Assembly: GCA_030432635.1 (NCBI GenBank)
Contig: JAUIMB010000008.1
Location: forward strand, 1 to 64,000
Length of the DNA: 64,000 bases
Direction: 5' to 3'
DNA from: Bacteroidia bacterium
GTDB taxonomy: Bacteria > Bacteroidota > Bacteroidia > Flavobacteriales > Flavobacteriaceae
Shown here piece after piece: positions 1-64,000 of the stretch. The notes under the pieces were generated by a model. That model did no database searches and was not told the origin of the DNA. It worked only from the letters and a program-made list of their open reading frames with translations. The translations under genes and the position numbers were made by a program. Within the stretch, counting starts at the first letter, position 1; each line of letters starts with the position of its first letter.

Positions 1-1020
1 GGAAGTATCGATTTGGAAGCAAGTGACGACAATGGTAGCAGTTGGACCTCAGTTTGGAACAGTACAGGGAACCAAGGAAATGTTTGGTTGTCGGCAAATG
101 TGGATCTTTCCTCATATGTTGGTGGAAGTGTGCAGTTGCGCTTTAACAGAATAACAGGAAGCACATGGCAAGCCGATATTGCACTAGACAACATCAACCT
201 ATCGGAAGGAGGAAGTACAGGTGGAAACGGTTGTTCGGGAGGCATCACGGCTTATCCTTACACTGAAGGGTTCGAGAACACTCTAGGCGCTTGGTCGCAA
301 TCAAGTGCTGACGATATCGATTGGACGGTTGATGCCAATGGCACGCCTTCGAGCAATACAGGGCCAGCAAGTGCATCGCAAGGGTCCTACTATGTTTATG
401 TTGAAGCCTCAGGTGATGGGACAGGCTATCCAAACAAGCAGGCCATATTGAATTCACCATGCTTCGACTTAAGCGCACAAACTTCAGCTACCTTTAGTTT
501 TGCTTACCATCAATTTGGTGCTAGTGATATGGGAACTTTAGGTTTAGAAGCGAGTGATGATGATGGAGCAAGTTGGACTAGTGTCTGGAGTAGTTCTGGA
601 AATCTAGGTAACTCTTGGCAATCGGCAAACGTTAATCTCACAGCCTACACTGGTGGAAGTGTGCAGCTGCGATTCAATAGAGTAACAGGAGCGACTTGGC
701 AGGCTGATATAGCCATTGACAATATTAATTTATCGACAGGAACTTCAAAAGATAATACAGCGCGACCTTCCGAGGAATCGGTTGAAGCTGAGATCAAGGA
801 TATTTCAATCTATCCGAATCCAACTAAAGGAGATATATTGAATGTTAGGTCAACATATACAACTATTTCCTATGAAATATATAATTCAGTAGGACAGCTG
901 GTCGGGAAAGGTCAAGTGAAAAATGATGTCATTAATATTCAGAATCTTAATGCGGCAATCTATCAAATTCGATTTAGTTCTGAAGGTGATACAATCACCA
1001 AGCGTTTTGTTAAGCAGTAA
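1..1020 (+). CDS. T9SS-secreted protein with MAM-like repeats (5' truncated by window)
   Basis: The reading frame is open to the left edge, so only the C-terminal ~339 residues are present. They hold the end of one and the whole of a second MAM-like/jelly-roll module, each with the pattern LEASDD-G-SW, then SVQLRFNR, then WQADIA-DNINLS. Last comes a T9SS type A sorting domain (from SIYPNPTKGD to ITKRFVKQ, about the last 75 residues). Such proteins cross the outer membrane by the type IX system and are anchored or released. The modules resemble those in the next two genes, so the missing N-terminus may carry a hydrolase domain, but this is inference. A strong terminator follows. Confidence 0.85.
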   Translation, partial: GSIDLEASDDNGSSWTSVWNSTGNQGNVWLSANVDLSSYVGGSVQLRFNRITGSTWQADIALDNINLSEGGSTGGNGCSGGITAYPYTEGFENTLGAWSQSSADDIDWTVDANGTPSSNTGPASASQGSYYVYVEASGDGTGYPNKQAILNSPCFDLSAQTSATFSFAYHQFGASDMGTLGLEASDDDGASWTSVWSSSGNLGNSWQSANVNLTAYTGGSVQLRFNRVTGATWQADIAIDNINLSTGTSKDNTARPSEESVEAEIKDISIYPNPTKGDILNVRSTYTTISYEIYNSVGQLVGKGQVKNDVINIQNLNAAIYQIRFSSEGDTITKRFVKQ

Positions 1021-1040
1021 TTATACACTGTTATTACTAA

Positions 1041-1077
1041 AAAAAGTCCGAGACTATTATAGTTTCGGACTTTTTTT
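1041..1077 (+). terminator. Rho-independent terminator
   Basis: An 11-bp stem AGTCCGAGACT / AGTTTCGGACT (one G-U pair) is flanked by an A-run and followed by seven T, 20 bp after the stop codon of the T9SS protein. Confidence 0.9.
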
Positions 1078-1297
1078 ATAAAAAACGCTTAAAGTAAGTC
1101 GTATATAGAAATTAAGTATAATTACAATAACTTTTTTAAGTTATTGATAATCAATAATATAAATGTTTTTGTAATATTTTATCTTAAAAAATAATGCGTT
1201 TCATCGATATTTTTTGCATTTTATGGATAAAATTAAATTGAAAATGATATATTAGCAGCCAAATAATCGACATAAACTTTTTAATCCCCAAATTAAA

Positions 1298-4200
1298 ATG
1301 AAAAAAATTACCTTAACCTTGTCCGCTTTTTTTGTGCTTTTATGTAATGTATATGCTCAAAATCCAGAAAAGGAAAAAGCCGAAAAATATCTAACCTCAA
1401 AAGGCGAAATCACCTTTACTTTTCAAATTGAAAGAGACAGTGATCTTGAAAGATTAACACATGATATGTCTTTGGTCAATTATGATCCTGCAACAAAAAC
1501 TGTCAAAGCCTGGGCCAACACAGCTCAATTTAGACGTTTTGAGGACATGAATATCGCTTACAAAGTCTCCAAAGGAGAGAATGAAGTCGATGAATCCCTT
1601 ATTTATGATGTACGACCGTTGGCTAGTCGATCTGCCGCGTCAACACTATCATTTCCATTGAGTTCATATCCAACCTATGCAGAATATGCACAGCAGATGC
1701 AAGACTTTGAAGATGATTATCCGAACTTGGTGGAAAAGGTAAGTATCGGAACTACGGGTCAAGGCGATAAAGAATTATTATTCGTTAGAATTTCTGACAA
1801 TATTGGTACTGATGAACAAGAGCCAAAGTTGATGTTTACCTCTTCTATGCATGGTGACGAAATTGCTGGATACCCAATGATGTTGTCTTTAATTAATTAC
1901 ATCTTAACGGTATATAGTACACCTACTCATCCAGATTTCCCAAGAGTACAGAACCTTGTTGAAAACACAGAACTTTGGATTAATCCAAATGCAAATCCAG
2001 ATGGAACCTATCATAATAGTGCAAACAACACCTCTGTTGCGCAAGCAAGACGAGGCAACGGAAATAATGTAGACCTTAATAGAAATTATCCTGATAATGT
2101 TGCTGGAGATCATTATGATGGCAATCCTTATCAAGCAGAAACATTAGCATTCATGGCCTTGGCAGATGCTCACGATTTTGTGATTTCAGCCAATTTCCAT
2201 GGAGGAACAGAGTTGGTTAACTATCCATTTGATAATGCCTACGCTGCGCAGTATATACACCCTGATAATGATTGGTTTGAACATGTTGGTGTTGAGTATG
2301 CAACACATTGTCAAGCTGATGCCAATGCAGGAACAACTTCAACACCTCCATATAATAATAAATCTTCGTATATGACCGATGATGAGGATTGGGATGAAAG
2401 TTCAGGTAATCAAGCATGGCATAATAACTATGCCTTAAGTCCTGGAGTTACCCATGGTGCCGAATGGTATCGTGTGTTTGGTGGTCGTCAGGACTACATG
2501 AACTATTATCAACACTGTAAAGAGGTTACTATTGAACTATCGGATCAAAAGATTCTTCAAGAAAGTTTACTTGATGATTATTGGTATTACAATAGAGATG
2601 CTTTATTAGATTATCTAACTCAAGGAACCTATGGTTTTAGAGGTTTGGTGCTAGATGCCAGCACAAACAATCCTATTGAAGATGTTAAGGTTACTGTCGT
2701 TGGTCACGATGATTTTGGTTCTGAAGTCTATACAGACAATCATGGCGCTTATTATAGACCAATTAAAGGCGGAAACTATACCTTACAGTTTGAAGCACCT
2801 TGCTACCAAACTTTCACAGCTCCTAGCCAAAGTATCTCTGATGGAAGCACAGTTGTGTTAAGCAATGTTCAACTAATACAAGCTGCGACGGTTCCAACAG
2901 GTTTGACAGCTACCAATGTGAGTACCACTTCAGCTACTTTAAGTTGGGATGATATAGCGGGAATGACATTTGGGCTGCGCTATCGAGAGGTCGGTGCACC
3001 TTCATGGACAACAGTGACCGTGTCTGAAGCAACTTATGACTTGACAGGTCTCACAGCATTAACACAATATGAATTTCAAGTTAGAAGCGATTGTGGTAGT
3101 TTTAGTTCGGCATACAGTAGCTCAGAGTTATTTACAACAACAGATGTGGTTCCATGTACAGGCCCAGTGATTTCGTCTTTTCCATATTTAGAGACCTTTG
3201 ATACTGATTTGGGAGATTGGACACAGGCTTCGGGTGATGATGGAAATTGGTCTTTGGATGCAAATGGAACACAATCTGCTGACACTGGACCTTCAGATGA
3301 CATAACAGGTAATGGAAACTACCTTTACACTGAAGCTTCGACCAATGGTCTGGGTTCTAATGCAACGGTGATTTTAACTAGCCCATGCTATTTGCTGTCA
3401 GGTCTTACTGAAGCCTACTTCTCCTTTTACTATCATATGTATGGTACTGATGTTGGAACATTGACTCTAGAAATAACATCAGATGATGGCAACAACTGGT
3501 TGAACATTTTTTCAGCGACAGGTGATATTGGCAACCAATGGAATGTTGAAAACATTGATTTAAGTAGTTATTTGGGACAAACCGTAAAATTTAGATTTAT
3601 TGGTACAACAGGAAATGGTTGGAGTAGCGATATTGCCATTGATCATATTGGAATAGGAGCAGCACCTCCTGTAACGTATTGTGCCTCTGTTGGTACAACC
3701 CAATATGAGACTGGTGTGACAAGAGTGATTTTTGGATCTATTGATAACGCAGATGGTCCTACTAAAGATGTAGGATATGAGGATTTTACAAATATAAGCA
3801 CAGATTTGACGCAAGGCACGACGGTAAATCTTACCGTTCATGTCAATACCGATGGGAATTACAGTGCTCATGCCTTTGCTTGGATTGATTGGAATAAAGA
3901 TGGAGACTTTGAGGATTCTGGTGAAGAATATGACCTAGGTGATATCACCAATGTGTCAAATGGAGCCTTGGCTACCTTGCCGATTACCATTCCTGAGAGT
4001 ATGGATTTTGGTAGCACAAGAATGCGGGTGTCTGCAAGATACAACACCAACCCTACATCCTGTCTAACCAATTTTGATGGAGAGGTTGAAGATTATACTG
4101 TAAATGTCAAGTTTGATGGATTGTTGTATACAGGAGGTACTTGGGATCCAAGCGCACCTAGTGGTACTACAACTGCTGATAATGTATTGATTTTAGATGG

Positions 4201-5704
4201 TACATATAATCCTTCCATCGATATAAGCATCAACGACTTAACGGTGAATGAAGGTGCCACAATTGATATCAATCCAGCAAATAATTTAATCGTTGGAGGC
4301 GATATTGAAGTTTTAAATACTGGAAGCCTAATCTTAAATTCTAGTTCACAACAGTTTTCAAGTTTATTGGTTGATGGAAACGTAACTGGAAATGTCAAGT
4401 ATAGTAGACATGTCACATCAAATGCAGGAGGAAATGATATCATTACGCCTCCAGTTAGTGGTGAAGCGTTTACGAGTTTCATTAGTAATAATTCCAATGT
4501 GTTCTCTAATGCCACACAAACATTATATCTCTTTGGTCCTTTCGAAAAACCACTAAATGATTATGGATTGTATGCCAATACTGAATCCGCAACACTCGAT
4601 GCTGGAAAAGGATATCGCGCTGCGTCAACTGATGATGGTAACTTTACTTTTGAAGGTGTGGTAACAACAGGATCATTGAATGTGCCAATTGAAAAGACTG
4701 GAGTTGATTTTGCCAAGTGGAACATGATAGGTAACCCATATACATCATACATTAAACTGGAAGATTTCTTAATCGCAAATCTAAATGAGCTAGATGCCCA
4801 AAGTGTTGCAGTGTATGGTTATGATGGAGATGATACCGATGGAAGTGTTTGGACCATATGGAATATGGCGTATTCAGACAATAATCCAGGAAGTGTAATT
4901 GCGCCAGGTCAAGGATTCTTTGTCTCATCAAAAGATGGTGGGTCAACGGTAGCCTTTACACCTTCAATGCGTGCTACTGGAACGACAGACGATTTTATGT
5001 CTGGTAGAAATTCAGGCTTATCGCACTTTGTGATAACCATGACTTCCGCAGACAAAATCCACAATACGGATATTTACTTCAAGGATAATGCAACTTTAGG
5101 TTTGGATATTGGTTATGATGCTGAACTTTTCGAAGAGGAAGAGCCTTCTCCGTATTCAATTTATTCAGAATTAACCGATAACGGTCAGGATTTAAATATG
5201 GCCATTCAAAGTATTGGATATAATGATGTCAATGGGTCTACGTTGATACCAATTGGAATTAACCTTTTACAAGGCCAACAGGTGAGTATTGGTTTGAATA
5301 CATCAAGTTCTGAATACAATATCTATTTCGAAGACACATTAACCAATACTATAACATTGCTTAATAATTCTGAATATGTATTTACTGCAAATTCCGATTT
5401 AACAGGTACAGGACGCTTTTACTTAAGGTTTGAATCAGAAACATTATCGGTTTCAAATTCTAGTCTTAACGATATTAAGGTCTACACCAATCCTGAATTA
5501 AAGCAAATTATGGTCGAAGGCCAATTAATAGAAAATACAGCCTTTACTTTATATGATATCCAAGGAAGGGAAATTGTAAAAACAGAATTAGACGCTACTA
5601 ATACCATACATGTGATCGATGCTTCAAAATTCACTAACGGTGTGTATTTAGTCCAACTTACTGATGGCTCTGGAGCGCTAAGTAAAAAGCTAATTATAAG
5701 ATAA
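1298..5704 (+). CDS. T9SS-secreted M14 zinc carboxypeptidase, multidomain
   Basis: A 1468-residue secreted metallocarboxypeptidase. The signal peptide covers residues 1-21 (ends VYAQ). A propeptide-like region is followed by the M14 domain at about 118-440, with zinc ligands H185 and E188 (MHGDE), H301 (NFHGG) and catalytic E413 (TIELSD). After this come a carboxypeptidase regulatory-like beta domain (about 448-526), fibronectin type III (531-615), a MAM-like domain (631-786), a GEVED domain ending near 935 (GEVEDYTVNVK), a long beta-rich region, and a T9SS sorting domain over about the last 75 residues. It probably degrades extracellular protein or peptide at the cell surface. From FN3 to the end it is paralogous to the next gene. 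No start other than ATG 1298 fits the signal peptide. Confidence 0.93.
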   Translation: MKKITLTLSAFFVLLCNVYAQNPEKEKAEKYLTSKGEITFTFQIERDSDLERLTHDMSLVNYDPATKTVKAWANTAQFRRFEDMNIAYKVSKGENEVDESLIYDVRPLASRSAASTLSFPLSSYPTYAEYAQQMQDFEDDYPNLVEKVSIGTTGQGDKELLFVRISDNIGTDEQEPKLMFTSSMHGDEIAGYPMMLSLINYILTVYSTPTHPDFPRVQNLVENTELWINPNANPDGTYHNSANNTSVAQARRGNGNNVDLNRNYPDNVAGDHYDGNPYQAETLAFMALADAHDFVISANFHGGTELVNYPFDNAYAAQYIHPDNDWFEHVGVEYATHCQADANAGTTSTPPYNNKSSYMTDDEDWDESSGNQAWHNNYALSPGVTHGAEWYRVFGGRQDYMNYYQHCKEVTIELSDQKILQESLLDDYWYYNRDALLDYLTQGTYGFRGLVLDASTNNPIEDVKVTVVGHDDFGSEVYTDNHGAYYRPIKGGNYTLQFEAPCYQTFTAPSQSISDGSTVVLSNVQLIQAATVPTGLTATNVSTTSATLSWDDIAGMTFGLRYREVGAPSWTTVTVSEATYDLTGLTALTQYEFQVRSDCGSFSSAYSSSELFTTTDVVPCTGPVISSFPYLETFDTDLGDWTQASGDDGNWSLDANGTQSADTGPSDDITGNGNYLYTEASTNGLGSNATVILTSPCYLLSGLTEAYFSFYYHMYGTDVGTLTLEITSDDGNNWLNIFSATGDIGNQWNVENIDLSSYLGQTVKFRFIGTTGNGWSSDIAIDHIGIGAAPPVTYCASVGTTQYETGVTRVIFGSIDNADGPTKDVGYEDFTNISTDLTQGTTVNLTVHVNTDGNYSAHAFAWIDWNKDGDFEDSGEEYDLGDITNVSNGALATLPITIPESMDFGSTRMRVSARYNTNPTSCLTNFDGEVEDYTVNVKFDGLLYTGGTWDPSAPSGTTTADNVLILDGTYNPSIDISINDLTVNEGATIDINPANNLIVGGDIEVLNTGSLILNSSSQQFSSLLVDGNVTGNVKYSRHVTSNAGGNDIITPPVSGEAFTSFISNNSNVFSNATQTLYLFGPFEKPLNDYGLYANTESATLDAGKGYRAASTDDGNFTFEGVVTTGSLNVPIEKTGVDFAKWNMIGNPYTSYIKLEDFLIANLNELDAQSVAVYGYDGDDTDGSVWTIWNMAYSDNNPGSVIAPGQGFFVSSKDGGSTVAFTPSMRATGTTDDFMSGRNSGLSHFVITMTSADKIHNTDIYFKDNATLGLDIGYDAELFEEEEPSPYSIYSELTDNGQDLNMAIQSIGYNDVNGSTLIPIGINLLQGQQVSIGLNTSSSEYNIYFEDTLTNTITLLNNSEYVFTANSDLTGTGRFYLRFESETLSVSNSSLNDIKVYTNPELKQIMVEGQLIENTAFTLYDIQGREIVKTELDATNTIHVIDASKFTNGVYLVQLTDGSGALSKKLIIR

Positions 5705-5725
5705 GCTTCAATCGATTATTCTTAT

Positions 5726-5757
5726 GAGCCCAGGTATTCATCTGGGCTCTTCTTATT
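5726..5757 (+). terminator. Rho-independent terminator
   Basis: Perfect 8-bp stem GAGCCCAG / CTGGGCTC with an 8-nt loop and a T-rich tail, 22 bp after the M14 peptidase stop. Confidence 0.8.
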
Positions 5758-5867
5758 TTAGGCCCTAAAATGGTATATCTTCAATGTTGTTTGGTCTAAA
5801 TAAGTCCTTGTTTCTTTGCGAAAACACGTATATTCAGTATTTTAGCGAATAAATTACTCCCCTAAAT

Positions 5868-8800
5868 ATGAAATTAAAACTAGCATTACTCATCGGCTTG
5901 ATGAGTGCCAATTTTGCAATGTCACAAAGTAAGACACTTTGGCAAAAACAAACCATTGACAACACATTCAGAGTAAAATCGAGTAAGCAACATTTACCAA
6001 CGTCTCATGGGTATTCCTTGAATATGGAAGCTATGGGACAAACACTTACAAATGTTCCTATGCGTAGTAGTCGCACGACTTCTAACGTGGTTTTATCTTT
6101 TCCTAATGCCAATGGCGAATTAGAACGTTACAGAATTTATGAAGCGTCAAACATGACTCCTGAATTAGCCGAAAGATACCCAGGCATTAAATCTTACGCA
6201 GGACAAGGAATCGATGACCCTTCAGCGATTATTCGATTTAGCGTGTCCCATCTTGGATTCCAAAGTATGAGACTTTCAGGTAATGAACCGGCAACTTTCA
6301 TTGAAGCATTAACAGAAAATGCCAACACATATGTGGTGTTTTCAAGAGATCAAAGGATTAATAGTAATGATGATTTCGAATGTTCAGTATCTGAAAGCTT
6401 GAATCAAACCATGCAATCCGATAGTGATATGGCATTACGTAATGCTGACGATGGTATTTTAAGAACATATCGTTTGGCGGTATCTGCAACGGGTGAATAT
6501 ACAAATTACCATGGAGGTACAAAGGCAGACGCATTGGCTGCGATTAATCAAACTATGACAAGAGTCAATGGGATCTTTGAAGTGGATTTCAATGTGCATA
6601 TGAACTTAATTGCAAATACTGATGATGTGATTTACACCAATTCTGGTACAGATCCTTATGGAAACACAACAGGTGGATACAATACTCAACTTCAAAATAC
6701 ACTTACAAGTGTCATTGGTGAAGCCAATTATGACATAGGTCACTTATTCGCTAATCTCCAAAATAATGGTAACGCAGGTTGTATCGGTTGTGTATGCGTC
6801 AATAATCAAAAAGGAAGCGGGTGGACTTCAGCTACAGTTCCTGAAGGGGATTTTTTTGATGTCGATTATGTTGCTCATGAGATGGGACACCAATTTGGAG
6901 CCAATCATACATGGACACATGGAGGAAATGAAGGAACCAATGTACAGGTTGAGCCTGGTAGTGGGACAACTATTATGAGTTATGCCGGAATTACAGGTGC
7001 AACAGATGTTGAAAATAATGTAACACCAAATTTCCATGCAGTTTCAATTGAACAAGTAACCGATTATATCAAGAGCACAAGCTGTGCAACAGAAACCGTT
7101 ACAGGTAATGCTGTGCCAGCGGTGAATGCTGGAGCAGATTATACGATTCCGAGAGGTACAGCATTTGAATTAAATGGATCAGCTACAGATGCTGATACCC
7201 CTTCTAACCAATTGTCCTATGTATGGGAACAAATGGATGAAAACAATGCATCTTCAACATATCCAAGCACTACGGCAACAACAGGTGTTGCATTTAGATG
7301 TTATGAACCAACATCTGAAACCAATCGCTATTTTCCAAGACTCGAGACTATAAAAACAGGAGCAACTTCATGGCAATGGGAAGCGGTACCCAATGTAGCT
7401 AGAACCCTTAACTTCAGATTGACTGTTCGAGACAATGTTGCTGGAGGTGGTACCAATAATAGTGATGATTTAGTGGTTACCGTCAATGGAACAGCAGGAC
7501 CGTTTGTAGTCAATTCACCAAACACCAATGTAACCTGGAATGCCAGCTCCTTTCAAACCGTTACCTGGAATGTTGCAGGAACAACAGGAAATGGCGTCAA
7601 TGCGGCCAATGTCGATATTTTCTTATCAACCGATGGTGGTGATACCTACCCTATTACTTTGGCTTCCGGTGTGCCAAATGATGGATCTCATGATATTGTG
7701 GTTCCAAATAATCAAGGTACACAAAACAGAGTTATGGTTAAAGGATCAAATCATATCTTTTTAGATATTTCCGATACCGATTTTACAATTGATGCACCAC
7801 TGCCATGTACTGCAACAGTGCCAACTAGTTTTACGGCTTCGAATGTTGGAGCTACATTGGCAACTTTAACTTGGGACAATATTACAAATGTGGTCTTTGA
7901 CATACAATATAGAGAGGTGGGTTCTGGAACATGGTTAGATGCCTCAACCAGTAATACAACTATTGATTTGACTGGGTTAACTCCTGAAACAAACTATGAA
8001 GCAAGGATAAGAAGCCGATGCCCAGATACGTCTACGTCTGCATATTCATCAATTATTACGTTTACAACAGCAGTTTTGCCACCTTGTACAGGAACTCAAA
8101 TCACTGCGTTTCCATATTTAGAAACGTTTGATACTAATTTGGGAGATTGGACACAGGCTTCGGGTGATGATGGTGATTGGGTTTTAGATGCTGGAGGAAC
8201 ACCTTCAGGTAATACGGGACCTTCAGATGATATTACAGGTTCTGGAAATTATCTGTTTCTTGAAGCCTCCAACAATGGTTCTACTGGTGAAATAGGAGCC
8301 AATGCGACAGCTATACTAGAGTCTCCTTGTTTTGATCTTTCCGGACTTACAGAGGCGTATTTTACATTTTACTACCACTCTTATGGAGCTGATGCAGGAA
8401 CCATAGAAGTGGAAATCACTAACGATGATGGAAGCAATTGGATATCAATATTTTCGAATACAGGAGATTTAGGCAATGTGTGGAACAGCCAAAGTATTGA
8501 TTTGGTATCGTATTTAAATCAAAATGTAAAGATTCGTATCACAGGAACTACAGGAGATGGATTTGCAAGTGATTTAGCTATAGACCATATAGGAATAGGT
8601 GGACCACCACCTGTAACGTATTGTGATTCATCTGGAAACACACAGTTTGAAACTGGAGTGACTCGAGTTGTTTTTGGATCTATAGATAACGTCGATGGCT
8701 CACCTAAAGATGTAGGCTATGAAGATTTTACGTCCATAAGTACAGATGTACTTCAAGGATCAACTGTAGACCTTACGGTTCAAGTAGATACTGATGGAAA

Positions 8801-10643
8801 TTACACGGTTCATGCCTTTGTTTGGATCGATTGGAACCAAAATGGAGATTTTACCGACAGCGGTGAGGAGTATGACCTCGGAAGTATTAACAACGTATCC
8901 AACGGAGCGCTTAATACATTGCCAATTACAATTCCCGAGAGTTTTAATTTTGGAAACACACGCATGCGTGTGTCGGCTCAATACGATGAAGACCCAACTG
9001 CCTGCCTCACTGATTTTGATGGAGAGGTTGAAGATTACACTGTAAATGTGAAATATAACGGATTATTGTTTTCTGGAGGCACTTGGGATCCAAGTGCTCC
9101 TGATGGTTCAACTACTGCTGATAATGTGTTAATTCTAGACGGTACTTATACGCCAAGTATAGACATTAGTATCAATGATTTGACGGTTAATACCGATGCA
9201 ACTGTAAGTATTAACCCAACAAATAATATTACCGTTGGAGGAGATATTGAGGTTTTGAGTAATGGAGAATTGATACTGAATTCAACCTCTACTGAGTTCT
9301 CAAGTCTTTTGGTAGATGGTTCAGTTACAGGAGACGTTAAGTATAATCGTCATGTCACTTCTAATGCTGGAGGTAACGATTTGATTGCTCCTCCTGTAAG
9401 TGGCGAAGCATTCACTAGTTTTATTACGAATAACTCTAATATTTTTGCAAATGCTGGTGAAACGTTATACCTATTCGGTCCATTTGAAAAACCGGTTAAT
9501 GACTACCAGTTATTTACCAATGTAGAAGCTGTAAATCTTGAGGCTGGAACTGGCTATCGTGCTGCATCTACAGATGATGGCACATTTACTTTTACAGGTT
9601 CAGTTACGAACTCAACCTTAAATGTACCAATTGTGAAGACAGGTACCGAGTATGCCAAATGGAACCTTGTTGGAAACCCTTATACAACCTATATCAGTTT
9701 GGAAGATTTTCTGCTGGCAAACCTTAATGAGTTGGATCCAAATACCGTTGCTGTTTACGGCTATGATGCAGATATCTCTGTAGGAACGGAATGGACCATC
9801 TGGAACATGGCTTATTCCGACAACAATCCTGGAGCATTAATCGCACCAGGGCAAGGGTTCTTTGTGTCGTCAAAAGATGGTGGCTCAAACGTGGTTTTTA
9901 ACCCATCGATGCGATCTACGGGTACTTCAGATGATTTTATTGCTGGAAGAAATGCAAGTCTAGCGCATTTTGTGATTAACATGTCAAAGCCAGACCGAAC
10001 TTACAATACAGATATTTATTTTAAAGATGATGCCACTCTAGGTCTCAATATTGGTTATGATGCCGAACTGTTTGAAGAGGAGCCTTCATCCTTCTCTATT
10101 TATACAGAACTCACAGAAGCAGAACAACAGCTAAACATGGCGATTCAAACTATTGGATACAATGATGTTAATGGTACCACGGTAATTCCTGTAGGAATAA
10201 ATCTCTTACAAGGTCAGCAAGTGACCATAAGCATGGAAACTCTAAACGAGGAATATGATGTGTACTTTGAAGACACCTTAACAAATACAATTACCTTATT
10301 AAACGATGCTGATTACAATCTCACGGCAGATTCAGATTTATTGGGAACAGGTCGGTTCTATTTAAGATTTGAAGCAGAAACATTGTCAACCGAAACGACA
10401 AACCTTGATTCGATTTTGGTCTATAATGATGCAAAACAAGAGCAAATTGTTGTCCGAGGACAGTTATTGGAAGACACATCTTTGGTGTTATATGATATCC
10501 AAGGTAGGGAAATTATTCGCACAACATTGGATATGGGTAGCCATAACAATACCATTAGTACAACTAGCTTTTCCAACGGCGTGTACTTGGTACAGCTTAG
10601 GAATGACTCTACTTCAATAAGCAAGAAACTGATTATTGAATAG
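5868..10643 (+). CDS. T9SS-secreted metzincin (reprolysin-like) metallopeptidase, multidomain
   Basis: A 1591-residue secreted peptidase. Signal peptide 1-20 (ends AMSQ), prodomain to about 199, then a metzincin catalytic domain (about 199-410). It has the full zinc motif HExxHxxGxxH at H337, E338, H341 and H347 and a Met-turn at M370 (TIMSYAG), as in M12B-like (reprolysin-type) bacterial enzymes. A cadherin/PKD-like domain follows (from VNAGADYTIP), then FN3 (from about 651), MAM-like (from about 752), GEVED (ending about 1055), a beta-rich region and a T9SS sorting domain (last ~75 residues). The shared tail with the preceding M14 enzyme suggests duplication and swapping of the catalytic head. 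Likely extracellular protein degradation. Confidence 0.93.
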   Translation: MKLKLALLIGLMSANFAMSQSKTLWQKQTIDNTFRVKSSKQHLPTSHGYSLNMEAMGQTLTNVPMRSSRTTSNVVLSFPNANGELERYRIYEASNMTPELAERYPGIKSYAGQGIDDPSAIIRFSVSHLGFQSMRLSGNEPATFIEALTENANTYVVFSRDQRINSNDDFECSVSESLNQTMQSDSDMALRNADDGILRTYRLAVSATGEYTNYHGGTKADALAAINQTMTRVNGIFEVDFNVHMNLIANTDDVIYTNSGTDPYGNTTGGYNTQLQNTLTSVIGEANYDIGHLFANLQNNGNAGCIGCVCVNNQKGSGWTSATVPEGDFFDVDYVAHEMGHQFGANHTWTHGGNEGTNVQVEPGSGTTIMSYAGITGATDVENNVTPNFHAVSIEQVTDYIKSTSCATETVTGNAVPAVNAGADYTIPRGTAFELNGSATDADTPSNQLSYVWEQMDENNASSTYPSTTATTGVAFRCYEPTSETNRYFPRLETIKTGATSWQWEAVPNVARTLNFRLTVRDNVAGGGTNNSDDLVVTVNGTAGPFVVNSPNTNVTWNASSFQTVTWNVAGTTGNGVNAANVDIFLSTDGGDTYPITLASGVPNDGSHDIVVPNNQGTQNRVMVKGSNHIFLDISDTDFTIDAPLPCTATVPTSFTASNVGATLATLTWDNITNVVFDIQYREVGSGTWLDASTSNTTIDLTGLTPETNYEARIRSRCPDTSTSAYSSIITFTTAVLPPCTGTQITAFPYLETFDTNLGDWTQASGDDGDWVLDAGGTPSGNTGPSDDITGSGNYLFLEASNNGSTGEIGANATAILESPCFDLSGLTEAYFTFYYHSYGADAGTIEVEITNDDGSNWISIFSNTGDLGNVWNSQSIDLVSYLNQNVKIRITGTTGDGFASDLAIDHIGIGGPPPVTYCDSSGNTQFETGVTRVVFGSIDNVDGSPKDVGYEDFTSISTDVLQGSTVDLTVQVDTDGNYTVHAFVWIDWNQNGDFTDSGEEYDLGSINNVSNGALNTLPITIPESFNFGNTRMRVSAQYDEDPTACLTDFDGEVEDYTVNVKYNGLLFSGGTWDPSAPDGSTTADNVLILDGTYTPSIDISINDLTVNTDATVSINPTNNITVGGDIEVLSNGELILNSTSTEFSSLLVDGSVTGDVKYNRHVTSNAGGNDLIAPPVSGEAFTSFITNNSNIFANAGETLYLFGPFEKPVNDYQLFTNVEAVNLEAGTGYRAASTDDGTFTFTGSVTNSTLNVPIVKTGTEYAKWNLVGNPYTTYISLEDFLLANLNELDPNTVAVYGYDADISVGTEWTIWNMAYSDNNPGALIAPGQGFFVSSKDGGSNVVFNPSMRSTGTSDDFIAGRNASLAHFVINMSKPDRTYNTDIYFKDDATLGLNIGYDAELFEEEPSSFSIYTELTEAEQQLNMAIQTIGYNDVNGTTVIPVGINLLQGQQVTISMETLNEEYDVYFEDTLTNTITLLNDADYNLTADSDLLGTGRFYLRFEAETLSTETTNLDSILVYNDAKQEQIVVRGQLLEDTSLVLYDIQGREIIRTTLDMGSHNNTISTTSFSNGVYLVQLRNDSTSISKKLIIE

Positions 10644-10664
10644 TTTGAAGTGTTTAATTCATAG

Positions 10665-10692
10665 AAAGCCTAGTGAAGACTAGGCTTTTTTT
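10665..10692 (+). terminator. Rho-independent terminator
   Basis: 10-bp stem AAAGCCTAGT / ACTAGGCTTT with a GAAG tetraloop and a run of T, 21 bp after the metzincin gene. Confidence 0.9.
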
Positions 10693-10744
10693 TGTTTGGG
10701 CAAATTTTTAGCATTACTAAAAACCAGGCTTTCACTACTCACTT

Positions 10745-10803
10745 CCTTCTTAGCTCATTGAGCTAAGAAGGCGAGTTCAAACATACTCCTGCGCTGAGCG
10801 CAG
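10745..10803. repeat. Two palindromes, REP-like intergenic element
   Basis: Positions 10745-10771 form a near-perfect hairpin (12-bp stem, CCTTCTTAGCTC / GAGCTAAGAAGG, 3-nt loop). Positions 10789-10803 form CTGCGCT-G-AGCGCAG, followed by TCGAG. The second resembles the short 'gcgcagtcga' palindromes scattered between genes in many Flavobacteriaceae (from memory, not searched). It lies between convergent genes, where it may also stop transcription from both sides. Confidence 0.6.
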
Positions 10804-10830
10804 TCGAGACGTTCAATCCTTTTTGCGACC

Positions 10831-11544
10831 TTATACATGAATAATTTCATTGTCATGCAATAACTCATCTCCACGAAAACGCAGAAAAACCTGAGCTACG
10901 GCAATGGTGTCTTTTTCACAATAGTTTATGATACGATCTATGTCATTGTCTTCATAAAATACGTGATATACTTCACTTCCATCGATGTCCTCCTTTGGTG
11001 ATGGAATGCCCAAGACATTGGTTAAAAGTTTGAGAGACGTAAAGGTCTTATAGTCCCCAAATTTCCACAACTCCAAAGTGTCCAGATGTGGCACTTCCCA
11101 TGGTTTTTTACCAAAGAGATTGAGTTTGTATGGTAATTCAATATTGTGAATGATCATCCGTCGTGCGATGTAGGGAAAATCAAATTCTTTTCCGTTATGC
11201 GCACAAAGCAGATGTTTGTTGCCACCAAAATGCGTGTTCACAAGCATCTTAAAATCTTTCAGTATCTTGACTTCTTCACCATAAAATGAGGTGACCCTAA
11301 ACGTCCTGATGTCACCTTCCATTTTAAAATAACCTACCGAGATGCAGATGATTTTACCAAATTCGGCCCAAATGCCTGCACGCTCATAAAACGCTTCGGC
11401 TGTATAATCGTCGCGTCTTTGGTATCTGGATTTATGTTCCCACAGCTCTTGTTTGGTTTCATCCAATTCTGAAAACACCTTGGTTTCTGGAACCGTTTCA
11501 ATATCTAAAAATAGAATATTTTCGACATTTAATTTTGTAATCAT
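10831..11544 (-). CDS. Predicted 3'-5' exonuclease, PolB-like (DnaQ fold)
   Basis: A 237-residue protein matching the stand-alone family related to the proofreading exonuclease of B-family polymerases. The three DEDD motifs are visible: ExoI D14-I-E16 (FLDIETVP), ExoII with N117 and D122 (AHNGKEFDF), and ExoIII Y208xxxD212 (YCEKD). It likely trims single-stranded DNA 3' ends in repair; the precise substrate is unknown. It is the last gene of a reverse-strand group, 39 bp after the serine hydrolase gene, so the two may be co-transcribed. Confidence 0.85.
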   Translation of the reverse strand: MITKLNVENILFLDIETVPETKVFSELDETKQELWEHKSRYQRRDDYTAEAFYERAGIWAEFGKIICISVGYFKMEGDIRTFRVTSFYGEEVKILKDFKMLVNTHFGGNKHLLCAHNGKEFDFPYIARRMIIHNIELPYKLNLFGKKPWEVPHLDTLELWKFGDYKTFTSLKLLTNVLGIPSPKEDIDGSEVYHVFYEDNDIDRIINYCEKDTIAVAQVFLRFRGDELLHDNEIIHV

Positions 11545-11583
11545 GGCTTATCAATTTAAGTTGTTTCAAAAAATCTAAGTTAT

Positions 11584-12747
11584 TTAATAGGAAGATTGGT
11601 TGAGCATTTCATAGGCTTCTTCAATGTACAGACTGATATCATCAGTAAAAATCTGCTCACCATTTTTTGGTGATTTTCGATGCCCTAACCTTACAATAAT
11701 CACGTTGTCATTAGGTTCAACAATAACATATTGTCCCAAATGTCCACGCATCATGAAAAACTGTTTTCCAATATGGTCTTTTAACCACCAACCATAACCA
11801 TATTCTGGACTTTCAGGAAATCGTGGTTGAACAGACTTTGCTACAAATGAAGAATCCAATAATTGTTTACCGTTCCACTTTCCGAAGTCTTTATAAAGCT
11901 TTCCGAAGCGAGCAAAATCCTTGGCATTACTAGAGATACAACAGAATGCTTTTGCCAATCTATGGTCTTTATCATCCAGCTGCCATAAAGCATCTTCAGA
12001 AGATCCTAGCGGTTTCCAAAAACTTTCAGACAAATAATTCGCTAAGGTTTTTCCTGTGGCTTTTTCCAATACCATACCCAATAATTGTGTGCTTCCGCTG
12101 AGGTATTCAAAAGATTCTCCAGGCGTGTTTACTACGTTTTGATTTAGAATGGTTTCAGCCAGATCGTCATCATAACCTGCTCTTGCTGTCACAGAAAACG
12201 GACTCGTATAGTGTTCAACCCAATCGAGCCCAGAAGACATGGATGACAAATCACCAACGGTCATTTTTGCAGCCTTCCCTTCACAATATTCTGGGTAGAA
12301 ATCACAAACGGGTTGATTTAAACTTTTGATATAACCATCCATTATGGCTTTACCTAATAATCCAGAGACATAGGATTTGGCCATAGAAAATGAATTGGTC
12401 TTTGAGGCTTCGTTGAATTCATCATAGTACGATTCAAACCATACACTGTCATTTTTAATAATGACATAGGCAATGGTTCCCCAATCCTGATTGGCTTTTT
12501 CCAATTTTTGAGTTGGTGTAACAGTGTTATAATTTTTATGAATCGGCCAAGTATCAGTTGTGCTTCCTTTCGCAATCACGTCATTTTCAAAATAGGGATA
12601 GTCATCAATAAAAGCAGTATGATGTCCTGTAAAATAGACAATTCGAACACCTCTTAAAATATAGTCATAGTCGAAGATATAAAGCAAAAGAATAATCGAA
12701 CCAATTACAATAAGTGTCCATTTCAAAAAAGCCTTGAGAAATCTCAT
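11584..12747 (-). CDS. Serine hydrolase, class C beta-lactamase / PBP-like family
   Basis: 387 residues. One N-terminal membrane anchor (about 7-26) precedes a periplasmic beta-lactamase-fold domain. The catalytic S121-x-x-K124 (SMAK) is clear, followed by Y215-L-S217 in place of the usual Y-x-N and by H336-L-G338 as the third motif. Proteins of this family include esterases, D-amino-acid peptidases and true class C lactamases; the motifs point to a general esterase or peptidase rather than a resistance enzyme. Substrate unknown. Confidence 0.85.
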   Translation of the reverse strand: MRFLKAFLKWTLIVIGSIILLLYIFDYDYILRGVRIVYFTGHHTAFIDDYPYFENDVIAKGSTTDTWPIHKNYNTVTPTQKLEKANQDWGTIAYVIIKNDSVWFESYYDEFNEASKTNSFSMAKSYVSGLLGKAIMDGYIKSLNQPVCDFYPEYCEGKAAKMTVGDLSSMSSGLDWVEHYTSPFSVTARAGYDDDLAETILNQNVVNTPGESFEYLSGSTQLLGMVLEKATGKTLANYLSESFWKPLGSSEDALWQLDDKDHRLAKAFCCISSNAKDFARFGKLYKDFGKWNGKQLLDSSFVAKSVQPRFPESPEYGYGWWLKDHIGKQFFMMRGHLGQYVIVEPNDNVIIVRLGHRKSPKNGEQIFTDDISLYIEEAYEMLNQSSY

Positions 12748-12802
12748 AAGTTACGTTTAGATGACTAAAGATAGGAATAATGTTGCCGTTATACAATCGA
12801 GT

Positions 12803-13282
12803 TCAGAACAAACGCTGTTGCTTATACGGACTTTCATGTTCTAGCAACCATTTTTTTCTGTGAAGTCCACCTGCATAACCGGTAAGACTCCCATCACTCC
12901 CGATCACACGATGGCATGGCACGATAATCCATAAAGGGTTTTTCCCATTGGCATTGGCAACAGCTCGAATCGCTTTTACATTACCAAAGCGTTTCGACAG
13001 TTCTAGATAAGAGATGGTTTTGCCATAAGGAATTTCGCAAAGTAGCGACCATATCGACTTTTGGAATTCGGAGCCTTCTGGGTTGAGTTTAAGATCAAAC
13101 GAAGTTCGCGAGCCTTCAAAATATTCACAAAGCTGAATCACACAATCTTCTAAAATTTCAGGAATGATATCGGTTAATTTATCTTTGGTATTATCATTAA
13201 GAATGGTCACTTCTGAAATACCAGCTTCGTCACCAACAATTTTAGTAAGTCCCAAAGGTGTTGTGATGAAACAACTTTCCAT
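12803..13282 (-). CDS. ogt: Methylated-DNA--[protein]-cysteine S-methyltransferase
   Basis: 159 residues, the usual size for Ogt. It removes O6-alkyl groups from guanine by irreversible transfer to its own cysteine. The active-site motif PCHRV is present with C123, followed by the GYAGGLHRKKWLL segment typical of the family. Its ATG overlaps the stop of the upstream CNNM/CBS gene by one base (TAATG), so translation is probably coupled. Confidence 0.93.
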   Translation of the reverse strand: MESCFITTPLGLTKIVGDEAGISEVTILNDNTKDKLTDIIPEILEDCVIQLCEYFEGSRTSFDLKLNPEGSEFQKSIWSLLCEIPYGKTISYLELSKRFGNVKAIRAVANANGKNPLWIIVPCHRVIGSDGSLTGYAGGLHRKKWLLEHESPYKQQRLF

Positions 13283-14412
13283 TAGTTATCTTCTACTTCC
13301 TCGGTGTCATCTTCTACAATAATACCAAGTTTTTTTGCTCTGGATTCCCAACTTTTACGTGCTAAATGCTGAAGGTCAGATACATTGTCGCTTTCATCCA
13401 TGATTTCTAGCCCTAATAGTGTTTCAATGACATCTTCCATCGTCACCAAACCACTTACTGATCCAAATTCATCAACGACAAGAGCCATGTGATTTCTGCT
13501 TTCCACTAGTTTTTCAAAAAGTTTGGGAATAGGAAGGCTTCGTGCTACGATTATGATATCGCGCTTGAGTTCTGATAGCTTTTTTGAGCCATGATCCAAT
13601 GCCATTTCCTTGAATATTTCAGCTTTAAGCACTAACCCTTTAATATTATCAGGTGAATCAGAATATATCGGAATCCGCGAAAAGCGCAGGTTCATGTTCT
13701 TGTTGAAGAATTCTTCAACAGTCGTATTTTCGTCTTCAGTTTTCATGACCGTTCTTGGTGTCATCACATCTTTAGCAAAGACTTCCTTGAAGGTCAAGAG
13801 GTTTTTTATGATTTTACTTTCATTTTCCTGAAAAACGCCTTCTTCATGTGCCATGTCTGCCATGACCAAAAAGCCTTCACGACTTAGTACGCTACCATGA
13901 CCTTTACCTCCAATCAATTTTGTTGTGAGCTGTAATAACCATAAAACTCCAGTCCATTTTAAAGGAAAAATCAACACGTTTAGTGCTTTCGTTGTAAAAT
14001 TAGCCAGTTGTTTCCAAAAGGTTGCACCTATGGTTTTCGGGATGATTTCCGAGGCGACCAAAATCAAGATAGTCATGATGGTCGACACAACACCAACCAT
14101 GAGTTCCTCTGTAAATTGAATGCCAAAGACACTTCGAGTTTGCGAACCGTAAAGTTCGGCATAAGCAACCTTAGCCTGCACACCAACAAGGATGGCGCCA
14201 ACTGTATGTGCAATTGTGTTTAAGGTTAGGATAGCAATCAAAGGACGATCGACATCTCTTTTTAGTTCTTCAAGATCATTGGCGTAAGCTTTACCTTCAC
14301 TCTTTTTTACCTTGATGAATGTAGGTGTGACACTTAAGAGAACAGCTTCGAGAATAGAGCACAGAAAAGAAAAAAAAATTGAAATTACAGCGTAAAATAT
14401 GAGTAAGCCCAT
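13282..14412 (-). CDS. CNNM/CorC-family membrane protein with CBS pair
   Basis: 376 residues. An N-terminal DUF21/CNNM transmembrane domain has about four hydrophobic segments (about 2-28, 58-80, 105-130 and 145-165). A cytoplasmic CBS-domain pair follows (about 210-335, starting VMTPRTVMKT). The family is annotated as hemolysin-like; characterised members handle magnesium or related cations. The C-terminal CorC_HlyC transporter-associated domain seems absent or very short, so it resembles the shorter DUF21-CBS form. First gene of the pair with ogt. Confidence 0.85.
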   Translation of the reverse strand: MGLLIFYAVISIFFSFLCSILEAVLLSVTPTFIKVKKSEGKAYANDLEELKRDVDRPLIAILTLNTIAHTVGAILVGVQAKVAYAELYGSQTRSVFGIQFTEELMVGVVSTIMTILILVASEIIPKTIGATFWKQLANFTTKALNVLIFPLKWTGVLWLLQLTTKLIGGKGHGSVLSREGFLVMADMAHEEGVFQENESKIIKNLLTFKEVFAKDVMTPRTVMKTEDENTTVEEFFNKNMNLRFSRIPIYSDSPDNIKGLVLKAEIFKEMALDHGSKKLSELKRDIIIVARSLPIPKLFEKLVESRNHMALVVDEFGSVSGLVTMEDVIETLLGLEIMDESDNVSDLQHLARKSWESRAKKLGIIVEDDTEEVEDN

Positions 14413-14575
14413 TAAAGATATTTTTGTGGTTGCAATTTACGATATAAATTAAAACATCGCCTGTTTGAATATAATGGAATTATTCAATCACAGTCTAAAG
14501 AAAAATTTGTAAATTTAAAACATTGATTAATACTTCAGATATCCAGTATTAATTGTTCTCTCCTTAATTTAGAAT

Positions 14576-14668
14576 GTGAAAGTGTTTATGCTTGTCACAA
14601 CGGCTTTGGTCATTTCATACAGTTTTTTGTACTTAAACACGCCTAAAGTCATTCAGAATTTCAAATGA
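14576..14668 (+). CDS. Possible 30-residue membrane peptide (weak)
   Basis: In the 275-bp gap before the next gene, a frame starting GTG at 14576 (or ATG at 14588) encodes a short hydrophobic segment (MLVTTALVISYSFLYL) and a polar tail, ending 20 bp before the downstream ATG. There is no independent support beyond its shape. The rest of the gap holds nothing recognisable. Confidence 0.2.
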   Translation: MKVFMLVTTALVISYSFLYLNTPKVIQNFK

Positions 14669-14687
14669 TTCAATTAAATACTCAGTT

Positions 14688-15101
14688 ATGGAAACATATA
14701 TTGCAAAATTAGACGAAAATCCTCTCGAAATTACTCTAAAGATTTCAAGTGACGCTCTTTTGGATGGATTTAATAAGGTGTTGATTACTATTTACAACGA
14801 AGCTGAACCCAGAAAATGGAGAAAGATTGAAGTTACGAAATCAAATTCTAACATTTTTAATGCAGAAATTGTTAAAAAGCGATTGGTCAAGAGACCAGTA
14901 TTAAAAATGAGAGTAAATTTTATCGTAGACGATGTCAATTTGAAAACGCAAATAGCAAAAAAGACCTCAATAGCATACAATCTGAAATCTATCAATGATA
15001 CGGAAAAATATGAATCCAAATATGATGATGGATTTGACTTAGGAAGCACTAATGATGAAACATTTAGTGTCACAAAAAGAATAGAGATTATTTTTAAATA
15101 A
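14688..15101 (+). CDS. Hypothetical protein, 137 aa
   Basis: Not recognised. No signal peptide or membrane segment. The protein is lysine-rich with alternating hydrophobic patterning that suggests beta strands, and an acidic stretch near 110-125 (KYDDGFDLGSTNDE). It lies 11 bp upstream of the signal-peptide-bearing gene at 15113 in the same direction, so the two likely form a transcription unit. Confidence 0.65.
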   Translation: METYIAKLDENPLEITLKISSDALLDGFNKVLITIYNEAEPRKWRKIEVTKSNSNIFNAEIVKKRLVKRPVLKMRVNFIVDDVNLKTQIAKKTSIAYNLKSINDTEKYESKYDDGFDLGSTNDETFSVTKRIEIIFK

Positions 15102-15112
15102 AAACGACAACT

Positions 15113-16381
15113 ATGTTAAGAATAAAATGGATTCTGTTTTTTGTTTTAATCACAGTACAGATGTTTGGTCAACAAGTGGCTTCAATCAATGATTTCAATT
15201 TTGATAGTGTTACGAATCCTGCACTGACTTTGGTTGGAGAGTCTCCATCCGAAATCAATACTCCTGATAATCTTAAAAGTTTAGCGCTTTATTTGTCTAA
15301 TGGGTTTTCTAACACAAATATCGCACTTGAAACTAACCCTTATTGGTTAATTGATTTTGAAGGAGAACGTTCTTATGAGCGATATAGAGGCATTAAGCAG
15401 AATAATGATGGAGCATACAAAATAGACCCATTTATTGGATGGAAGACAAATTCTTCATTTTCATTGGGTTATATAGATAAAAAGTACGAAGGGTTCGAAG
15501 ATGAGAAGCAGGTTCTTGCAATTGGATTTAGAACAACAATGATAAAATTTTACAATGAAGCAAGAGTAAATAAAATAAGAAAAACTATCGAAGTTGTTGA
15601 TCAAGGTGTAAAAAGTCCGTTAAATAAATTGTTTGAAACTTATTACAATGCGGAAGGTTTGAACTTTCCAGGTTGGGGAAGCTGTAGTGAGATTAATTCT
15701 AACAGTGAATTACAATCAAAATTTCAAGCCATGGCTCAAGACTTTTTGGAAAGAGCATTTGATGAGCAAGATCCTGACGATCCTGATGATTTTGCCATTG
15801 AATGTAAAAAAGTTTTAGAAGGTTTAGGAAGGGAGAATATCACTAAAGAAGAGATTGTTTCTGAATATTTTGAAGAGCGATGTAATAACATAGAGTCATT
15901 TGTTAACAACCCAAAGGCCATAAAACCAGTGTTTCGATTAGATGGAGCAATAGGATATAGTATTTTATTCATTGAGGACAATATCAGTTCGTCAACAGCA
16001 AATAGGTTTGGCAGTTGGTTAACTGCCGATTTTGCGGTACGGTTTAATGACAATAGTTATTTAAATATATATGCCATTGGGAAATACATACAAGATGAAT
16101 TCAACATTAATGAAGAGGGCAATTATTTTGAAGAAAATTTTTGGGATGTTGGAGGTAAATTGGAGATTGAGTTAGAACGATTTAAATTCTCTTATGAGTA
16201 TTTGAACCGTTCAGGTTTTGAAGATCAATATAGGTCTGTTGGAAACATTACGTTTCAAATCAATAACAAAATGAGCCTTACAGGAGGCTTTGGAAGGGAT
16301 TTCCCAGTTGATGATAACTTAGTTACGCTATTGGGTATAAATTGGGGATTGGATATGGGAGAATCCTCGTTTTCAAAATAA
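15113..16381 (+). CDS. Hypothetical exported protein, probable outer-membrane barrel
   Basis: 422 residues with a clear signal peptide (1-20, ends MFGQ). The C-terminal half has alternating aromatic/polar strands (for example FRLDGAIGYSILF, FGSWLTADFAVRF, LNIYAIGKYI, FKFSYEYLNRSGF, NKMSLTGGFGRDF) consistent with a beta barrel. A central segment (about 165-265) is helical and acidic with several cysteines (CSEIN, ECKKVLEGL, ERCNNIE). No family is recognised. It is followed directly by the convergent hemB with a 3-bp gap. Confidence 0.7.
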   Translation: MLRIKWILFFVLITVQMFGQQVASINDFNFDSVTNPALTLVGESPSEINTPDNLKSLALYLSNGFSNTNIALETNPYWLIDFEGERSYERYRGIKQNNDGAYKIDPFIGWKTNSSFSLGYIDKKYEGFEDEKQVLAIGFRTTMIKFYNEARVNKIRKTIEVVDQGVKSPLNKLFETYYNAEGLNFPGWGSCSEINSNSELQSKFQAMAQDFLERAFDEQDPDDPDDFAIECKKVLEGLGRENITKEEIVSEYFEERCNNIESFVNNPKAIKPVFRLDGAIGYSILFIEDNISSSTANRFGSWLTADFAVRFNDNSYLNIYAIGKYIQDEFNINEEGNYFEENFWDVGGKLEIELERFKFSYEYLNRSGFEDQYRSVGNITFQINNKMSLTGGFGRDFPVDDNLVTLLGINWGLDMGESSFSK

Positions 16382-16384
16382 AAG

Positions 16385-17374
16385 TTATCCCAAAAGTTTT
16401 ACCACATCCTTAGCAAAATAGGAAGCGATGATATCAGCTCCTGCACGTTTCATAGCAGTAATTTGTTCAAGCATTACAGCATCATGATCCAACCAACCCT
16501 TTTCGGCTGCCGCTTTTAACATCGCATACTCACCAGAGACCTGATAGACAGCCACAGGAACATCAACGTCATTTTTAATCTCACGTACAATATCCAAATA
16601 ACACAAGCCTGGTTTTACCATGACGATGTCTGCACCTTCTTCAATATCCATTTCTGTTTCGCGAATGGCCTCAAAGCGATTGGCAAAATCCATTTGATAG
16701 GTCTTTTTGTCTTTAGGAATATCTTTTACGTCAACAGGAGCTGAGTCTAAGGCATCTCTAAAAGGGCCATAAAAGGCAGAAGCATATTTTGCAGAGTAAC
16801 TCATGATTCCTGTATCTATAAACCCGTTGTCTTCCAAAGCTTCCCGAATGGTTAAAATACGTCCGTCCATCATGTCACTAGGCGCTACAAAATCGGCTCC
16901 AGCAATAACATGGGATAAGCTCATTTCGGCTAAAACTTCAGCCGTATCATCATTGATGATATTTCCATTCTCAAAAATACCATCATGACCATAGACAGAG
17001 TAAGGGTCTAGGGCAACATCAGTCATCACTAACATATCTGGACAAACATGTTTTACAGTTTTGATGGCTCGTTGCATGAGACCGTTTGGGTTTAATGCTT
17101 CAGTACCCTTATTGTCTTTTAGGTTATCAGGCACTTTTGCAAATAGCAAGACAGACTTTAACCCAAGTGACCAGAGTGTTTTGACTTCTGTTTCTAAAAT
17201 GTCTAAGCTATAGCGAAAGTAATTTGGCATTGAGGCAATTTCTTCTTTGACACCTTTGCCTTCAACAACAAATAAAGGTACAAGAAAATCATGAGGTGTG
17301 ATTATCGTTTCACGAACTAAGGAACGTATAGATTCATTGGTTCTTAATCTTCTGTTTCTTCTTAATGGATACAT
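16385..17374 (-). CDS. hemB: Delta-aminolevulinic acid dehydratase (porphobilinogen synthase)
   Basis: Condenses two 5-aminolevulinate molecules to porphobilinogen. 329 residues from the ATG at 17374 (MYPLRRNRRLR); an upstream in-frame TTG would add eight residues unlike the family. Schiff-base lysines K196 (YSAKYAS) and K254 (VMVKPG) are present. The zinc triple-cysteine site is replaced by TDVALDPYSVYGHDG, so the enzyme is predicted to be of the magnesium type. It is the last gene of the reverse-strand heme operon, 51 bp after hemF. Confidence 0.96.
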   Translation of the reverse strand: MYPLRRNRRLRTNESIRSLVRETIITPHDFLVPLFVVEGKGVKEEIASMPNYFRYSLDILETEVKTLWSLGLKSVLLFAKVPDNLKDNKGTEALNPNGLMQRAIKTVKHVCPDMLVMTDVALDPYSVYGHDGIFENGNIINDDTAEVLAEMSLSHVIAGADFVAPSDMMDGRILTIREALEDNGFIDTGIMSYSAKYASAFYGPFRDALDSAPVDVKDIPKDKKTYQMDFANRFEAIRETEMDIEEGADIVMVKPGLCYLDIVREIKNDVDVPVAVYQVSGEYAMLKAAAEKGWLDHDAVMLEQITAMKRAGADIIASYFAKDVVKLLG

Positions 17375-17425
17375 GTTTTTTGTTTTGAAACGCGTCAAGT
17401 ATTAAATACCTGACAGGTTGGAGTT

Positions 17426-18328
17426 TTAAACCCAATCAACTGGGTTTTTCAATACATTTAATAGTTTTTCTTCTTCACTTCCTGCATTAGGATGGTGGTC
17501 GTAAACCCATTGCACATGTGGAGGTAAGCTCATCAAAATGCTTTCGATTCTGCCATTGGTCTTCAGACCAAACAAGGTGCCTTTATCATGAACCAGGTTA
17601 AATTCAACATAACGTCCACGACGGATTTCCTGCCAGTCTCTATGGTTCTTTGAATATTCTAGGACTTTACGCTTTTCAACAATAGGGATATAAGCCTCCA
17701 AGAAACTATCACCAACATCAGTCACAAAGTCATACCAGTTTTGCATGCTCATCTCATCTGAACGTTTACAATAATCAAAAAACAATCCGCCAATTCCTCG
17801 AGCTTCATGTCGGTGTGAATTATAGAAGTAATCATCGCATCGCGCTTTATATTTCGTATAGAACCCTGGATGATGTTGATCGCAAGCGCGCTTGCATACC
17901 TCATGGAAATGTTTGGCATCTGCTTCAAACAAATAGTATGGCGTAAGATCTTGTCCGCCACCAAACCATTGGTCTACAAGATTTCCTTTTTGATCATACA
18001 TTTCAAAATAGCGCCAATTAGCATGTACTGTAGGTACCATCGGATTTTTGGGATGCAATACCAAACTTAAACCACAGGCAAAAAAATTGGCGTCTTTAAC
18101 TCCAAAATAGGCTTGCATGGTTTCAGGAAGCTTTCCGTGAACGGCAGAAATATTTACACCTCCTTTTTCAAAAACATTACCGTTTTGAATCACACGTGTT
18201 CGTCCGCCACCACCTTCAGGGCGTTCCCAATTGTCTTGTTGAAAGGTCGCATGACCATCAACAGCCTCTAATTTTGAAGTTATGGTATCTTGTAATCTGT
18301 GAATGTATGTTAAGAATTTATCTTTCAT
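17426..18328 (-). CDS. hemF: Oxygen-dependent coproporphyrinogen III oxidase
   Basis: 300 residues, the standard HemF length. It decarboxylates coproporphyrinogen III to protoporphyrinogen IX using O2, so it implies an aerobic route. The family signature is seen at LSLVLHPKNPMVPTVHANWR and in FGGGQDLTPYY. Part of the heme operon, 24 bp after the GNAT gene. Confidence 0.97.
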   Translation of the reverse strand: MKDKFLTYIHRLQDTITSKLEAVDGHATFQQDNWERPEGGGGRTRVIQNGNVFEKGGVNISAVHGKLPETMQAYFGVKDANFFACGLSLVLHPKNPMVPTVHANWRYFEMYDQKGNLVDQWFGGGQDLTPYYLFEADAKHFHEVCKRACDQHHPGFYTKYKARCDDYFYNSHRHEARGIGGLFFDYCKRSDEMSMQNWYDFVTDVGDSFLEAYIPIVEKRKVLEYSKNHRDWQEIRRGRYVEFNLVHDKGTLFGLKTNGRIESILMSLPPHVQWVYDHHPNAGSEEEKLLNVLKNPVDWV

Positions 18329-18352
18329 TGCTTTATCATGATCTATTAAGAC

Positions 18353-18907
18353 TTAAAAGCTTATGTCAATTGATGGTTTATAAAGTTCATAGAGTTCCAT
18401 GTCCAATGAGTTTTCTCCTGGAGGTGTATACCCTTGTTTCAATGTTTTTTGCCAAGCGAAGTTGTTTTGCAAAGCCACATTCACGCTTGGTACATTGTCT
18501 TTGTGTACAATAATTTGGATGGTTTCCAATCCCATGTTACTCAAAGCATGCTGGGATAAAATGGAAATCCCTTTAGAAATTAAGCCTTCTCCTTTAAAGT
18601 TGTAATCTATGGCATAGGCAAATTCACCTTGTTTTTTTCTCCAATCAATTTCCTTGAGGTAAACGAGCCCGACCAATTTTCGGGTTTCCGATTCCTTTAT
18701 GGTGAATAAAAACTCCTCTTTACTTTGAAACCGTTTGATTTTTTTTTCAACAAAAATCTGAGATAATGTCGGATTTAGGTTTTGTTCTAAGGTCTTCGGA
18801 AAGTAACGTTTTAAACGATCTGTATTGGCAATGCAAAAATCACATATCTTCCAGGCATCACCTACGTGAACAGGATTGATTTCGAAATTTTCGAAGGTCA
18901 ATGTCAT
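18353..18907 (-). CDS. GNAT-family N-acetyltransferase (RimJ/RimL-like)
   Basis: 184 residues. The pattern of RimJ/RimL-like acetyltransferases is visible: a substrate-binding N-terminal half, a hydrophobic central strand (KLVGLVYLKEI), then FKGEGLISKGI at the acetyl-CoA loop and GLETIQIIVHKDNVPSVNVALQNNF. The target is unknown. It overlaps the upstream EI24 gene by one base (TAATG), so it is translated within the heme operon. Confidence 0.88.
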   Translation of the reverse strand: MTLTFENFEINPVHVGDAWKICDFCIANTDRLKRYFPKTLEQNLNPTLSQIFVEKKIKRFQSKEEFLFTIKESETRKLVGLVYLKEIDWRKKQGEFAYAIDYNFKGEGLISKGISILSQHALSNMGLETIQIIVHKDNVPSVNVALQNNFAWQKTLKQGYTPPGENSLDMELYELYKPSIDISF

Positions 18908-19674
18908 TAGAGAATGGGTTTATGTTGTGGAAGGATTTGATCTTCTTTTAAAAGACGCACTGTTTTTAAGGATGCAGCAGTTACACTCATAGGTAATACC
19001 AATACGACACCCACAATTGGAATTAACAAAAACAAGATAAATACAATGCCATTACCAATGGCAACTCCACGACGTTTTCTAATAAACGTTACACTTTCGC
19101 GATAGGAAAAATGTCGTTCGAGGGTATAATCCATATTACCAAAACCTGCATAATAGGCTTGAACTAAAAACAGTAGTGCCGTCGAAAATATATTGACAAC
19201 AGGAATAAATTTCAATAGGAGAATTGGAATAGTAATGAGCAATTCCTTCGCCAAATTTCTCATATTGATTCTAATACCTCTCCAAAGTTGTTGTGTGAAT
19301 GTGGTGTTTCTATGATAATGTGTGTTTTGACCCGTAAGGTAAGCTTCAATTTTTTCGGAAACAGGACTCATAAACGGAGCCGATAAGGCCATAATAATGT
19401 GTTTGTACAAAATCAATCCAATGGCAATGATAACAATGGCTCCAATAAATGTCGAAATCGCAGTAAAAGTATCCTTGCCAAAATCCCAAGGCCAAATCCT
19501 AGCGATAAAATGGCCGATGTTATCAGAAAGACCATAAGCAGAAAGTCCTATAATTGTTGCGGTTACAACGCTAATAATTATTGGAACTAAAAAATACTTC
19601 CAGAGTTTTAGTTTTGAAATTAATGTCAAAGCACTCGAGTAAGCTTGTATACCATCAAAAATATGCTTTACCAT
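18907..19674 (-). CDS. EI24 / CysZ-like membrane protein
   Basis: 255 residues with about four to five hydrophobic segments (about 26-48, 68-92, 145-175 and 205-235) matching the EI24 domain family that includes CysZ, the sulfate permease. It sits between hemE and a GNAT gene in the heme operon. Whether it moves sulfate or something related to heme metabolism cannot be told from sequence. Confidence 0.82.
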   Translation of the reverse strand: MVKHIFDGIQAYSSALTLISKLKLWKYFLVPIIISVVTATIIGLSAYGLSDNIGHFIARIWPWDFGKDTFTAISTFIGAIVIIAIGLILYKHIIMALSAPFMSPVSEKIEAYLTGQNTHYHRNTTFTQQLWRGIRINMRNLAKELLITIPILLLKFIPVVNIFSTALLFLVQAYYAGFGNMDYTLERHFSYRESVTFIRKRRGVAIGNGIVFILFLLIPIVGVVLVLPMSVTAASLKTVRLLKEDQILPQHKPIL

Positions 19675-19692
19675 TTCATTTAGTTTAATTGT

Positions 19693-20718
19693 TTACTCAC
19701 CATATTCCTTCACAGCATCAATAAACGCTTTGGCGTGATCTATTGGGATGTTAGGCAGAATACCATGACCTAAATTTACGATATACTTGTCTTTTCCAAA
19801 TCCATCAATCATTTGATGCACCATTGTTTTGATTTCCGAAGGTGGAGAAAAAAGTCGCGTCGGATCAAAATTACCTTGTAAAGTAATATTTCCGCCTGTT
19901 AGATACCTAGCATTTTTTGGCGAACATGTCCAGTCAATTCCAAGTGCAGAAGCTCCCGATTTAGCCATTTCGCCTAATGCAAACCAGCAACCTTTTCCAA
20001 AGGCAATCACAGGAGCATCATCTTTTAAGGCATCAATAATCTGTTGGATATACTGCCATGAAAATTCACTGTAATCGCTTGGAGATAACATCCCACCCCA
20101 AGAATCAAAAACCTGAACTGCATTACAACCAGCGTTTACTTTTTCTTTGAGATACGCAATAGTTGTATCTGTGATTTTTTGAAGCAATTGATGTGCCGCT
20201 ATCGGATTGGTAAAACAGAATTCCTTGGCTTTGTCAAAATTCTTGCTACCTTGACCTTGCACACAATAGCACAATATCGTCCATGGCGAACCAGCGAAGC
20301 CAATAAGCGGAATCGCATCATTCAACTTCTCTTTTGTCGCTTTGATCGCCTCATAGACATAGTTAAGTGTGTCTTTCACATCGGGAACAATCACTGTATC
20401 GACATCTTTTTGGGAGCGTATAGGATGAGGAAGGTAAGGTCCGAAATTCGGTTTCATTTCCACCTCTATATTCATCGCTTGAGGAATGACCAGAATATCA
20501 CTGAACAAAATGGCAGCATCCATACCAAAGCGACGAATAGGCTGCACAGTAATTTCACTAGCCAATTCAGGAGTTTGACACCTTGTGAAGAAATCATATT
20601 TTGCCTTGATTTGCATAAACTCAGGCAAGTAGCGTCCAGCTTGGCGCATCATCCATACAGGTGGTCGTTTTACAGTTTCGCCTTTTAAGGCTCTTAAGAA
20701 TAAATCGTTTTTTATCAT
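19693..20718 (-). CDS. hemE: Uroporphyrinogen decarboxylase
   Basis: 341 residues. Converts uroporphyrinogen III to coproporphyrinogen III. The signature [14 protein letters not shown] near the N-terminus is clear, as are the conserved [11 protein letters not shown] and GFAGSPWTI. Heme operon member. The 169-bp gap upstream to hemC/hemD holds no gene. Confidence 0.97.
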
Positions 20719-20887
20719 ATTAGATTTTAGCCATTTTGTCTTTAGCTAAGTTTTATTTTATTGATTAGACTGTTTGTCATTTCCAAAAACACCTTCAATT
20801 CAAACACACTACTTCTATTTCATTTTTTTCTGACATAAAGAATCCCAACAATCCAAATAGATAAGGTTTTCTGCTTTTAATCAACAG

Positions 20888-22471
20888 CTAACTCGCATAG
20901 TGCATGTTCACCAACTCGATCACACTTTCAACCGTTGGAACTTTAGCAATCTTTACATTCTTAAAGTGTTTGCTGGCTTCCTTTGCGGTGGTTTCGCCAA
21001 TACAAAAGGCAATCATTCCGTCTTTGACAAGGTTTTCCTGTTTGAAACTTTTGACTGTCGACGGACTAAAGAACAAGACGCCTTCAACCGAATCTTCCAA
21101 CTTTTTAGCATCGTACTTCGTTTCGTAAGACACCACTTCATTCACTTTTATCTCATTGTCATTTAAAATTGTTGGTAAATCATCCAACCTAATATCACTA
21201 CAAAAATACGTGACTTCGGTACCTTCAATATATTCAACAAGATAGTTAGCTAGTTTTTTAGCGTTGTTTTCGATATGCTTGACCTTACCAATTTTGCGTT
21301 CAACCAAACGTTTGGTGCGACGACCAACACAATAGATGTTTTCAAAATGCAGTTCTTTTGGCGAAAAATTCATCAACAAGGCTTCTACTGCATTTTTACT
21401 TGTTATAATAACATTTTTTGGCATGGGCTGTAAAACCTTTCGTGATATTCGATTTGAACTGATTTTTATAAAATCTGAGCTATCACTAACCACATCTTTA
21501 TGGAACAATTGCTTTTGTTCATCAGTCAATGTTTTTGTCGAATAGATATTAACGTCATTCGTAGACGTTTTTATATGATCCATTAATCGTTTTCCACCTC
21601 GTTCTATAATGTAGTCGGCACAAAATTTAGCCAGTTCATTATGTTTGCCCAAGGCGACTGTACGTTGAACTTCTATTTTTTTGCTGCCATCAAGACTTAA
21701 CAAAACACCTTGAAAATGAACCTCATCATTTTTTATAAATGCCAAGGCACCAATAGGTGCTGAACAACCTCCTTCAAGTTTATTTAAGAACTCACGTTCT
21801 ATAGAGGTACAGATTTCTGTGTCTTCATGGTTAATTTCAGCACATGCAGCCAAAACCCAATCTTCGGTTTCAATAGCAGTTATCATTATGGCACCTTGTG
21901 CAGGAGCAGGAACCATCCAATCTAAATTTATGGTATTCTCTGGACGAAGATTGATACGTCCCAAGCCTGCAGCAGCAAAAATAGCAGCATTCCAATCATT
22001 GTCTTCAAGCTTTTGTAAACGAGAGTTTACATTCCCTCGTAAATCTACCAAAGTATGTGTTGGGTAGCGATTGAGCCATTGTGCCCTTCGCCTCAGACTT
22101 CCTGTTGCAATTACCGCATCGCGTTGTGATAAAAACTCTTCATTCTTTTTAAAAACCATACAATCCTTAACGTTTCCTCGTTTTAGAACCGCAGCTTGAA
22201 CAATACCTTTGGGCAATAAAGTGGGTACGTCTTTTAGAGAGTGTACCGCAATGTCAATCTCTTCATTGAGCATGGCGATATCAAGTGTTTTGGTAAAAAC
22301 ACCAGTAATTCCTAATTCGTAAATAGGCTTGTTTAATACGATGTCTCCCGTGGATTTTATGGGAACCAATTCGGTGTTATATCCTAAATACTCGAGTTGT
22401 TGTTGAACGGTTTTGGCTTGCCATAGTGCAAGCTCACTATCTCTTGTTCCGATTCGGATGGTTTTAGACAT
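20888..22471 (-). CDS. hemC/hemD: Fused porphobilinogen deaminase / uroporphyrinogen-III synthase
   Basis: 527 residues. Residues 1 to about 300 are HemC: catalytic D81 (HSLKDVPT), the arginine cluster GSLRRRAQ, and dipyrromethane cofactor cysteine C236 (LEGGCSAPIGA). About 310-527 match HemD in length and pattern (NVIITSKNAVEALL, GVLFFSPSTVKSF, FCIGETTAKEA), so one chain would make hydroxymethylbilane and close the ring to uroporphyrinogen III. No stop or frameshift separates the parts. Its start overlaps the end of hemA by 8 bp, indicating translational coupling. Confidence 0.95.
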   Translation of the reverse strand: MSKTIRIGTRDSELALWQAKTVQQQLEYLGYNTELVPIKSTGDIVLNKPIYELGITGVFTKTLDIAMLNEEIDIAVHSLKDVPTLLPKGIVQAAVLKRGNVKDCMVFKKNEEFLSQRDAVIATGSLRRRAQWLNRYPTHTLVDLRGNVNSRLQKLEDNDWNAAIFAAAGLGRINLRPENTINLDWMVPAPAQGAIMITAIETEDWVLAACAEINHEDTEICTSIEREFLNKLEGGCSAPIGALAFIKNDEVHFQGVLLSLDGSKKIEVQRTVALGKHNELAKFCADYIIERGGKRLMDHIKTSTNDVNIYSTKTLTDEQKQLFHKDVVSDSSDFIKISSNRISRKVLQPMPKNVIITSKNAVEALLMNFSPKELHFENIYCVGRRTKRLVERKIGKVKHIENNAKKLANYLVEYIEGTEVTYFCSDIRLDDLPTILNDNEIKVNEVVSYETKYDAKKLEDSVEGVLFFSPSTVKSFKQENLVKDGMIAFCIGETTAKEASKHFKNVKIAKVPTVESVIELVNMHYAS

Positions 22472-23726
22472 TTTCGGAAGTGGGTTCTAATTGAAACACT
22501 TTTTTTATGAGTTCGAGACTGTCGTCGGTAGAAATATCGTCACCTTTTAAATGATGGGCAAAATGATTCGTGATTTTTTGAACAATATTGTTGCTGATGA
22601 CCTCAGCTTGTTCTTCATTGAAATCACGCATTTTTTTGCGCTGTGTATCGAGCTCTGCCGTCGCAAAATCTGCAAGTTTGTGTTTCAAAGCTTTAATGGT
22701 TGGTGCAAATTTACGTGTAGAAAGCCAAGTGTTAAAATCTGATTTAACGTCTTCGATGATCGCTTCGGCCAACGGTATGTGAGCTTTTCTACGTTCTAAA
22801 GTATCATCGGTGATTTGCGATAGGTGATCAAGGTGAACTAGTGTGACATGCTCTAACTCGGAAACATTCGGATTGACATTCTTCGGAATGGACAAATCTA
22901 AAATCAATAAAGGTCTGGTGGTTTGTACACATAGTTTGTCAACCGTTGGATTTTGTGCTCCTGTGGCAACAATCAAAATATCCGAAGCATTGATTTCCTC
23001 TTGAAGATTTGCATAGTCCTTAACCAAAACATTAAACTTACCAGCGACAGCTTCGGCTTTGTCCTTGGTTCGGTTAATGATGGTAATATGCTCATTTTTG
23101 GTATGCTTTACCAAGTTTTCACACGTGTTGCGTCCTATTTTTCCTGTACCGAATAGCAAAATGTTTTTATCAGAAACATTTTCGATATGTGTCATGATGT
23201 ACTGAACTGAAGCAAAGGACACCGAAGTTGCACCAGAGGAAATTTCGGTTTCGGTCTTGATGCGTTTTGAAGCCTGAATCACAGTATTGACCAAACGTTC
23301 TAAAAACGGATTGAGTAGTTGTTGCGATTTTGAAAGTCTAGCGCTGACTTTCAACTGACTAATAATCTCAAAATCACCCAAAATTTGACTGTCCAAACCA
23401 GAACCAACCCTAAACATATGGGAAACGGCTTCATTATTTTTGTACACGTATGCCACCTTTTGAAATTCTTCAACGGTACCTTTGGTGTTTTCACACAGTA
23501 GCTGAATGAGTTGAAATGGGTGTTCTGCAAATCCGTATATCTCAGTTCGATTACAGGTAGAGGTTACCACTAGACTTTCAATGCCATTGTTTATAGCTTG
23601 TTGCAATAGGGCATATCTCGATGTGTCATCTAAACTAAAACGACCTCGAATTTCAGCATCAGCTTTTTTATAGCTAAGACCAATCGCATAGAATGTAGTA
23701 CTTTTCGACTTGGTGTAGTGCTCCAT
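22464..23726 (-). CDS. hemA: Glutamyl-tRNA reductase
   Basis: 420 residues. The first committed step of C5-pathway heme synthesis: reduces glutamyl-tRNA to glutamate-1-semialdehyde. Active-site C58 in TSTCNRTEIYG, the NADPH-binding GTGKIGRNTCENL, and a C-terminal dimerisation helix region are visible. First gene of the reverse-strand heme operon, with a well-formed promoter just upstream. The partner hemL is not in this window. Confidence 0.97.
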   Translation of the reverse strand: MEHYTKSKSTTFYAIGLSYKKADAEIRGRFSLDDTSRYALLQQAINNGIESLVVTSTCNRTEIYGFAEHPFQLIQLLCENTKGTVEEFQKVAYVYKNNEAVSHMFRVGSGLDSQILGDFEIISQLKVSARLSKSQQLLNPFLERLVNTVIQASKRIKTETEISSGATSVSFASVQYIMTHIENVSDKNILLFGTGKIGRNTCENLVKHTKNEHITIINRTKDKAEAVAGKFNVLVKDYANLQEEINASDILIVATGAQNPTVDKLCVQTTRPLLILDLSIPKNVNPNVSELEHVTLVHLDHLSQITDDTLERRKAHIPLAEAIIEDVKSDFNTWLSTRKFAPTIKALKHKLADFATAELDTQRKKMRDFNEEQAEVISNNIVQKITNHFAHHLKGDDISTDDSLELIKKVFQLEPTSENV

Positions 23727-23749
23727 ACCTGATTTTGGAAATACGAAAA

Positions 23750-23781
23750 CAAAAGTAAAAAGGAAGGACGATAAAAAACAA
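23750..23781 (-). promoter_or_regulatory. Predicted Bacteroidota promoter of the hemA operon
   Basis: On the reverse strand, -7 element TACTTTTG (23750-23757) is preceded by TTG (23779-23781) at 21 bp. This fits the TTG-N17-23-TAnnTTTG consensus and predicts a leader of roughly 15-20 nt before the hemA ATG. Confidence 0.6.
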
Positions 23782-23895
23782 CGCTAGAAGAACTTTTAGT
23801 ATCGTTTCTGGTTTTTTGAACAAATTCGTTTATGTAAAATGATATATGTCATATTTTTGTAGTAAAATAGAAGGTTTAACGCAATATTGTTTAGA

Positions 23896-24816
23896 ATGAA
23901 TCTAAATAACAATGAAAAAAAAATAGAGAACTCTATCTCAAAAAGTGTCGCTAGCGGTTCGTTTGAGGAAACAAAATTAGAGGATGGTTTTTTTGTACTT
24001 ACGTTCCAAAATAATCTAGATAGTATCCAAGTGATTGAACGCGAGATTGATAGTAGTTTTATTCAATTTCACTTTTGTATTAAAGGATCAAGCGAGTTTT
24101 TATTCAATAACGGGAATTATCGATTAAAGATAGAAGAGGAAAACTCTTTATTGCTATATAATCCACAACGTGGATTACCCATTCATTTAGAAGTGCATCA
24201 AAAATCATGGTTGGTTTCCATTTTGATATCCATTAAAAGATTCCATGGTCTTTTTTCGCAAGAGGCTGATTACATCACGTTTTTGAGCGAAGAGAACAAG
24301 GACAAAAAATATTACAAAGACGGAAAGATTTCACCTTCGATGGCGATTGCACTCAATCAAATGATTAATTATAATCTGAATTCATCAATTAAAACCTTGT
24401 ATTTTCAAGGAAAGACCCTAGAACTTTTAAGTTTATATTTCAACAGAAGCGAAGATGCTGACATTGAACAATGCCCTTTTTTGGTTGATGAAACAAATGT
24501 CACCAAAATTAGAAAGGCAAAAGACATAGTCGTTTCTCGAATGGCCGAACCACCAACCTTGCAAGAACTTTCCGAAGAAATAGGTCTAAGTCTTAAAAAG
24601 CTAAAAGAAGGTTTTAAGCAAATTTATGGTGATTCGGTATTTAGCTTTCTATTTGATTATAAAATGGAAGTTGCCAGAAAATTGTTAGAGGCAGGAAACC
24701 ATAATGTTAATGAGGTTGGTTTAAAAGTAGGATATAGTACATCAAGTCATTTTATTGCTGCTTTTAAAAAGAAATATGGGACAACGCCCAAAAAGTACTT
24801 AATGGCATTGGGTTAA
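23896..24816 (+). CDS. AraC-family transcriptional regulator, divergent from hemA
   Basis: 306 residues from ATG 23896 (an upstream TTG adds only three residues). The C-terminal AraC/XylS DNA-binding domain (about 205-305) has two helix-turn-helix units, LQELSEEIGLSLKKLKEGFK and NVNEVGLKVGYSTSSHFIAAFK, and ends KKYGTTPKKYL. The N-terminal half is a sensor-like domain of unknown ligand. Its divergent position makes regulation of heme synthesis plausible (inference). A TATTTTTG -7 candidate lies at 23852-23859. Confidence 0.9.
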   Translation: MNLNNNEKKIENSISKSVASGSFEETKLEDGFFVLTFQNNLDSIQVIEREIDSSFIQFHFCIKGSSEFLFNNGNYRLKIEEENSLLLYNPQRGLPIHLEVHQKSWLVSILISIKRFHGLFSQEADYITFLSEENKDKKYYKDGKISPSMAIALNQMINYNLNSSIKTLYFQGKTLELLSLYFNRSEDADIEQCPFLVDETNVTKIRKAKDIVVSRMAEPPTLQELSEEIGLSLKKLKEGFKQIYGDSVFSFLFDYKMEVARKLLEAGNHNVNEVGLKVGYSTSSHFIAAFKKKYGTTPKKYLMALG

Positions 24817-24905
24817 CTGTCAATAGCTCTATTTGATATATCAATTTTAAGTCAGTAAACTTTGTAAATAGTATTGTATTTTTGCAGCATAAAAATTACA
24901 AGACG

Positions 24906-25508
24906 ATGAAATTCATTTCTACTTTATTGGTTGCGTTTCTTTTTACATGCACTGTAATCGCACAATCACAAAAAGAGACAATCACAAAGCATGCTGAAAC
25001 CTATTATGATTACTTGAACAATCAGAACTTTGACGGTATTTTGGATTATATGTACCCAAAAGTATTTGAAATGGCTCCAAGAGAGCAGATGAAAATGGGT
25101 ATGCAGCAAATGTTCAATTCACCAGATATGAAGATTGAGTTTCTATCTAACGATGTTACTCATGTTTCTGATGAGAAAGCAGTAGATGGAATCACCTATG
25201 CTGTAGTGTTTTACAACAGTAAAATGAAGATGACTTTCCTTTCCGAAAAGGATAAGCCTGCAGATGACCAAGCCTCATTTCTTGAGTTTATGAAGACAAC
25301 CATGCAAACCCAATTTGGTTCAGAGAATGTAACTTCCGATCCAGAGACTATGTCGTTGGTGATCAATATGGATTCGAACATGTTTGCGATTAACGATCCT
25401 AAATATAAAACCTGGAAATTTATTGGTAATGATGACGCCATGAAATCTCTAGTAGATACTATTGTTCCTGAGGCTGTAAGAACAGAATTATTGAAAAGAC
25501 CAGAATAA
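24906..25508 (+). CDS. Hypothetical secreted protein, 200 aa
   Basis: The signal peptide starts at ATG 24906 (MKFISTLLVAFLFTCTVIAQ). The mature part shows a stress/uptake-type helix-sheet pattern (HAETYYDYLNNQNFDGILDYMYPKVFE is reminiscent of NTF2-like folds), but no family is certain. It ends 2 bp before hemH and is probably co-transcribed with it. A TATTTTTG -7 candidate lies about 20 bp upstream of the start. Confidence 0.75.
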   Translation: MKFISTLLVAFLFTCTVIAQSQKETITKHAETYYDYLNNQNFDGILDYMYPKVFEMAPREQMKMGMQQMFNSPDMKIEFLSNDVTHVSDEKAVDGITYAVVFYNSKMKMTFLSEKDKPADDQASFLEFMKTTMQTQFGSENVTSDPETMSLVINMDSNMFAINDPKYKTWKFIGNDDAMKSLVDTIVPEAVRTELLKRPE

Positions 25509-25510
25509 AG

Positions 25511-26542
25511 ATGAAAGGGATTTTACTCGTTAACCTTGGCTCACCCGATAGCCCAAATCCTAAGGATGTGAAGCGATATCTTGGCGAATTCCTTATGGAC
25601 GAACGTGTTATAGATGTGCCACTTTGGGCTAGGGTTCTACTTGTTAAAGGGATCATCTTAAATACGAGACCCAAAGCCTCGGCAGCAGCCTACAAAAAAA
25701 TATGGTGGGAAGAAGGTTCACCGCTTATTGTGATTTCTGAACGCTTACAAGCTAAAATTCAAGAACAAGTTGATCTACCCGTAGCCTTGGCTATGCGTTA
25801 TGGTAGCATGACCATAAAAAATGGGCTTCAGGAATTGGTTGATAAAGGTGTAGATGAGGTGTTTTTGATTCCTTTATATCCGCAGTTTGCCATGGCAACG
25901 ACTGAGACCATACTCGTGTTGGCGGAAGAGGTGAGGAAAACCCATTTCCCACAGTTGAAAATTCAGGATTTAAAAGCCTTCTACAATCAACCAGATTACA
26001 TTGAAGTGCTTTCCAATTCAATAAAGACCTACTTAGCCGACAAAAATTATGAACACCTGTTGTTTTCTTATCATGGTGTTCCTGAGCGTCATATCAGAAA
26101 AAGTGATATTACAAAGTCGCATTGCAAAATAGACGGAAGTTGTTGTGCCACACCATCTCCAGCTCATGAGTTCTGTTATCGACACCAATGTTTTGAGGTT
26201 ACCAGATTGGTTGCTGAAAAATTAGACCTCAAAGAAGGTACTTACTCAACGTCCTTTCAATCGCGATTAGGCTTTGATCCATGGTTACAGCCCTATACCG
26301 ATCGCACCATTGAGCGACTTGGGAAGGAAGGCGTAAAGAATATGGCTATCGTCACGCCAGCGTTTGTAAGTGATTGTCTAGAAACCCTTGAAGAAATTGC
26401 CATGGAAGGTGAGGAGATCTTTCACGAAATGGGAGGAAAGGAATTTACAACTGTTCCATGTCTTAATGACGACCAACCGTTTGTAGACATATTGTCAAAT
26501 TGGATTAGAGAATGGGCAATTGCTGAAACCGTGTCAGCATAA
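25511..26542 (+). CDS. hemH: Ferrochelatase
   Basis: 343 residues. Inserts ferrous iron into protoporphyrin IX. The N-terminal MKGILLVNLGSPDSPNP, the catalytic-region LFSYHGVPERH and FVSDCLETLEEI are typical. A cysteine cluster C-x5-CC-x9-C-x4-C in the middle (from CKIDGSCC to HQC) resembles that of ferrochelatases reported to carry a 2Fe-2S cluster; whether it does so here is inference. Stop and next start overlap (TAATG) with the MATE gene. Confidence 0.96.
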   Translation: MKGILLVNLGSPDSPNPKDVKRYLGEFLMDERVIDVPLWARVLLVKGIILNTRPKASAAAYKKIWWEEGSPLIVISERLQAKIQEQVDLPVALAMRYGSMTIKNGLQELVDKGVDEVFLIPLYPQFAMATTETILVLAEEVRKTHFPQLKIQDLKAFYNQPDYIEVLSNSIKTYLADKNYEHLLFSYHGVPERHIRKSDITKSHCKIDGSCCATPSPAHEFCYRHQCFEVTRLVAEKLDLKEGTYSTSFQSRLGFDPWLQPYTDRTIERLGKEGVKNMAIVTPAFVSDCLETLEEIAMEGEEIFHEMGGKEFTTVPCLNDDQPFVDILSNWIREWAIAETVSA

Positions 26543-27894
26543 TGGCAAAAGTCTCATCAAAAGATTTAGGGTCTCAGCCGATAAGTAAGTTGCTTATCAA
26601 ACAGGCGGTTCCTGCTTCAATTGGGATACTTGTCATGTCACTTAATATTTTAGTGGATACCATTTTTGTAGGGCAGTGGATTGGTTCCACTGCAATTGCA
26701 GCCATCAATGTCGTACTTCCCGTATCTTTTTTTATTGCCGCATTAGGGATGAGTATTGGTGTAGGAGGTTCATCGATTATTTCAAGAGCCTTAGGAGCCA
26801 ATAATGAAACCAAAGCCTTGCAAACATTTGGCAACCAAATTACCTTAACCTTATTGTTAACGATATCTTTAGTCATTCCTGGGCTCTTTTTTGTCAATGC
26901 TATCATTCCAGCATTTGGAGGAAAAGGAGCTATTTTTGAGCCTGCTAAAGTGTATTATACCATTGTGTTATATGGCGTTCCTTTTTTAGCCCTATGTATG
27001 ATGGGAAACACTGTCATAAGAGCTGAAGGCAAACCAAAATTCGCAATGTATGCCATGATGATTCCTTCGGTTGGTAATTTGGTTTTGGATTATGTGTTCA
27101 TAAAACTTTTGGGCTATGGCATGGAAGGCGCTGCATGGGCAACCACAGTATCATACCTATTATGCTTCTTTTTTATTTTATGGTTTTTTATGTCTAAGCA
27201 CTCCGAATTACAATTGCATAGGTGCTATTTCAGATTGCGCTTGCCAATTGTGAAAGAAATAGGAGCGCTCGGATTTGTGACCTTAGCTCGTCAGGCTGTG
27301 GTAAGCATCACCTATTTGTTTATGAATAATATTCTGTTTGATTTAGGTGGTGAAACTTCAGTTACAGCCTATGCCATTGTCGGACGAATGTTGATGTTTG
27401 CCTTGTTTCCGGTGTTTGGTATCACACAAGGCTTTTTACCAATTGCTAGCTTTAACTATGGTGCAGGATACTATGATCGTGTGCGATTAACTATATCAAC
27501 AGCTATTAAATACGCAATTGGTTTAGCAACAATGGTTTTTATCCTGTTGATGTTTTTTCCTGATGTAATAACTAAGTTTTTTACCGATGATGTCGAAGTT
27601 TTAAAGGAAACACCTTCTGCTATGCGTTGGGTGTTCGCAGCCACACCAATTATAGCTATTCAACTTATTGGTGCAGCGTATTTTCAAGCTGTTGGCAAGG
27701 CTATTCCTGCATTGTTACTTACCTTGACTCGGCAAGGTTTGTTCTTTATTCCATTGATTTTAATCTTACCTCGATTTTACGGAGAATTAGGTGTATGGAT
27801 GTCGTTTCCAATAGCAGATGTTTTGTCAACAGTTGTGACGGCTTATTTCTTGGATCGTGAAGTTAGACTAAAGCTAAACAACGCTTCAGCATAG
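26542..27894 (+). CDS. MATE-family efflux transporter
   Basis: 450 residues with 12 predicted membrane segments and the twofold MATE arrangement. Early conserved text includes KQAVPASIGILVMSLNILVDT and the matching second-half segment LARQAVVSITYLFMN. Exports small cationic or organic compounds using H+ or Na+ gradients. Translationally coupled to hemH, which suggests co-expression, though export of a porphyrin is only speculation. Confidence 0.92.
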   Translation: MAKVSSKDLGSQPISKLLIKQAVPASIGILVMSLNILVDTIFVGQWIGSTAIAAINVVLPVSFFIAALGMSIGVGGSSIISRALGANNETKALQTFGNQITLTLLLTISLVIPGLFFVNAIIPAFGGKGAIFEPAKVYYTIVLYGVPFLALCMMGNTVIRAEGKPKFAMYAMMIPSVGNLVLDYVFIKLLGYGMEGAAWATTVSYLLCFFFILWFFMSKHSELQLHRCYFRLRLPIVKEIGALGFVTLARQAVVSITYLFMNNILFDLGGETSVTAYAIVGRMLMFALFPVFGITQGFLPIASFNYGAGYYDRVRLTISTAIKYAIGLATMVFILLMFFPDVITKFFTDDVEVLKETPSAMRWVFAATPIIAIQLIGAAYFQAVGKAIPALLLTLTRQGLFFIPLILILPRFYGELGVWMSFPIADVLSTVVTAYFLDREVRLKLNNASA

Positions 27895-27940
27895 ATTTTT
27901 TGCTTAATTTTAAGCAAACAATATAAAAACAACCACCAAT

Positions 27941-30900
27941 ATGCGATCTCTTACTTTCATGTTGTGTGCTTTTCTCCTCGGAAATGTAACACAATTTAAC
28001 GCTCAGTCTTTTGATGAATCCCAATATGATGCTCTCGAATACCGACTTTTAGGACCATTTAGAGGAGGACGAAGCGCAGCTGTAACAGGTGTGCCAAATA
28101 AACCAAACCTCTATTATTTTGGAGCCACAGGTGGAGGCATTTGGAAAACCTTGGATGGTGGTCGCACTTGGGAAAATATTTCTGATGGTTTTTTTGGTGG
28201 AAGTATTGGAGCGATAACTGTTTCTAAAAGTGATCCCAACGTTATCTATGTTGGAGGAGGAGAAAAGACGGTCCGTGGAAACGTGTCATCTGGTTATGGC
28301 ATTTGGAAATCGGTTGATGCAGGAAAAACATGGTCTTCCGCAGGTTTAAAGAATTCACGTCATGTGCCTCGAATTGCTGTAGACCCAACAGACTATAATG
28401 TGGTCTATGCTGGTGTCCTCGGAAATATTTATAAGCCAACCCAAGATAGAGGGATTTATAAAAGTATCGATGGCGGAAAAACTTGGAAAAAAGTACTATT
28501 TGTCAACGACCAAGCTGGTGTGGTCGATTTATTGATCGATCCAACCAACCCGAGAATTTTATATGCGTCTACATGGCGTGTGCAACGAACACCTTACAGT
28601 TTAAGTTCTGGAGGTAAAGGTTCTGCATTATGGAAAAGCACAGATAAAGGAGAAACATGGACAGAAATCTCCAAGAACGATGGTTTTCCAGAGGACACCT
28701 TAGGAATTATGGGTGTGACGGTATCTCCACTTAACAACCAACGTGTTTGGGCCATTGTTGAAAATAAGGATAAAGGTGGTTTGTATCGTAGTGATGATGG
28801 CGGAACGACATGGCAACAGGTCAATAGTGAGCGTAAACTGCGACAGCGCGCTTGGTATTATACAAGAGTTTATGCCGACACTAAAGATGTCGATAAAGTA
28901 TATGTGTTGAATGTACGCTATCATAAAAGTGTTGATGGCGGAAAAACCTTCAGTACACATAACGCACCTCATGGAGACCATCATGATTTATGGATTGCTC
29001 CAGAAGACCCTAACCGAATGATTATTGGTGACGATGGAGGTGCTCAAGTCACTTATGATGGAGGCGAAACATGGAGTACCTACCACAATCAACCTACATC
29101 CCAGTTTTATCGCGTAACCACAGATAATCACTTTCCTTATCGTGTTTATGCAGCCCAACAAGATAATTCAACAGTAAGAATTCCTCATCGAACGGATGGA
29201 TATTCTATCACTGAAGACGATTGGGAAAGTACAGCAGGAGGTGAATCAGCCCATATCGCTATTGACCCTGAAGACAATGACATAGTTTATGGTGGAAGTT
29301 ATGATGGCTTTCTTACGCGTGTTAATCATAAAACAGGAACGGTTAGAGCAATAAATGTATGGCCAGACAACCCAATGGGTCATGGTGCTGAAGGTATGAG
29401 ATATCGTTTTCAGTGGAACTTCCCTATTGTATTTTCTAAGCATAATCCAGATCGTTTATATACCTTTTCCCAGCATGTACATGTAACCGAAAATGAAGGT
29501 CAATCGTGGAAAATTATTAGTCCGGACCTTACACGAAATGATCCTGATAAACTGAAATCTTCTGGAGGCCCAATAACTCAAGACAATACCTCTGTAGAGT
29601 ATTACTGTACCATCTTCGCTGCTCAGGAGTCTCCAATAACTGAAGGCCTGCTTTGGGTTGGAAGTGATGATGGTTTGATACATGTGACTAAAGATGCTGG
29701 TCTAAACTGGGAAAACGTAACACCTAAAGGTATGCCAGAATGGATGATGATTAACAGTGTTGAACCGAGTGCCTTTGATGCTGGCACCTGCTATATAGCA
29801 GGAACGAAATATAAATCAGGTGATTTTAGTCCGTATTTATATAAAACAACTGACTATGGAAAATCCTGGACGAAAATAACAAATGGGATTAATCCTGAAC
29901 ATTTCACTAGAGTGCTGCGAGAAGACCCAAATAGAAAAGGGTTATTGTATGCAGGTACTGAAACAGGAATGTACATTTCCTTTGACGATGGAGATCACTG
30001 GCAGTCCTTTCAACTAAACTTACCGATTGTACCCATTACCGATTTAGCTATAAAGGACAATAATCTTGTCGTTGCGACACAAGGAAGAAGTCTTTGGGTC
30101 ATTGATGATCTAACGGTTTTGCATCAGTTGAGCAAGTCAAATTCAGGAGAAACAAGACTCTTCAAACCTAAAGACAGCTATAGGATGCGAGGTGGAAGTC
30201 AAAAGTCGAGTAAAACAAAAGGGACAAATCACCCAAATGGAGTCATCACCTATTTTTATTTGAAGGATTATGACCCTGAACACGATGAGGTTGCTCTAAC
30301 TTTTTTCGATCCAAAGGGAGACTCTATCCAAAAATTTTCCACCAAAAACAAAAAGAAAAATAAATTGGAGGTTAAAAAGGGCATGAATCAGTTTGTTTGG
30401 GATATGACTTATGAAGGTGCAGAAAAGCTTGACGGAATGATTTTATGGTGGGCAAGTTTGGATGGTCCAAGAGCGATTCCAGGAAGCTATAAAGTGCATT
30501 TGAATGTTAATAATAAGGCTATGCCTAAGGACTTTAACATTATTGCTGATCCTAGAGCAGAGAGTACACAAGCTGATTTGGAAAAGCAGTTTGAGTTCAT
30601 CAAGGACGTCAATGCGACATTAGATCGAGCCCATAAATCCATAAAGAAAATCCGAAATATAAAAAAGCAATTGTCGACCTTTGAAGTACAATACAAAAAC
30701 GACGAGAGCGTTTCAGAATTAATAGAGAAGGCGAAAAACTTGAAAGCGCAATTTACAACCATTGAAGAGGCTCTGTATCAAACAAAAAACCGTAGCGCTC
30801 AGGATCCATTGAATTTTCCTATTAGGTTAACAAATAAGCTAGGACACCTGAATGCCTTGGTTCGTATGGGAGATTTTGCGCCTACAGAACAAGACTTAGC

Positions 30901-31033
30901 AGTAAAAGATGAATTAACCTCAAAAATAAAACACCAGTTAGATGAATTTGACAAACTCATAAGCACAGAAATTAACACCTTCAATTCAGAATTCAATTCG
31001 AAACAATTAAATTATTTGTTTGTTGAGGACTAA
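27941..31033 (+). CDS. Secreted BNR/sortilin-type beta-propeller protein
   Basis: 1030 residues with a signal peptide (1-22, ends FNAQ). Repeated Asp-box motifs of the S/T-x-D-x-G-x-T-W type (TLDGGRTW, SVDAGKTW, SIDGGKTW, STDKGETW, SDDGGTTW, TYDGGETW, TTDYGKSW) define one or two propellers, as in VPS10/sortilin and sialidase-like proteins. A C-terminal helical part (about 870-1030) follows. Often annotated as glycosyl hydrolase, but no catalytic residues can be assigned, so a binding or peptidase-associated role is equally possible. No T9SS domain is seen. Confidence 0.85.
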   Translation: MRSLTFMLCAFLLGNVTQFNAQSFDESQYDALEYRLLGPFRGGRSAAVTGVPNKPNLYYFGATGGGIWKTLDGGRTWENISDGFFGGSIGAITVSKSDPNVIYVGGGEKTVRGNVSSGYGIWKSVDAGKTWSSAGLKNSRHVPRIAVDPTDYNVVYAGVLGNIYKPTQDRGIYKSIDGGKTWKKVLFVNDQAGVVDLLIDPTNPRILYASTWRVQRTPYSLSSGGKGSALWKSTDKGETWTEISKNDGFPEDTLGIMGVTVSPLNNQRVWAIVENKDKGGLYRSDDGGTTWQQVNSERKLRQRAWYYTRVYADTKDVDKVYVLNVRYHKSVDGGKTFSTHNAPHGDHHDLWIAPEDPNRMIIGDDGGAQVTYDGGETWSTYHNQPTSQFYRVTTDNHFPYRVYAAQQDNSTVRIPHRTDGYSITEDDWESTAGGESAHIAIDPEDNDIVYGGSYDGFLTRVNHKTGTVRAINVWPDNPMGHGAEGMRYRFQWNFPIVFSKHNPDRLYTFSQHVHVTENEGQSWKIISPDLTRNDPDKLKSSGGPITQDNTSVEYYCTIFAAQESPITEGLLWVGSDDGLIHVTKDAGLNWENVTPKGMPEWMMINSVEPSAFDAGTCYIAGTKYKSGDFSPYLYKTTDYGKSWTKITNGINPEHFTRVLREDPNRKGLLYAGTETGMYISFDDGDHWQSFQLNLPIVPITDLAIKDNNLVVATQGRSLWVIDDLTVLHQLSKSNSGETRLFKPKDSYRMRGGSQKSSKTKGTNHPNGVITYFYLKDYDPEHDEVALTFFDPKGDSIQKFSTKNKKKNKLEVKKGMNQFVWDMTYEGAEKLDGMILWWASLDGPRAIPGSYKVHLNVNNKAMPKDFNIIADPRAESTQADLEKQFEFIKDVNATLDRAHKSIKKIRNIKKQLSTFEVQYKNDESVSELIEKAKNLKAQFTTIEEALYQTKNRSAQDPLNFPIRLTNKLGHLNALVRMGDFAPTEQDLAVKDELTSKIKHQLDEFDKLISTEINTFNSEFNSKQLNYLFVED

Positions 31034-31045
31034 TTAAGAGGAACT

Positions 31046-31495
31046 ATGAAATCATTCAAAATACTTAAATACATTGTTATATTACCTTGTGTCTTCTCTA
31101 TGTTCAGCCACAAAGGTTTGGCACAAACGCCATTTGTAAAAGATTCACTTAGTGTGAGTACGGTCATTCCATTTCAGAAAAAAGCGAACTATAATGATTA
31201 TCAGGTAAAATTTAAGAAGGTCATTTCAGATTCGAGATGTCCTAAAAATGTAACTTGTATTAGAGCAGGTGAGGCTAAGGTTTTAGTGTCGATTTATAAT
31301 GGCGAAGCATTTCTTTCCGACAAAGAACTTACCATACATGCCAATGGCTATGTGATGGAAGAAACCAACCTCGCCTTTCAAACAGAAGCGTTTAAGATAT
31401 ATGGTGTATCGTTAAAACCCTATCCTCTGACGCATAATAATAAGGCTGATACGGTTTATGAGCTGGAATTGGTTTTTCAACCAAAACCACTTTAA
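31046..31495 (+). CDS. Hypothetical secreted protein, 149 aa
   Basis: Signal peptide 1-27 (ends KGLAQ). The mature part has a beta-sandwich-like pattern with the segment SDSRCPKNVTCIRAGEAKV, a two-cysteine motif I recall from small Flavobacteriia secreted proteins of unknown function. It lies 12 bp after the propeller gene in the same direction. Confidence 0.75.
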   Translation: MKSFKILKYIVILPCVFSMFSHKGLAQTPFVKDSLSVSTVIPFQKKANYNDYQVKFKKVISDSRCPKNVTCIRAGEAKVLVSIYNGEAFLSDKELTIHANGYVMEETNLAFQTEAFKIYGVSLKPYPLTHNNKADTVYELELVFQPKPL

Positions 31496-31563
31496 ACTCC
31501 AAAAAACAGCCTTGGCTATGCCTTACGATTTGATATGCTAGTTTAGAAGTTGTTGTGAAGGAA

Positions 31564-32367
31564 ATGGAATTCATAAAGCACCACTACGTACCAATACAGC
31601 CCACCGTAACGCCTGTAAATGGGACTGTAGCATATCGAGAAATTCGCCCAAACAAAGACATAGAAAATTTTGTTTACTGTTTTTGGCAGCTTAAAACAAT
31701 GAGAGAACTTAATAAACCTTTTATTTATCGTGTGGTTTCCGATGGTTGTATCGACATTTTTTTTAATCACAACAAACCAATAGAAAATTATGTGATGGGA
31801 TTTTGTAGAAAGTATACAGAATTTAGTATTGGTAAGGTATTTGACTACATTGGTATTAGGTTTTTCCCTTCATCTTTTCCACTCTTATTTGGAATACAAG
31901 CAAAGACCTTGAGCAACCAATCCCAGAAACTGGATACTATCTTAACTGATTTTTCGAAATGGATCACATCAGAAATAGCAGCTTCAGATGCGTTTGAAGT
32001 AGTAGCCGAACTATTAAATGAAAAATTAATAAACATTAGCCAAAAGCAAAAACCAAAATATGATCAACGCTTCTACAATGCACTACAACTCATCTTTCAG
32101 AAGCATGGTTTTATTGACACTGAAAAGGACCTAGATACAGGTTTGAGTCCGCGACAAATGCGTAGGATTTTTAACTTCTACATCGGAACAACAGCAAAAA
32201 CCTTTAGTAATGTTGTTCGGTTTCAGTATATCCTTAATGCTAAACCTTCAGTTAAAAGCCTTAAGAACAATAAATTATACTATGATGTTGGTTTTTTTGA
32301 CCAAGCACACTTTATTAAAAACTTCAAAACGTTTTACGGTATTACACCAACAAAGGCCTTTGGTTAG
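31564..32367 (+). CDS. AraC-family transcriptional regulator
   Basis: About 267 residues from ATG 31564 (a GTG at 31555 is also in frame). An N-terminal effector domain of the DUF6597 type is suggested by YREIRPNKDIENFVYCFWQ. The C-terminal AraC domain is recognisable at GLSPRQMRRIFNFYIG and YYDVGFFDQAHFIKNFK, ending FYGITPTKAF. It probably controls the VOC protein gene 69 bp downstream (inference). Confidence 0.87.
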   Translation: MEFIKHHYVPIQPTVTPVNGTVAYREIRPNKDIENFVYCFWQLKTMRELNKPFIYRVVSDGCIDIFFNHNKPIENYVMGFCRKYTEFSIGKVFDYIGIRFFPSSFPLLFGIQAKTLSNQSQKLDTILTDFSKWITSEIAASDAFEVVAELLNEKLINISQKQKPKYDQRFYNALQLIFQKHGFIDTEKDLDTGLSPRQMRRIFNFYIGTTAKTFSNVVRFQYILNAKPSVKSLKNNKLYYDVGFFDQAHFIKNFKTFYGITPTKAFG

Positions 32368-32436
32368 ATAATGTCCGATTTTTACAATTTCTGAAAAGCC
32401 TTCCATTCTAAATTTGTCTTTACATAAACAATAAAC

Positions 32437-32886
32437 ATGAAGACATTTTTATTAATTGCATTTGTATTAACCGTAGGTTTGTCGAATGCGCAAACACAAA
32501 ACAAAATGAAACTAAACGCAGGAATTATTACCGATAAACTAAATGAGACGAAGAAATTCTACACAGATGTATTAGGTTTTGGTATAAGCTTTGAAAATGA
32601 CTTTTATCTCTTATTGCATACACCAGATAAGTCAACGGAAATAAGCTTTTTAAAACCTAATCACCCAAGCCAAAAACCAATTTTTCAATCGCCTTTTGAA
32701 GGACGAGGAGTTTATATTACGATTGAAGTTGAAGATGTAGATAAAGTATACAGGCAACTAATAGAAAGAGGGATTCAAATTGAAATCCAAATCCGTGATG
32801 AACCTTGGGGTGACAGACATTTTGCATTTGTTGATCCTAACGGAATAGGGATTGATATCGTAACGTTTACAAAACCTGAAGAATAA
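32437..32886 (+). CDS. VOC (glyoxalase/bleomycin-resistance) superfamily protein with signal peptide
   Basis: 149 residues. The first 19 look like a signal peptide (ends LSNAQ), after which a single VOC domain follows: KLNETKKFYTDVLGFG, SPFEGRGVYITIEVEDVDKV, and HFAFVDPNGIGIDIV at the end. Function cannot be set from sequence. A periplasmic VOC protein is less usual; if the true start were the ATG in QNKMKLN, the protein would be cytoplasmic and still contain the whole fold. Confidence 0.82.
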   Translation: MKTFLLIAFVLTVGLSNAQTQNKMKLNAGIITDKLNETKKFYTDVLGFGISFENDFYLLLHTPDKSTEISFLKPNHPSQKPIFQSPFEGRGVYITIEVEDVDKVYRQLIERGIQIEIQIRDEPWGDRHFAFVDPNGIGIDIVTFTKPEE

Positions 32887-32969
32887 AGTGCTACCAATTA
32901 CAAGGAGCATAAGAAAAAGACGGTTTAAGGAATCAGTTGGATTTTAATAGTGCTAGTTGTCATAGTCCA

Positions 32970-33113
32970 TTAGTTACAACCACAATCCTTATTTCCACAC
33001 GTTTTAGTGTTCGGCTTTCCGAGTTTTGGGAATACACCAAACTTCCGTAGTAAAAACCATACCGCAAACACCAAAGCCAAAAAGACTAAACTATTTTGTA
33101 CAATACTATTCAT
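32970..33113 (-). CDS. FeoB-associated Cys-rich membrane peptide
   Basis: A 47-residue protein from ATG 33113: one membrane helix (about 8-24, SLVFLALVFAVWFLL) and a C-terminal KTCGNKDCGCN. This fits the small FeoB-associated Cys-rich membrane protein family found next to feoB in Bacteroidota and Firmicutes. It lies 20 bp after the feoB stop on the same strand. It may assist ferrous iron transfer. Confidence 0.85.
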   Translation of the reverse strand: MNSIVQNSLVFLALVFAVWFLLRKFGVFPKLGKPNTKTCGNKDCGCN

Positions 33114-33133
33114 GTGGTCGATTTTTTTATATG

Positions 33134-35233
33134 CTAAATTAAAAGTTGATAAGCAATTAAGGCAACAATATAGGCAAAAGCACTCATGATCACCAATTGT
33201 AACATAGGCCATTTCCAACTGTTTGTTTCGCGTTTTACAATGGCTAAGGTGCTCATACATTGCATGGCAAAGGCATAAAACAACAATAAGGAAATTCCGC
33301 TGGCAAAATTGAATAAAGGTCCACCCAATATAGGGTTGACCTCGCCTGCCATTCTATTTTTAATGGTTTCTTCTTCATCACTGCCAACACTGTAAATCGT
33401 TGCCAAAGTTCCAACAAACACTTCACGAGCAGCAAAACTACTTACAATAGCAATTCCTATTTTCCAATCATAGCCTAGAGGTCTAATAGCAGGTTCAATG
33501 GCACGACCTGTGATACCAATAAAAGAATGCTCGAGTTTGTGAGAGGCTATTTTTTGCTGTAATTCTTCGGAAGATATATTTTCTGAAGCATATGAGGTAG
33601 TAACAATTTCTTCAGCATTGTTGAAATCATCACTTGGACCATAAGATGCCAAAAACCACAGCACAATTGATATGGCCAAAATAATCTTTCCCGCACCAAA
33701 CACAAAGGATTTTGTCTTTTCCAATACTGTCAAAGCCACATTTTTAACTAAGGGTAATTTGTAGTTTGGCATTTCGACCACAAAGAAAGATTTGCTTTTA
33801 ATTTTCAATACTTTATTTAGTATCCAAGCTGAAAAAATAGCAGTTCCAAATCCGATGAGGTAAAGCAGCATCAAGGTCAATGCCTGATAGCTAAGACCTA
33901 GAACACGACCTTGTGGAATGACTAAGGAAATAATAATCAAGTATACAGGTAATCGTGCCGAACAGGTTGTAAAAGGTGTGACTAAAATCGTAATAAGGCG
34001 TTCTTTCCAACTTTCAATATTGCGTGTTGCCATAATAGCTGGTATGGCACAAGCCGTCCCTGAAATTAAAGGCACCACGCTTTTTCCACTAAGCCCAAAA
34101 CGACGCATAATTCGATCCATCAAAAAGACCACTCGACTCATATAGCCGGATTCTTCAAGAATGGAAATGATTAAAAACAGAAAGGCAATTTGAGGAATGA
34201 AAATTACGATGCCACCTAGTCCAGGTATAATGCCTTCTGCGAGTAGATTAGTGAATGCGCCTTCAGGGAGTACATTTTTGGTCCATTCGCTCAATGAAGC
34301 AAATGTACTGTCAATAAAATCCATAGGAACTTCAGTCCAATCGTAAATGGCTTGAAAGAGGACTAACAAAATCGCAAAAAAGATAAGGTAGCCCCAAACT
34401 TTATGGGTTAGGATACGATCGAGTTTGATTCGAAGGTCCTTGGCAGATTTTAAATCTATCGTTTGCCCTTTTTTTAGGGTGTCGTTGATAAATTGGTATC
34501 GCTTGATAGTCTCTTTTTGCTGTAATCGTTTTAGATCGGCCTTACTCTTGGTTTTAAAACTCTGCAGCGCATCCACTTCATTTCTGTCAATTTTTCCAAA
34601 GTTAACATCCTGTGTGATGACCAGCCAAAGTTTATACACCAGCTGATTTGGAAAGGCTTTTTTTAGCCTTGTGAAATACTCTGGGTCAATTTCCGAAGCA
34701 TTTAAACAAGGTGTCGTAGGCAGTTCTTTAAAATTCGCAATTAGTGTCTTGAGTTGGTCAATGCCTTTACCCTTTCGCGTACTTATCAAGGCGATTTTGG
34801 TTTGCAATTGTTCCTCTAAGTAAGGAATATCCAAGTGAATGCCTTTATAGGCCATACGATCAGACATGTTGATGACCAGGATTGTTGGAATTTGCAAATC
34901 CTTGATTTGGGTGTAGAGCAGTAAGTTTCGCTTCAGGTTTTCAACATCACTAACAACGACAGCGACATCAGGATAATCCTTGTCGTTTTTGTTGAGCAAT
35001 AACTCAATGACGACATTTTCATCCAAGGATGAAGCGTTCAAACTGTAGGTGCCAGGTAAATCGATGATATGAGCTTTGACACCTCTAGGTAATTTACAAA
35101 GCCCTTCTTTTTTCTCGACGGTTATGCCAGGATAATTCCCTACTTTTTGATTCAAGCCAGTAAGCGCATTGAACACGGAGGTTTTACCTGTGTTGGGATT
35201 TCCAATTAAAGCAACATTGATGTGTTTAGGCAT
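33134..35233 (-). CDS. feoB: Ferrous iron transport protein B
   Basis: 699 residues. GTP-driven Fe2+ uptake permease of the inner membrane. The N-terminal G domain shows G1 at 11-18 (GNPNTGKT), G3 (DLPGTYSL) and G4 (NMSD). A helical spacer and two Gate-type membrane halves follow (for example ESGYMSRVVFLMD and the paired SGTACAIPAIMATR and FAAREVFVGTLATIYSVG). Its start overlaps the feoA stop by 8 bp. Confidence 0.96.
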   Translation of the reverse strand: MPKHINVALIGNPNTGKTSVFNALTGLNQKVGNYPGITVEKKEGLCKLPRGVKAHIIDLPGTYSLNASSLDENVVIELLLNKNDKDYPDVAVVVSDVENLKRNLLLYTQIKDLQIPTILVINMSDRMAYKGIHLDIPYLEEQLQTKIALISTRKGKGIDQLKTLIANFKELPTTPCLNASEIDPEYFTRLKKAFPNQLVYKLWLVITQDVNFGKIDRNEVDALQSFKTKSKADLKRLQQKETIKRYQFINDTLKKGQTIDLKSAKDLRIKLDRILTHKVWGYLIFFAILLVLFQAIYDWTEVPMDFIDSTFASLSEWTKNVLPEGAFTNLLAEGIIPGLGGIVIFIPQIAFLFLIISILEESGYMSRVVFLMDRIMRRFGLSGKSVVPLISGTACAIPAIMATRNIESWKERLITILVTPFTTCSARLPVYLIIISLVIPQGRVLGLSYQALTLMLLYLIGFGTAIFSAWILNKVLKIKSKSFFVVEMPNYKLPLVKNVALTVLEKTKSFVFGAGKIILAISIVLWFLASYGPSDDFNNAEEIVTTSYASENISSEELQQKIASHKLEHSFIGITGRAIEPAIRPLGYDWKIGIAIVSSFAAREVFVGTLATIYSVGSDEEETIKNRMAGEVNPILGGPLFNFASGISLLLFYAFAMQCMSTLAIVKRETNSWKWPMLQLVIMSAFAYIVALIAYQLLI

Positions 35234-35459
35234 TGGAAATCGTTATTAAAATGTGGATGGCAGTTTCTTTTCTGATGGCCAAATGGGTACCGTTAATATT
35301 GAGATATAACGGATCGGCAAATGGTGCGACTTGTAAAAGCTCGACTTGATTTCCTGGTAAACAACCCATCTCGAGTAGTTTTAGTGGAATATGAATCGAA
35401 GACACATCAGTAATGATACCTTGTTGTCCTCGTTTTATATCTGCTAATGTGATTTGCAA
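35226..35459 (-). CDS. feoA: Ferrous iron transport protein A
   Basis: 77 residues, an SH3-like FeoA domain (LLEMGCLPGNQVELLQVAPFADPLYLNINGTHLAIR). Modulates FeoB. First gene of the feoA-feoB-Cys-peptide unit. A TATTTTTG -7 box (35486-35493, reverse strand) and a weak inverted repeat near 35464-35480 precede it. Confidence 0.93.
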   Translation of the reverse strand: MQITLADIKRGQQGIITDVSSIHIPLKLLEMGCLPGNQVELLQVAPFADPLYLNINGTHLAIRKETAIHILITISNA

Positions 35460-35485
35460 GCTTATTTAGATTGATTTTAAGTAAG

Positions 35486-35493
35486 CAAAAATA
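35486..35493 (-). promoter_or_regulatory. Possible -7 promoter element of feoAB
   Basis: Reverse-strand TATTTTTG fits TAnnTTTG. No clear -33 TTG is seen at the right distance, so this is a candidate only. Confidence 0.35.
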
Positions 35494-35531
35494 AGCTAAA
35501 TTTTTAATGCTGAAAAATAGTAGCCCAGAAA

Positions 35532-36200
35532 CTATTGGTATTCTAGCTTCAATCGTTGGATGTCTAGTATTAAGGAGTCTACAGAAGCAGGACTAACACC
35601 ATTGTATATTCCTCTGATTTGTTTCTTTTTATCGATAAGGGCAAAATTTTCGGTGTGTACCATACCATAATCTTCTGAGTTGTCATCCTTGACGACGAGA
35701 TAAGATTTTCTTGCCAAATCATAGATTTGTTTTCGATCTCCTGTGACTAAGTTCCATTTTTTGTCGTTAACACCTTTTTCGACAGCATAACGTTTCAACT
35801 GAGCTACCGAATCAATTTCCGGAGTTACAGAATGTGATAACAACAGGACTTCATCATCATTTATAATCGCCTTTTGAACACGAAGCATCTGATTGGTCAT
35901 AATCGGACAAATCGTTTGGCAAGTGGTAAAAAAGAAATCTGCCACATATATCTTATCCTTGTAATCATTTTGCGTAATGGTATCTCCATTTTGATTGATA
36001 AGCTTGAATTCACCTATAGTATGGTATTTCTTTTTATGCTGAATACTACTGTCTACAAGAGCGGCATCAATTCTGTTAGGTTGGTAGATAGGAAGTGGTT
36101 TTTTTGTATCTAATGCCGAGTACATCAAGTAGATTATAATGCCAGATACAATGGCAAAGACCAAAAAAAAGATCTTAAGTTGTTTAAAATATCGCAACAT
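35532..36200 (-). CDS. SCO family protein (SCO1/SenC/PrrC)
   Basis: 222 residues from ATG 36200; an upstream ATG would precede the membrane anchor with 14 unlikely residues. One N-terminal transmembrane helix (about 9-27) anchors a thioredoxin-fold domain facing the periplasm. The copper motif C94-x3-C98 (TTCQTICP) and distal H182 (MVHTENF) are conserved. Members deliver copper to the CuA site of cytochrome c oxidase or act as redox proteins. Confidence 0.92.
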   Translation of the reverse strand: MLRYFKQLKIFFLVFAIVSGIIIYLMYSALDTKKPLPIYQPNRIDAALVDSSIQHKKKYHTIGEFKLINQNGDTITQNDYKDKIYVADFFFTTCQTICPIMTNQMLRVQKAIINDDEVLLLSHSVTPEIDSVAQLKRYAVEKGVNDKKWNLVTGDRKQIYDLARKSYLVVKDDNSEDYGMVHTENFALIDKKKQIRGIYNGVSPASVDSLILDIQRLKLEYQ

Positions 36201-36313
36201 GAGCTTATCCTGAAGGGTTTGAATGATAGGATTCGTGTGCAAAAATACGACACAATAGCAACAAAATGACTACATTTGGTAGGCTATATTTGAAAAAAGA
36301 AAAACCTTTTACC

Positions 36314-38251
36314 ATGAAATTATCCTTACTAATGGTTCTTGGGCTATTTTGTTCAACCACATTTGCTCAAGATTTTAACGACACTTTAGATAGAATTCGA
36401 GAAGCTGAAGCCAAATCTGCACTCAACCAGATCATGCAGCGTGCAAATTTAAACACAGGAAATTACGATTTAAAATACCATCGTATGGAATTGGATGTCG
36501 ACCCATCGGTTGCCTTTATAGCTGGAGCGGTAACATCTTATTTTGAAGCGAAGAGCAATATGAATACCATTACATTTGATTTAGCTTCGAATATGGTCGT
36601 TTCCGAGGTAATGCAAAGAGGGAATTTATTATCCTATACGCAGAACGATGACGATGAGTTAGTAGTATCCCTTCCAGAGACTTTAATTACAGGAACACTT
36701 GATTCACTGACTGTGAGTTATTCTGGCAATCCCGTGAGCTCAGGTTTTGGATCTTTTGAACAAACAACGCACAATGGAGCTCCTGTTATTTGGACGCTGT
36801 CTGAGCCTTATGGTGCAAAAGCGTGGTGGCCATGCAAGCAGGATTTGATTGATAAAATCGATTCTGTCGATGTTTATATGACCACTCCTCGATTTAATGC
36901 CTCAAATGAAGACTATGTTGCGGTTTCCAATGGTGTAGAACAAAGCCAGATTATTGATGGGAATAACAAAACCACACATTTTAAACATCGCCACCCAATA
37001 CCTGCCTATCTCATTGCCATTGCAGCAACCAACTATGAAGTGTATTCGCATACGGTTCCCAACAATGGAAATCCTTTTGAGATTGTGAATTATGTGTATC
37101 CAGAAAACCTCGATTTTGCACAGGTTAGTACACCTGTGACCGTAGATATTATGAACCTTTTCTCCAATTTGTTTGAGGAATATCCTTTTGCAAATGAGAA
37201 ATATGGTCATGCCCAGTTTGGTTGGGGAGGCGGAATGGAACACACCACAGTGTCATTTATGGGGAATTTTAGCCGAAACTTGATTGCCCATGAATTGGCC
37301 CATCAATGGTTTGGTAATAAAATTACCTGTGGAAGCTGGAAAGATATATGGTTAAATGAAGGCTTTGCCACCTATCTTTCTGGCTTGGTTTATGAACATC
37401 TAGATGGAAATGATGTCTTTACTGTTTGGAAGCAACAACGAACCGATGTTATAACTTCTGCGCCTGATGGTGCTGTGTATCTGAGTGATGCAGATACGAC
37501 TAGTGTGAATCGGATTTTTAATGGACGATTGAGTTACAGAAAAGGAGCAATGGTGTTGCACATGCTACGAAAAAAGCTAGGTGATGCAAGCTTCTATCAA
37601 GCTTTACAAAACTATTTGCTTGATGAAGACCATGCTTTCGATTATGCTAAAACGGAAGATTTTATTGGGATTGTTGAAGCTTCAACTGGTCAAGATTTAA
37701 CCGAGTTTTTTGATGATTGGTTGTATAATGAAGGCTATCCTAGTTATTCGGTTAATTGGAACCAGCCTTCAGAAAACCAAATCTCAATTACTTTGGAGCA
37801 AACGCAAAGCCATCCTTCGGTTTCCTTTTTTGAAGCACCAGTACCCTTGAGATTGATTGGAACCCTTGGTGAAACCATGGATGTTGTTCTGGATCATACC
37901 AATAATGGACAAAACTTTATGGAACCCGTAAACTTTAGCGTTCAAGAGGTGGTATTTGATCCTGAAGCCGATTTGATTTCGAGAGATAATACTGTGACAC
38001 TCAGTACAAATGAATTTAGTTTTGACGAAGAATTCTTAATGTATCCAAACCCAACAACAACGATGCTTTATTTCAAAAAACCTGATGGGATGGAAGTATC
38101 TGAAATTAGAATATACAATGCGCTTGGTCAATTATTGTTAAGTCAACCTTGGAGCGAATCTTTAGATACCTCAACCTGGTCTTCAGGACTGTGGTTCATA
38201 CAATGCTCTACCAATGAAGGTGTGATTACTAAATCGCTGTTAAAAAAATAG
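36314..38251 (+). CDS. T9SS-secreted M1-family aminopeptidase
   Basis: 645 residues from ATG 36314, which begins a good signal peptide (ends TTFAQ). The gluzincin site is complete: H326-E-x-x-H330 (HELAHQW) and E349 (NEGFAT), with the substrate-binding GGMEH corresponding to GAMEN. The final ~75 residues are a T9SS sorting domain (from MYPNPTT to ITKSLLKK). Predicted extracellular or surface aminopeptidase. Confidence 0.94.
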   Translation: MKLSLLMVLGLFCSTTFAQDFNDTLDRIREAEAKSALNQIMQRANLNTGNYDLKYHRMELDVDPSVAFIAGAVTSYFEAKSNMNTITFDLASNMVVSEVMQRGNLLSYTQNDDDELVVSLPETLITGTLDSLTVSYSGNPVSSGFGSFEQTTHNGAPVIWTLSEPYGAKAWWPCKQDLIDKIDSVDVYMTTPRFNASNEDYVAVSNGVEQSQIIDGNNKTTHFKHRHPIPAYLIAIAATNYEVYSHTVPNNGNPFEIVNYVYPENLDFAQVSTPVTVDIMNLFSNLFEEYPFANEKYGHAQFGWGGGMEHTTVSFMGNFSRNLIAHELAHQWFGNKITCGSWKDIWLNEGFATYLSGLVYEHLDGNDVFTVWKQQRTDVITSAPDGAVYLSDADTTSVNRIFNGRLSYRKGAMVLHMLRKKLGDASFYQALQNYLLDEDHAFDYAKTEDFIGIVEASTGQDLTEFFDDWLYNEGYPSYSVNWNQPSENQISITLEQTQSHPSVSFFEAPVPLRLIGTLGETMDVVLDHTNNGQNFMEPVNFSVQEVVFDPEADLISRDNTVTLSTNEFSFDEEFLMYPNPTTTMLYFKKPDGMEVSEIRIYNALGQLLLSQPWSESLDTSTWSSGLWFIQCSTNEGVITKSLLKK

Positions 38252-38328
38252 GCTAAAAGAACATTAAAGTTTTCTAAATACTTCTAAAACACTACTTTTG
38301 TCGCTCAATTTTTTATGATATACGATAC

Positions 38329-39675
38329 ATGGAGTTTGTAATAAAAATATCCCAATTCTTATTAAGCTTATCATTACTAATCGTCTTGCACGAATTAGGT
38401 CATTTTATACCAGCAAAACTATTTAAAACGAAAGTCGAAAAGTTCTATTTGTTTTTTGACGTTAAATATTCCCTGTTCAAGAAGAAAATAGGTGAGACCG
38501 TTTATGGTATTGGTTGGTTGCCTCTTGGAGGTTATGTTAAGATTGCTGGAATGATTGACGAAAGTATGGATAAAGAGCAAATGGCCCAACCACCTCAACC
38601 ATGGGAGTTTCGATCTAAACCAGCGTGGCAAAGATTAATCATTATGTTGGGTGGTGTCACTGTGAATTTTATTTTGGCATGGTTGATTTACGTATTCATG
38701 TCTGGATATTATGGAGATACTACAATTGCAACGAACAGTGTCAAGGATGGGTATTTTATTGACAATTCCGCTTTGTTGGAAACTGGGTTGCAAACGGGTG
38801 ACCATATTATTTCGGTCAATGGGAATACGTATGATAACTTAACGGATTTAACATACAGTTTTCTAACGGCCCAAGAGGTTGTGATTAGTCGTAACGGCAA
38901 AGAAATGACCCTCGATTTTCCTGAAGATTTTCCAGGACGGCTTTCTGATTCCCGTAAGGAAGATGGTCCATTGTTAAAGTTAAGAACACCTTTTTACGTT
39001 GGTGAAGTTATAGATACATTACATAATAGTAACTCAGATATTAAAAAAGGTGATATTATTGTTGGTATCAATGACCAAGAGTTGAAATACTTTGATGAAT
39101 ATGGATCTGTTCTAAAATCATATAAGAATACTACTGTTGCAGCGAAAATCGTACGAGATGGTAATACCATTGATGTCCCTTTGAAAGTTGATGATAAAGG
39201 GACTTTAGGAATTATAAGAGGAGGAACCATCAATAAGTTTGAAGAATTAGGCTATTTGGATATCACTAGGAAAGAATACTCTTTTGCTCAAAGTTTTGGA
39301 GCTGGAACAGACAAGTTTATCAAAGAGTTTAAAAAATATGGAGAACAACTCAAATTAATTTTCACGCCTAGTACTGGAGCATATAAAGGTGTTGGTGGGT
39401 TTAAGGCAATTTTCGATATATTTTCAGACACTTGGGTTTGGGAAAGCTTTTGGAGAATAACAGCATTTTTGTCAATAATGCTTGGCGTACTGAACCTGCT
39501 TCCTATTCCTGCTTTAGATGGAGGACACGTCATGTTCCTGCTGTATGAAATGGTTTCTGGACGTAAGCCAAGCGAGAAGTTTTTGGAACATGCTCAATTG
39601 GTTGGATTTATTATTTTAATCGTTCTAGTGCTCTTTGCCAATGGCAATGATATTTTTAAAGCGTTCTCAAGTTAA
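38329..39675 (+). CDS. rseP: Site-2 zinc metalloprotease RseP
   Basis: 448 residues. Intramembrane protease that cleaves anti-sigma factors and signal-peptide remnants. Catalytic H21-E-x-x-H25 (LHELGHF) in the first membrane helix, two PDZ-like regions (about 125-290), and the second zinc-site helix NLLPIPALDGGHVMF near the C-terminus. A TACTTTTG -7 candidate lies at 38293-38300. Confidence 0.95.
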   Translation: MEFVIKISQFLLSLSLLIVLHELGHFIPAKLFKTKVEKFYLFFDVKYSLFKKKIGETVYGIGWLPLGGYVKIAGMIDESMDKEQMAQPPQPWEFRSKPAWQRLIIMLGGVTVNFILAWLIYVFMSGYYGDTTIATNSVKDGYFIDNSALLETGLQTGDHIISVNGNTYDNLTDLTYSFLTAQEVVISRNGKEMTLDFPEDFPGRLSDSRKEDGPLLKLRTPFYVGEVIDTLHNSNSDIKKGDIIVGINDQELKYFDEYGSVLKSYKNTTVAAKIVRDGNTIDVPLKVDDKGTLGIIRGGTINKFEELGYLDITRKEYSFAQSFGAGTDKFIKEFKKYGEQLKLIFTPSTGAYKGVGGFKAIFDIFSDTWVWESFWRITAFLSIMLGVLNLLPIPALDGGHVMFLLYEMVSGRKPSEKFLEHAQLVGFIILIVLVLFANGNDIFKAFSS

Positions 39676-39715
39676 ATATCTTAGGAAAAAATTACTTTAA
39701 AATTTATTGGCACGT

Positions 39716-39746
39716 TTTGCATAAATTAAAAAATAACATATATTTG
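39716..39746 (+). promoter_or_regulatory. Promoter of tRNA-Asn
   Basis: TTTG (39716-39719), 19 bp, TATATTTG (39739-39746): an exact match to the Bacteroidota sigma-ABfr consensus, about 25 bp before the tRNA. Confidence 0.75.
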
Positions 39747-39771
39747 CGCTCGCAAAAGTGAAGAATAACAC

Positions 39772-39845
39772 TCCTCAGTAGCTCAGTTGGTTAGAGCATC
39801 TGACTGTTAATCAGAGGGTCACTGGTTCGAGCCCAGTCTGAGGAG
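39772..39845 (+). tRNA. tRNA-Asn (anticodon GTT)
   Basis: 74 nt. Acceptor stem TCCTCAG / CTGAGGA with discriminator G, D-arm GCTC..GAGC, anticodon stem TCTGA / TCAGA with loop CTGTTAA, and T-loop TTCGAGC. CCA is not encoded. A perfect hairpin follows it. Its 3' part and that hairpin are repeated at 42688. Confidence 0.95.
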
Positions 39846-39883
39846 CAAAACGACAAAGCCCATTCAAAATTGAATGGGCTTTG
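39826..39883 (+). repeat. Left direct repeat: 3' end of tRNA-Asn plus terminator hairpin (att-like)
   Basis: 58 bp that match 42688-42745 at 54 positions; the first 28 bp are identical. It covers the T-loop, 3' acceptor strand and the following hairpin. A repeat of a tRNA 3' end is the classical mark of tyrosine-integrase integration. Confidence 0.85.
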
Positions 39884-39885
39884 TC
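39852..39885 (+). terminator. Hairpin after tRNA-Asn
   Basis: 16-bp perfect stem (GACAAAGCCCATTCAA and its complement) with a 2-nt loop. The T-tract is weak after the stem. Confidence 0.7.
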
Positions 39886-39947
39886 ACTTAGAAAACAAAT
39901 GAGAGAAATCTTTATTTGCAACAGTCGATAAATTCAATGTTTCAGTA

Positions 39948-39977
39948 CAAAAAAACCCGATACGAAAATATCGGGTT
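39948..39977 (-). terminator. Terminator of the beta-helix gene
   Basis: On the reverse strand, stem AACCCGATA / TATCGGGTT with loop TTTTCG and a T-tract, about 60 bp after the gene's stop. Confidence 0.8.
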
Positions 39978-40035
39978 ATGTTTTACAATATTTTTATTAT
40001 TGCCGTATGACGAGGCCATACGTTTTAAATATTAA

Positions 40036-42525
40036 TTAGTCTTTGATAATCAATGTTTTTTTGAAAACACTCTGGTCATTTGATATACTAACTATATACA
40101 CACCTACGTTTAATCTGGAAGTATCTATGTAGTCTTTCTTAGCATCTATGTGAGATTTAATGAGTACATTATTAGATAAATCCCGTATTTCTACTTTAAA
40201 GTCTCCTATTTGATCCGTATCAAACCCTACGTGCAGCCTATTTTTATTGGGATTAGGATAAATAAACACCTCTGGTTGTAACTGTTTAGAACCTTCAGTT
40301 CCTTGAAAAATTAATTTCCATTGTTGTCTTTCTAAATCTTCCCAAGGTGAAGTATTCACATCGGTTTGACCATCTTGTTCAGTATCATCTGTTTTTTGAA
40401 TTGAATTATGATCCCACCATTTATTACGAATTCTATATATTTTTTCGCCATTGTTTTCTCCAACAACAATAAGTTCCCATTCCTCACTTCCAGGAATAGA
40501 ACCCGATAATAACATTAGGTCAAGATCATTACCTATTTCTATTGGTTGAGAAGGTACGTCATCTACAAATCTTTGACCAGTTATGTAATTTTGAGATCCT
40601 TTATGTCTTATTCGATAGCTATCATTTCCAGTATAGCTAATTACCCAATTAGTTCTCCAAGTTGCGCAAACAATTTCATCTTGTTGGTTTTTGCTTAAAT
40701 ATCTAGGACTACCACTTGAACCAACAGCTTCTATATTTTGAATTTGATAGATGCCGTCTTTGACACCATCAATATTAGTAACTGGATCAAAAGGTTTATC
40801 ATTTGTAGGTAAATTATTAAAAGTGACATCATAAACGTCATTACCTATAATGAAACCACCATCATAATTATCATCATCATAAGTGGTACTTGTACTCGGA
40901 TAATCACTTACATCCTCTATGAGTTGACCATCAATAACTAAATTATTGAAATGGACACCATTGACATATCTCCCTTGTTCAAGACCAGTAATTAAAGCTT
41001 GAGTATTATTTGATGTAGCATCAAATGTTACCCCATCAAATACAATATTATTAATGCGATAGCCAGGAGCAAGAGTTATACTAGCAGCATCTGTGGGTTC
41101 AACTTTTAAGCGTAATAAAGCCCCATTACTAATATCTTCAATACGAATATTTTTGAAAGTTATATTTTGACAATAGTTGAGGTCACCACAATTAATTGCG
41201 ATAGCACCTTGGTAGGCTTCTAAATATTCGTCATGTTGTAAAATATCAATTTGGTCAAAAATGACATCCTCTATATGGCCTTTACCTTCATCTGGTATAA
41301 CATTTTGGCCTGGTACTATGGACCCATGCCATCCAAAAGCAATGGGGTGACCTCTGTCGGAGTAAATAGACGTGTTTGTTACTTCAACATTTCGAACTCC
41401 ACCTTCATTCATATAAACTGCATTTTGATAATTTCTACCAGCATAGATAGCTATTGCATCCTCTGCAATTCTTAAAAAACAATCATCTACAAATACATTC
41501 TGAGAGGCTTCAATATATATCCCAGCTCCCCAAATCACTCTAGAAATTGCCTTCATACCTTTAATATGAATTTCATTGCTTTCTGTAATATTGACACAAT
41601 TATTTTGCATATCATTAATCACAATTCCTTTAATAGTTATGTTATTGGAATTTTTTATTCTAACCGCTCTGAGCCAGTCATAACCTTCAGGATAACCAAT
41701 AAAATCACCATTTTCATTTAGACAGGCAGGTGTGATATTACCATTACCATTGCAGAAATTTTTAGGCATTCCTTGATTATCAATAACACCACGACCAACT
41801 ATTTGAACATTATCCACGTGGTCTAAATAAATACCTCCTCTAAACACCTCATTACCATCAATATAAATAATTTCGTTGTCGACTGGGTAATACCAAACCT
41901 CACTTAGGTCAGAACTTTGGCCTCTTTTCTTTTCTAACCTTTCTGTCATGTCAGTAACAGATGTATAATTTGTCAAGGGAGCTATGATATTATATTTGCT
42001 CGAAAACAAATGCATATTTCTATTTCGATTTTTATTTATTTCTATCGATAAATTTCTAGGTTGATCCAACTGAAACCTGACTGTGTTTAGAACGCTATTT
42101 ATTACATATGGTATTTCTAGATTTTTTGGTCGAATATCTACTACATGTACGGGTTTATCTTCACTAATGCAATAATTGCATGTAATCTCTACTTCAATAG
42201 CTCCTCCAGAAAAGTCAAAATTAACAAATGAGGACTTACTGTAGTCTGTACTATACCCATAGAAGCCCACATCTCCTGGGCCTATACCTTGAGGATTATT
42301 ATTGTTAATACCTTCATCATTAACCCATGTCAAATACTCAAACAATTCTATCCAGTCAGAAGATCCATCTGCAGGTCTTACCCTAACAGAAAAATCATCA
42401 TATGAGTCAGCGTAATTAGGGACTCCATTGGGTTCATAAGGAACAATTGTTACTTGAGCAAATAGCTCGAGACTAAAACTTAATAATACTAGTAGAAACG
42501 CAAGTTTGAAATGATTAATTTTCAT
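40036..42525 (-). CDS. T9SS-secreted right-handed beta-helix protein, probable glycoside hydrolase
   Basis: 829 residues. Signal peptide 1-24 (ends LELFAQ). An N-terminal beta-sandwich (about 25-170, with LDQPRNLSIEINK) precedes a parallel beta-helix (about 215-570) bearing stacked repeats such as NSNNITIKGIVI and SQNVFVDDCFLRIAEDAIAI. The acidic DD / EDAIAI pattern recalls GH28/GH49-type enzymes, but the family is not certain. A region rich in aromatic residues (about 590-750) resembles a RICIN-like beta-trefoil, and a T9SS sorting domain ends the chain. Likely binds and cuts an extracellular polysaccharide. It is the only gene between the two tRNA-Asn-derived repeats, so it may be a mobile cargo gene. 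Confidence 0.85.
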   Translation of the reverse strand: MKINHFKLAFLLVLLSFSLELFAQVTIVPYEPNGVPNYADSYDDFSVRVRPADGSSDWIELFEYLTWVNDEGINNNNPQGIGPGDVGFYGYSTDYSKSSFVNFDFSGGAIEVEITCNYCISEDKPVHVVDIRPKNLEIPYVINSVLNTVRFQLDQPRNLSIEINKNRNRNMHLFSSKYNIIAPLTNYTSVTDMTERLEKKRGQSSDLSEVWYYPVDNEIIYIDGNEVFRGGIYLDHVDNVQIVGRGVIDNQGMPKNFCNGNGNITPACLNENGDFIGYPEGYDWLRAVRIKNSNNITIKGIVINDMQNNCVNITESNEIHIKGMKAISRVIWGAGIYIEASQNVFVDDCFLRIAEDAIAIYAGRNYQNAVYMNEGGVRNVEVTNTSIYSDRGHPIAFGWHGSIVPGQNVIPDEGKGHIEDVIFDQIDILQHDEYLEAYQGAIAINCGDLNYCQNITFKNIRIEDISNGALLRLKVEPTDAASITLAPGYRINNIVFDGVTFDATSNNTQALITGLEQGRYVNGVHFNNLVIDGQLIEDVSDYPSTSTTYDDDNYDGGFIIGNDVYDVTFNNLPTNDKPFDPVTNIDGVKDGIYQIQNIEAVGSSGSPRYLSKNQQDEIVCATWRTNWVISYTGNDSYRIRHKGSQNYITGQRFVDDVPSQPIEIGNDLDLMLLSGSIPGSEEWELIVVGENNGEKIYRIRNKWWDHNSIQKTDDTEQDGQTDVNTSPWEDLERQQWKLIFQGTEGSKQLQPEVFIYPNPNKNRLHVGFDTDQIGDFKVEIRDLSNNVLIKSHIDAKKDYIDTSRLNVGVYIVSISNDQSVFKKTLIIKD

Positions 42526-42687
42526 ATAGAAAGGATTTAAAATGTAATTATAGTAAATATACTCTTTTTTTAATGAATTGATATTGGTGACATTAATGAG
42601 AGATTAGGTTCAATCTTTATATAAGTGACAAATTATATGACGATTACCCATTCTGAAAATCGTCTCAATGAAATCTTCCGAGATAGA

Positions 42688-42745
42688 TTCGAGCCCAGTC
42701 TGAGGAGCAAAACGAAAAAGCCCATTCAATTTTGAATGGGCTTTT
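42688..42745 (+). repeat. Right direct repeat: tRNA-Asn 3' end copy (att-like)
   Basis: Matches 39826-39883 at 54 of 58 positions. Two differences, at the base of the hairpin, are compensatory (C-G in the left copy, A-T here), so the stem is kept. The sequence upstream of TTCGAGC is not tRNA-like, so there is no second tRNA. Confidence 0.85.
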
Positions 42746-42748
42746 TTA
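42715..42748. terminator. Bidirectional terminator hairpin
   Basis: 15-bp perfect stem AAAAAGCCCATTCAA / TTGAATGGGCTTTTT. It is usable on the reverse strand for the Fur-family gene (42764) and on the forward strand. Confidence 0.75.
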
Positions 42749-42763
42749 TATCCATTGACAACC

Positions 42764-43147
42764 TTATTTTGAGGTGCATCCTTCACAGGTGCCTTGAATT
42801 AAAATTTGAGAAGCCGTTATCTCTCGATTAGGGATTTTTGGAATAGTAACATCTACGGCAACACAATCAATTTTACCACAGGCCACACATTGAAAATGAG
42901 GATGTAGATCAACATGTTCCGATTTAGAACAGCCATCACATTTGGCATACCACTTAATTCCCTTGTCACCCATAAATGAATGTAAAACACCATCATCCTC
43001 CAACTTGTCCAATACTCTATACACAGTTGTTTTGTTAAATTTGGATTCAAGACGTTTTACTAACGTAATGGCCGAAATGGCATTGCTCCCATTTTTAAAC
43101 TCATTCAATAATGCACCTACAGATTCTGTTTTTCTAATAATTCCCAT
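42764..43147 (-). CDS. Fur-family transcriptional regulator (Zur-like)
   Basis: 127 residues from ATG 43147 (an in-frame TTG 36 bp upstream gives an unlikely extension). The winged helix (about 1-70, FNKTTVYRVLDKLEDDGVL) and C-terminal metal-binding dimerisation domain show C87-x2-C90 (CVAC) and C121-x2-C124 (CEGC) structural zinc pairs, plus HVDLHPHF. The zinc sensor Zur is the most likely member given the adjacent folE remnant and MerC gene. It probably represses itself and the divergent merC unit through the operators between them. Confidence 0.9.
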   Translation of the reverse strand: MGIIRKTESVGALLNEFKNGSNAISAITLVKRLESKFNKTTVYRVLDKLEDDGVLHSFMGDKGIKWYAKCDGCSKSEHVDLHPHFQCVACGKIDCVAVDVTIPKIPNREITASQILIQGTCEGCTSK

Positions 43148-43152
43148 AAGCA

Positions 43153-43184
43153 CAAATTTATTACAACATAGTTGCAATAACAAA
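43153..43184 (-). promoter_or_regulatory. Promoter of the Fur-family gene
   Basis: Reverse strand TTTG (43181-43184), 20 bp, TAAATTTG (43153-43160). The predicted start of transcription falls within a few bases of the ATG, so a very short leader or leaderless mRNA is possible. Confidence 0.5.
43161..43177. promoter_or_regulatory. Predicted Fur/Zur operator 1
   Basis: TTACAAC-ATA-GTTGCAA, an inverted repeat with one mismatch. It overlaps the -33 element of the forward promoter and lies between the -33 and -7 elements of the reverse one. Confidence 0.6.
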
Positions 43185-43201
43185 TTAAAGATTTATATTT
43201 G
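43172..43201 (+). promoter_or_regulatory. Promoter of the merC-folE unit
   Basis: TTG (43172-43174), 19 bp, TATATTTG (43194-43201): an exact consensus fit. Both inverted repeats overlap it, so repression by steric block is expected. Confidence 0.65.
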
Positions 43202-43215
43202 CAACTTAGTTGCAT
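43199..43215. promoter_or_regulatory. Predicted Fur/Zur operator 2
   Basis: TTGCAAC-TTA-GTTGCAT, containing a perfect 7-1-7 palindrome TGCAACT-T-AGTTGCA. It overlaps the -7 box and predicted start site of the forward promoter and lies 38 bp (centre to centre) from operator 1. Confidence 0.65.
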
Positions 43216-43228
43216 TTATATTACAATT

Positions 43229-43630
43229 TTGAGACTTTTATTAAATAAACCAGATACTTTTGGTGCTTTTGCAAGCAGCTTATGCCTAGTGCATTGTCTT
43301 CTTACACCATTAATATTTGTTTCCCATAGTTGTTCAATAGGAGGTTGTGAGGCTGCGCCTTTTTGGTGGAAGAGCTTAGATGTCCTATTCTTGATTCTTG
43401 CGTTTATTGCAATTTATAATTCAGCCAAAAGCTCATCCAATTCTTATGTTAAAAATGGATTATGGATGGGCTGGGTAGCTCTATTGATGTTTATAGTGAA
43501 TGAGAACTTAGGCTTTATTGCCTTGCCAGCAATACTAATTCATGTTTCTTCTCTTTCTCTCGCAGGTTTGCACATATATAACATGAACTATTGTCAATGT
43601 AAAAACGATAACTGTTGTTTGAAAGAATGA
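43229..43630 (+). CDS. MerC-domain membrane protein
   Basis: About 133 residues. There is no ATG; the reading frame contains TTG at 43199 (inside the operator and upstream of the predicted transcription start) and at 43229, and the latter is chosen. Four membrane helices and the paired cysteines of the MerC fold are present (CLVHCLLTP, CSIGGCEAAPF). A Cys-rich tail (CQCKNDNCC) follows. In Bacteroidota such genes often sit in zinc- or copper-responsive loci rather than mercury operons, so import or binding of a divalent metal is suggested. Its stop overlaps the start of the folE remnant (ATGA). Confidence 0.75.
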   Translation: MRLLLNKPDTFGAFASSLCLVHCLLTPLIFVSHSCSIGGCEAAPFWWKSLDVLFLILAFIAIYNSAKSSSNSYVKNGLWMGWVALLMFIVNENLGFIALPAILIHVSSLSLAGLHIYNMNYCQCKNDNCCLKE

Positions 43631-43905
43631 ATACAAGTGATATAGAATTAATAGGCGACAATCGTATGTGCTCAGGTGTTGAGACTCCAATGCTCGACCA
43701 TGCAAATTTTGAAAGATTTTCAGGACGCTCTAGGCGTAGAAGATTTCATTATAATGATCTGTGCAAAACACTTATGTGTCTATTCGAGAGGGATTAAGGA
43801 TAAAACAACTTTACAACAACTATTGAGTATGGAGGTTGTTTTGAAGATGACAGTTATACGAACAAATTCATAAATATTGTCAATAACCAAAAATTAGATA
43901 AATAA
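43627..43905 (+). pseudogene. folE: GTP cyclohydrolase I (folE) remnant, deleted and frameshifted
   Basis: Starts at the ATGA overlap with merC. The first ~22 codons read as a FolE N-terminus (SDIELIGDNRMCSGVETPM). The sequence then jumps to the C-terminal part in another frame (MQILKDFQDALGVEDF, then CAKHLCVYSRGIKDKTT), so roughly the middle two thirds, including the zinc site and active-site histidines, is missing. A second shift of one base near 43812 separates KDKTT from the last part (TTTIEYGGCFEDDSYTNKF), ending TAA at 43905. The intact gene would be about 640-670 bp. The remnant cannot make an active enzyme. FolE is known in other bacteria as a zinc-dependent enzyme with Zur-controlled backups. 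Confidence 0.85.
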
Positions 43906-43966
43906 GCTATAAATTTGGGCTTGACTGGGAATAACGCAGTCAATAATCAAAACAAAATATATAATA

Positions 43967-46135
43967 ATGAATAAACAAACAACAATGAAAAGAATATACA
44001 TTACCATCTTTGCCTTTTTAATATCTTTTTCAACTGCCATTCATGCCAATGAAGGGATGTGGTTTTTGATGCACATCGAAAGGTTAATCGATCGTGATAT
44101 GCAAAAAATGGGACTACAACTTTCTGCAGAGGAAATTTACAGTATCAATAATCAAAGTCTAAAAGATGCTATTGTACAGTTTAATGGAGGTTGTACCGCA
44201 AGTATTATTTCAGGTAGCGGATTGGTGCTCACTAATCATCACTGTGGATACAATGCCATCGCAGAACTGTCCACTGCGGAACAAAATCACTTAAAAAACG
44301 GGTTTTGGGCAGGCTCCTTACAACAGGAACTAAAGCCAGAAAGCCTTTACGTTAGGTTTTTTGTGAGAATGGATGATGTCACCAAACGTATTTTAGCCCA
44401 AGTGAATGACGGCATGAACGAAAAAGAGCGTGAAGCCGCCATCAATAGGGAAATCTCCAAAATCGAACAAGAGAACAATGAAGGCGGTAAGTATACGGTT
44501 TCGGTGCGCTCATTCTTCCAAGGAAACGAATTCTACTATTTTGTTTATGAAGATTATACCGATGTGCGCTTGGTAGGAACACCTCCAGAAAGTGTTGGAA
44601 AGTATGGTGGTGATACCGATAACTGGGAATGGCCAAGACATACGGGAGATTTTTCGTTGTTTAGGGTCTATGGCGATAACGACGGAAATCCTGCTGAATA
44701 TTCTGAAAGCAATGTACCGTTAAAAGCAAAATACCACCTGCCGATTAATATTGATGGTGTTGAGGAAAATGACTTCGCAATGATTCTAGGTTATCCTGGT
44801 CGAACAAATCGCTGGATGCCTGCTGAAGGTATTGAGCAGAACGTCAATTACGCATATCCTGCTTGGGTTGAAGGTTCTAAATTGAGTATGGACGTGATGA
44901 AAAAATACATGGACCAAGACGAAAGCATTAATTTAATGTATGCCTCAAGTTATGCCAGAATTGCCAACTATTGGAAAAACCGTCAAGGGATGATCGATGC
45001 TTTGACAGAGCATAAAACAGCAGAAGCAAAGCGGAAAACTGAAGCCAAATTTCAAAAGTGGGCAAATCAAAAAGCAAATCAAGCCACTTATGGAAAAGTC
45101 ATTGAAAACATAAATAAGTATTACGCTTTAACCAATGAGAAGGCCAAACACAACAATTATCTTTTGGGTATGCTGCGTTCTAGTAAGTTTTCCATCCTGC
45201 CATACCGTCTTGGTAGAAATTTAGAACAATTTGTGGCAGCCAATGATGCCAAGCGCAAAGAAGTCTTGCCAAGAATTCAGGCACTCATTGATAATTCATA
45301 TAAAGAATACCATTTACCACTTGAAAAAGAGGTGTTGGTAAAGCAACTTGGTTTATATGCCTCCAAATCCAATTATCAGCTTCCTGAATTGGTGTCTGAA
45401 ATTGGTTCGAAAAACAACAATGACTTCACACAATATGTCGATGCCATATTTGAGCTTAGTATATTCGCTTCCAAAGCACGTATTGAAGCCTTTATAAAGT
45501 ATCCGAATCAAGCATTATTGGAAAATGATCCATTGTACCAGCTATCAACTCAATTGCTTAATAAATACCGTGAAACTCCAGAAAGTTTGGTGAAACCAGA
45601 AAATGACTTTGAGGCGTCTTATCGACTATTGGTTGCTGGTTTGCGTGAATCTGGTTTGAGTCAGGTAGAATATCCAGATGCTAATTCTACATTGCGATTA
45701 ACCTACGGAAAAGTGAGAGCTTTACCTGAAGACAAAAGGAATGATGCAGATGAGAATAATTATACAACCCTCAAAGGAATGATCGCCAAGTATAAGCCAA
45801 ATGATGATGAGTTTGACCTTCCAAAGGATATGTTAGAGGCCTTTAAGGAGAAAGATTATGGACGTTACGCCAATGATAAAGGGCAATTGCCAGTTAATTT
45901 CCTAACCGATAATGATATTACTGGCGGAAATTCTGGGTCTCCAGTTATCAACGGTAAAGGTGAATTGATTGGTTTGGCTTTTGATGGTAATATCGAGGCT
46001 ATGGCTGGTGATGTGATTTTCGATACTAAACTACAACGTACAATAAATGTGGATATTAGATACGTGCTTTGGCTGATAGATAAATATTCTAAGGCAAAGC
46101 ATATTGTAGATGAATTGACAATTGTTCCCAATTAA
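43967..46135 (+). CDS. S46 family dipeptidyl-peptidase, DPP7-like
   Basis: 722 residues. Signal peptide 1-27 (ends AIHA; a second ATG at 43985 would also keep it). Chymotrypsin-type triad: His in NHHCGY (91-92), Asp in YGGDTDNWEW, Ser656 in GGNSGSP. Position 674 is Gly (AFDGNIEAM), as in DPP7, which takes hydrophobic P1 residues, rather than the Arg of DPP11, which takes acidic ones. Acts in the periplasm, releasing dipeptides from the N-terminus of peptides produced by secreted proteases such as those at 1.3-10.6 kb. Confidence 0.93.
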   Translation: MNKQTTMKRIYITIFAFLISFSTAIHANEGMWFLMHIERLIDRDMQKMGLQLSAEEIYSINNQSLKDAIVQFNGGCTASIISGSGLVLTNHHCGYNAIAELSTAEQNHLKNGFWAGSLQQELKPESLYVRFFVRMDDVTKRILAQVNDGMNEKEREAAINREISKIEQENNEGGKYTVSVRSFFQGNEFYYFVYEDYTDVRLVGTPPESVGKYGGDTDNWEWPRHTGDFSLFRVYGDNDGNPAEYSESNVPLKAKYHLPINIDGVEENDFAMILGYPGRTNRWMPAEGIEQNVNYAYPAWVEGSKLSMDVMKKYMDQDESINLMYASSYARIANYWKNRQGMIDALTEHKTAEAKRKTEAKFQKWANQKANQATYGKVIENINKYYALTNEKAKHNNYLLGMLRSSKFSILPYRLGRNLEQFVAANDAKRKEVLPRIQALIDNSYKEYHLPLEKEVLVKQLGLYASKSNYQLPELVSEIGSKNNNDFTQYVDAIFELSIFASKARIEAFIKYPNQALLENDPLYQLSTQLLNKYRETPESLVKPENDFEASYRLLVAGLRESGLSQVEYPDANSTLRLTYGKVRALPEDKRNDADENNYTTLKGMIAKYKPNDDEFDLPKDMLEAFKEKDYGRYANDKGQLPVNFLTDNDITGGNSGSPVINGKGELIGLAFDGNIEAMAGDVIFDTKLQRTINVDIRYVLWLIDKYSKAKHIVDELTIVPN

Positions 46136-46162
46136 ATAATTCATGCTTAGTTTTTTTGGGAT

Positions 46163-46213
46163 AGACCTTTCTGGTAGTTTTTATGAAGATACTATAACAG
46201 AAAGGTCTTTTTT
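46163..46213 (+). terminator. Rho-independent terminator
   Basis: 11-bp stem AGACCTTTCTG / CAGAAAGGTCT around a long loop and followed by six T, downstream of the S46 peptidase. Confidence 0.8.
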
Positions 46214-46229
46214 CTGACATAAATCAGGA

Positions 46230-47303
46230 CTAAAACAATTTCATTTGACCTGTTTTATAGGTGTCATGTAAGCTGGTGTTGAGTTGAGGGTAGGTTTTTC
46301 CTTTATAGTATTTTAATCGTGCCAATTTCACCAAATCATTGATTTGTTTGGCTATTTCTCCTTCACCACGCATTCGTCTTCCATAGCGTGAATCGTTGAG
46401 GTTACCACCATGACAACTGGCAATTTGGTTGAGGACTTTTTCAGCGCGATCTGGCATTGTGGTTTTTATCCATTTGGAGAATATGTCACCTATGGCTCCA
46501 TTTAATCTTACAATGGTATGTGCCATACTTAAGGCTCCAGCTTCTGAAGTAGCTTTTGCCAAAGCCAAAATCTCATGACTATTTATGGCTGGAATTATTG
46601 GCGCTAGCATCACATTAACAGGAATTCCATTTGCACTCAAGGTTTTAATGGTTTCCAGTCGTTTCTTGATGCTTGCTGTTCGAGGTTCCAAAATGCGTCT
46701 CGTGCTTTCAGATAGTGAGGTGATTGACATGTTCACGGCAATTAGATGGTCTTTTGCCAGCGCTTTTAAAATATCGAGATCACGAAGTATTAAAGCGTTT
46801 TTTGTAATAATACCAACAGGATGCTTATACTTTAAAAATATTTGTAAACACTGCCTTGTGAGTTTAAACTGTCGTTCAGCAGGTTGGTAACAATCTGTAT
46901 TGCCTGACATCACAATGGTTGCGGCTTTCCATTGCTTTCGGGTGATGAATGCCTCTAGAAGTTTTGGAGCATCTTGCTTGACCAGAATACGACGTTCAAA
47001 ATCCAATCCTGCACTAAAGCCCCAAAATTCATGACTGTTTCTTGCATAACAATATACACAGCCATGTTCACAGCCTTGGTACATGTTCATTGAGTACATC
47101 ATTCCAACATCTGGACTGGTAACCGTATTGACTATGGTTTTTGGAAAAACAGATAGGTACTGTGTTTGGTTATTGTCAACAATTTCACCTTCAAGAGCGC
47201 AGTAGTTTAAAAAATCTTCACGTAATTCATGGCTAAGTTCAAAGAAACGGTTAGGTACATTGGCTTGAGCTCCTCTGCCTTTCAGATAATCTTGTTTTAA
47301 CAT
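46230..47303 (-). CDS. Radical SAM protein, PA0069 / Rv2578c type
   Basis: 357 residues. The 4Fe-4S ligands C-x3-C-x2-C are in GCEHGCVYCYARNSHEFWG, a form typical of the PA0069/SplB-related group. Conserved text such as VVMSGNTDCYQPAERQ also fits. The substrate is unknown; a DNA or RNA repair role has been suggested for relatives. Isolated gene after the convergent S46 terminator. Confidence 0.88.
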   Translation of the reverse strand: MLKQDYLKGRGAQANVPNRFFELSHELREDFLNYCALEGEIVDNNQTQYLSVFPKTIVNTVTSPDVGMMYSMNMYQGCEHGCVYCYARNSHEFWGFSAGLDFERRILVKQDAPKLLEAFITRKQWKAATIVMSGNTDCYQPAERQFKLTRQCLQIFLKYKHPVGIITKNALILRDLDILKALAKDHLIAVNMSITSLSESTRRILEPRTASIKKRLETIKTLSANGIPVNVMLAPIIPAINSHEILALAKATSEAGALSMAHTIVRLNGAIGDIFSKWIKTTMPDRAEKVLNQIASCHGGNLNDSRYGRRMRGEGEIAKQINDLVKLARLKYYKGKTYPQLNTSLHDTYKTGQMKLF

Positions 47304-47386
47304 ATTGCTGATTTTCTGTAAAAATACAAAAAATCAAACCAAGAAAGTCAATTAAAAAGTCGACTTACTAACAAATCGATAAGGTT

Positions 47387-48169
47387 TTAAGCTCCTGGAA
47401 AATCTGCTTTTCGCTTTTCTAAAAATGCTGAAGTCCCTTCTTTGAAATCTGCCGTTCCAAAGCATTTACCAAATTGTTTAATTTCGGTTTTATAGCCATC
47501 GACACCATCTTTAAAGTTTGAATTAACAGATTTAATTGCTGCTTTAATGGCCACAGATGAATTTCGCATGATCTTACTGGAAATTTTTTCAGCCAAAGGT
47601 AAAAGTTCATCCAATTCGGTAACATGATTTACCAAACCATAGTTTAAAGCCTGGTTTGCATCAATCATACCTGCAGTCATGATCATTTCCATGGCACGTC
47701 CTTTTCCAACGAGTTGCGGCAAGCGTTGTGTTCCGCCATAACCAGGAATAACACCGAGCGATACTTCAGGAAGTCCCATTTTGGCGTTGGTGCTTGCGAT
47801 TCGAAAATGGCAAGACATTGCCAATTCTAAACCACCACCTAAAGCAAAACCGTTAACGGCAGCAATGACTGGAGTACCAAGATTTTCAACAAAATCAAAT
47901 AAAAGCTCTTGTCCTTTCGCAGCTAATTTTTCACCTTCCTTGACATCAAAATCTGCAAATTCACTAATATCAGCACCTGCCACAAAGGCTTTTTCACCAT
48001 TTCCAGTGATAATAATGACTTTTACGTCACGGTCATTGTTGGCTGCATCAAGGGCGTCATGCAGTTCTTCAATGGTCTGCTTATTAAGGGCATTTAGTTT
48101 TTTTGATCTATTAATGGTAATCGTAGCGATGCCATTGGAGCTTTCAGAAAGAATATTGTCGTAATTCAT
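47387..48169 (-). CDS. Enoyl-CoA hydratase/isomerase family protein
   Basis: 260 residues, the crotonase family length. Oxyanion-hole motifs GADISEF and GFALGGGLELAMSC and the catalytic-site region GLPEVSLGVIPGYGGTQRL are present, with a glutamate in PEV. Probably hydrates a 2-enoyl-CoA in fatty acid breakdown; chain length is not readable. Confidence 0.92.
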   Translation of the reverse strand: MNYDNILSESSNGIATITINRSKKLNALNKQTIEELHDALDAANNDRDVKVIIITGNGEKAFVAGADISEFADFDVKEGEKLAAKGQELLFDFVENLGTPVIAAVNGFALGGGLELAMSCHFRIASTNAKMGLPEVSLGVIPGYGGTQRLPQLVGKGRAMEMIMTAGMIDANQALNYGLVNHVTELDELLPLAEKISSKIMRNSSVAIKAAIKSVNSNFKDGVDGYKTEIKQFGKCFGTADFKEGTSAFLEKRKADFPGA

Positions 48170-48262
48170 AGTGTGATTTTTGGTGTTTTGTTATCGGAAG
48201 GATTTAAGATCTTTTAGAGGTTGAGTCCATCGGATAAATTTCAGTTTAAGTGAAATCGTTCC

Positions 48263-49717
48263 TTATAACTTTGGAAATGTAACCATAAAAATAGTGCCTT
48301 TTCCTTGTTGGGATGTAAAGGTAATGTTTCCTTTATAAGTTTCCACAATATTTTTTACCATAGCTAGTCCTAATCCCATGCCACTGGACTTTGTTGTAAA
48401 TTTTGGTTCGAATATTTTATGTTTGTTATCTGCTGAAATTCCTATACCATTATCTTCAATAGAGATCTTAACCATATCATTTTCAGTAGTGACATGAACA
48501 TCAATTCGTGGGTTCTCTTGTTCATCAGGAATAGCTTGAATTCCATTTTTAACCAAATTGGTGATGACCCGAATTAATTGCGTGCGGTCAAAGTTGGCCA
48601 TAATATCTTCATCTTCCGTGCTAAAAGAAATATAAGCTTCGCTAAAAATGTCTAGGGCTAACTTTACTATGGTCGAAACATTTAAGGTTTCGCTCTGTTG
48701 TGCTGGCATTTTTGCAAAATTCGAAAATGCTGAAGCAATTGAACTCATCGTATCGATTTGCTGAATAAGGGTTTGGCTATACTCATCGACTTTTTGATGG
48801 ATATTTGCGTCATTGGGATCGAACTTGCGTTGAAAGCTTTGTACACTCAGTCGCATTGGTGTAAGTGGATTCTTAATTTCGTGAGCCACTTGTTTTGCCA
48901 TTTCTCTCCAGGCTTGTTCGCGTTCACTTGTCGCCAATTTAACTGCACTTTCTTCGAGTTCATCAATCATACTGTTATACGAATTGACCAAGGTTGAAAT
49001 TTCCTCACTTGAGGACTGGATGTTGATTTTTTTATTGCGTTTTTCCAATCGCGTTTCGTTGATCTTGTCTGAAATGGTTTTGAGTGTCTTGGTAATGTAT
49101 TTCGATAACAATAGAGCCAAGATTATGGCAATCAACATCATAAATAAGTAGGCATATGCCAAACGTTCTAAAAACTCATTGAGTTCTTTGTTAAGAAACT
49201 CATCATTTTCTAAATAAGGTAAGTTCAAAATGGCCAAAGGTTTGGACTTTTGGTCATAAATATATCGGTATGATGACTGAAATGTTTCACCGTTTTTTTC
49301 ATTCTTAACCACATATCTGTGCGCTGCAGTGTTGGAAATCTCATTGAGAATATCAGTTTTTATGCACCTTGAAATTGAATCGCTTGTAAAGCTGGCTTTT
49401 GACGTGATAAGCAAGGTGCCATCTAAGTCATATAAATTTATCCTTAGGCTATGGATATCTGCAATATTGTATATCTCGCTTTTAAAAATGAATGGTACAT
49501 TGGGAGTGATAATTTCCCAAGTCGTTTTTTCAATGATTTTATCAAGGTGGCTAATAATCGCTGCTTCCTTGCGCTCTAAACGTTCACGATGATAATCTCT
49601 CGCTTCTTCATTATACTGATATATGGTGACAGCCGCTATGAGTATGGAAGCGATAAGCACCAAAAGAATCATGGCGAAGAAAATACGAACCCTAAGGGAT
49701 AATTTTTGTAGTCTCAT
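48263..49717 (-). CDS. Sensor histidine kinase (HAMP-containing)
   Basis: 484 residues. Two membrane helices (about 12-34 and 188-206) flank a periplasmic sensor region. A HAMP-like segment follows, then a HisKA dimerisation helix with H279 (VAHEIKNPLTPMRL), and a HATPase domain with N-box (NLVKNGIQAI), the DNGIG G1 box, and G2 (SSGMGLGLAMVKNIVETYKG). The NtrY-like HEIKNPLTP motif is notable. No response regulator lies next to it, so it may be an orphan. Confidence 0.92.
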   Translation of the reverse strand: MRLQKLSLRVRIFFAMILLVLIASILIAAVTIYQYNEEARDYHRERLERKEAAIISHLDKIIEKTTWEIITPNVPFIFKSEIYNIADIHSLRINLYDLDGTLLITSKASFTSDSISRCIKTDILNEISNTAAHRYVVKNEKNGETFQSSYRYIYDQKSKPLAILNLPYLENDEFLNKELNEFLERLAYAYLFMMLIAIILALLLSKYITKTLKTISDKINETRLEKRNKKINIQSSSEEISTLVNSYNSMIDELEESAVKLATSEREQAWREMAKQVAHEIKNPLTPMRLSVQSFQRKFDPNDANIHQKVDEYSQTLIQQIDTMSSIASAFSNFAKMPAQQSETLNVSTIVKLALDIFSEAYISFSTEDEDIMANFDRTQLIRVITNLVKNGIQAIPDEQENPRIDVHVTTENDMVKISIEDNGIGISADNKHKIFEPKFTTKSSGMGLGLAMVKNIVETYKGNITFTSQQGKGTIFMVTFPKL

Positions 49718-49801
49718 TTAGACAATTGTGGTTGGCTAAAGATAGCAATAATCAGTCCAAAATCTTGAGATCTTATGGTGTACCTACAGTTTGGTTGTGA
49801 T

Positions 49802-50350
49802 TTAGGTGTCGGGATGTTTGTCTCTAAAGCGTTTATATGCCTTAAAACCTAACATAATTAACATACCCAGAAGAACAATTCCGATGACGCCAAAAACCCA
49901 GTTAAAGGCACTTTTAAGAATTACCAAAAAAATCACAGCGAACAAAATAAAGGTTGCGCCTTCATTCCATAGTCGCATAAAGTTTGAGGTTTTTTTTACT
50001 TCATCACGTTGTAATTGTTTGTAAAACTGGTGTGTTTTTAGGTGATAAATAATCAGTAACAGTACAAAAGCCAACTTGACGTGCATCCATGGCATTTTGA
50101 GTAAAACAGGATTTAAGAGCAGCAACCATATTGCAAATCCAGTTGCTAAAATGGCAGAAGGCCATGTGATGATATTCCAAAGTCGCTTAGCCATGAGCTT
50201 GAGCTGCTTGCCAAGGATCTCTTTTTCTGGTGAAGGCTTATGAAATGCTTCGATTTGATACACAAATAAACGAGGGATATAAAACAAACCAGCGAACCAA
50301 GTGATGATAAAAATAAGATGTAGGGCTTTGATGTAGTTGTAATATTCCAT
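49802..50350 (-). CDS. hemJ: Protoporphyrinogen oxidase HemJ
   Basis: 182 residues with about four membrane helices. The N-terminus YNYIKALHLIFIITWFAG matches the HemJ/UPF0093 family, with the conserved histidine at 11. Oxidises protoporphyrinogen IX to protoporphyrin IX, the step between hemF and hemH. HemG/HemY are not seen here, so HemJ may be the sole enzyme. It is outside the heme operon. Confidence 0.88.
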   Translation of the reverse strand: MEYYNYIKALHLIFIITWFAGLFYIPRLFVYQIEAFHKPSPEKEILGKQLKLMAKRLWNIITWPSAILATGFAIWLLLLNPVLLKMPWMHVKLAFVLLLIIYHLKTHQFYKQLQRDEVKKTSNFMRLWNEGATFILFAVIFLVILKSAFNWVFGVIGIVLLGMLIMLGFKAYKRFRDKHPDT

Positions 50351-50479
50351 TGTTGCTAAACACTTTTAAAGCTCTTACAAATGTATCAAATTGATATTAA
50401 AAGTTTCTGGCGAAAGGCTTCTAACTAAGAAATCAATCAAATCAATTTTTAGTATGATGCTGATGTTATTTTTTTTAGT

Positions 50480-50487
50480 TAGATTTG
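50480..50487 (+). promoter_or_regulatory. Predicted -7 promoter element of the metal-uptake operon
   Basis: TAGATTTG fits the TAnnTTTG consensus; the -33 element is not clear. It is 48 bp before the first ATG. Confidence 0.45.
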
Positions 50488-50494
50488 TAAAATA

Positions 50495-50510
50495 TTTAAG
50501 TTAACTTAAA
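50495..50510. promoter_or_regulatory. Perfect 16-bp palindrome, predicted MntR/DtxR operator
   Basis: TTTAAGTTAACTTAAA lies directly downstream of the -7 box at 50480, around the predicted transcription start, and 24 bp before the regulator's ATG. Its shape and length fit DtxR-family operators (TTAGGTTA-type dyads), so autoregulation is likely. Confidence 0.55.
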
Positions 50511-50534
50511 AAAATATTAAAGCAATTTAAAAAA

Positions 50535-51191
50535 ATGTCTGTAGCCGTAGAGAATTTTGTCAAGGCCATATATAAGCATAAGCATCAGGATAATTTAGAC
50601 ACCAAGCCTGGAACTATTGCAAAGAAACTAGGTATCTCAAATGCTGCTGCAACAGATATGTCCAGAAAGTTAGCAGAAAAAGGGCTTCTTGAATATGAAA
50701 AATATCAAGAATTACAACTTACTGATGCTGGAACAAAAATCGCTTTAAATGTTGTACGAAAGCATCGTCTTTGGGAGGCTTTTTTATTTAAGCTTTTTGA
50801 TATGACCTTACATGATATTCATCGTGAAGCAGAGTTGTTGGAGCATCAAACTTCAGATCTATTGGCCGAAAAAATAAGTGCGTATTTAGGTCATCCAAAG
50901 TTTGATCCGCATGGTGACCCTATTCCAAATGCACAAGGCCAAATTACTACCGAAGACACCTCAATCCCGCTTTCCGAAGCTAAAGAAGGCGTGTCATATA
51001 CCATATCAAGGTTGTTAAGTGATGATAAAGAGTTCTTTGAGTTTTGCGCTCAAAACCATATTACATATCGAAATACATTAACGGTTACCAAACAATTCGT
51101 CAAAAATAGAATGACACAAATTTCAATTAGTTCTAATACGATTGTTTTGAATGAAGACTTTACAAAAATTATTTATGTTGATGAAAACTAA
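50535..51191 (+). CDS. Iron/manganese-dependent repressor, DtxR/MntR family
   Basis: 218 residues. The N-terminal winged helix (about 1-70; TKPGTIAKKLGISNAAATDMSRKLAEKGLL) and the metal-binding/dimerisation helices (HRLWEAFLFKLF, HREAELLEHQTSD, GHPKFDPHGDPIP) are characteristic. A C-terminal FeoA/SH3-like part follows. Whether it senses Mn, Fe or Zn is not decided by the visible residues. It begins the operon of the TroA-type importer. Confidence 0.92.
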   Translation: MSVAVENFVKAIYKHKHQDNLDTKPGTIAKKLGISNAAATDMSRKLAEKGLLEYEKYQELQLTDAGTKIALNVVRKHRLWEAFLFKLFDMTLHDIHREAELLEHQTSDLLAEKISAYLGHPKFDPHGDPIPNAQGQITTEDTSIPLSEAKEGVSYTISRLLSDDKEFFEFCAQNHITYRNTLTVTKQFVKNRMTQISISSNTIVLNEDFTKIIYVDEN

Positions 51192-51984
51192 AAAAATAAC
51201 ATTTCTTCTTTTTTTATTGTTTGCAGGAACTTCACTACTTGCTCAAGAGTCAGATGATTCCGTTGTGGACGATGAACCACTGGTTACCGATAGACCAGAT
51301 GCAACAGAAGCATCTTCAACTGTGGGTAAAGGGACGCTGCAAATCGAGACAGGAGGTTTGTACGAATCATTTAAAGACAATTCGATTCAAACGGAAGACT
51401 ATACATATAATACGACACTTGTACGCTATGGAATTCTGGATAATTTTGAACTTAGAGTGGGTTGGGATTTCGTTGAAGGGATTACAAAAGTTAACGGCAC
51501 CAAGCTAGATGATGTTACTAGCGGATTATCTCCTTTACTGTTGGGTATGAAGGTGGATGTTACTGAAGAAAATGGACTCATGCCTGAAATTGCGCTTATT
51601 GGTCATGTGTTTCCTGTTTTTAGCGCTTCCATGGATTATAGACCAGAGCATACAGGTGTTGATTTTAGATTTTCGTTGTCTCATACCTTGTCGGAAAAAT
51701 CGAGCTTGGGTTACAATTTAGGAGCAGAATGGGGAAATGATTCACCTGAAGCTGCAGCAATATATACAGTTGCTTATGGATATAGTATTACAGATTCATT
51801 AGGTATGTATGCTGAACTCTATGGCGATTTGCCAGAAGATAGCTCTGCTAATCATTATTGGGATGCTGGATTCACTTATTTGGTGAACAATGACCTTCAA
51901 TTTGATGCCTACGTTGGAACAAGCATCACTAAAGGTCAGGACTTACTTATAGGTCTTGGATTGAGTTACAGAATTAAAAAATAA
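51181..51984 (+). CDS. Outer-membrane transporter-like protein (PF13557-type)
   Basis: About 267 residues from ATG 51181, whose signal peptide is MKTKKITFLLFLLFAGTSLLAQ (21-22 residues). ATG 51151 and 51175 are alternatives. The mature part has beta-barrel strands (LRVGWDFVEGIT, FRFSLSHTLSEKSSLGYNLGAEW, WDAGFTYLVNNDLQFDAYVGTSI) and the opening EPLVTDRPDATEAS seen in the MetA-pathway/phenol-degradation-type transporter family. The gene overlaps the repressor by 11 bp. It may pass metal across the outer membrane. Confidence 0.78.
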   Translation: MKTKKITFLLFLLFAGTSLLAQESDDSVVDDEPLVTDRPDATEASSTVGKGTLQIETGGLYESFKDNSIQTEDYTYNTTLVRYGILDNFELRVGWDFVEGITKVNGTKLDDVTSGLSPLLLGMKVDVTEENGLMPEIALIGHVFPVFSASMDYRPEHTGVDFRFSLSHTLSEKSSLGYNLGAEWGNDSPEAAAIYTVAYGYSITDSLGMYAELYGDLPEDSSANHYWDAGFTYLVNNDLQFDAYVGTSITKGQDLLIGLGLSYRIKK

Positions 51985-51991
51985 TATCATC

Positions 51992-52897
51992 ATGATAAAG
52001 AAACTAGTCATATTTTTAATTATTGCAGTTGCACTTAGCTGCAAAAACGATACAAACACCAATGGTAAACTCAATGTCGTAACAACCACAACCATGATAA
52101 CTGACTTAGTTAAAAACATTGGTGGAGATTACATTAATGTTGAAGGCCTTATGGGAAGCGGTGTTGACCCTCATCTCTACAAAGCAAGCGAAGGCGATGT
52201 AAGCAAACTGGTTAAAGCAGATATTATCTTTTACAATGGGTTACACCTTGAAGGTAAATTGGTTGAGGTTTTTGAAAAGATGACAACCAAATCACCGATT
52301 GCACTTGGAGAGGTGCTTGATAAGAACAGCTTGATTGGATCAGATTATTTTGCGTCCAATTACGATCCGCATGTTTGGTTTAACATTCAATATTTTAAGC
52401 AATTTGTAGAAAAGGTGACTCAGGTACTTTCAGAAAAGGATCCTGTGAATGCCCAAAATTACAAGGATAATGAAAAGGCGTATTTACAGAAATTAGATCA
52501 GTTACAATCTGAAATAGCAGATGTTATAGAAAGTCTTCCAAAGGACAAACGAGTGTTGGTTACAGCACATGATGCTTTCAATTATTTTGGAAAGACCTAC
52601 GGATTTGAAGTTGTAGGACTTCAAGGGTTATCGACTGCCACAGAAGCAGGTGTTCAAGATGTTCAGAAACTTTCAGCCTTTATTATCGAAAGAGATATTA
52701 AAGCCATTTTTGTTGAAAGTTCAGTGCCAAAACGAACCATTGAAGCACTTCAGGCTGCCGTAAAATCAAAAGGACATGATGTTGCGATTGGAGGCACCTT
52801 ATACTCTGATGCTCTTGGAAACGCAGGAACCGTTGAAGGTACTTATATTGGAATGTTTAAGTATAATGTTAAAACCATTGTGGATGCACTAAAATAA
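51992..52897 (+). CDS. TroA-type metal ABC transporter substrate-binding lipoprotein
   Basis: 301 residues. Lipobox at C17 (ALSC). Metal ligands H61 (VDPHLYK), H127 (YDPHVWF), H193 (TAHDAFNYFG) and D273 (YSDALG) follow the H/H/H/D pattern of TroA. The His-rich loop of typical ZnuA is absent, so Mn (or Zn/Fe) is favoured over strict Zn. Delivers metal to the membrane permeases downstream. Confidence 0.93.
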   Translation: MIKKLVIFLIIAVALSCKNDTNTNGKLNVVTTTTMITDLVKNIGGDYINVEGLMGSGVDPHLYKASEGDVSKLVKADIIFYNGLHLEGKLVEVFEKMTTKSPIALGEVLDKNSLIGSDYFASNYDPHVWFNIQYFKQFVEKVTQVLSEKDPVNAQNYKDNEKAYLQKLDQLQSEIADVIESLPKDKRVLVTAHDAFNYFGKTYGFEVVGLQGLSTATEAGVQDVQKLSAFIIERDIKAIFVESSVPKRTIEALQAAVKSKGHDVAIGGTLYSDALGNAGTVEGTYIGMFKYNVKTIVDALK

Positions 52898-52906
52898 AGA
52901 GATAAT

Positions 52907-52944
52907 GTCATGCAAGGCGTGGAGCATAAACGACGTAATAATCT
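52907..52944. repeat. REP-like intergenic element (degenerate)
   Basis: Starts GTCATGCAAGG and ends CGACGTAATAATCT, resembling the unit at 58458-58501 (GTCATTACGAGG ... GTCGTAATCT). It lies in the 121-bp gap inside the metal operon. Confidence 0.4.
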
Positions 52945-53018
52945 TTTTAAATAAAAGATAAATCAAAAGAAGGCCAACGCTTTTTTCAAAAGTTCTACGA
53001 TGACATAAAACAGATAAA

Positions 53019-53756
53019 ATGAAGCAAAAAACAGCAGTTCAAGTCGATGATTTGACAGTTGCATACAACTACAAACCTGTGCTTTGGGATATCGATCTAG
53101 AAATTCCAGAAGGTGTTCTTATGGCAATTGTTGGGCCAAATGGTGCAGGAAAGTCTACCCTCATCAAGGCAATTCTGGGAATACTCAAACCTATTGCTGG
53201 AAGTGTCTCCATCTATGGAAAGCCTTATGAGGTGCAACGAAAACAGGTCGCTTATGTACCGCAAAAGGGAAGTGTGGATTGGGACTTTCCTACGACAGCC
53301 TTAGATGTGGTCATGATGGGAACCTATGGTAGTTTGGGTTGGATTAAACGACCACGACAAAAAGAAAAAAAAGCGGCTTTGGAAGCACTTGAAAAGGTTG
53401 GAATGCTTCCGTTTAAGAACCGTCAGATAAGTCAGTTGTCTGGTGGTCAACAACAGCGTATTTTTTTGGCAAGAGCCTTGGTGCAAGATGCGTCTATTTA
53501 CTTTATGGATGAACCGTTTCAAGGTGTCGACGCGACTACTGAAATTGCAATCATAAATATACTAAAGGAATTACGAAAAGCTGGTAAAACGGTAGTTGTG
53601 GTTCACCATGATTTACAAACCGTTCCCGAATATTTCGACTGGGTAACCTTTTTAAATGTAAAGAAGATTGCCACAGGTCCAGTGAAGGATATTTTTAATG
53701 ATGATAACCTTACAAAAACCTACGGAATAAACTATAAAGTGAGTATACAAGAATGA
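53019..53756 (+). CDS. Metal ABC transporter ATP-binding protein
   Basis: 245 residues. Walker A at 39-46 (GPNGAGKS), signature [15 protein letters not shown], Walker B YFMDEPF. Powers the permease pair encoded downstream. Typical Mn/Zn-type (ABC family 3 partner). Confidence 0.95.
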
Positions 53757-53813
53757 TGAAGTGAGTAGTACCTCAAGACAAAATCGACAATAGAAAATTT
53801 TGATTTCCAACCA

Positions 53814-53837
53814 ACACTTCGACAAGTTCAGTGTGAC
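53814..53837. repeat. REP-like intergenic element
   Basis: ACACTTCGACAAGTTCAGTGTGACA-type palindrome (core ACACT...AGTGT), close to the 'cttcgacaagctcagtgtgaca' sequence that recurs in Flavobacteriaceae. It sits just before the first permease gene. Confidence 0.5.
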
Positions 53838-53845
53838 ATTGCGGA

Positions 53846-54994
53846 ATGATAAAAAACGAATTACTTATAGAACTTACAGAATACATAGAACTCGTCATCA
53901 ACGACTACACCTTAAGGACCATCACCTTAGGAACTGCCATTCTTGGCGCAGTTACAGGTATGCTTGGTAGTTTTGCCGTTCTCAGAAAGCAGAGTTTGTT
54001 AGGAGATGCGATTTCTCATGCTGCACTTCCTGGTATTGCTATTGCTTTTTTAATTACAGGAGCCAAGGATAGCAACACATTGCTACTTGGTGCATTGGTT
54101 AGTGGTTTGCTAGGAACGTTTTGGATTCGTGGTATTATTACAAAAACCCATTTGAAATCGGATACAGCACTTGGACTTATTTTGTCTTTGTTTTTTGGCT
54201 TCGGAATGCTATTGCTTACCTTTATTCAAAAGCAACCCAATGCGAATCAGGCAGGATTGGATAAATATTTATTCGGACAAGCAGCAACCTTGGTTGAAAG
54301 TGACGTTTGGATGATGGCAATTGTGACAGGTGTTTGTCTTTTTGTATTACTGCTATTTTGGAAAGAATTTAAAATACTATTATTCGATAAAGACTATGCC
54401 AAAACCTTAGGGTTTAATACCAAAACCATAGATATCCTAATTACGAGTTTTATTGTCTTAGCCATTGTTTTGGGCTTACAAACTGTTGGTGTGGTTTTAA
54501 TGAGTGCGATGTTATTGGCACCTGCTGCAGCTGCAAGACAATGGACCAATAGTTTGTCGAAAATGGTACTTCTTGCAGCCGTTTTCGGTGCTTTTTCGGG
54601 TGTTTTTGGAACTGCCATCAGTGCATCGCAAAACAACTTGTCAACAGGACCAGTAATTGTAATTGTTGCAGCAGTATTCGTATTTGTGTCTTTCGTATTC
54701 TCGCCAAGTCGCGGACTACTATTCAAGCAAATACGATTTATTAAAAACAGACGTGATTTACAATTGCATAAAACTTTGGCGTTTATGTATCATATAGCAG
54801 AAACCCATGACAACATTTCACATCCACATGAGATTAAGATTCTAAATAATTTTCAGGGATATACGAAAAGCACGCTTAAAAACCTTGTTGAAAAGAATTA
54901 TGTAACGATCGAAGGAACAACATGGAGTTTAACCCAAAAGGGATTTAATTCTGCGGCCAATTTATATAACCAATTATCCAAGAAAGATGAGTAG
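53846..54994 (+). CDS. Metal ABC transporter permease with C-terminal winged-helix-like domain (1)
   Basis: 382 residues. The first ~290 form an ABC-3 permease with about eight membrane helices (FAVLRKQSLLGDAISHAALPGIAIAF, TVGVVLMSAMLLAPAAAARQWT). The last ~80 residues (AFMYHIAETHDNISHP ... NLVEKNYVTIEGTTWSLTQKGF) look like a winged helix resembling the DtxR N-terminal domain. It overlaps the next permease gene by 8 bp. Confidence 0.9.
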   Translation: MIKNELLIELTEYIELVINDYTLRTITLGTAILGAVTGMLGSFAVLRKQSLLGDAISHAALPGIAIAFLITGAKDSNTLLLGALVSGLLGTFWIRGIITKTHLKSDTALGLILSLFFGFGMLLLTFIQKQPNANQAGLDKYLFGQAATLVESDVWMMAIVTGVCLFVLLLFWKEFKILLFDKDYAKTLGFNTKTIDILITSFIVLAIVLGLQTVGVVLMSAMLLAPAAAARQWTNSLSKMVLLAAVFGAFSGVFGTAISASQNNLSTGPVIVIVAAVFVFVSFVFSPSRGLLFKQIRFIKNRRDLQLHKTLAFMYHIAETHDNISHPHEIKILNNFQGYTKSTLKNLVEKNYVTIEGTTWSLTQKGFNSAANLYNQLSKKDE

Positions 54995-56147
54995 TGCACA
55001 ATTCGAAATACAACTTATTGCCAGTTTTGTAGCTATTGCATGCGCAATCCCTGGAACTTTTTTGGTACTTCGGAAAATGGCAATGATCAGTGATGCCATA
55101 AGCCATTCCATTTTACCTGGAATTGTGGTTGGGTTTTTTATCACGCAAGATTTGAATTCACCTTTGTTAATTCTTCTAGCAGCTGTTACAGGTGTGATTA
55201 CCGAGGTTTTAGTGGAATATATTCAGAAAACAGGTTTGGTTAAGGAAGATACAGCAATTGGTCTAGTCTTTCCTGTATTATTTAGTATAGGAGTGATTAT
55301 GATTGCTAAAAATGCCAACGATGTACACTTGGATATTGATGCGGTATTACTTGGCGAATTGGCATTTGCACCTTTTGATAGACTGTTTGTTTCAGGTGTT
55401 GATATTGGGCCAAAATCCCTTTGGATTATAGGTAGTATTTTAATAGTTACACTAGTCCTATTGTACGCCTTCTTTAAAGAATTGAAACTAAGTACGTTCG
55501 ATAAAGGTTTGGCGGCTTCACTTGGATTTTCACCTGCCATTATTCATTATGGTCTAATGAGCATATCCTCAATTACAACGGTTGGTGCCTTTGATGCCGT
55601 AGGTGCAATTTTGGTAGTTGCGTTGATGATCGCTCCTCCAGCTTCGGCATATTTACTCACCAAGGATTTGAAGAAAATGCTGTTATTGTCTGCTTGCTTT
55701 GGTGTTTTTTGTGCAATTTCAGGATATTGGTTGGCGCATTGGTTGGATGCTTCGATAGCTGGATCGATTACAACCATGCTTGGTCTCTTATTCTTGTTGG
55801 TGTATTTATTTGCACCTAGCAAAGGTGTGATTGCAGTGTTATATCGGGAAAAGCAACAGCGCACCGAAGTATCACTATTAACTTTTTTACTTCATCTTAA
55901 AAATCACGATGAAGCATCCGAACGTCATGTCAACCACCTCAACGAGCATATCAATTGGCAAAAAGTGCGTTCAAAAACCGTATTAGATTTAGCCTTAAAA
56001 AACAATATGATTGAGATTGAAAATCAGGTCGTATCACTAACACCAAAAGGTGATGAATTCACAACCCAAGCTATCGATTATATCATCACAAATGAAGATG
56101 CGCAAATAGAAGATATGAAGGAAGATTTCTTTTTGTTTAGAGGGTAA
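54987..56147 (+). CDS. Metal ABC transporter permease with C-terminal winged-helix-like domain (2)
   Basis: 386 residues, a paralogue of the preceding permease (TFLVLRKMAMISDAISHSILPGIVVGF, VGAILVVALMIAPPASAYLL). The C-terminal ~100 residues again resemble a winged helix (VRSKTVLDLALKNNMIEIENQVVSLTPKGDEF) and end acidic. The two permeases likely heterodimerise and use the ATPase at 53019. Last gene of the operon that starts at 50535. Confidence 0.9.
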   Translation: MSSAQFEIQLIASFVAIACAIPGTFLVLRKMAMISDAISHSILPGIVVGFFITQDLNSPLLILLAAVTGVITEVLVEYIQKTGLVKEDTAIGLVFPVLFSIGVIMIAKNANDVHLDIDAVLLGELAFAPFDRLFVSGVDIGPKSLWIIGSILIVTLVLLYAFFKELKLSTFDKGLAASLGFSPAIIHYGLMSISSITTVGAFDAVGAILVVALMIAPPASAYLLTKDLKKMLLLSACFGVFCAISGYWLAHWLDASIAGSITTMLGLLFLLVYLFAPSKGVIAVLYREKQQRTEVSLLTFLLHLKNHDEASERHVNHLNEHINWQKVRSKTVLDLALKNNMIEIENQVVSLTPKGDEFTTQAIDYIITNEDAQIEDMKEDFFLFRG

Positions 56148-56149
56148 TA

Positions 56150-56566
56150 TTACTGTTTAATGAGTTTCATTCCTGTGACCCAAAACAATTCTGATTCGTA
56201 AAAACGTAGTGCAGTTTTTATATCGCGATCGGATTTATCTCTAAGGGATTTACTTATATATCGCGCCTTGGTTCCAGAAAAATCCAAGGTGAATTTATCA
56301 TTTAGTTCAGTGGCTAAAGTAGAAAAAAGAATCACTTTTTTGTCTTTAATCCAAGAGCCTTTGCCGTAAGTATGTGTGTCTTGTGGGATACCGTTTTTCA
56401 CCCATCGATAATTATAGTATTCAAACGAGCCATCGGAATTTAGGTTTAAGGTTCGTTTGAGTTCGAAGTCATCTGTCTTGTTATGATACTGATAGGTGCC
56501 AACAACCTCTTGAGCAGAAATTAGTGTTGAACAAAAGGCAATGAGAATGTTGCATAAGATTTTCAT
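56150..56566 (-). CDS. Hypothetical small secreted protein
   Basis: 138 residues from ATG 56566, beginning a signal peptide (ends TLISAQ). The mature part is beta-rich (GTYQYHNKTDDFELKRTLNLNSDGSFEYYNYRWV), similar in pattern to lipocalin-like or META-like small proteins; no firm family. Convergent with the metal operon, gap 2 bp. Confidence 0.75.
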   Translation of the reverse strand: MKILCNILIAFCSTLISAQEVVGTYQYHNKTDDFELKRTLNLNSDGSFEYYNYRWVKNGIPQDTHTYGKGSWIKDKKVILFSTLATELNDKFTLDFSGTKARYISKSLRDKSDRDIKTALRFYESELFWVTGMKLIKQ

Positions 56567-56616
56567 ACGATACAATGTTGGTTAGAACATTTTAGGCACA
56601 AATTCTATGCCTTAAA

Positions 56617-56940
56617 TTATCTCGCGCAATTCACACAAAGCAAACTTTCGGGTCTAATGAGAATTCGACCAACAGGAATGGCCTGATTACATTTTAAGCA
56701 AATTCCAAAATCATCATGGTCAATTTTTGACAACACCACGTTTAGTTTCTGAAGTTTTAGTTCGGCTTGACGTAGGGACGCTTCATTGATACTTTTATTG
56801 TTTATGGCATCCATCCTGCTTACACGACCAATAGCGTCGTTGGGAGCAATGGGTTTGGTGAGTTCCTGATAGTGTTTTATTGAAGCTTCAGTTTTCAGAA
56901 TCTCATTTTCTACGGCAGTTTTGATTTCGGTTTTGTTCAT
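56617..56940 (-). CDS. DksA/TraR-type zinc-finger protein
   Basis: 107 residues. An N-terminal helical coiled part is followed by the C4 zinc finger C-x2-C ... C-x2-C (GICLKCNQAIPVGRIL, SLLCVNCAR). Related DksA proteins bind RNA polymerase and modulate transcription with ppGpp; this one is short, so the role is inferred. Confidence 0.85.
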   Translation of the reverse strand: MNKTEIKTAVENEILKTEASIKHYQELTKPIAPNDAIGRVSRMDAINNKSINEASLRQAELKLQKLNVVLSKIDHDDFGICLKCNQAIPVGRILIRPESLLCVNCAR

Positions 56941-57008
56941 CAGAAAAAGGGTTTTCCAATTTCAAATAGTTAATGCTGCGAACTGTCAATTACAATTAAA
57001 ATGGGTTG

Positions 57009-57797
57009 TTAAAACCCACGTTCCTTTTGGATAAGCTCATAGGCACTTTGAACTTGCCTAAATTTCTCCTCAGCACCTTTTTGATGTTCTTTTCCAAGAT
57101 GTATCACGCGATCAGGATGGTACTTTTTTGCCATTTTCCGATACGCTTTCTTAACGTCCTCATCGGTTGCACTTTTAGTGATTTCAAGAATTTTATAGGC
57201 ATTGTCAGAGCTATTGTAAAACATAGCCTTTATACTTCCGTAGTCTCTGGAACTAATGCCCAAATATCCAGAAATCATATAAATTTGGGAGACTTCATCT
57301 TCAGTTACCATGCCATCAGCTTTGGCGATGCCGAAAAGGAAATGTAACAATTGCAATCTAGATGCATGATCCATCATTTCGCGAATCTGAAGACATACTT
57401 TTCGAGTTGGAATGTTTTGCTTGCTGATATTCTTGAATAACCTGAAGGCATGATTGGCTCTATTTTTTCCATACATGCTTACAAATTGCTGGCGCACATA
57501 ATCTAATTCACGTTGATCTTGCTTACCATCGGCTTTGATCACCACAGACGCTAAAATCAATAAACTCACTTCAAAATCTCCCGATTGTGTTTGTGGCCTT
57601 TGTTGCCTTCTTGTTCGCTGTGTAGTGGTTCTGTGACGTTGTTGTGTACGTCCCTTTTTGTCGCCTTCACCGAGCAAAAATCCACCTTGCTCATTAGCAC
57701 CATCGATTAAACTACCAATTGCCAATCCAATAATGGCTCCAATCGGTCCACCAAAAGACCAACCTAATGCACCACCAATCCATTTTGCAAAACTCAT
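57009..57797 (-). CDS. TerB-DnaJ (DjlA-like) protein
   Basis: 262 residues. A glycine-zipper-like N-terminus (WSFGGPIGAIIGLAIGSLIDG) that may insert into a membrane, then a TerB-type helical domain (about 70-185) and a C-terminal J domain (about 195-262) with the HPD motif in KKYHPDRV. A co-chaperone for DnaK, like DjlA, with the J domain at the end. Confidence 0.9.
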   Translation of the reverse strand: MSFAKWIGGALGWSFGGPIGAIIGLAIGSLIDGANEQGGFLLGEGDKKGRTQQRHRTTTQRTRRQQRPQTQSGDFEVSLLILASVVIKADGKQDQRELDYVRQQFVSMYGKNRANHAFRLFKNISKQNIPTRKVCLQIREMMDHASRLQLLHFLFGIAKADGMVTEDEVSQIYMISGYLGISSRDYGSIKAMFYNSSDNAYKILEITKSATDEDVKKAYRKMAKKYHPDRVIHLGKEHQKGAEEKFRQVQSAYELIQKERGF

Positions 57798-58039
57798 GTA
57801 TGTGTAATTTTAGTTCATTCAAATATACTATAAGTTAGTACACTTTTTTGAATTTTGTTACTACTATTAATTTGCGCTCCATTGTGTTTAAAACCTTTGA
57901 AAAAGTAGACAGTTTTCTTCTGGAGCTTGTATAGAGAATGCCAATAGTGCCATTTATCCTGCCAACCAAATACTACATTCCTAACACTTATTTTGACTAT
58001 CTTTGCAATTCAAATATTAATCATAAAAAATCTAAATAG

Positions 58040-58450
58040 ATGTATCCAGCAGAATTAGTAAAACCAATGCGAGAGGATTTAACCAACGTTGGTTTTGAAG
58101 AATTACAAACGGCTGAAGCTGTAGAGTCTGCCTTAGCCAAGGAAGGGACTACCTTAGTGGTCGTCAATTCGGTATGTGGCTGTGCTGCAGCGAACGCTCG
58201 TCCAGGTGCAAGACAGAGTCTGCAAAATGCCAAGCGACCAGATCATATTGTGACCGTTTTTGCAGGTGTTGATAGAGAAGCTGTTGATGCTGCAAGAGCG
58301 CATATGATACCGTTTCCACCAAGTTCGCCGAGTATGGCATTATTTAAGAATGGAGAATTGGTTCACATGTTAGAGCGTCACCACATTGAAGGTCGTCCAG
58401 CAGAGTTGATAGCAGAGAATCTTATGGATGCTTACAACGAGCATTGTTAA
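58040..58450 (+). CDS. Bacilliredoxin BrxA/BrxB family (YphP/YqiW)
   Basis: 136 residues. Active-site C46-G-C48 (NSVCGCAAANARPGAR). In Firmicutes these proteins remove bacillithiol from S-bacillithiolated proteins; the family is widespread in Bacteroidota. A TATCTTTG -7 box precedes it at 57998-58005. Confidence 0.93.
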   Translation: MYPAELVKPMREDLTNVGFEELQTAEAVESALAKEGTTLVVVNSVCGCAAANARPGARQSLQNAKRPDHIVTVFAGVDREAVDAARAHMIPFPPSSPSMALFKNGELVHMLERHHIEGRPAELIAENLMDAYNEHC

Positions 58451-58457
58451 AAAGCTT

Positions 58458-58557
58458 GTCATTACGAGGAATTCCGAAGCTTCGGAATGACGTCGTAATC
58501 TTTTTATTTTTGTTATTGAGATTGCCACACCCAAACAAGTTTGGATTCGCAATGACA
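58458..58557. repeat. REP-pair (two inverted units) between brx and plsC
   Basis: Unit A (58458-58501): GTCATTACGA, an 18-bp palindrome ATTCCGAAGCTTCGGAAT, then GTCGTAATCT. Unit B (58519-58557) is its inverted counterpart: AGATTGCC, a CCAAAC-AA-GTTTGG hairpin, then TCGCAATGACA. The outer ends pair with one mismatch (GTCATTACGA / TCGCAATGAC). This matches the GTCATTGCGA...AATCT intergenic repeats of Bacteroidota. Confidence 0.7.
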
Positions 58558-58560
58558 CAC

Positions 58561-58591
58561 AAAAAACCACGACTATCAGTCGTGGTTTTTT
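58561..58591 (+). terminator. Rho-independent terminator
   Basis: 14-bp stem AAAAAACCACGACT / AGTCGTGGTTTTTT with a 3-nt loop. Confidence 0.9.
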
Positions 58592-58621
58592 GTGTAATAT
58601 TATAGCATTGGTTTACATTTG
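58590..58621 (+). promoter_or_regulatory. Promoter of plsC with terminator T-tract as -33
   Basis: TTG (58590-58592), 21 bp, TACATTTG (58614-58621). The -33 element lies in the last bases of the preceding terminator. The ATG is at 58626, so the transcript should have an extremely short or no leader. Confidence 0.5.
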
Positions 58622-58625
58622 CACT

Positions 58626-59369
58626 ATGAGAAAATTGTTGGCTTATCCGTTGACCGTTTTGTATTGTATTGCCTTTGGACTGACCTTGATTGTTTTTCAT
58701 CCAATCCAATGGTTCTGTTACAATGTTTTGGGATATCAAGCTCATAAATGGAGTGTAGATGTACTTCAATTTTGTCTCATGAGATGTCTCAATATTCTTG
58801 GTACTCGTTTTACTTGGCAAAACCCTTATACTATTCCTGAAAATCGACCTTTGTTGATTATTTCCAACCATCAAAGCATGTACGATATTTCGCCTATGAT
58901 ATGGCACATGCGTAAACATCACGTGAAATTCGTGGCCAAACAAGAACTCGGTAAAGGTATTCCAAGTGTCTCTTTCAACTTGAGACATGGTGGCTCGGTA
59001 TTGATCAATCGGAAAAACCCGAGGCAAGCCTTGGCAGCCATGACTAAATTTGCCCAATACATTGAAGACACCAAACGTGCAGCAGTTATTTTTCCGGAAG
59101 GAACAAGAAGTAAGAACGGCCAACCGAAACCCTTTAAAACCAAAGGACTTGAGTTGCTTTTTAAAAAAGTGCCTTCAGCCATAATTGTTCCTATAACGGT
59201 TAATAATTCGTGGAAAATGCTGCGTTATGGAAAGTTTCCGATGGGAATAGGAAATCATATCAAGTTTAAAGTCCATGAACCTATCAAATTGAATGAAGTT
59301 CAGGAGCATTCAGAATTAATAAAAACCATAGAACGTACTATTACCAGTGCAATTACTCAGGATAAATGA
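58626..59369 (+). CDS. plsC: 1-acyl-sn-glycerol-3-phosphate acyltransferase
   Basis: 247 residues from ATG 58626. N-terminal membrane helix (about 7-25), then the PlsC catalytic H82-x4-D87 (NHQSMYD) and the substrate-binding FPEGTRS (156-162). Converts lysophosphatidate to phosphatidate in membrane lipid synthesis. The last bases overlap the HD gene start (ATGA). Confidence 0.93.
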   Translation: MRKLLAYPLTVLYCIAFGLTLIVFHPIQWFCYNVLGYQAHKWSVDVLQFCLMRCLNILGTRFTWQNPYTIPENRPLLIISNHQSMYDISPMIWHMRKHHVKFVAKQELGKGIPSVSFNLRHGGSVLINRKNPRQALAAMTKFAQYIEDTKRAAVIFPEGTRSKNGQPKPFKTKGLELLFKKVPSAIIVPITVNNSWKMLRYGKFPMGIGNHIKFKVHEPIKLNEVQEHSELIKTIERTITSAITQDK

Positions 59370-60025
59370 CAGAGCAAGAGCAACAACAAATTGAACGCAC
59401 AAAAGCCTTTGTAAAAAAGGAATTGGAACAAGCTGAAGGTGGACATGATTGGTTTCACATTGAAAGGGTGTTTAACAATGCGATGCTCATTTCCAAACAA
59501 GAACGTGTAGATACTTATGTGGTCGCTCTTGGAGCATTGCTCCACGATATCGCAGATAGTAAGTTTCACGATGGCGATGAATCCGTTGGTCCTAAAAAAG
59601 CACGTAAGTTTTTGTTCGAGCACAATGTTGATTCCAAAGTGATTGAGCATGTGGTTAAGATAATTGAAAATGTTTCATTTAAAGGTGGAAATGAATTGCA
59701 AACTTTTTCTTCGGAAGAACTGAATGTCGTTCGAGATGCAGATCGTTTGGATGCGTTGGGCGCCATAGGTATTGCCAGGACTTTTAATTATGGAGGTTTT
59801 AAAAACCGAAAGATTTTTGATCCTTCCATCAAGCCTAACCTTAACATGACCAAAGCCGAATACAAGGCATCCACAGCACCAACCATTAACCATTTTTACG
59901 AAAAATTGTTACGCCTTAAAGATAGAATGCTCACCAAGACAGGACGACGCATTGCAACAAAGCGACATGAATTTATGGAGGTGTTTCTCGAACAGTTTTA
60001 TGCCGAATGGGATGGTGAAATTTAA
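59366..60025 (+). CDS. HD-domain metal-dependent phosphohydrolase
   Basis: 219 residues. The HD motif H60-D61 (LLHDIAD), a further H27-D28-x2-H31 (HDWFHIERV) and a distal Asp (RDADRLDALG) are present, as in YedJ-like proteins of the HD superfamily. Substrate unknown, possibly a nucleotide. Translationally coupled to plsC by ATGA; its stop abuts the convergent AraC gene. Confidence 0.9.
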   Translation: MTEQEQQQIERTKAFVKKELEQAEGGHDWFHIERVFNNAMLISKQERVDTYVVALGALLHDIADSKFHDGDESVGPKKARKFLFEHNVDSKVIEHVVKIIENVSFKGGNELQTFSSEELNVVRDADRLDALGAIGIARTFNYGGFKNRKIFDPSIKPNLNMTKAEYKASTAPTINHFYEKLLRLKDRMLTKTGRRIATKRHEFMEVFLEQFYAEWDGEI

Positions 60026-60904
60026 TTACTGAATCATCCGCTTGACTTCACCTCTATATTTTGAAGCACTTTTTCCTGTAAACTCCTTAAACACGTTATT
60101 GAAGTGTGAAAAATTATTGAAACCGCATTCAAAGCACACATCTGTAATGCTGATTTGACTTTCAGAAAGTAATTTCGTAGCATGCACCACACGATATTCG
60201 TTTACGAATTTTGTAAATGTCTTTCCGGTAACTTTTTTAAAATAGCGACAAAACGCAGGAACAGTCATGCTTACTTTATCTGCGATGTCATCCAAACTAA
60301 TATGTGCTTTAAAATTTTGACTTACATGTTTGTAAATAATGTCAATCTTGGTACTATCTTGAGCCTCAGTTTCAAAAGCAAATCCATCAGCATTTAGAAT
60401 AGTGTAATCTTCCGCTTTCGATAGGGTGTGCAAAATCTCAAGCAAGACCAATATTTTTTTAAACCCTTCTTTTTTAGGGAATTTTTCAATTTTAGGACCT
60501 AACTTTTTCTTTGTTTTTATGCCAAATAGAATACCTTTTTTTGAGCGTTCAAACAAGCTGTCAATACTTTCCATTTCAGGAATATTAAAAAAATACGACC
60601 CCAAAAAGTCTCGTTTGAATTGTACCAATGTTTGTGATCCATTAACGGTTAATCGGTCTGTAAAGCCATTGTGTGGTAGGTTTGGGCCAATCAATAGCAA
60701 TTGACTATTATTGAAATAAGATAAATGGTTTCCAATATGTCGCTTTCCCTTTCCTTTGTTTACGTATATCAGCTCGATTTCTGGATGGAAATGCCAAAAT
60801 GGTTTAACCTCTTCTTGAAATGAATAGTTTTCGTATCTGCTCACATAAATAGAACTCCCAAATTCTGGACTGATTTTCTCAAGGGTAGGCTTTCTATTTT
60901 TCAT
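60026..60904 (-). CDS. AraC-family transcriptional regulator with cupin-type sensor domain
   Basis: 292 residues from ATG 60904. N-terminal cupin fold (FWHFHPEIELIYVNKGKGKRHIG) suggests a sugar-type ligand, then an AraC DNA-binding domain with HTH pairs ISLDDIADKVSMTVPAFCRYF and ISITDVCFECGFNNFSHFNNVF. Its target is unknown. Confidence 0.9.
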   Translation of the reverse strand: MKNRKPTLEKISPEFGSSIYVSRYENYSFQEEVKPFWHFHPEIELIYVNKGKGKRHIGNHLSYFNNSQLLLIGPNLPHNGFTDRLTVNGSQTLVQFKRDFLGSYFFNIPEMESIDSLFERSKKGILFGIKTKKKLGPKIEKFPKKEGFKKILVLLEILHTLSKAEDYTILNADGFAFETEAQDSTKIDIIYKHVSQNFKAHISLDDIADKVSMTVPAFCRYFKKVTGKTFTKFVNEYRVVHATKLLSESQISITDVCFECGFNNFSHFNNVFKEFTGKSASKYRGEVKRMIQ

Positions 60905-61046
60905 AGTCTTAATTCTTGAATACAAAAGTAGTTGTAAAAGGAAATTCTTTCCTATGTTCTATTACCATAATTATATACTATATTAACCTTAATAATAAAA
61001 TAATGATTTTGCAGGGTTAATATAAGATATAAATATGAAAAAATAC

Positions 61047-61080
61047 TTGTTTTCTAGGGTGTTGTTCTAGTCTATCTTTG
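61047..61080 (+). promoter_or_regulatory. Candidate promoter of the 61108 gene
   Basis: TTG (61047-61049), 23 bp, TATCTTTG (61073-61080), leaving a leader of roughly 22 nt. Confidence 0.45.
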
Positions 61081-61107
61081 CAATGTAATCAATAAAAATT
61101 TTGAATT

Positions 61108-61683
61108 ATGAAACCATTGAAAAACACACTTGTATTTGTAATTATGTTCATGATAGCGACAGGTTACGCAGCACAGAATGGCTTTTATGTCCCAAGCAAA
61201 GTAACTGCCGTTTTAAAATTCTCAAATGTTAAAAAGGGACATACATATACCATTAAGGACCATAAGGGTAATATTGTTTATTCAAAAGTGATTGAAAAGG
61301 GAGGGACTTATGCGAAGAAGTTTGATTTTACACGTTTAAAAGACGGATCCTATACTTTTGAGGTTAACAAGGATTTTGAAATAACCATAACTCCTTTCGA
61401 AATTTCATTGCAAAGGGTGAGGTTCTTTAATGATCAGATGACTAAAATATTTAAGCCAAATGTAAGGGTAGAACAGGATATATTAATGATTTCCCAGTTG
61501 AGTTTGAATTCTGTACCAATGCATTATGAATTGTTTTTTGAAGATGACTTAATCTATACTGGCACCTTAGAAGGACAACAAGTATTAAACGGGTTGTTAA
61601 AGCTCTCGAAACATGAAAAAGGCACCTACAATCTTAAGATGAAGTCAGGAGATCAATACTATTACAGAACGTTTAAATTTTAA
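61108..61683 (+). CDS. Hypothetical secreted protein, 191 aa
   Basis: Signal peptide 1-22 (ends TGYAAQ). Two beta-rich halves (HTYTIKDHKGNIVYSKVIEKGG; LFFEDDLIYTGTLEGQQ) separated by a variable link resemble immunoglobulin-like secretion-related domains. No family is firm. It faces the CHAT gene convergently. Confidence 0.7.
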   Translation: MKPLKNTLVFVIMFMIATGYAAQNGFYVPSKVTAVLKFSNVKKGHTYTIKDHKGNIVYSKVIEKGGTYAKKFDFTRLKDGSYTFEVNKDFEITITPFEISLQRVRFFNDQMTKIFKPNVRVEQDILMISQLSLNSVPMHYELFFEDDLIYTGTLEGQQVLNGLLKLSKHEKGTYNLKMKSGDQYYYRTFKF

Positions 61684-61807
61684 AAAAGAGCTTAATTAAA
61701 GAATACAATCTTTTTTATGCTCACATTTTAAGATTGTTACGATGTTTAGGTAGTAGGCTCGATGCTATTAATTTTAGGGGAATTTTAACTAGAGCTTATG
61801 AATTATA

Positions 61808-61842
61808 AAAGAGTTTCCATTTTAAATGGAAGCTCTTTTTTT
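61808..61842. terminator. Bidirectional terminator containing the CHAT stop codon
   Basis: Stem GAGTTTCCATTT / AAATGGAAGCTC (one mismatch or G-T) with flanking A- and T-runs. The stop codon of the CHAT gene (61822-61824) lies in its centre. Confidence 0.7.
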
Positions 61843-64000
61843 TCTAAAAAAGACAATGAATAAAATTAAAAACACAGTTGCGATGGACATCCAAAAAGGA
61901 AGGCTCGATTTCGTTTTCAATGCGATTGGTGATGTGTCTCCTATAAGCACCAATCCAGCCCAATATTGAGGTGCTAATGTGCGTCCTTCCGCAGTCGACA
62001 TATAATCTAATTTGGCATTTTGAAGAGCCTTATCCTTTGGTAAGCCAGCTTTAAGGTGCTTGTAAAAATTCGCTATAATCTTGGCGCTGGACTGCTCGTC
62101 AATTTTCCATAAACTGGTTAACATACTTTCACTGCCAGCATAATTGAAAGCATGTGCCAGCGATATCATGCCTTCACCAGATTGATAGGAAGGTTTTCCG
62201 GTTTCACAAGCAGTAAGTATGGCTAAATTGGAGGATAGGTTTTGGTTGTAAATTTCATAAGTGTACAACGAATTATCTTCAGCTGAGATGCTATCATTTA
62301 CACGTTTAGCAAAAATTAATCGTGATAGTTCGGGTGATATGTTGTTAGATTCGGCATGAGTGCCAATATGAATGATTTTATGTTCCCTAGCTTCTTTGGT
62401 GAACACGTCCTTTGAAGCATTTTCGTTCAAGAACGACGTGCCATCGAATACTTTTGAGAATTCTTCAGCGATATTTGTAGCAAAGGGTTGGGGAAGTAGC
62501 CTTAAATAACTCTTGTCAATAAACACAGAATCTTGAATTACAGCTCTATAATCATTTTTCATTTCATCATTAAATTCTGGAGAAAATGCAATGAAATTTT
62601 TTTCAAAAAATTGAGGTGCCTTGTGTTTATTGATCAGCAGTAGGCTGTAGTTATAGGAGATACAATATCGACGCAATAAACTGTATTTATGAAGGGTTTT
62701 ATTGGATGATGTCTCTTGGGTAACAAAGGCTTCAAAGCTTAAGTTGAATAAATTACCATCTGGAATAATGACGATCTTTTCATTGGATAGAAGACTTTCA
62801 ATTGGTTTCCACAAAATACGATAAAGGTTATGGTAAGATGCTACATTTTGATCGAGCTGCTCACTGTTGAAACCCTTTAGAACAGTACTTAAACCATCAG
62901 TGTCCAGTTGAATAGCATGCAGCTTCTGATCTTCAATAACAAAAGCAAATAAATCGTTATAAATGTACATGTAACGCAACACAGAATGCCCTTCCTTTAT
63001 CACATTGTTAAGCTCGAAAGCCTTAGCAATTGAAGCATATTTGAGATTGTAGTATTTTGGGTAATCTTCTTTCAAGGACGCCAAAAAATTATCCCATTGC
63101 GCATTGGTTTCTATAAAGGATTCAATGTTATCGGTATGTGTTAAGGACTGTTTTAATTGTTCGATGAGATTGGATTCTTTATCTAGCACATCCGTTGGAA
63201 TATCACTTGAAGAAAACTTGGTATTAACGTTGAGCTGCTGACGAATTCTGTTATAAAGCTTTGATTCGTGTAAACTGAGAATTTCCTCTAGATAAGAATC
63301 TTCTTTGGTAGCTTGGTATAACCACAAACACACTTGTTTGGCATATTCGAAAAGATCGTTGTTATCTTCTAGAATCACCGAAAGGTTTTCGTCTTCTGTA
63401 ATGATTGATTTTTGGTGTTCTAATATGGAAATTGCCTGTTTTAAGTTTTGGTATTGGGTTTTTAAAACTGAAGGGTCTTTTTTATCGTGTTCGCCTAATA
63501 CAATTTTAGATTTTAGAAGAATTGCAGAAGGTTTATCGAGATTCATACTGAAGTCGTTAATCTGACTGCTGTTGATGATGTCAGTATCGCTATATAAGTC
63601 AAGTGCCTTGTTGATATGTTTCAAGGCATTGTCAAAGTCGCTGGCCTTGAAATATATTTTTGCAAGGTTAAGGAGTTGGGAACTTTCCACAATGGTTGTT
63701 TTGCCCTGATTTCTTTCGACATAATCATATGCGTTTTGAGCCATTTCAATAGCCTTGTCATGATAACCGTTTTCAGAATAAAACCGCGAATAATTTTTCA
63801 TGGCGTTTAGGTAAAACTCATCGTAGTTCTTTCCAAAAATACTTTCATATCGCGCTTTACTTAATTCATAATTGGTTTTGGCATCTTCTATATTACCATA
63901 ATAATCATTTATGATACCTTTATAGTAAAATGCATCTGCAACACCTAGTTTGTTTTGTTGCTCATTTCTTAAGCTGATTTCCAACCCTTTATCAAAGTAA
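61822..64000 (-). CDS. TPR-CHAT protein with C-terminal membrane helix (5' truncated by window)
   Basis: The frame is open to the right edge; at least 725 residues are seen. The N-terminal half holds tetratricopeptide repeats (for example AIEMAQNAYDYVERNQGK and KIYFKASDFDNALKHINKAL). The CHAT domain has the caspase-like dyad: His in HIGTHAES (codon 62356-62358) and Cys in LTACETGK (codon 62206-62208). A conserved AGSESMLTSLWKID follows, and a C-terminal membrane helix (SLPFWMSIATVFLILFIVFF) with a basic tail ends the chain. CHAT proteases act in programmed cell death or signalling cascades; no partner gene is in view. Confidence 0.9.
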   Translation of the reverse strand, partial: YFDKGLEISLRNEQQNKLGVADAFYYKGIINDYYGNIEDAKTNYELSKARYESIFGKNYDEFYLNAMKNYSRFYSENGYHDKAIEMAQNAYDYVERNQGKTTIVESSQLLNLAKIYFKASDFDNALKHINKALDLYSDTDIINSSQINDFSMNLDKPSAILLKSKIVLGEHDKKDPSVLKTQYQNLKQAISILEHQKSIITEDENLSVILEDNNDLFEYAKQVCLWLYQATKEDSYLEEILSLHESKLYNRIRQQLNVNTKFSSSDIPTDVLDKESNLIEQLKQSLTHTDNIESFIETNAQWDNFLASLKEDYPKYYNLKYASIAKAFELNNVIKEGHSVLRYMYIYNDLFAFVIEDQKLHAIQLDTDGLSTVLKGFNSEQLDQNVASYHNLYRILWKPIESLLSNEKIVIIPDGNLFNLSFEAFVTQETSSNKTLHKYSLLRRYCISYNYSLLLINKHKAPQFFEKNFIAFSPEFNDEMKNDYRAVIQDSVFIDKSYLRLLPQPFATNIAEEFSKVFDGTSFLNENASKDVFTKEAREHKIIHIGTHAESNNISPELSRLIFAKRVNDSISAEDNSLYTYEIYNQNLSSNLAILTACETGKPSYQSGEGMISLAHAFNYAGSESMLTSLWKIDEQSSAKIIANFYKHLKAGLPKDKALQNAKLDYMSTAEGRTLAPQYWAGLVLIGDTSPIALKTKSSLPFWMSIATVFLILFIVFFRKKRASI

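Follow-up and report, generated by a model that had tools for sequence, protein, structure and literature searches.

This locus raises the question of why the 3' end of a tRNA-Asn gene and its terminator occur again on the far side of a single gene. We analysed the window, i.e., the whole stretch of 64,000 nt, in which ARAGORN identified tRNA-Asn(gtt) as the sole tRNA (Table 1). The tail and terminator were repeated in direct orientation 2862 bp downstream, as the sequence-only reading had reported. The copies shared 28 exact bases, and the 54 overall matches of that reading also stood; the length was 57 nt rather than 58, i.e., 54/57 (95% identity), with mismatches only at offsets 28, 42 and 43. 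Chance alone would give approximately 1.7e-7 exact 28-mer pairs in 64 kb of the window's composition. The left edge of the repeat was sharp: the copies diverged immediately 5' of the T-loop base, and neither tRNA-like sequence nor a trace of the 5' part of tRNA-Asn was found before TTCGAG at 42688. A complete tRNA-Asn on one side, with a displaced and identically oriented 3' fragment on the other, is the layout of a tRNA-targeted integrative island.

Table 1. Features of the tRNA-Asn locus and its surroundings in the window
Feature	Position	Strand	Remarks
RseP-type M50 protease	38329..39675	+	PF02163, 2.1e-51; precedes tRNA-Asn in 21/21 other genus regions
tRNA-Asn(gtt)	39772..39846	+	ARAGORN; intact (rebuilt) target gene
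Proximal repeat copy	39826..39882	+	runs from the tRNA-Asn T-loop through the terminator stem
Proximal terminator hairpin	39852..39885	+	perfect stem, weak T-run; predicted -25.6 kcal/mol with flanks
Hairpin AACCCGATA..TATCGGGTT with T-run	39954..39977	-	3' of the beta-helix gene; read by eye
Cargo gene for an 829-aa GH28-like beta-helix protein that ends in a T9SS sorting domain	40036..42525	-
Distal repeat copy	42688..42744	+	displaced tRNA-Asn 3' end and terminator; probably native
Distal terminator hairpin	42714..42749	+	T6 run; predicted -20.8 kcal/mol with flanks
FUR-family regulator	42764..43183	-	PF01475; not found in tRNA-Asn regions of 21 other genus genomes
MerC-family protein	43199..43630	+	PF03203; not found in tRNA-Asn regions of 21 other genus genomes
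S46 peptidase	43967..46135	+	PF10459; not found in tRNA-Asn regions of 21 other genus genomes
Radical SAM gene	46230..47303	-	PF04055; conserved downstream hot-spot edge in part of the genus
Enoyl-CoA hydratase gene	47387..48169	-	PF00378; conserved downstream hot-spot edge in part of the genus

Between the two terminator hairpins, a C-G pair was replaced by A-T on both stem sides. This paired change, from which selection on the copy as a terminator had been argued, is real; the argument is weak, since it concerns one base pair and the loop differs too. Because the loop has changed as well, one 20-nt core, CCCATTCAAAATTGAATGGG, is the exact reverse complement of the other, CCCATTCAATTTTGAATGGG. 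Among the matches listed, the tRNA-Asn of one relative (G014) was identical to that of the window, and a CCCATTCAA...TGAATGGG terminator lay 3' of this relative's own distal tail copy, which indicates that this hairpin is old in the lineage. No other partial tail copy was found for 44 other tRNA genes of the genome, as judged by end 22-mers with at most 3 mismatches up to approximately 15 kb downstream (less at contig ends), a scan that shorter copies escape. A query of tail plus terminator matched 143 phage records, none of which covered 80% of it; the best 10 of the 143 covered 52-57%, all inside the tRNA part. An 11-bp inverted repeat was also present near the cassette ends (39880-39890 and 42622-42632).

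The interval between the repeats contained a sole ORF of at least 80 aa, and Pfam confirmed the single T9SS beta-helix gene described earlier (PF00295, Glyco_hydro_28, E 1.4e-12, 47.8 bits against a cut-off of 22.9; PF18962, Por_Secre_tail, E 1.6e-10). The hairpin on its 3' side is, from its sequence, the probable terminator of this gene. The base composition of the gene was atypical, with the lowest GC3 (0.214) among 39 window genes of at least 200 aa. No match at E<=1e-60 was obtained in the 22 other genomes of the genus (1/23 including its own). At E<=1e-40, 2 of the 397 genomes of the family carried the gene; the other copy was 35% identical, and no tRNA was found in the 18 kb analysed around it. 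A search for cargo homologues near tRNAs gave 0 in the genome-contig collection and 1 in the family, the latter without a tRNA nearby. Furthermore, no plasmid was matched by DNA and no phage by protein; at E<=1e-3, the protein sequence matched no PDB chain. The product had been described as a polysaccharide-acting enzyme. The PF00295 match agrees with this, yet the protein reads WGAG and AEDA where a 33%-identical homologue (G372) keeps WGDG and SDDA. These two acidic positions differ, and we take them to be the catalytic aspartates of GH28; such an activity is thus doubtful.

We compared this site with the tRNA-Asn regions of 21 other genus genomes, one per species, so that empty and filled sites differ between species rather than strains (G037 was left out, and the G013 and G018 stretches end early at contig ends). 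In 6/21 relatives, there was no ORF of at least 85 aa between tRNA-Asn and the conserved downstream gene, which was the radical SAM gene in G009, G015 and G017 and the enoyl-CoA hydratase gene in G012, G016 and G018. A conserved gene directly 3' of tRNA-Asn indicates that the site may be unoccupied. In the remaining 15 relatives, different genes lay behind tRNA-Asn. The site probably acts as an additive gene-acquisition hot spot of the genus; its content varies from species to species at one conserved position. The closest homologue of the S46 peptidase (79%) was in G009, on a contig other than that of the G009 tRNA-Asn. Further repeats of the tRNA 3' end were present at this site in five relatives (G004, G007, G008, G014 and G021), and in the first four of these a short, gene-less insert had left the same kind of tail copy. 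Rfam matches in the nine loci given were to tRNA and tmRNA alone, with no known RNA family assigned to the short inserts. It looks as if the same tRNA-Asn spot is also used by other small mobile pieces of DNA.

The sequence-only reading had found no integrase. In agreement, no match in the window was obtained with a model derived from three related tyrosine integrases, and Pfam identified no recombinase among the 11 genes scanned between 33134 and 49717. The best tblastn matches to an integrase remnant in the cassette were 33-36 aa long, interrupted by stops and chance-like (E 0.008-0.034). The same three-sequence model, which would miss other kinds, detected no tyrosine integrase in the 21 other genus regions; a serine recombinase was present in the region of G010.

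Across the family, tRNA-Asn tail copies were found at the edges of larger islands, and these 7-25 kb islands carried tyrosine integrases. Among the matches listed, 11 segments longer than 1 kb with a partial tRNA-Asn copy at their end were retrieved whole; the tally is without the intervals of G193, G294, G216, G259, G324, G044 and G277, without genomes whose matches are distant from each other or on different contigs, and covers G190, G292 and G212 in part. Seven of the 11 contained a tyrosine integrase (G123, G213, G220, G245, G050, G225 and G188), and four did not (the window, G134, G141 and G305). The repeat spanned the terminator, as in the window, in 2/7 integrase islands (G245 and G050), whereas the terminators on the two sides were unlike in the other five. 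In another genus (G134, L317), tail and terminator were repeated around a different single gene with the same anatomy, and this repeat of 59 exact bases started at the same T-loop base as that of the window. Tail copies with exactly the window edge, preceded by a base other than G, occurred in 4/397 genomes. Of these, the match in G113 lies inside a coding frame and does not resemble a tRNA tail, and G188 is an integrase island whose two terminators differ. The evidence for a shared edge thus comes from the window, G134 and G141, the last of which is invisible to a pattern requiring a base other than G. With one chance match and one integrase island among the four genomes, we dropped the fixed edge as a mark of a class.

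From these observations, we consider that 39883-42744 is probably a cargo-only cassette in the 3' end of tRNA-Asn, at an additive hot spot, with the site-specific recombinase absent or acting in trans. The incoming DNA would have brought its own T-loop-to-terminator stretch, which would now complete the tRNA-Asn gene and end its transcript, and the native stretch would have been displaced 2862 bp downstream. The site-specific recombination may be the work of a tyrosine recombinase that has since disappeared or that acted in trans; the T-loop junction and the precedents make this the likeliest mechanism. Which enzyme acted, in which direction the event ran and that the cassette ever moved as a unit are inferred. 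The earlier proposal of an insertion at an att-type tRNA site is supported by the absence of the gene elsewhere in the genus, the empty sites, the atypical composition and the integrase islands of the family. That proposal had left a small cassette and the remnant of a larger island side by side; the one-gene segment of G134, with the same junction, makes the small cassette somewhat the likelier of the two.

We also weighed break repair or homing, in which a GIY-YIG nuclease cuts near the T-arm and repair from a filled allele copies anything between the tails, so that the cassette is a passenger or a unit with a replaced nuclease gene. Small GIY-YIG ORFs lay between tail and terminator copies at tRNA-Asn (G021, G180, G147 and G055), tRNA-Arg (G010 and G008) and tmRNA (G008 and G003). 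Of 62 GIY-YIG loci, mainly from Bacteroidota and gathered with an alignment of tRNA-linked members, 53 were within 600 bp of a tRNA. A tRNA lay upstream on the same strand in 48 loci. At least 13 nt of its tail recurred within 500 bp behind the ORF in 30/48, some of these copies being further complete tRNAs, and at least 16 nt of the 70 bases behind the tRNA did so in 21/48, two of them tRNA-like pieces. Among 1338 mismatched locus pairs, there were 0 and 2 such copies, respectively; the tail control is weak because the pairs differ in tRNA type. The units, often in tandem, measured 359-401 bp tail to tail at tRNA genes and 643-702 bp at tmRNA, and the aligned proteins had 74-94 aa. A precedent is SegB, a phage GIY-YIG homing enzyme from a tRNA region, which is reported to drive tandem amplification (PMC13096335); one open-licence library of papers yielded no description of bacterial GIY-YIG units of this kind at RNA genes. 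Like these units, the window cassette has an RNA-gene tail and terminator duplicated around one ORF, but this ORF is not a GIY-YIG gene. Moreover, tblastn for a GIY-YIG remnant in the cassette gave chance-like matches alone, none of the units examined carried cargo beyond the nuclease gene, and at E<=1e-12 the unit alignment matched nothing in the window genome, which has two small GIY-YIG ORFs on contig 5, neither of them near an RNA gene. We therefore regard this explanation as unlikely. A broader version, to which we give still less credence, would have the tRNA tail with its terminator serve as a unit of exchange throughout Bacteroidota. Nucleases of the GIY-YIG type, encoded behind tRNA genes, would cut the T-arm, and any DNA between copies, from gene-less inserts of ~100 bp to single-gene cassettes, would home into empty tRNA alleles in trans, with the terminator renewed each time.

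It is likewise quite improbable that the distal copy is what remains of a second complete tRNA-Asn beyond the gene that lost its 5' part. Two complete tRNA-Asn genes do flank other genes in G286 (4.1 kb), G058 (3.7 kb), G273 (8.1 kb) and G039 (9.6 kb); in several genera, two such genes also stand close together in tandem. However, the identity ends abruptly at 42688, and since G134 has the same edge, two independent deletions to the same base would be needed. Furthermore, a 22-mer scan, which overlooked the shorter tail copies of G004, G007 and G014, found no second tRNA-Asn in the 21 other genus regions. Finally, wholesale replacement of the interval by homologous recombination at the conserved flanks, with the second tail a leftover of an older short insertion unrelated to the arrival of the gene, fits the gene-less inserts, the species-specific content and the integrase-free genus regions, but is very unlikely given that the gene and two short flanks of atypical composition exactly fill the interval between the copies.

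The cargo-only cassette thus looks like a compact case of a known route of gene collection at a tRNA end. It illustrates that a tRNA site may gain as little as one gene with its own copy of tail and terminator, and without an enzyme. If such cassettes move in trans, flavobacterial tRNA hot spots can gain genes without a complete island. The GIY-YIG genes tied to tRNA tails are, in turn, candidate homing elements of bacterial chromosomes.

Among known systems, tRNA fragments left behind by integration have been treated in general (PMC9897764). A tycheposon is described as an element of 4-200 kb that is bordered by a tRNA and carries a tyrosine recombinase (PMC10872708), whereas the window cassette has 2.86 kb and no recombinase was found in it. 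The same source describes the Methylophilaceae fGI-2 as an additive flexible genomic island with recurring 20-bp repeats of the tRNA-Lys end (PMC10872708). The window shares with it a tRNA-anchored hot spot, tRNA-end repeats and variable cargo; it differs in a 57-nt repeat that includes the terminator, one cassette, and another tRNA and phylum. The 10K island of Riemerella anatipestifer occupies a tRNA-Arg with 10 kb, 12 ORFs and its own tyrosine integrase, and both integration and excision are reported (PMC6764341). As printed, its 53-bp att in the Arg-tRNA finishes with a hairpin followed by a T-run and thus seems to include the terminator, as the window repeat does. Both thus have a flavobacterial tRNA site and a direct repeat with a terminator-like end, one copy at each end; unlike the 10K island, the window cassette is one gene and has no integrase that we found. 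The family islands in G245 (L178) and G050 (L179-L180) have the same T-arm-to-terminator repeat at a tRNA-Asn behind rseP, but they span 19-25 kb, with an integrase adjoining the tRNA.

The sequence-only reading had proposed an att-flanked mobile cassette at tRNA-Asn, with the end of the tRNA gene and its terminator repeated downstream. The repeat is real. It comprises the last 21 bases of tRNA-Asn (from TTCGAG of the T-loop onward) and the terminator; the first 28 bases are identical, the following 29 contain 3 mismatches, and identity stops at once at the left edge. Since 1.7e-7 28-mer pairs are expected by chance in the whole window, a chance origin is excluded. A scan with the end 22-mers (up to 3 mismatches) detected no partial tRNA copies at 44 other tRNA genes of this genome.

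Features of the tRNA-Asn cassette and of GIY-YIG genes with a duplicated RNA tail and terminator
Feature	Position	Strand	Remark
tRNA-Asn gene	39772-39846		target gene
Second copy of tRNA-Asn tail and terminator	42688-42744		direct repeat
Cargo gene, GH28-like with T9SS sorting domain	40036-42525	opposite to tRNA-Asn	sole gene between copies
GIY-YIG genes behind tRNA-Asn, tRNA-Arg or tmRNA	L063 14943-15917; L181 640-1250; L184; L330; L130; L140; L082; L083		RNA tail and terminator duplicated

The expected single T9SS beta-helix gene was confirmed between the copies. Among the 39 window genes at least 200 aa long, it had the lowest GC3 (0.214; next, 0.272), a GC within the three lowest and the 7th highest codon distance, which was the highest for the 8 genes that reach 600 aa. 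None of the 22 other genus genomes matched it at E<=1e-60. The suggestion that it encodes a polysaccharide-acting enzyme held as far as the GH28 likeness, but the enzymatic role is uncertain because two acidic positions retained by a 33% identical homologue are altered.

We compared the tRNA-Asn region in 21 of the 23 genus genomes besides that of the window. Upstream of tRNA-Asn, all 21 regions carried SCO1 (truncated where the stretch ends), an M1 peptidase gene and rseP. Downstream, with no ORF of at least 85 aa in between, the next gene was a radical SAM gene in G009, G015 and G017 and an enoyl-CoA hydratase gene in G012, G016 and G018; therefore, the site can be empty. Different genes followed in the remaining 15 regions; the radical SAM gene appeared later in the stretch in four (G001, G003, G006 and G021), and neither gene was reached in 11. 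The contents ranged from one ORF (G006) and two ORFs (G003) to 14.5 kb (G001), and included genes resembling restriction-modification genes as read from sequence (G021) and a serine recombinase immediately after tRNA-Asn (G010). Given the empty sites, the differing contents and a cargo gene without a match in the genus at E<=1e-60, the interval behind tRNA-Asn is an additive hot spot whose addition closest to the tRNA is the cassette. None of the other 21 regions showed the FUR, MerC or S46 genes that occupy the same gap in the window (42764-46135), so the window's hot spot has probably been filled on more than one occasion. The closest homologue of the S46 gene (79%) lies in G009, away from the tRNA-Asn site.

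A tRNA-Asn tail pattern was run on 299 family genomes. Among the matches followed up, tail copies occurred in four settings: integrase islands, segments without an integrase, single GIY-YIG genes and gene-less inserts. Eleven segments longer than 1 kb ended in a partial tRNA-Asn copy and were fetched whole; seven carried a tyrosine integrase, so the tail copy does occur at the edge of integrase islands. Five islands (G123, G213, G220, G225 and G188) had unlike terminators at their two ends; in four of them, G188 being the exception, the copy began no later than the anticodon arm. In G245 and G050, as in the window, it began in the T-arm and took in a matching terminator. For the Riemerella island (PMC6764341), a tyrosine integrase of a flavobacterium is shown to use a 53-bp tRNA site, and the sequence printed for this site closes with a hairpin and a T-run. 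Four of the 11 segments had no integrase match: those of the window and G134, a 12.6-kb segment in G305 and a 6.6-kb segment in G141, which holds several genes and whose copies 1 and 3 differ by three mismatches over 110 nt. G134 is the nearest parallel to the window's cassette. Behind its tRNA-Asn come, in order, a 285-aa gene with no Pfam match, the tail copy, another single gene and finally a complete tRNA-Asn whose terminator has the same stem; the tail copy starts at the same base as the window's and spans 59 exact bases, terminator included. Separately, two congeneric species have complete tRNA-Asn genes, with terminators that match, on either side of a segment with cytochrome-bd-like genes and a variable gene, named from sequence (L318 1601-5786; L319 2188-5915).

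The gene-less inserts measured 102-154 bp tail to tail (G004, G007, G008, G014, G141 and loci L185, L186 and L326). Those of 141-154 bp came from several genera (L050 3958-4200; L173 1279-1454; L185; L186; L326). Four (G008, G141, L185 and L186) shared, besides parts of a body that closes with GGTCCGG ahead of TTCGAG, the terminator AATCC(A/G)GTC...GGATT; Rfam gave no family other than tRNA for L185, L186 and the G008 locus. Another short insert, containing AGAAGTTTATCCC or a variant, lay between the tRNA-Asn terminator and a tail copy in L046 (G004), L049 (G007) and L056 (G014). Such inserts seem to swap out tRNA-Asn terminators between species. In addition, 13 closely packed tRNA genes of many types lie on one short contig (L159 10058-11362; G000 contig 33, 41 kb) and may represent a mobile element's tRNA array.

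The tRNA-Asn of G014 is identical to the window's, and two tails are present there too: first comes a short insert carrying another terminator, then a tail and, behind it, a CCCATTCAA hairpin resembling the window's hairpins. The presence of this hairpin behind the G014 tail indicates that it is older than the cassette. Together with the T-run, which is as in G014, this suggests that the distal window copy is likely the original one; the incoming copy would therefore come from the same lineage or have been made on the spot. The loops of the window's two terminator hairpins (39855-39882 and 42717-42744) are exact reverse complements of each other. The paired change had been taken as a sign of selection as a terminator; one such change is too little to argue selection, and inversion of the hairpin centre would account for the loops as well as separate changes would.

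Insertion by site-specific recombination is most likely, and we infer that the recombining enzyme was since lost or was supplied in trans. Against this, no integrase remnant was found in the cassette, and tyrosine integrases were absent at the tRNA-Asn site in the 21 other genus regions. The window's genome has tyrosine integrases, one of them adjoining tRNA-Ser(gga) on contig 14 (L217 14580-15839); no partial tRNA copy was detected there, and none of these integrases could be linked to tRNA-Asn. The repeat, the empty sites and the integrase-island precedents in the family leave the proposal of a cassette at an att-type site largely right.

Small GIY-YIG genes also lie between duplicated RNA tails, in tandem in L063, L130 and L140. 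A search of genome contigs with an alignment of the units at tRNA-Asn and tRNA-Arg gave 62 loci (59 with Bacteroidota lineages named in their record titles), 53 of them within 600 bp of a tRNA, which is not an unbiased rate since the query alignment itself consisted of tRNA-linked members. At 48 loci the tRNA was upstream on the same strand; 37 of these sat 40-75 bp behind tRNA-Asn, -Phe, -Val, -Ala, -Arg, -Met or -Gly. Beyond the ORF, at least 13 nt of the tRNA tail recurred in 30/48 (some as part of further complete tRNAs), 16 nt or more of the 70-base stretch following the tRNA in 21/48 (two being tRNA-like pieces) and both in 15/48, with six loci not assessable because 53 nt or less lie behind the ORF. 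Mismatched locus pairs gave 0 (tail) and 2 (behind-tRNA stretch) of 1338, the tail control being weak as the pairs differ in tRNA type. At L131 2944-3335 and L132 2395-2769, GIY-YIG genes lie upstream of tRNA-Met and tRNA-Arg(tcg), and the 5' part of the tRNA is duplicated instead. The unit alignment matched 46/149 family genomes at E<=1e-12. A PF01541 search of the genus gave 23 loci, 20 of which lack any RNA gene closer than about 1.5 kb, and an RNA gene was absent in 14/20 further stretches.

The open-licence literature searched gave no account of such bacterial GIY-YIG units, and the nearest case described there is SegB of T-even phages (PMC13096335). A possible tie between cassettes of this kind and GIY-YIG homing is testable. 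The cassette itself adds a compact new example to the known class of tRNA-anchored additions.
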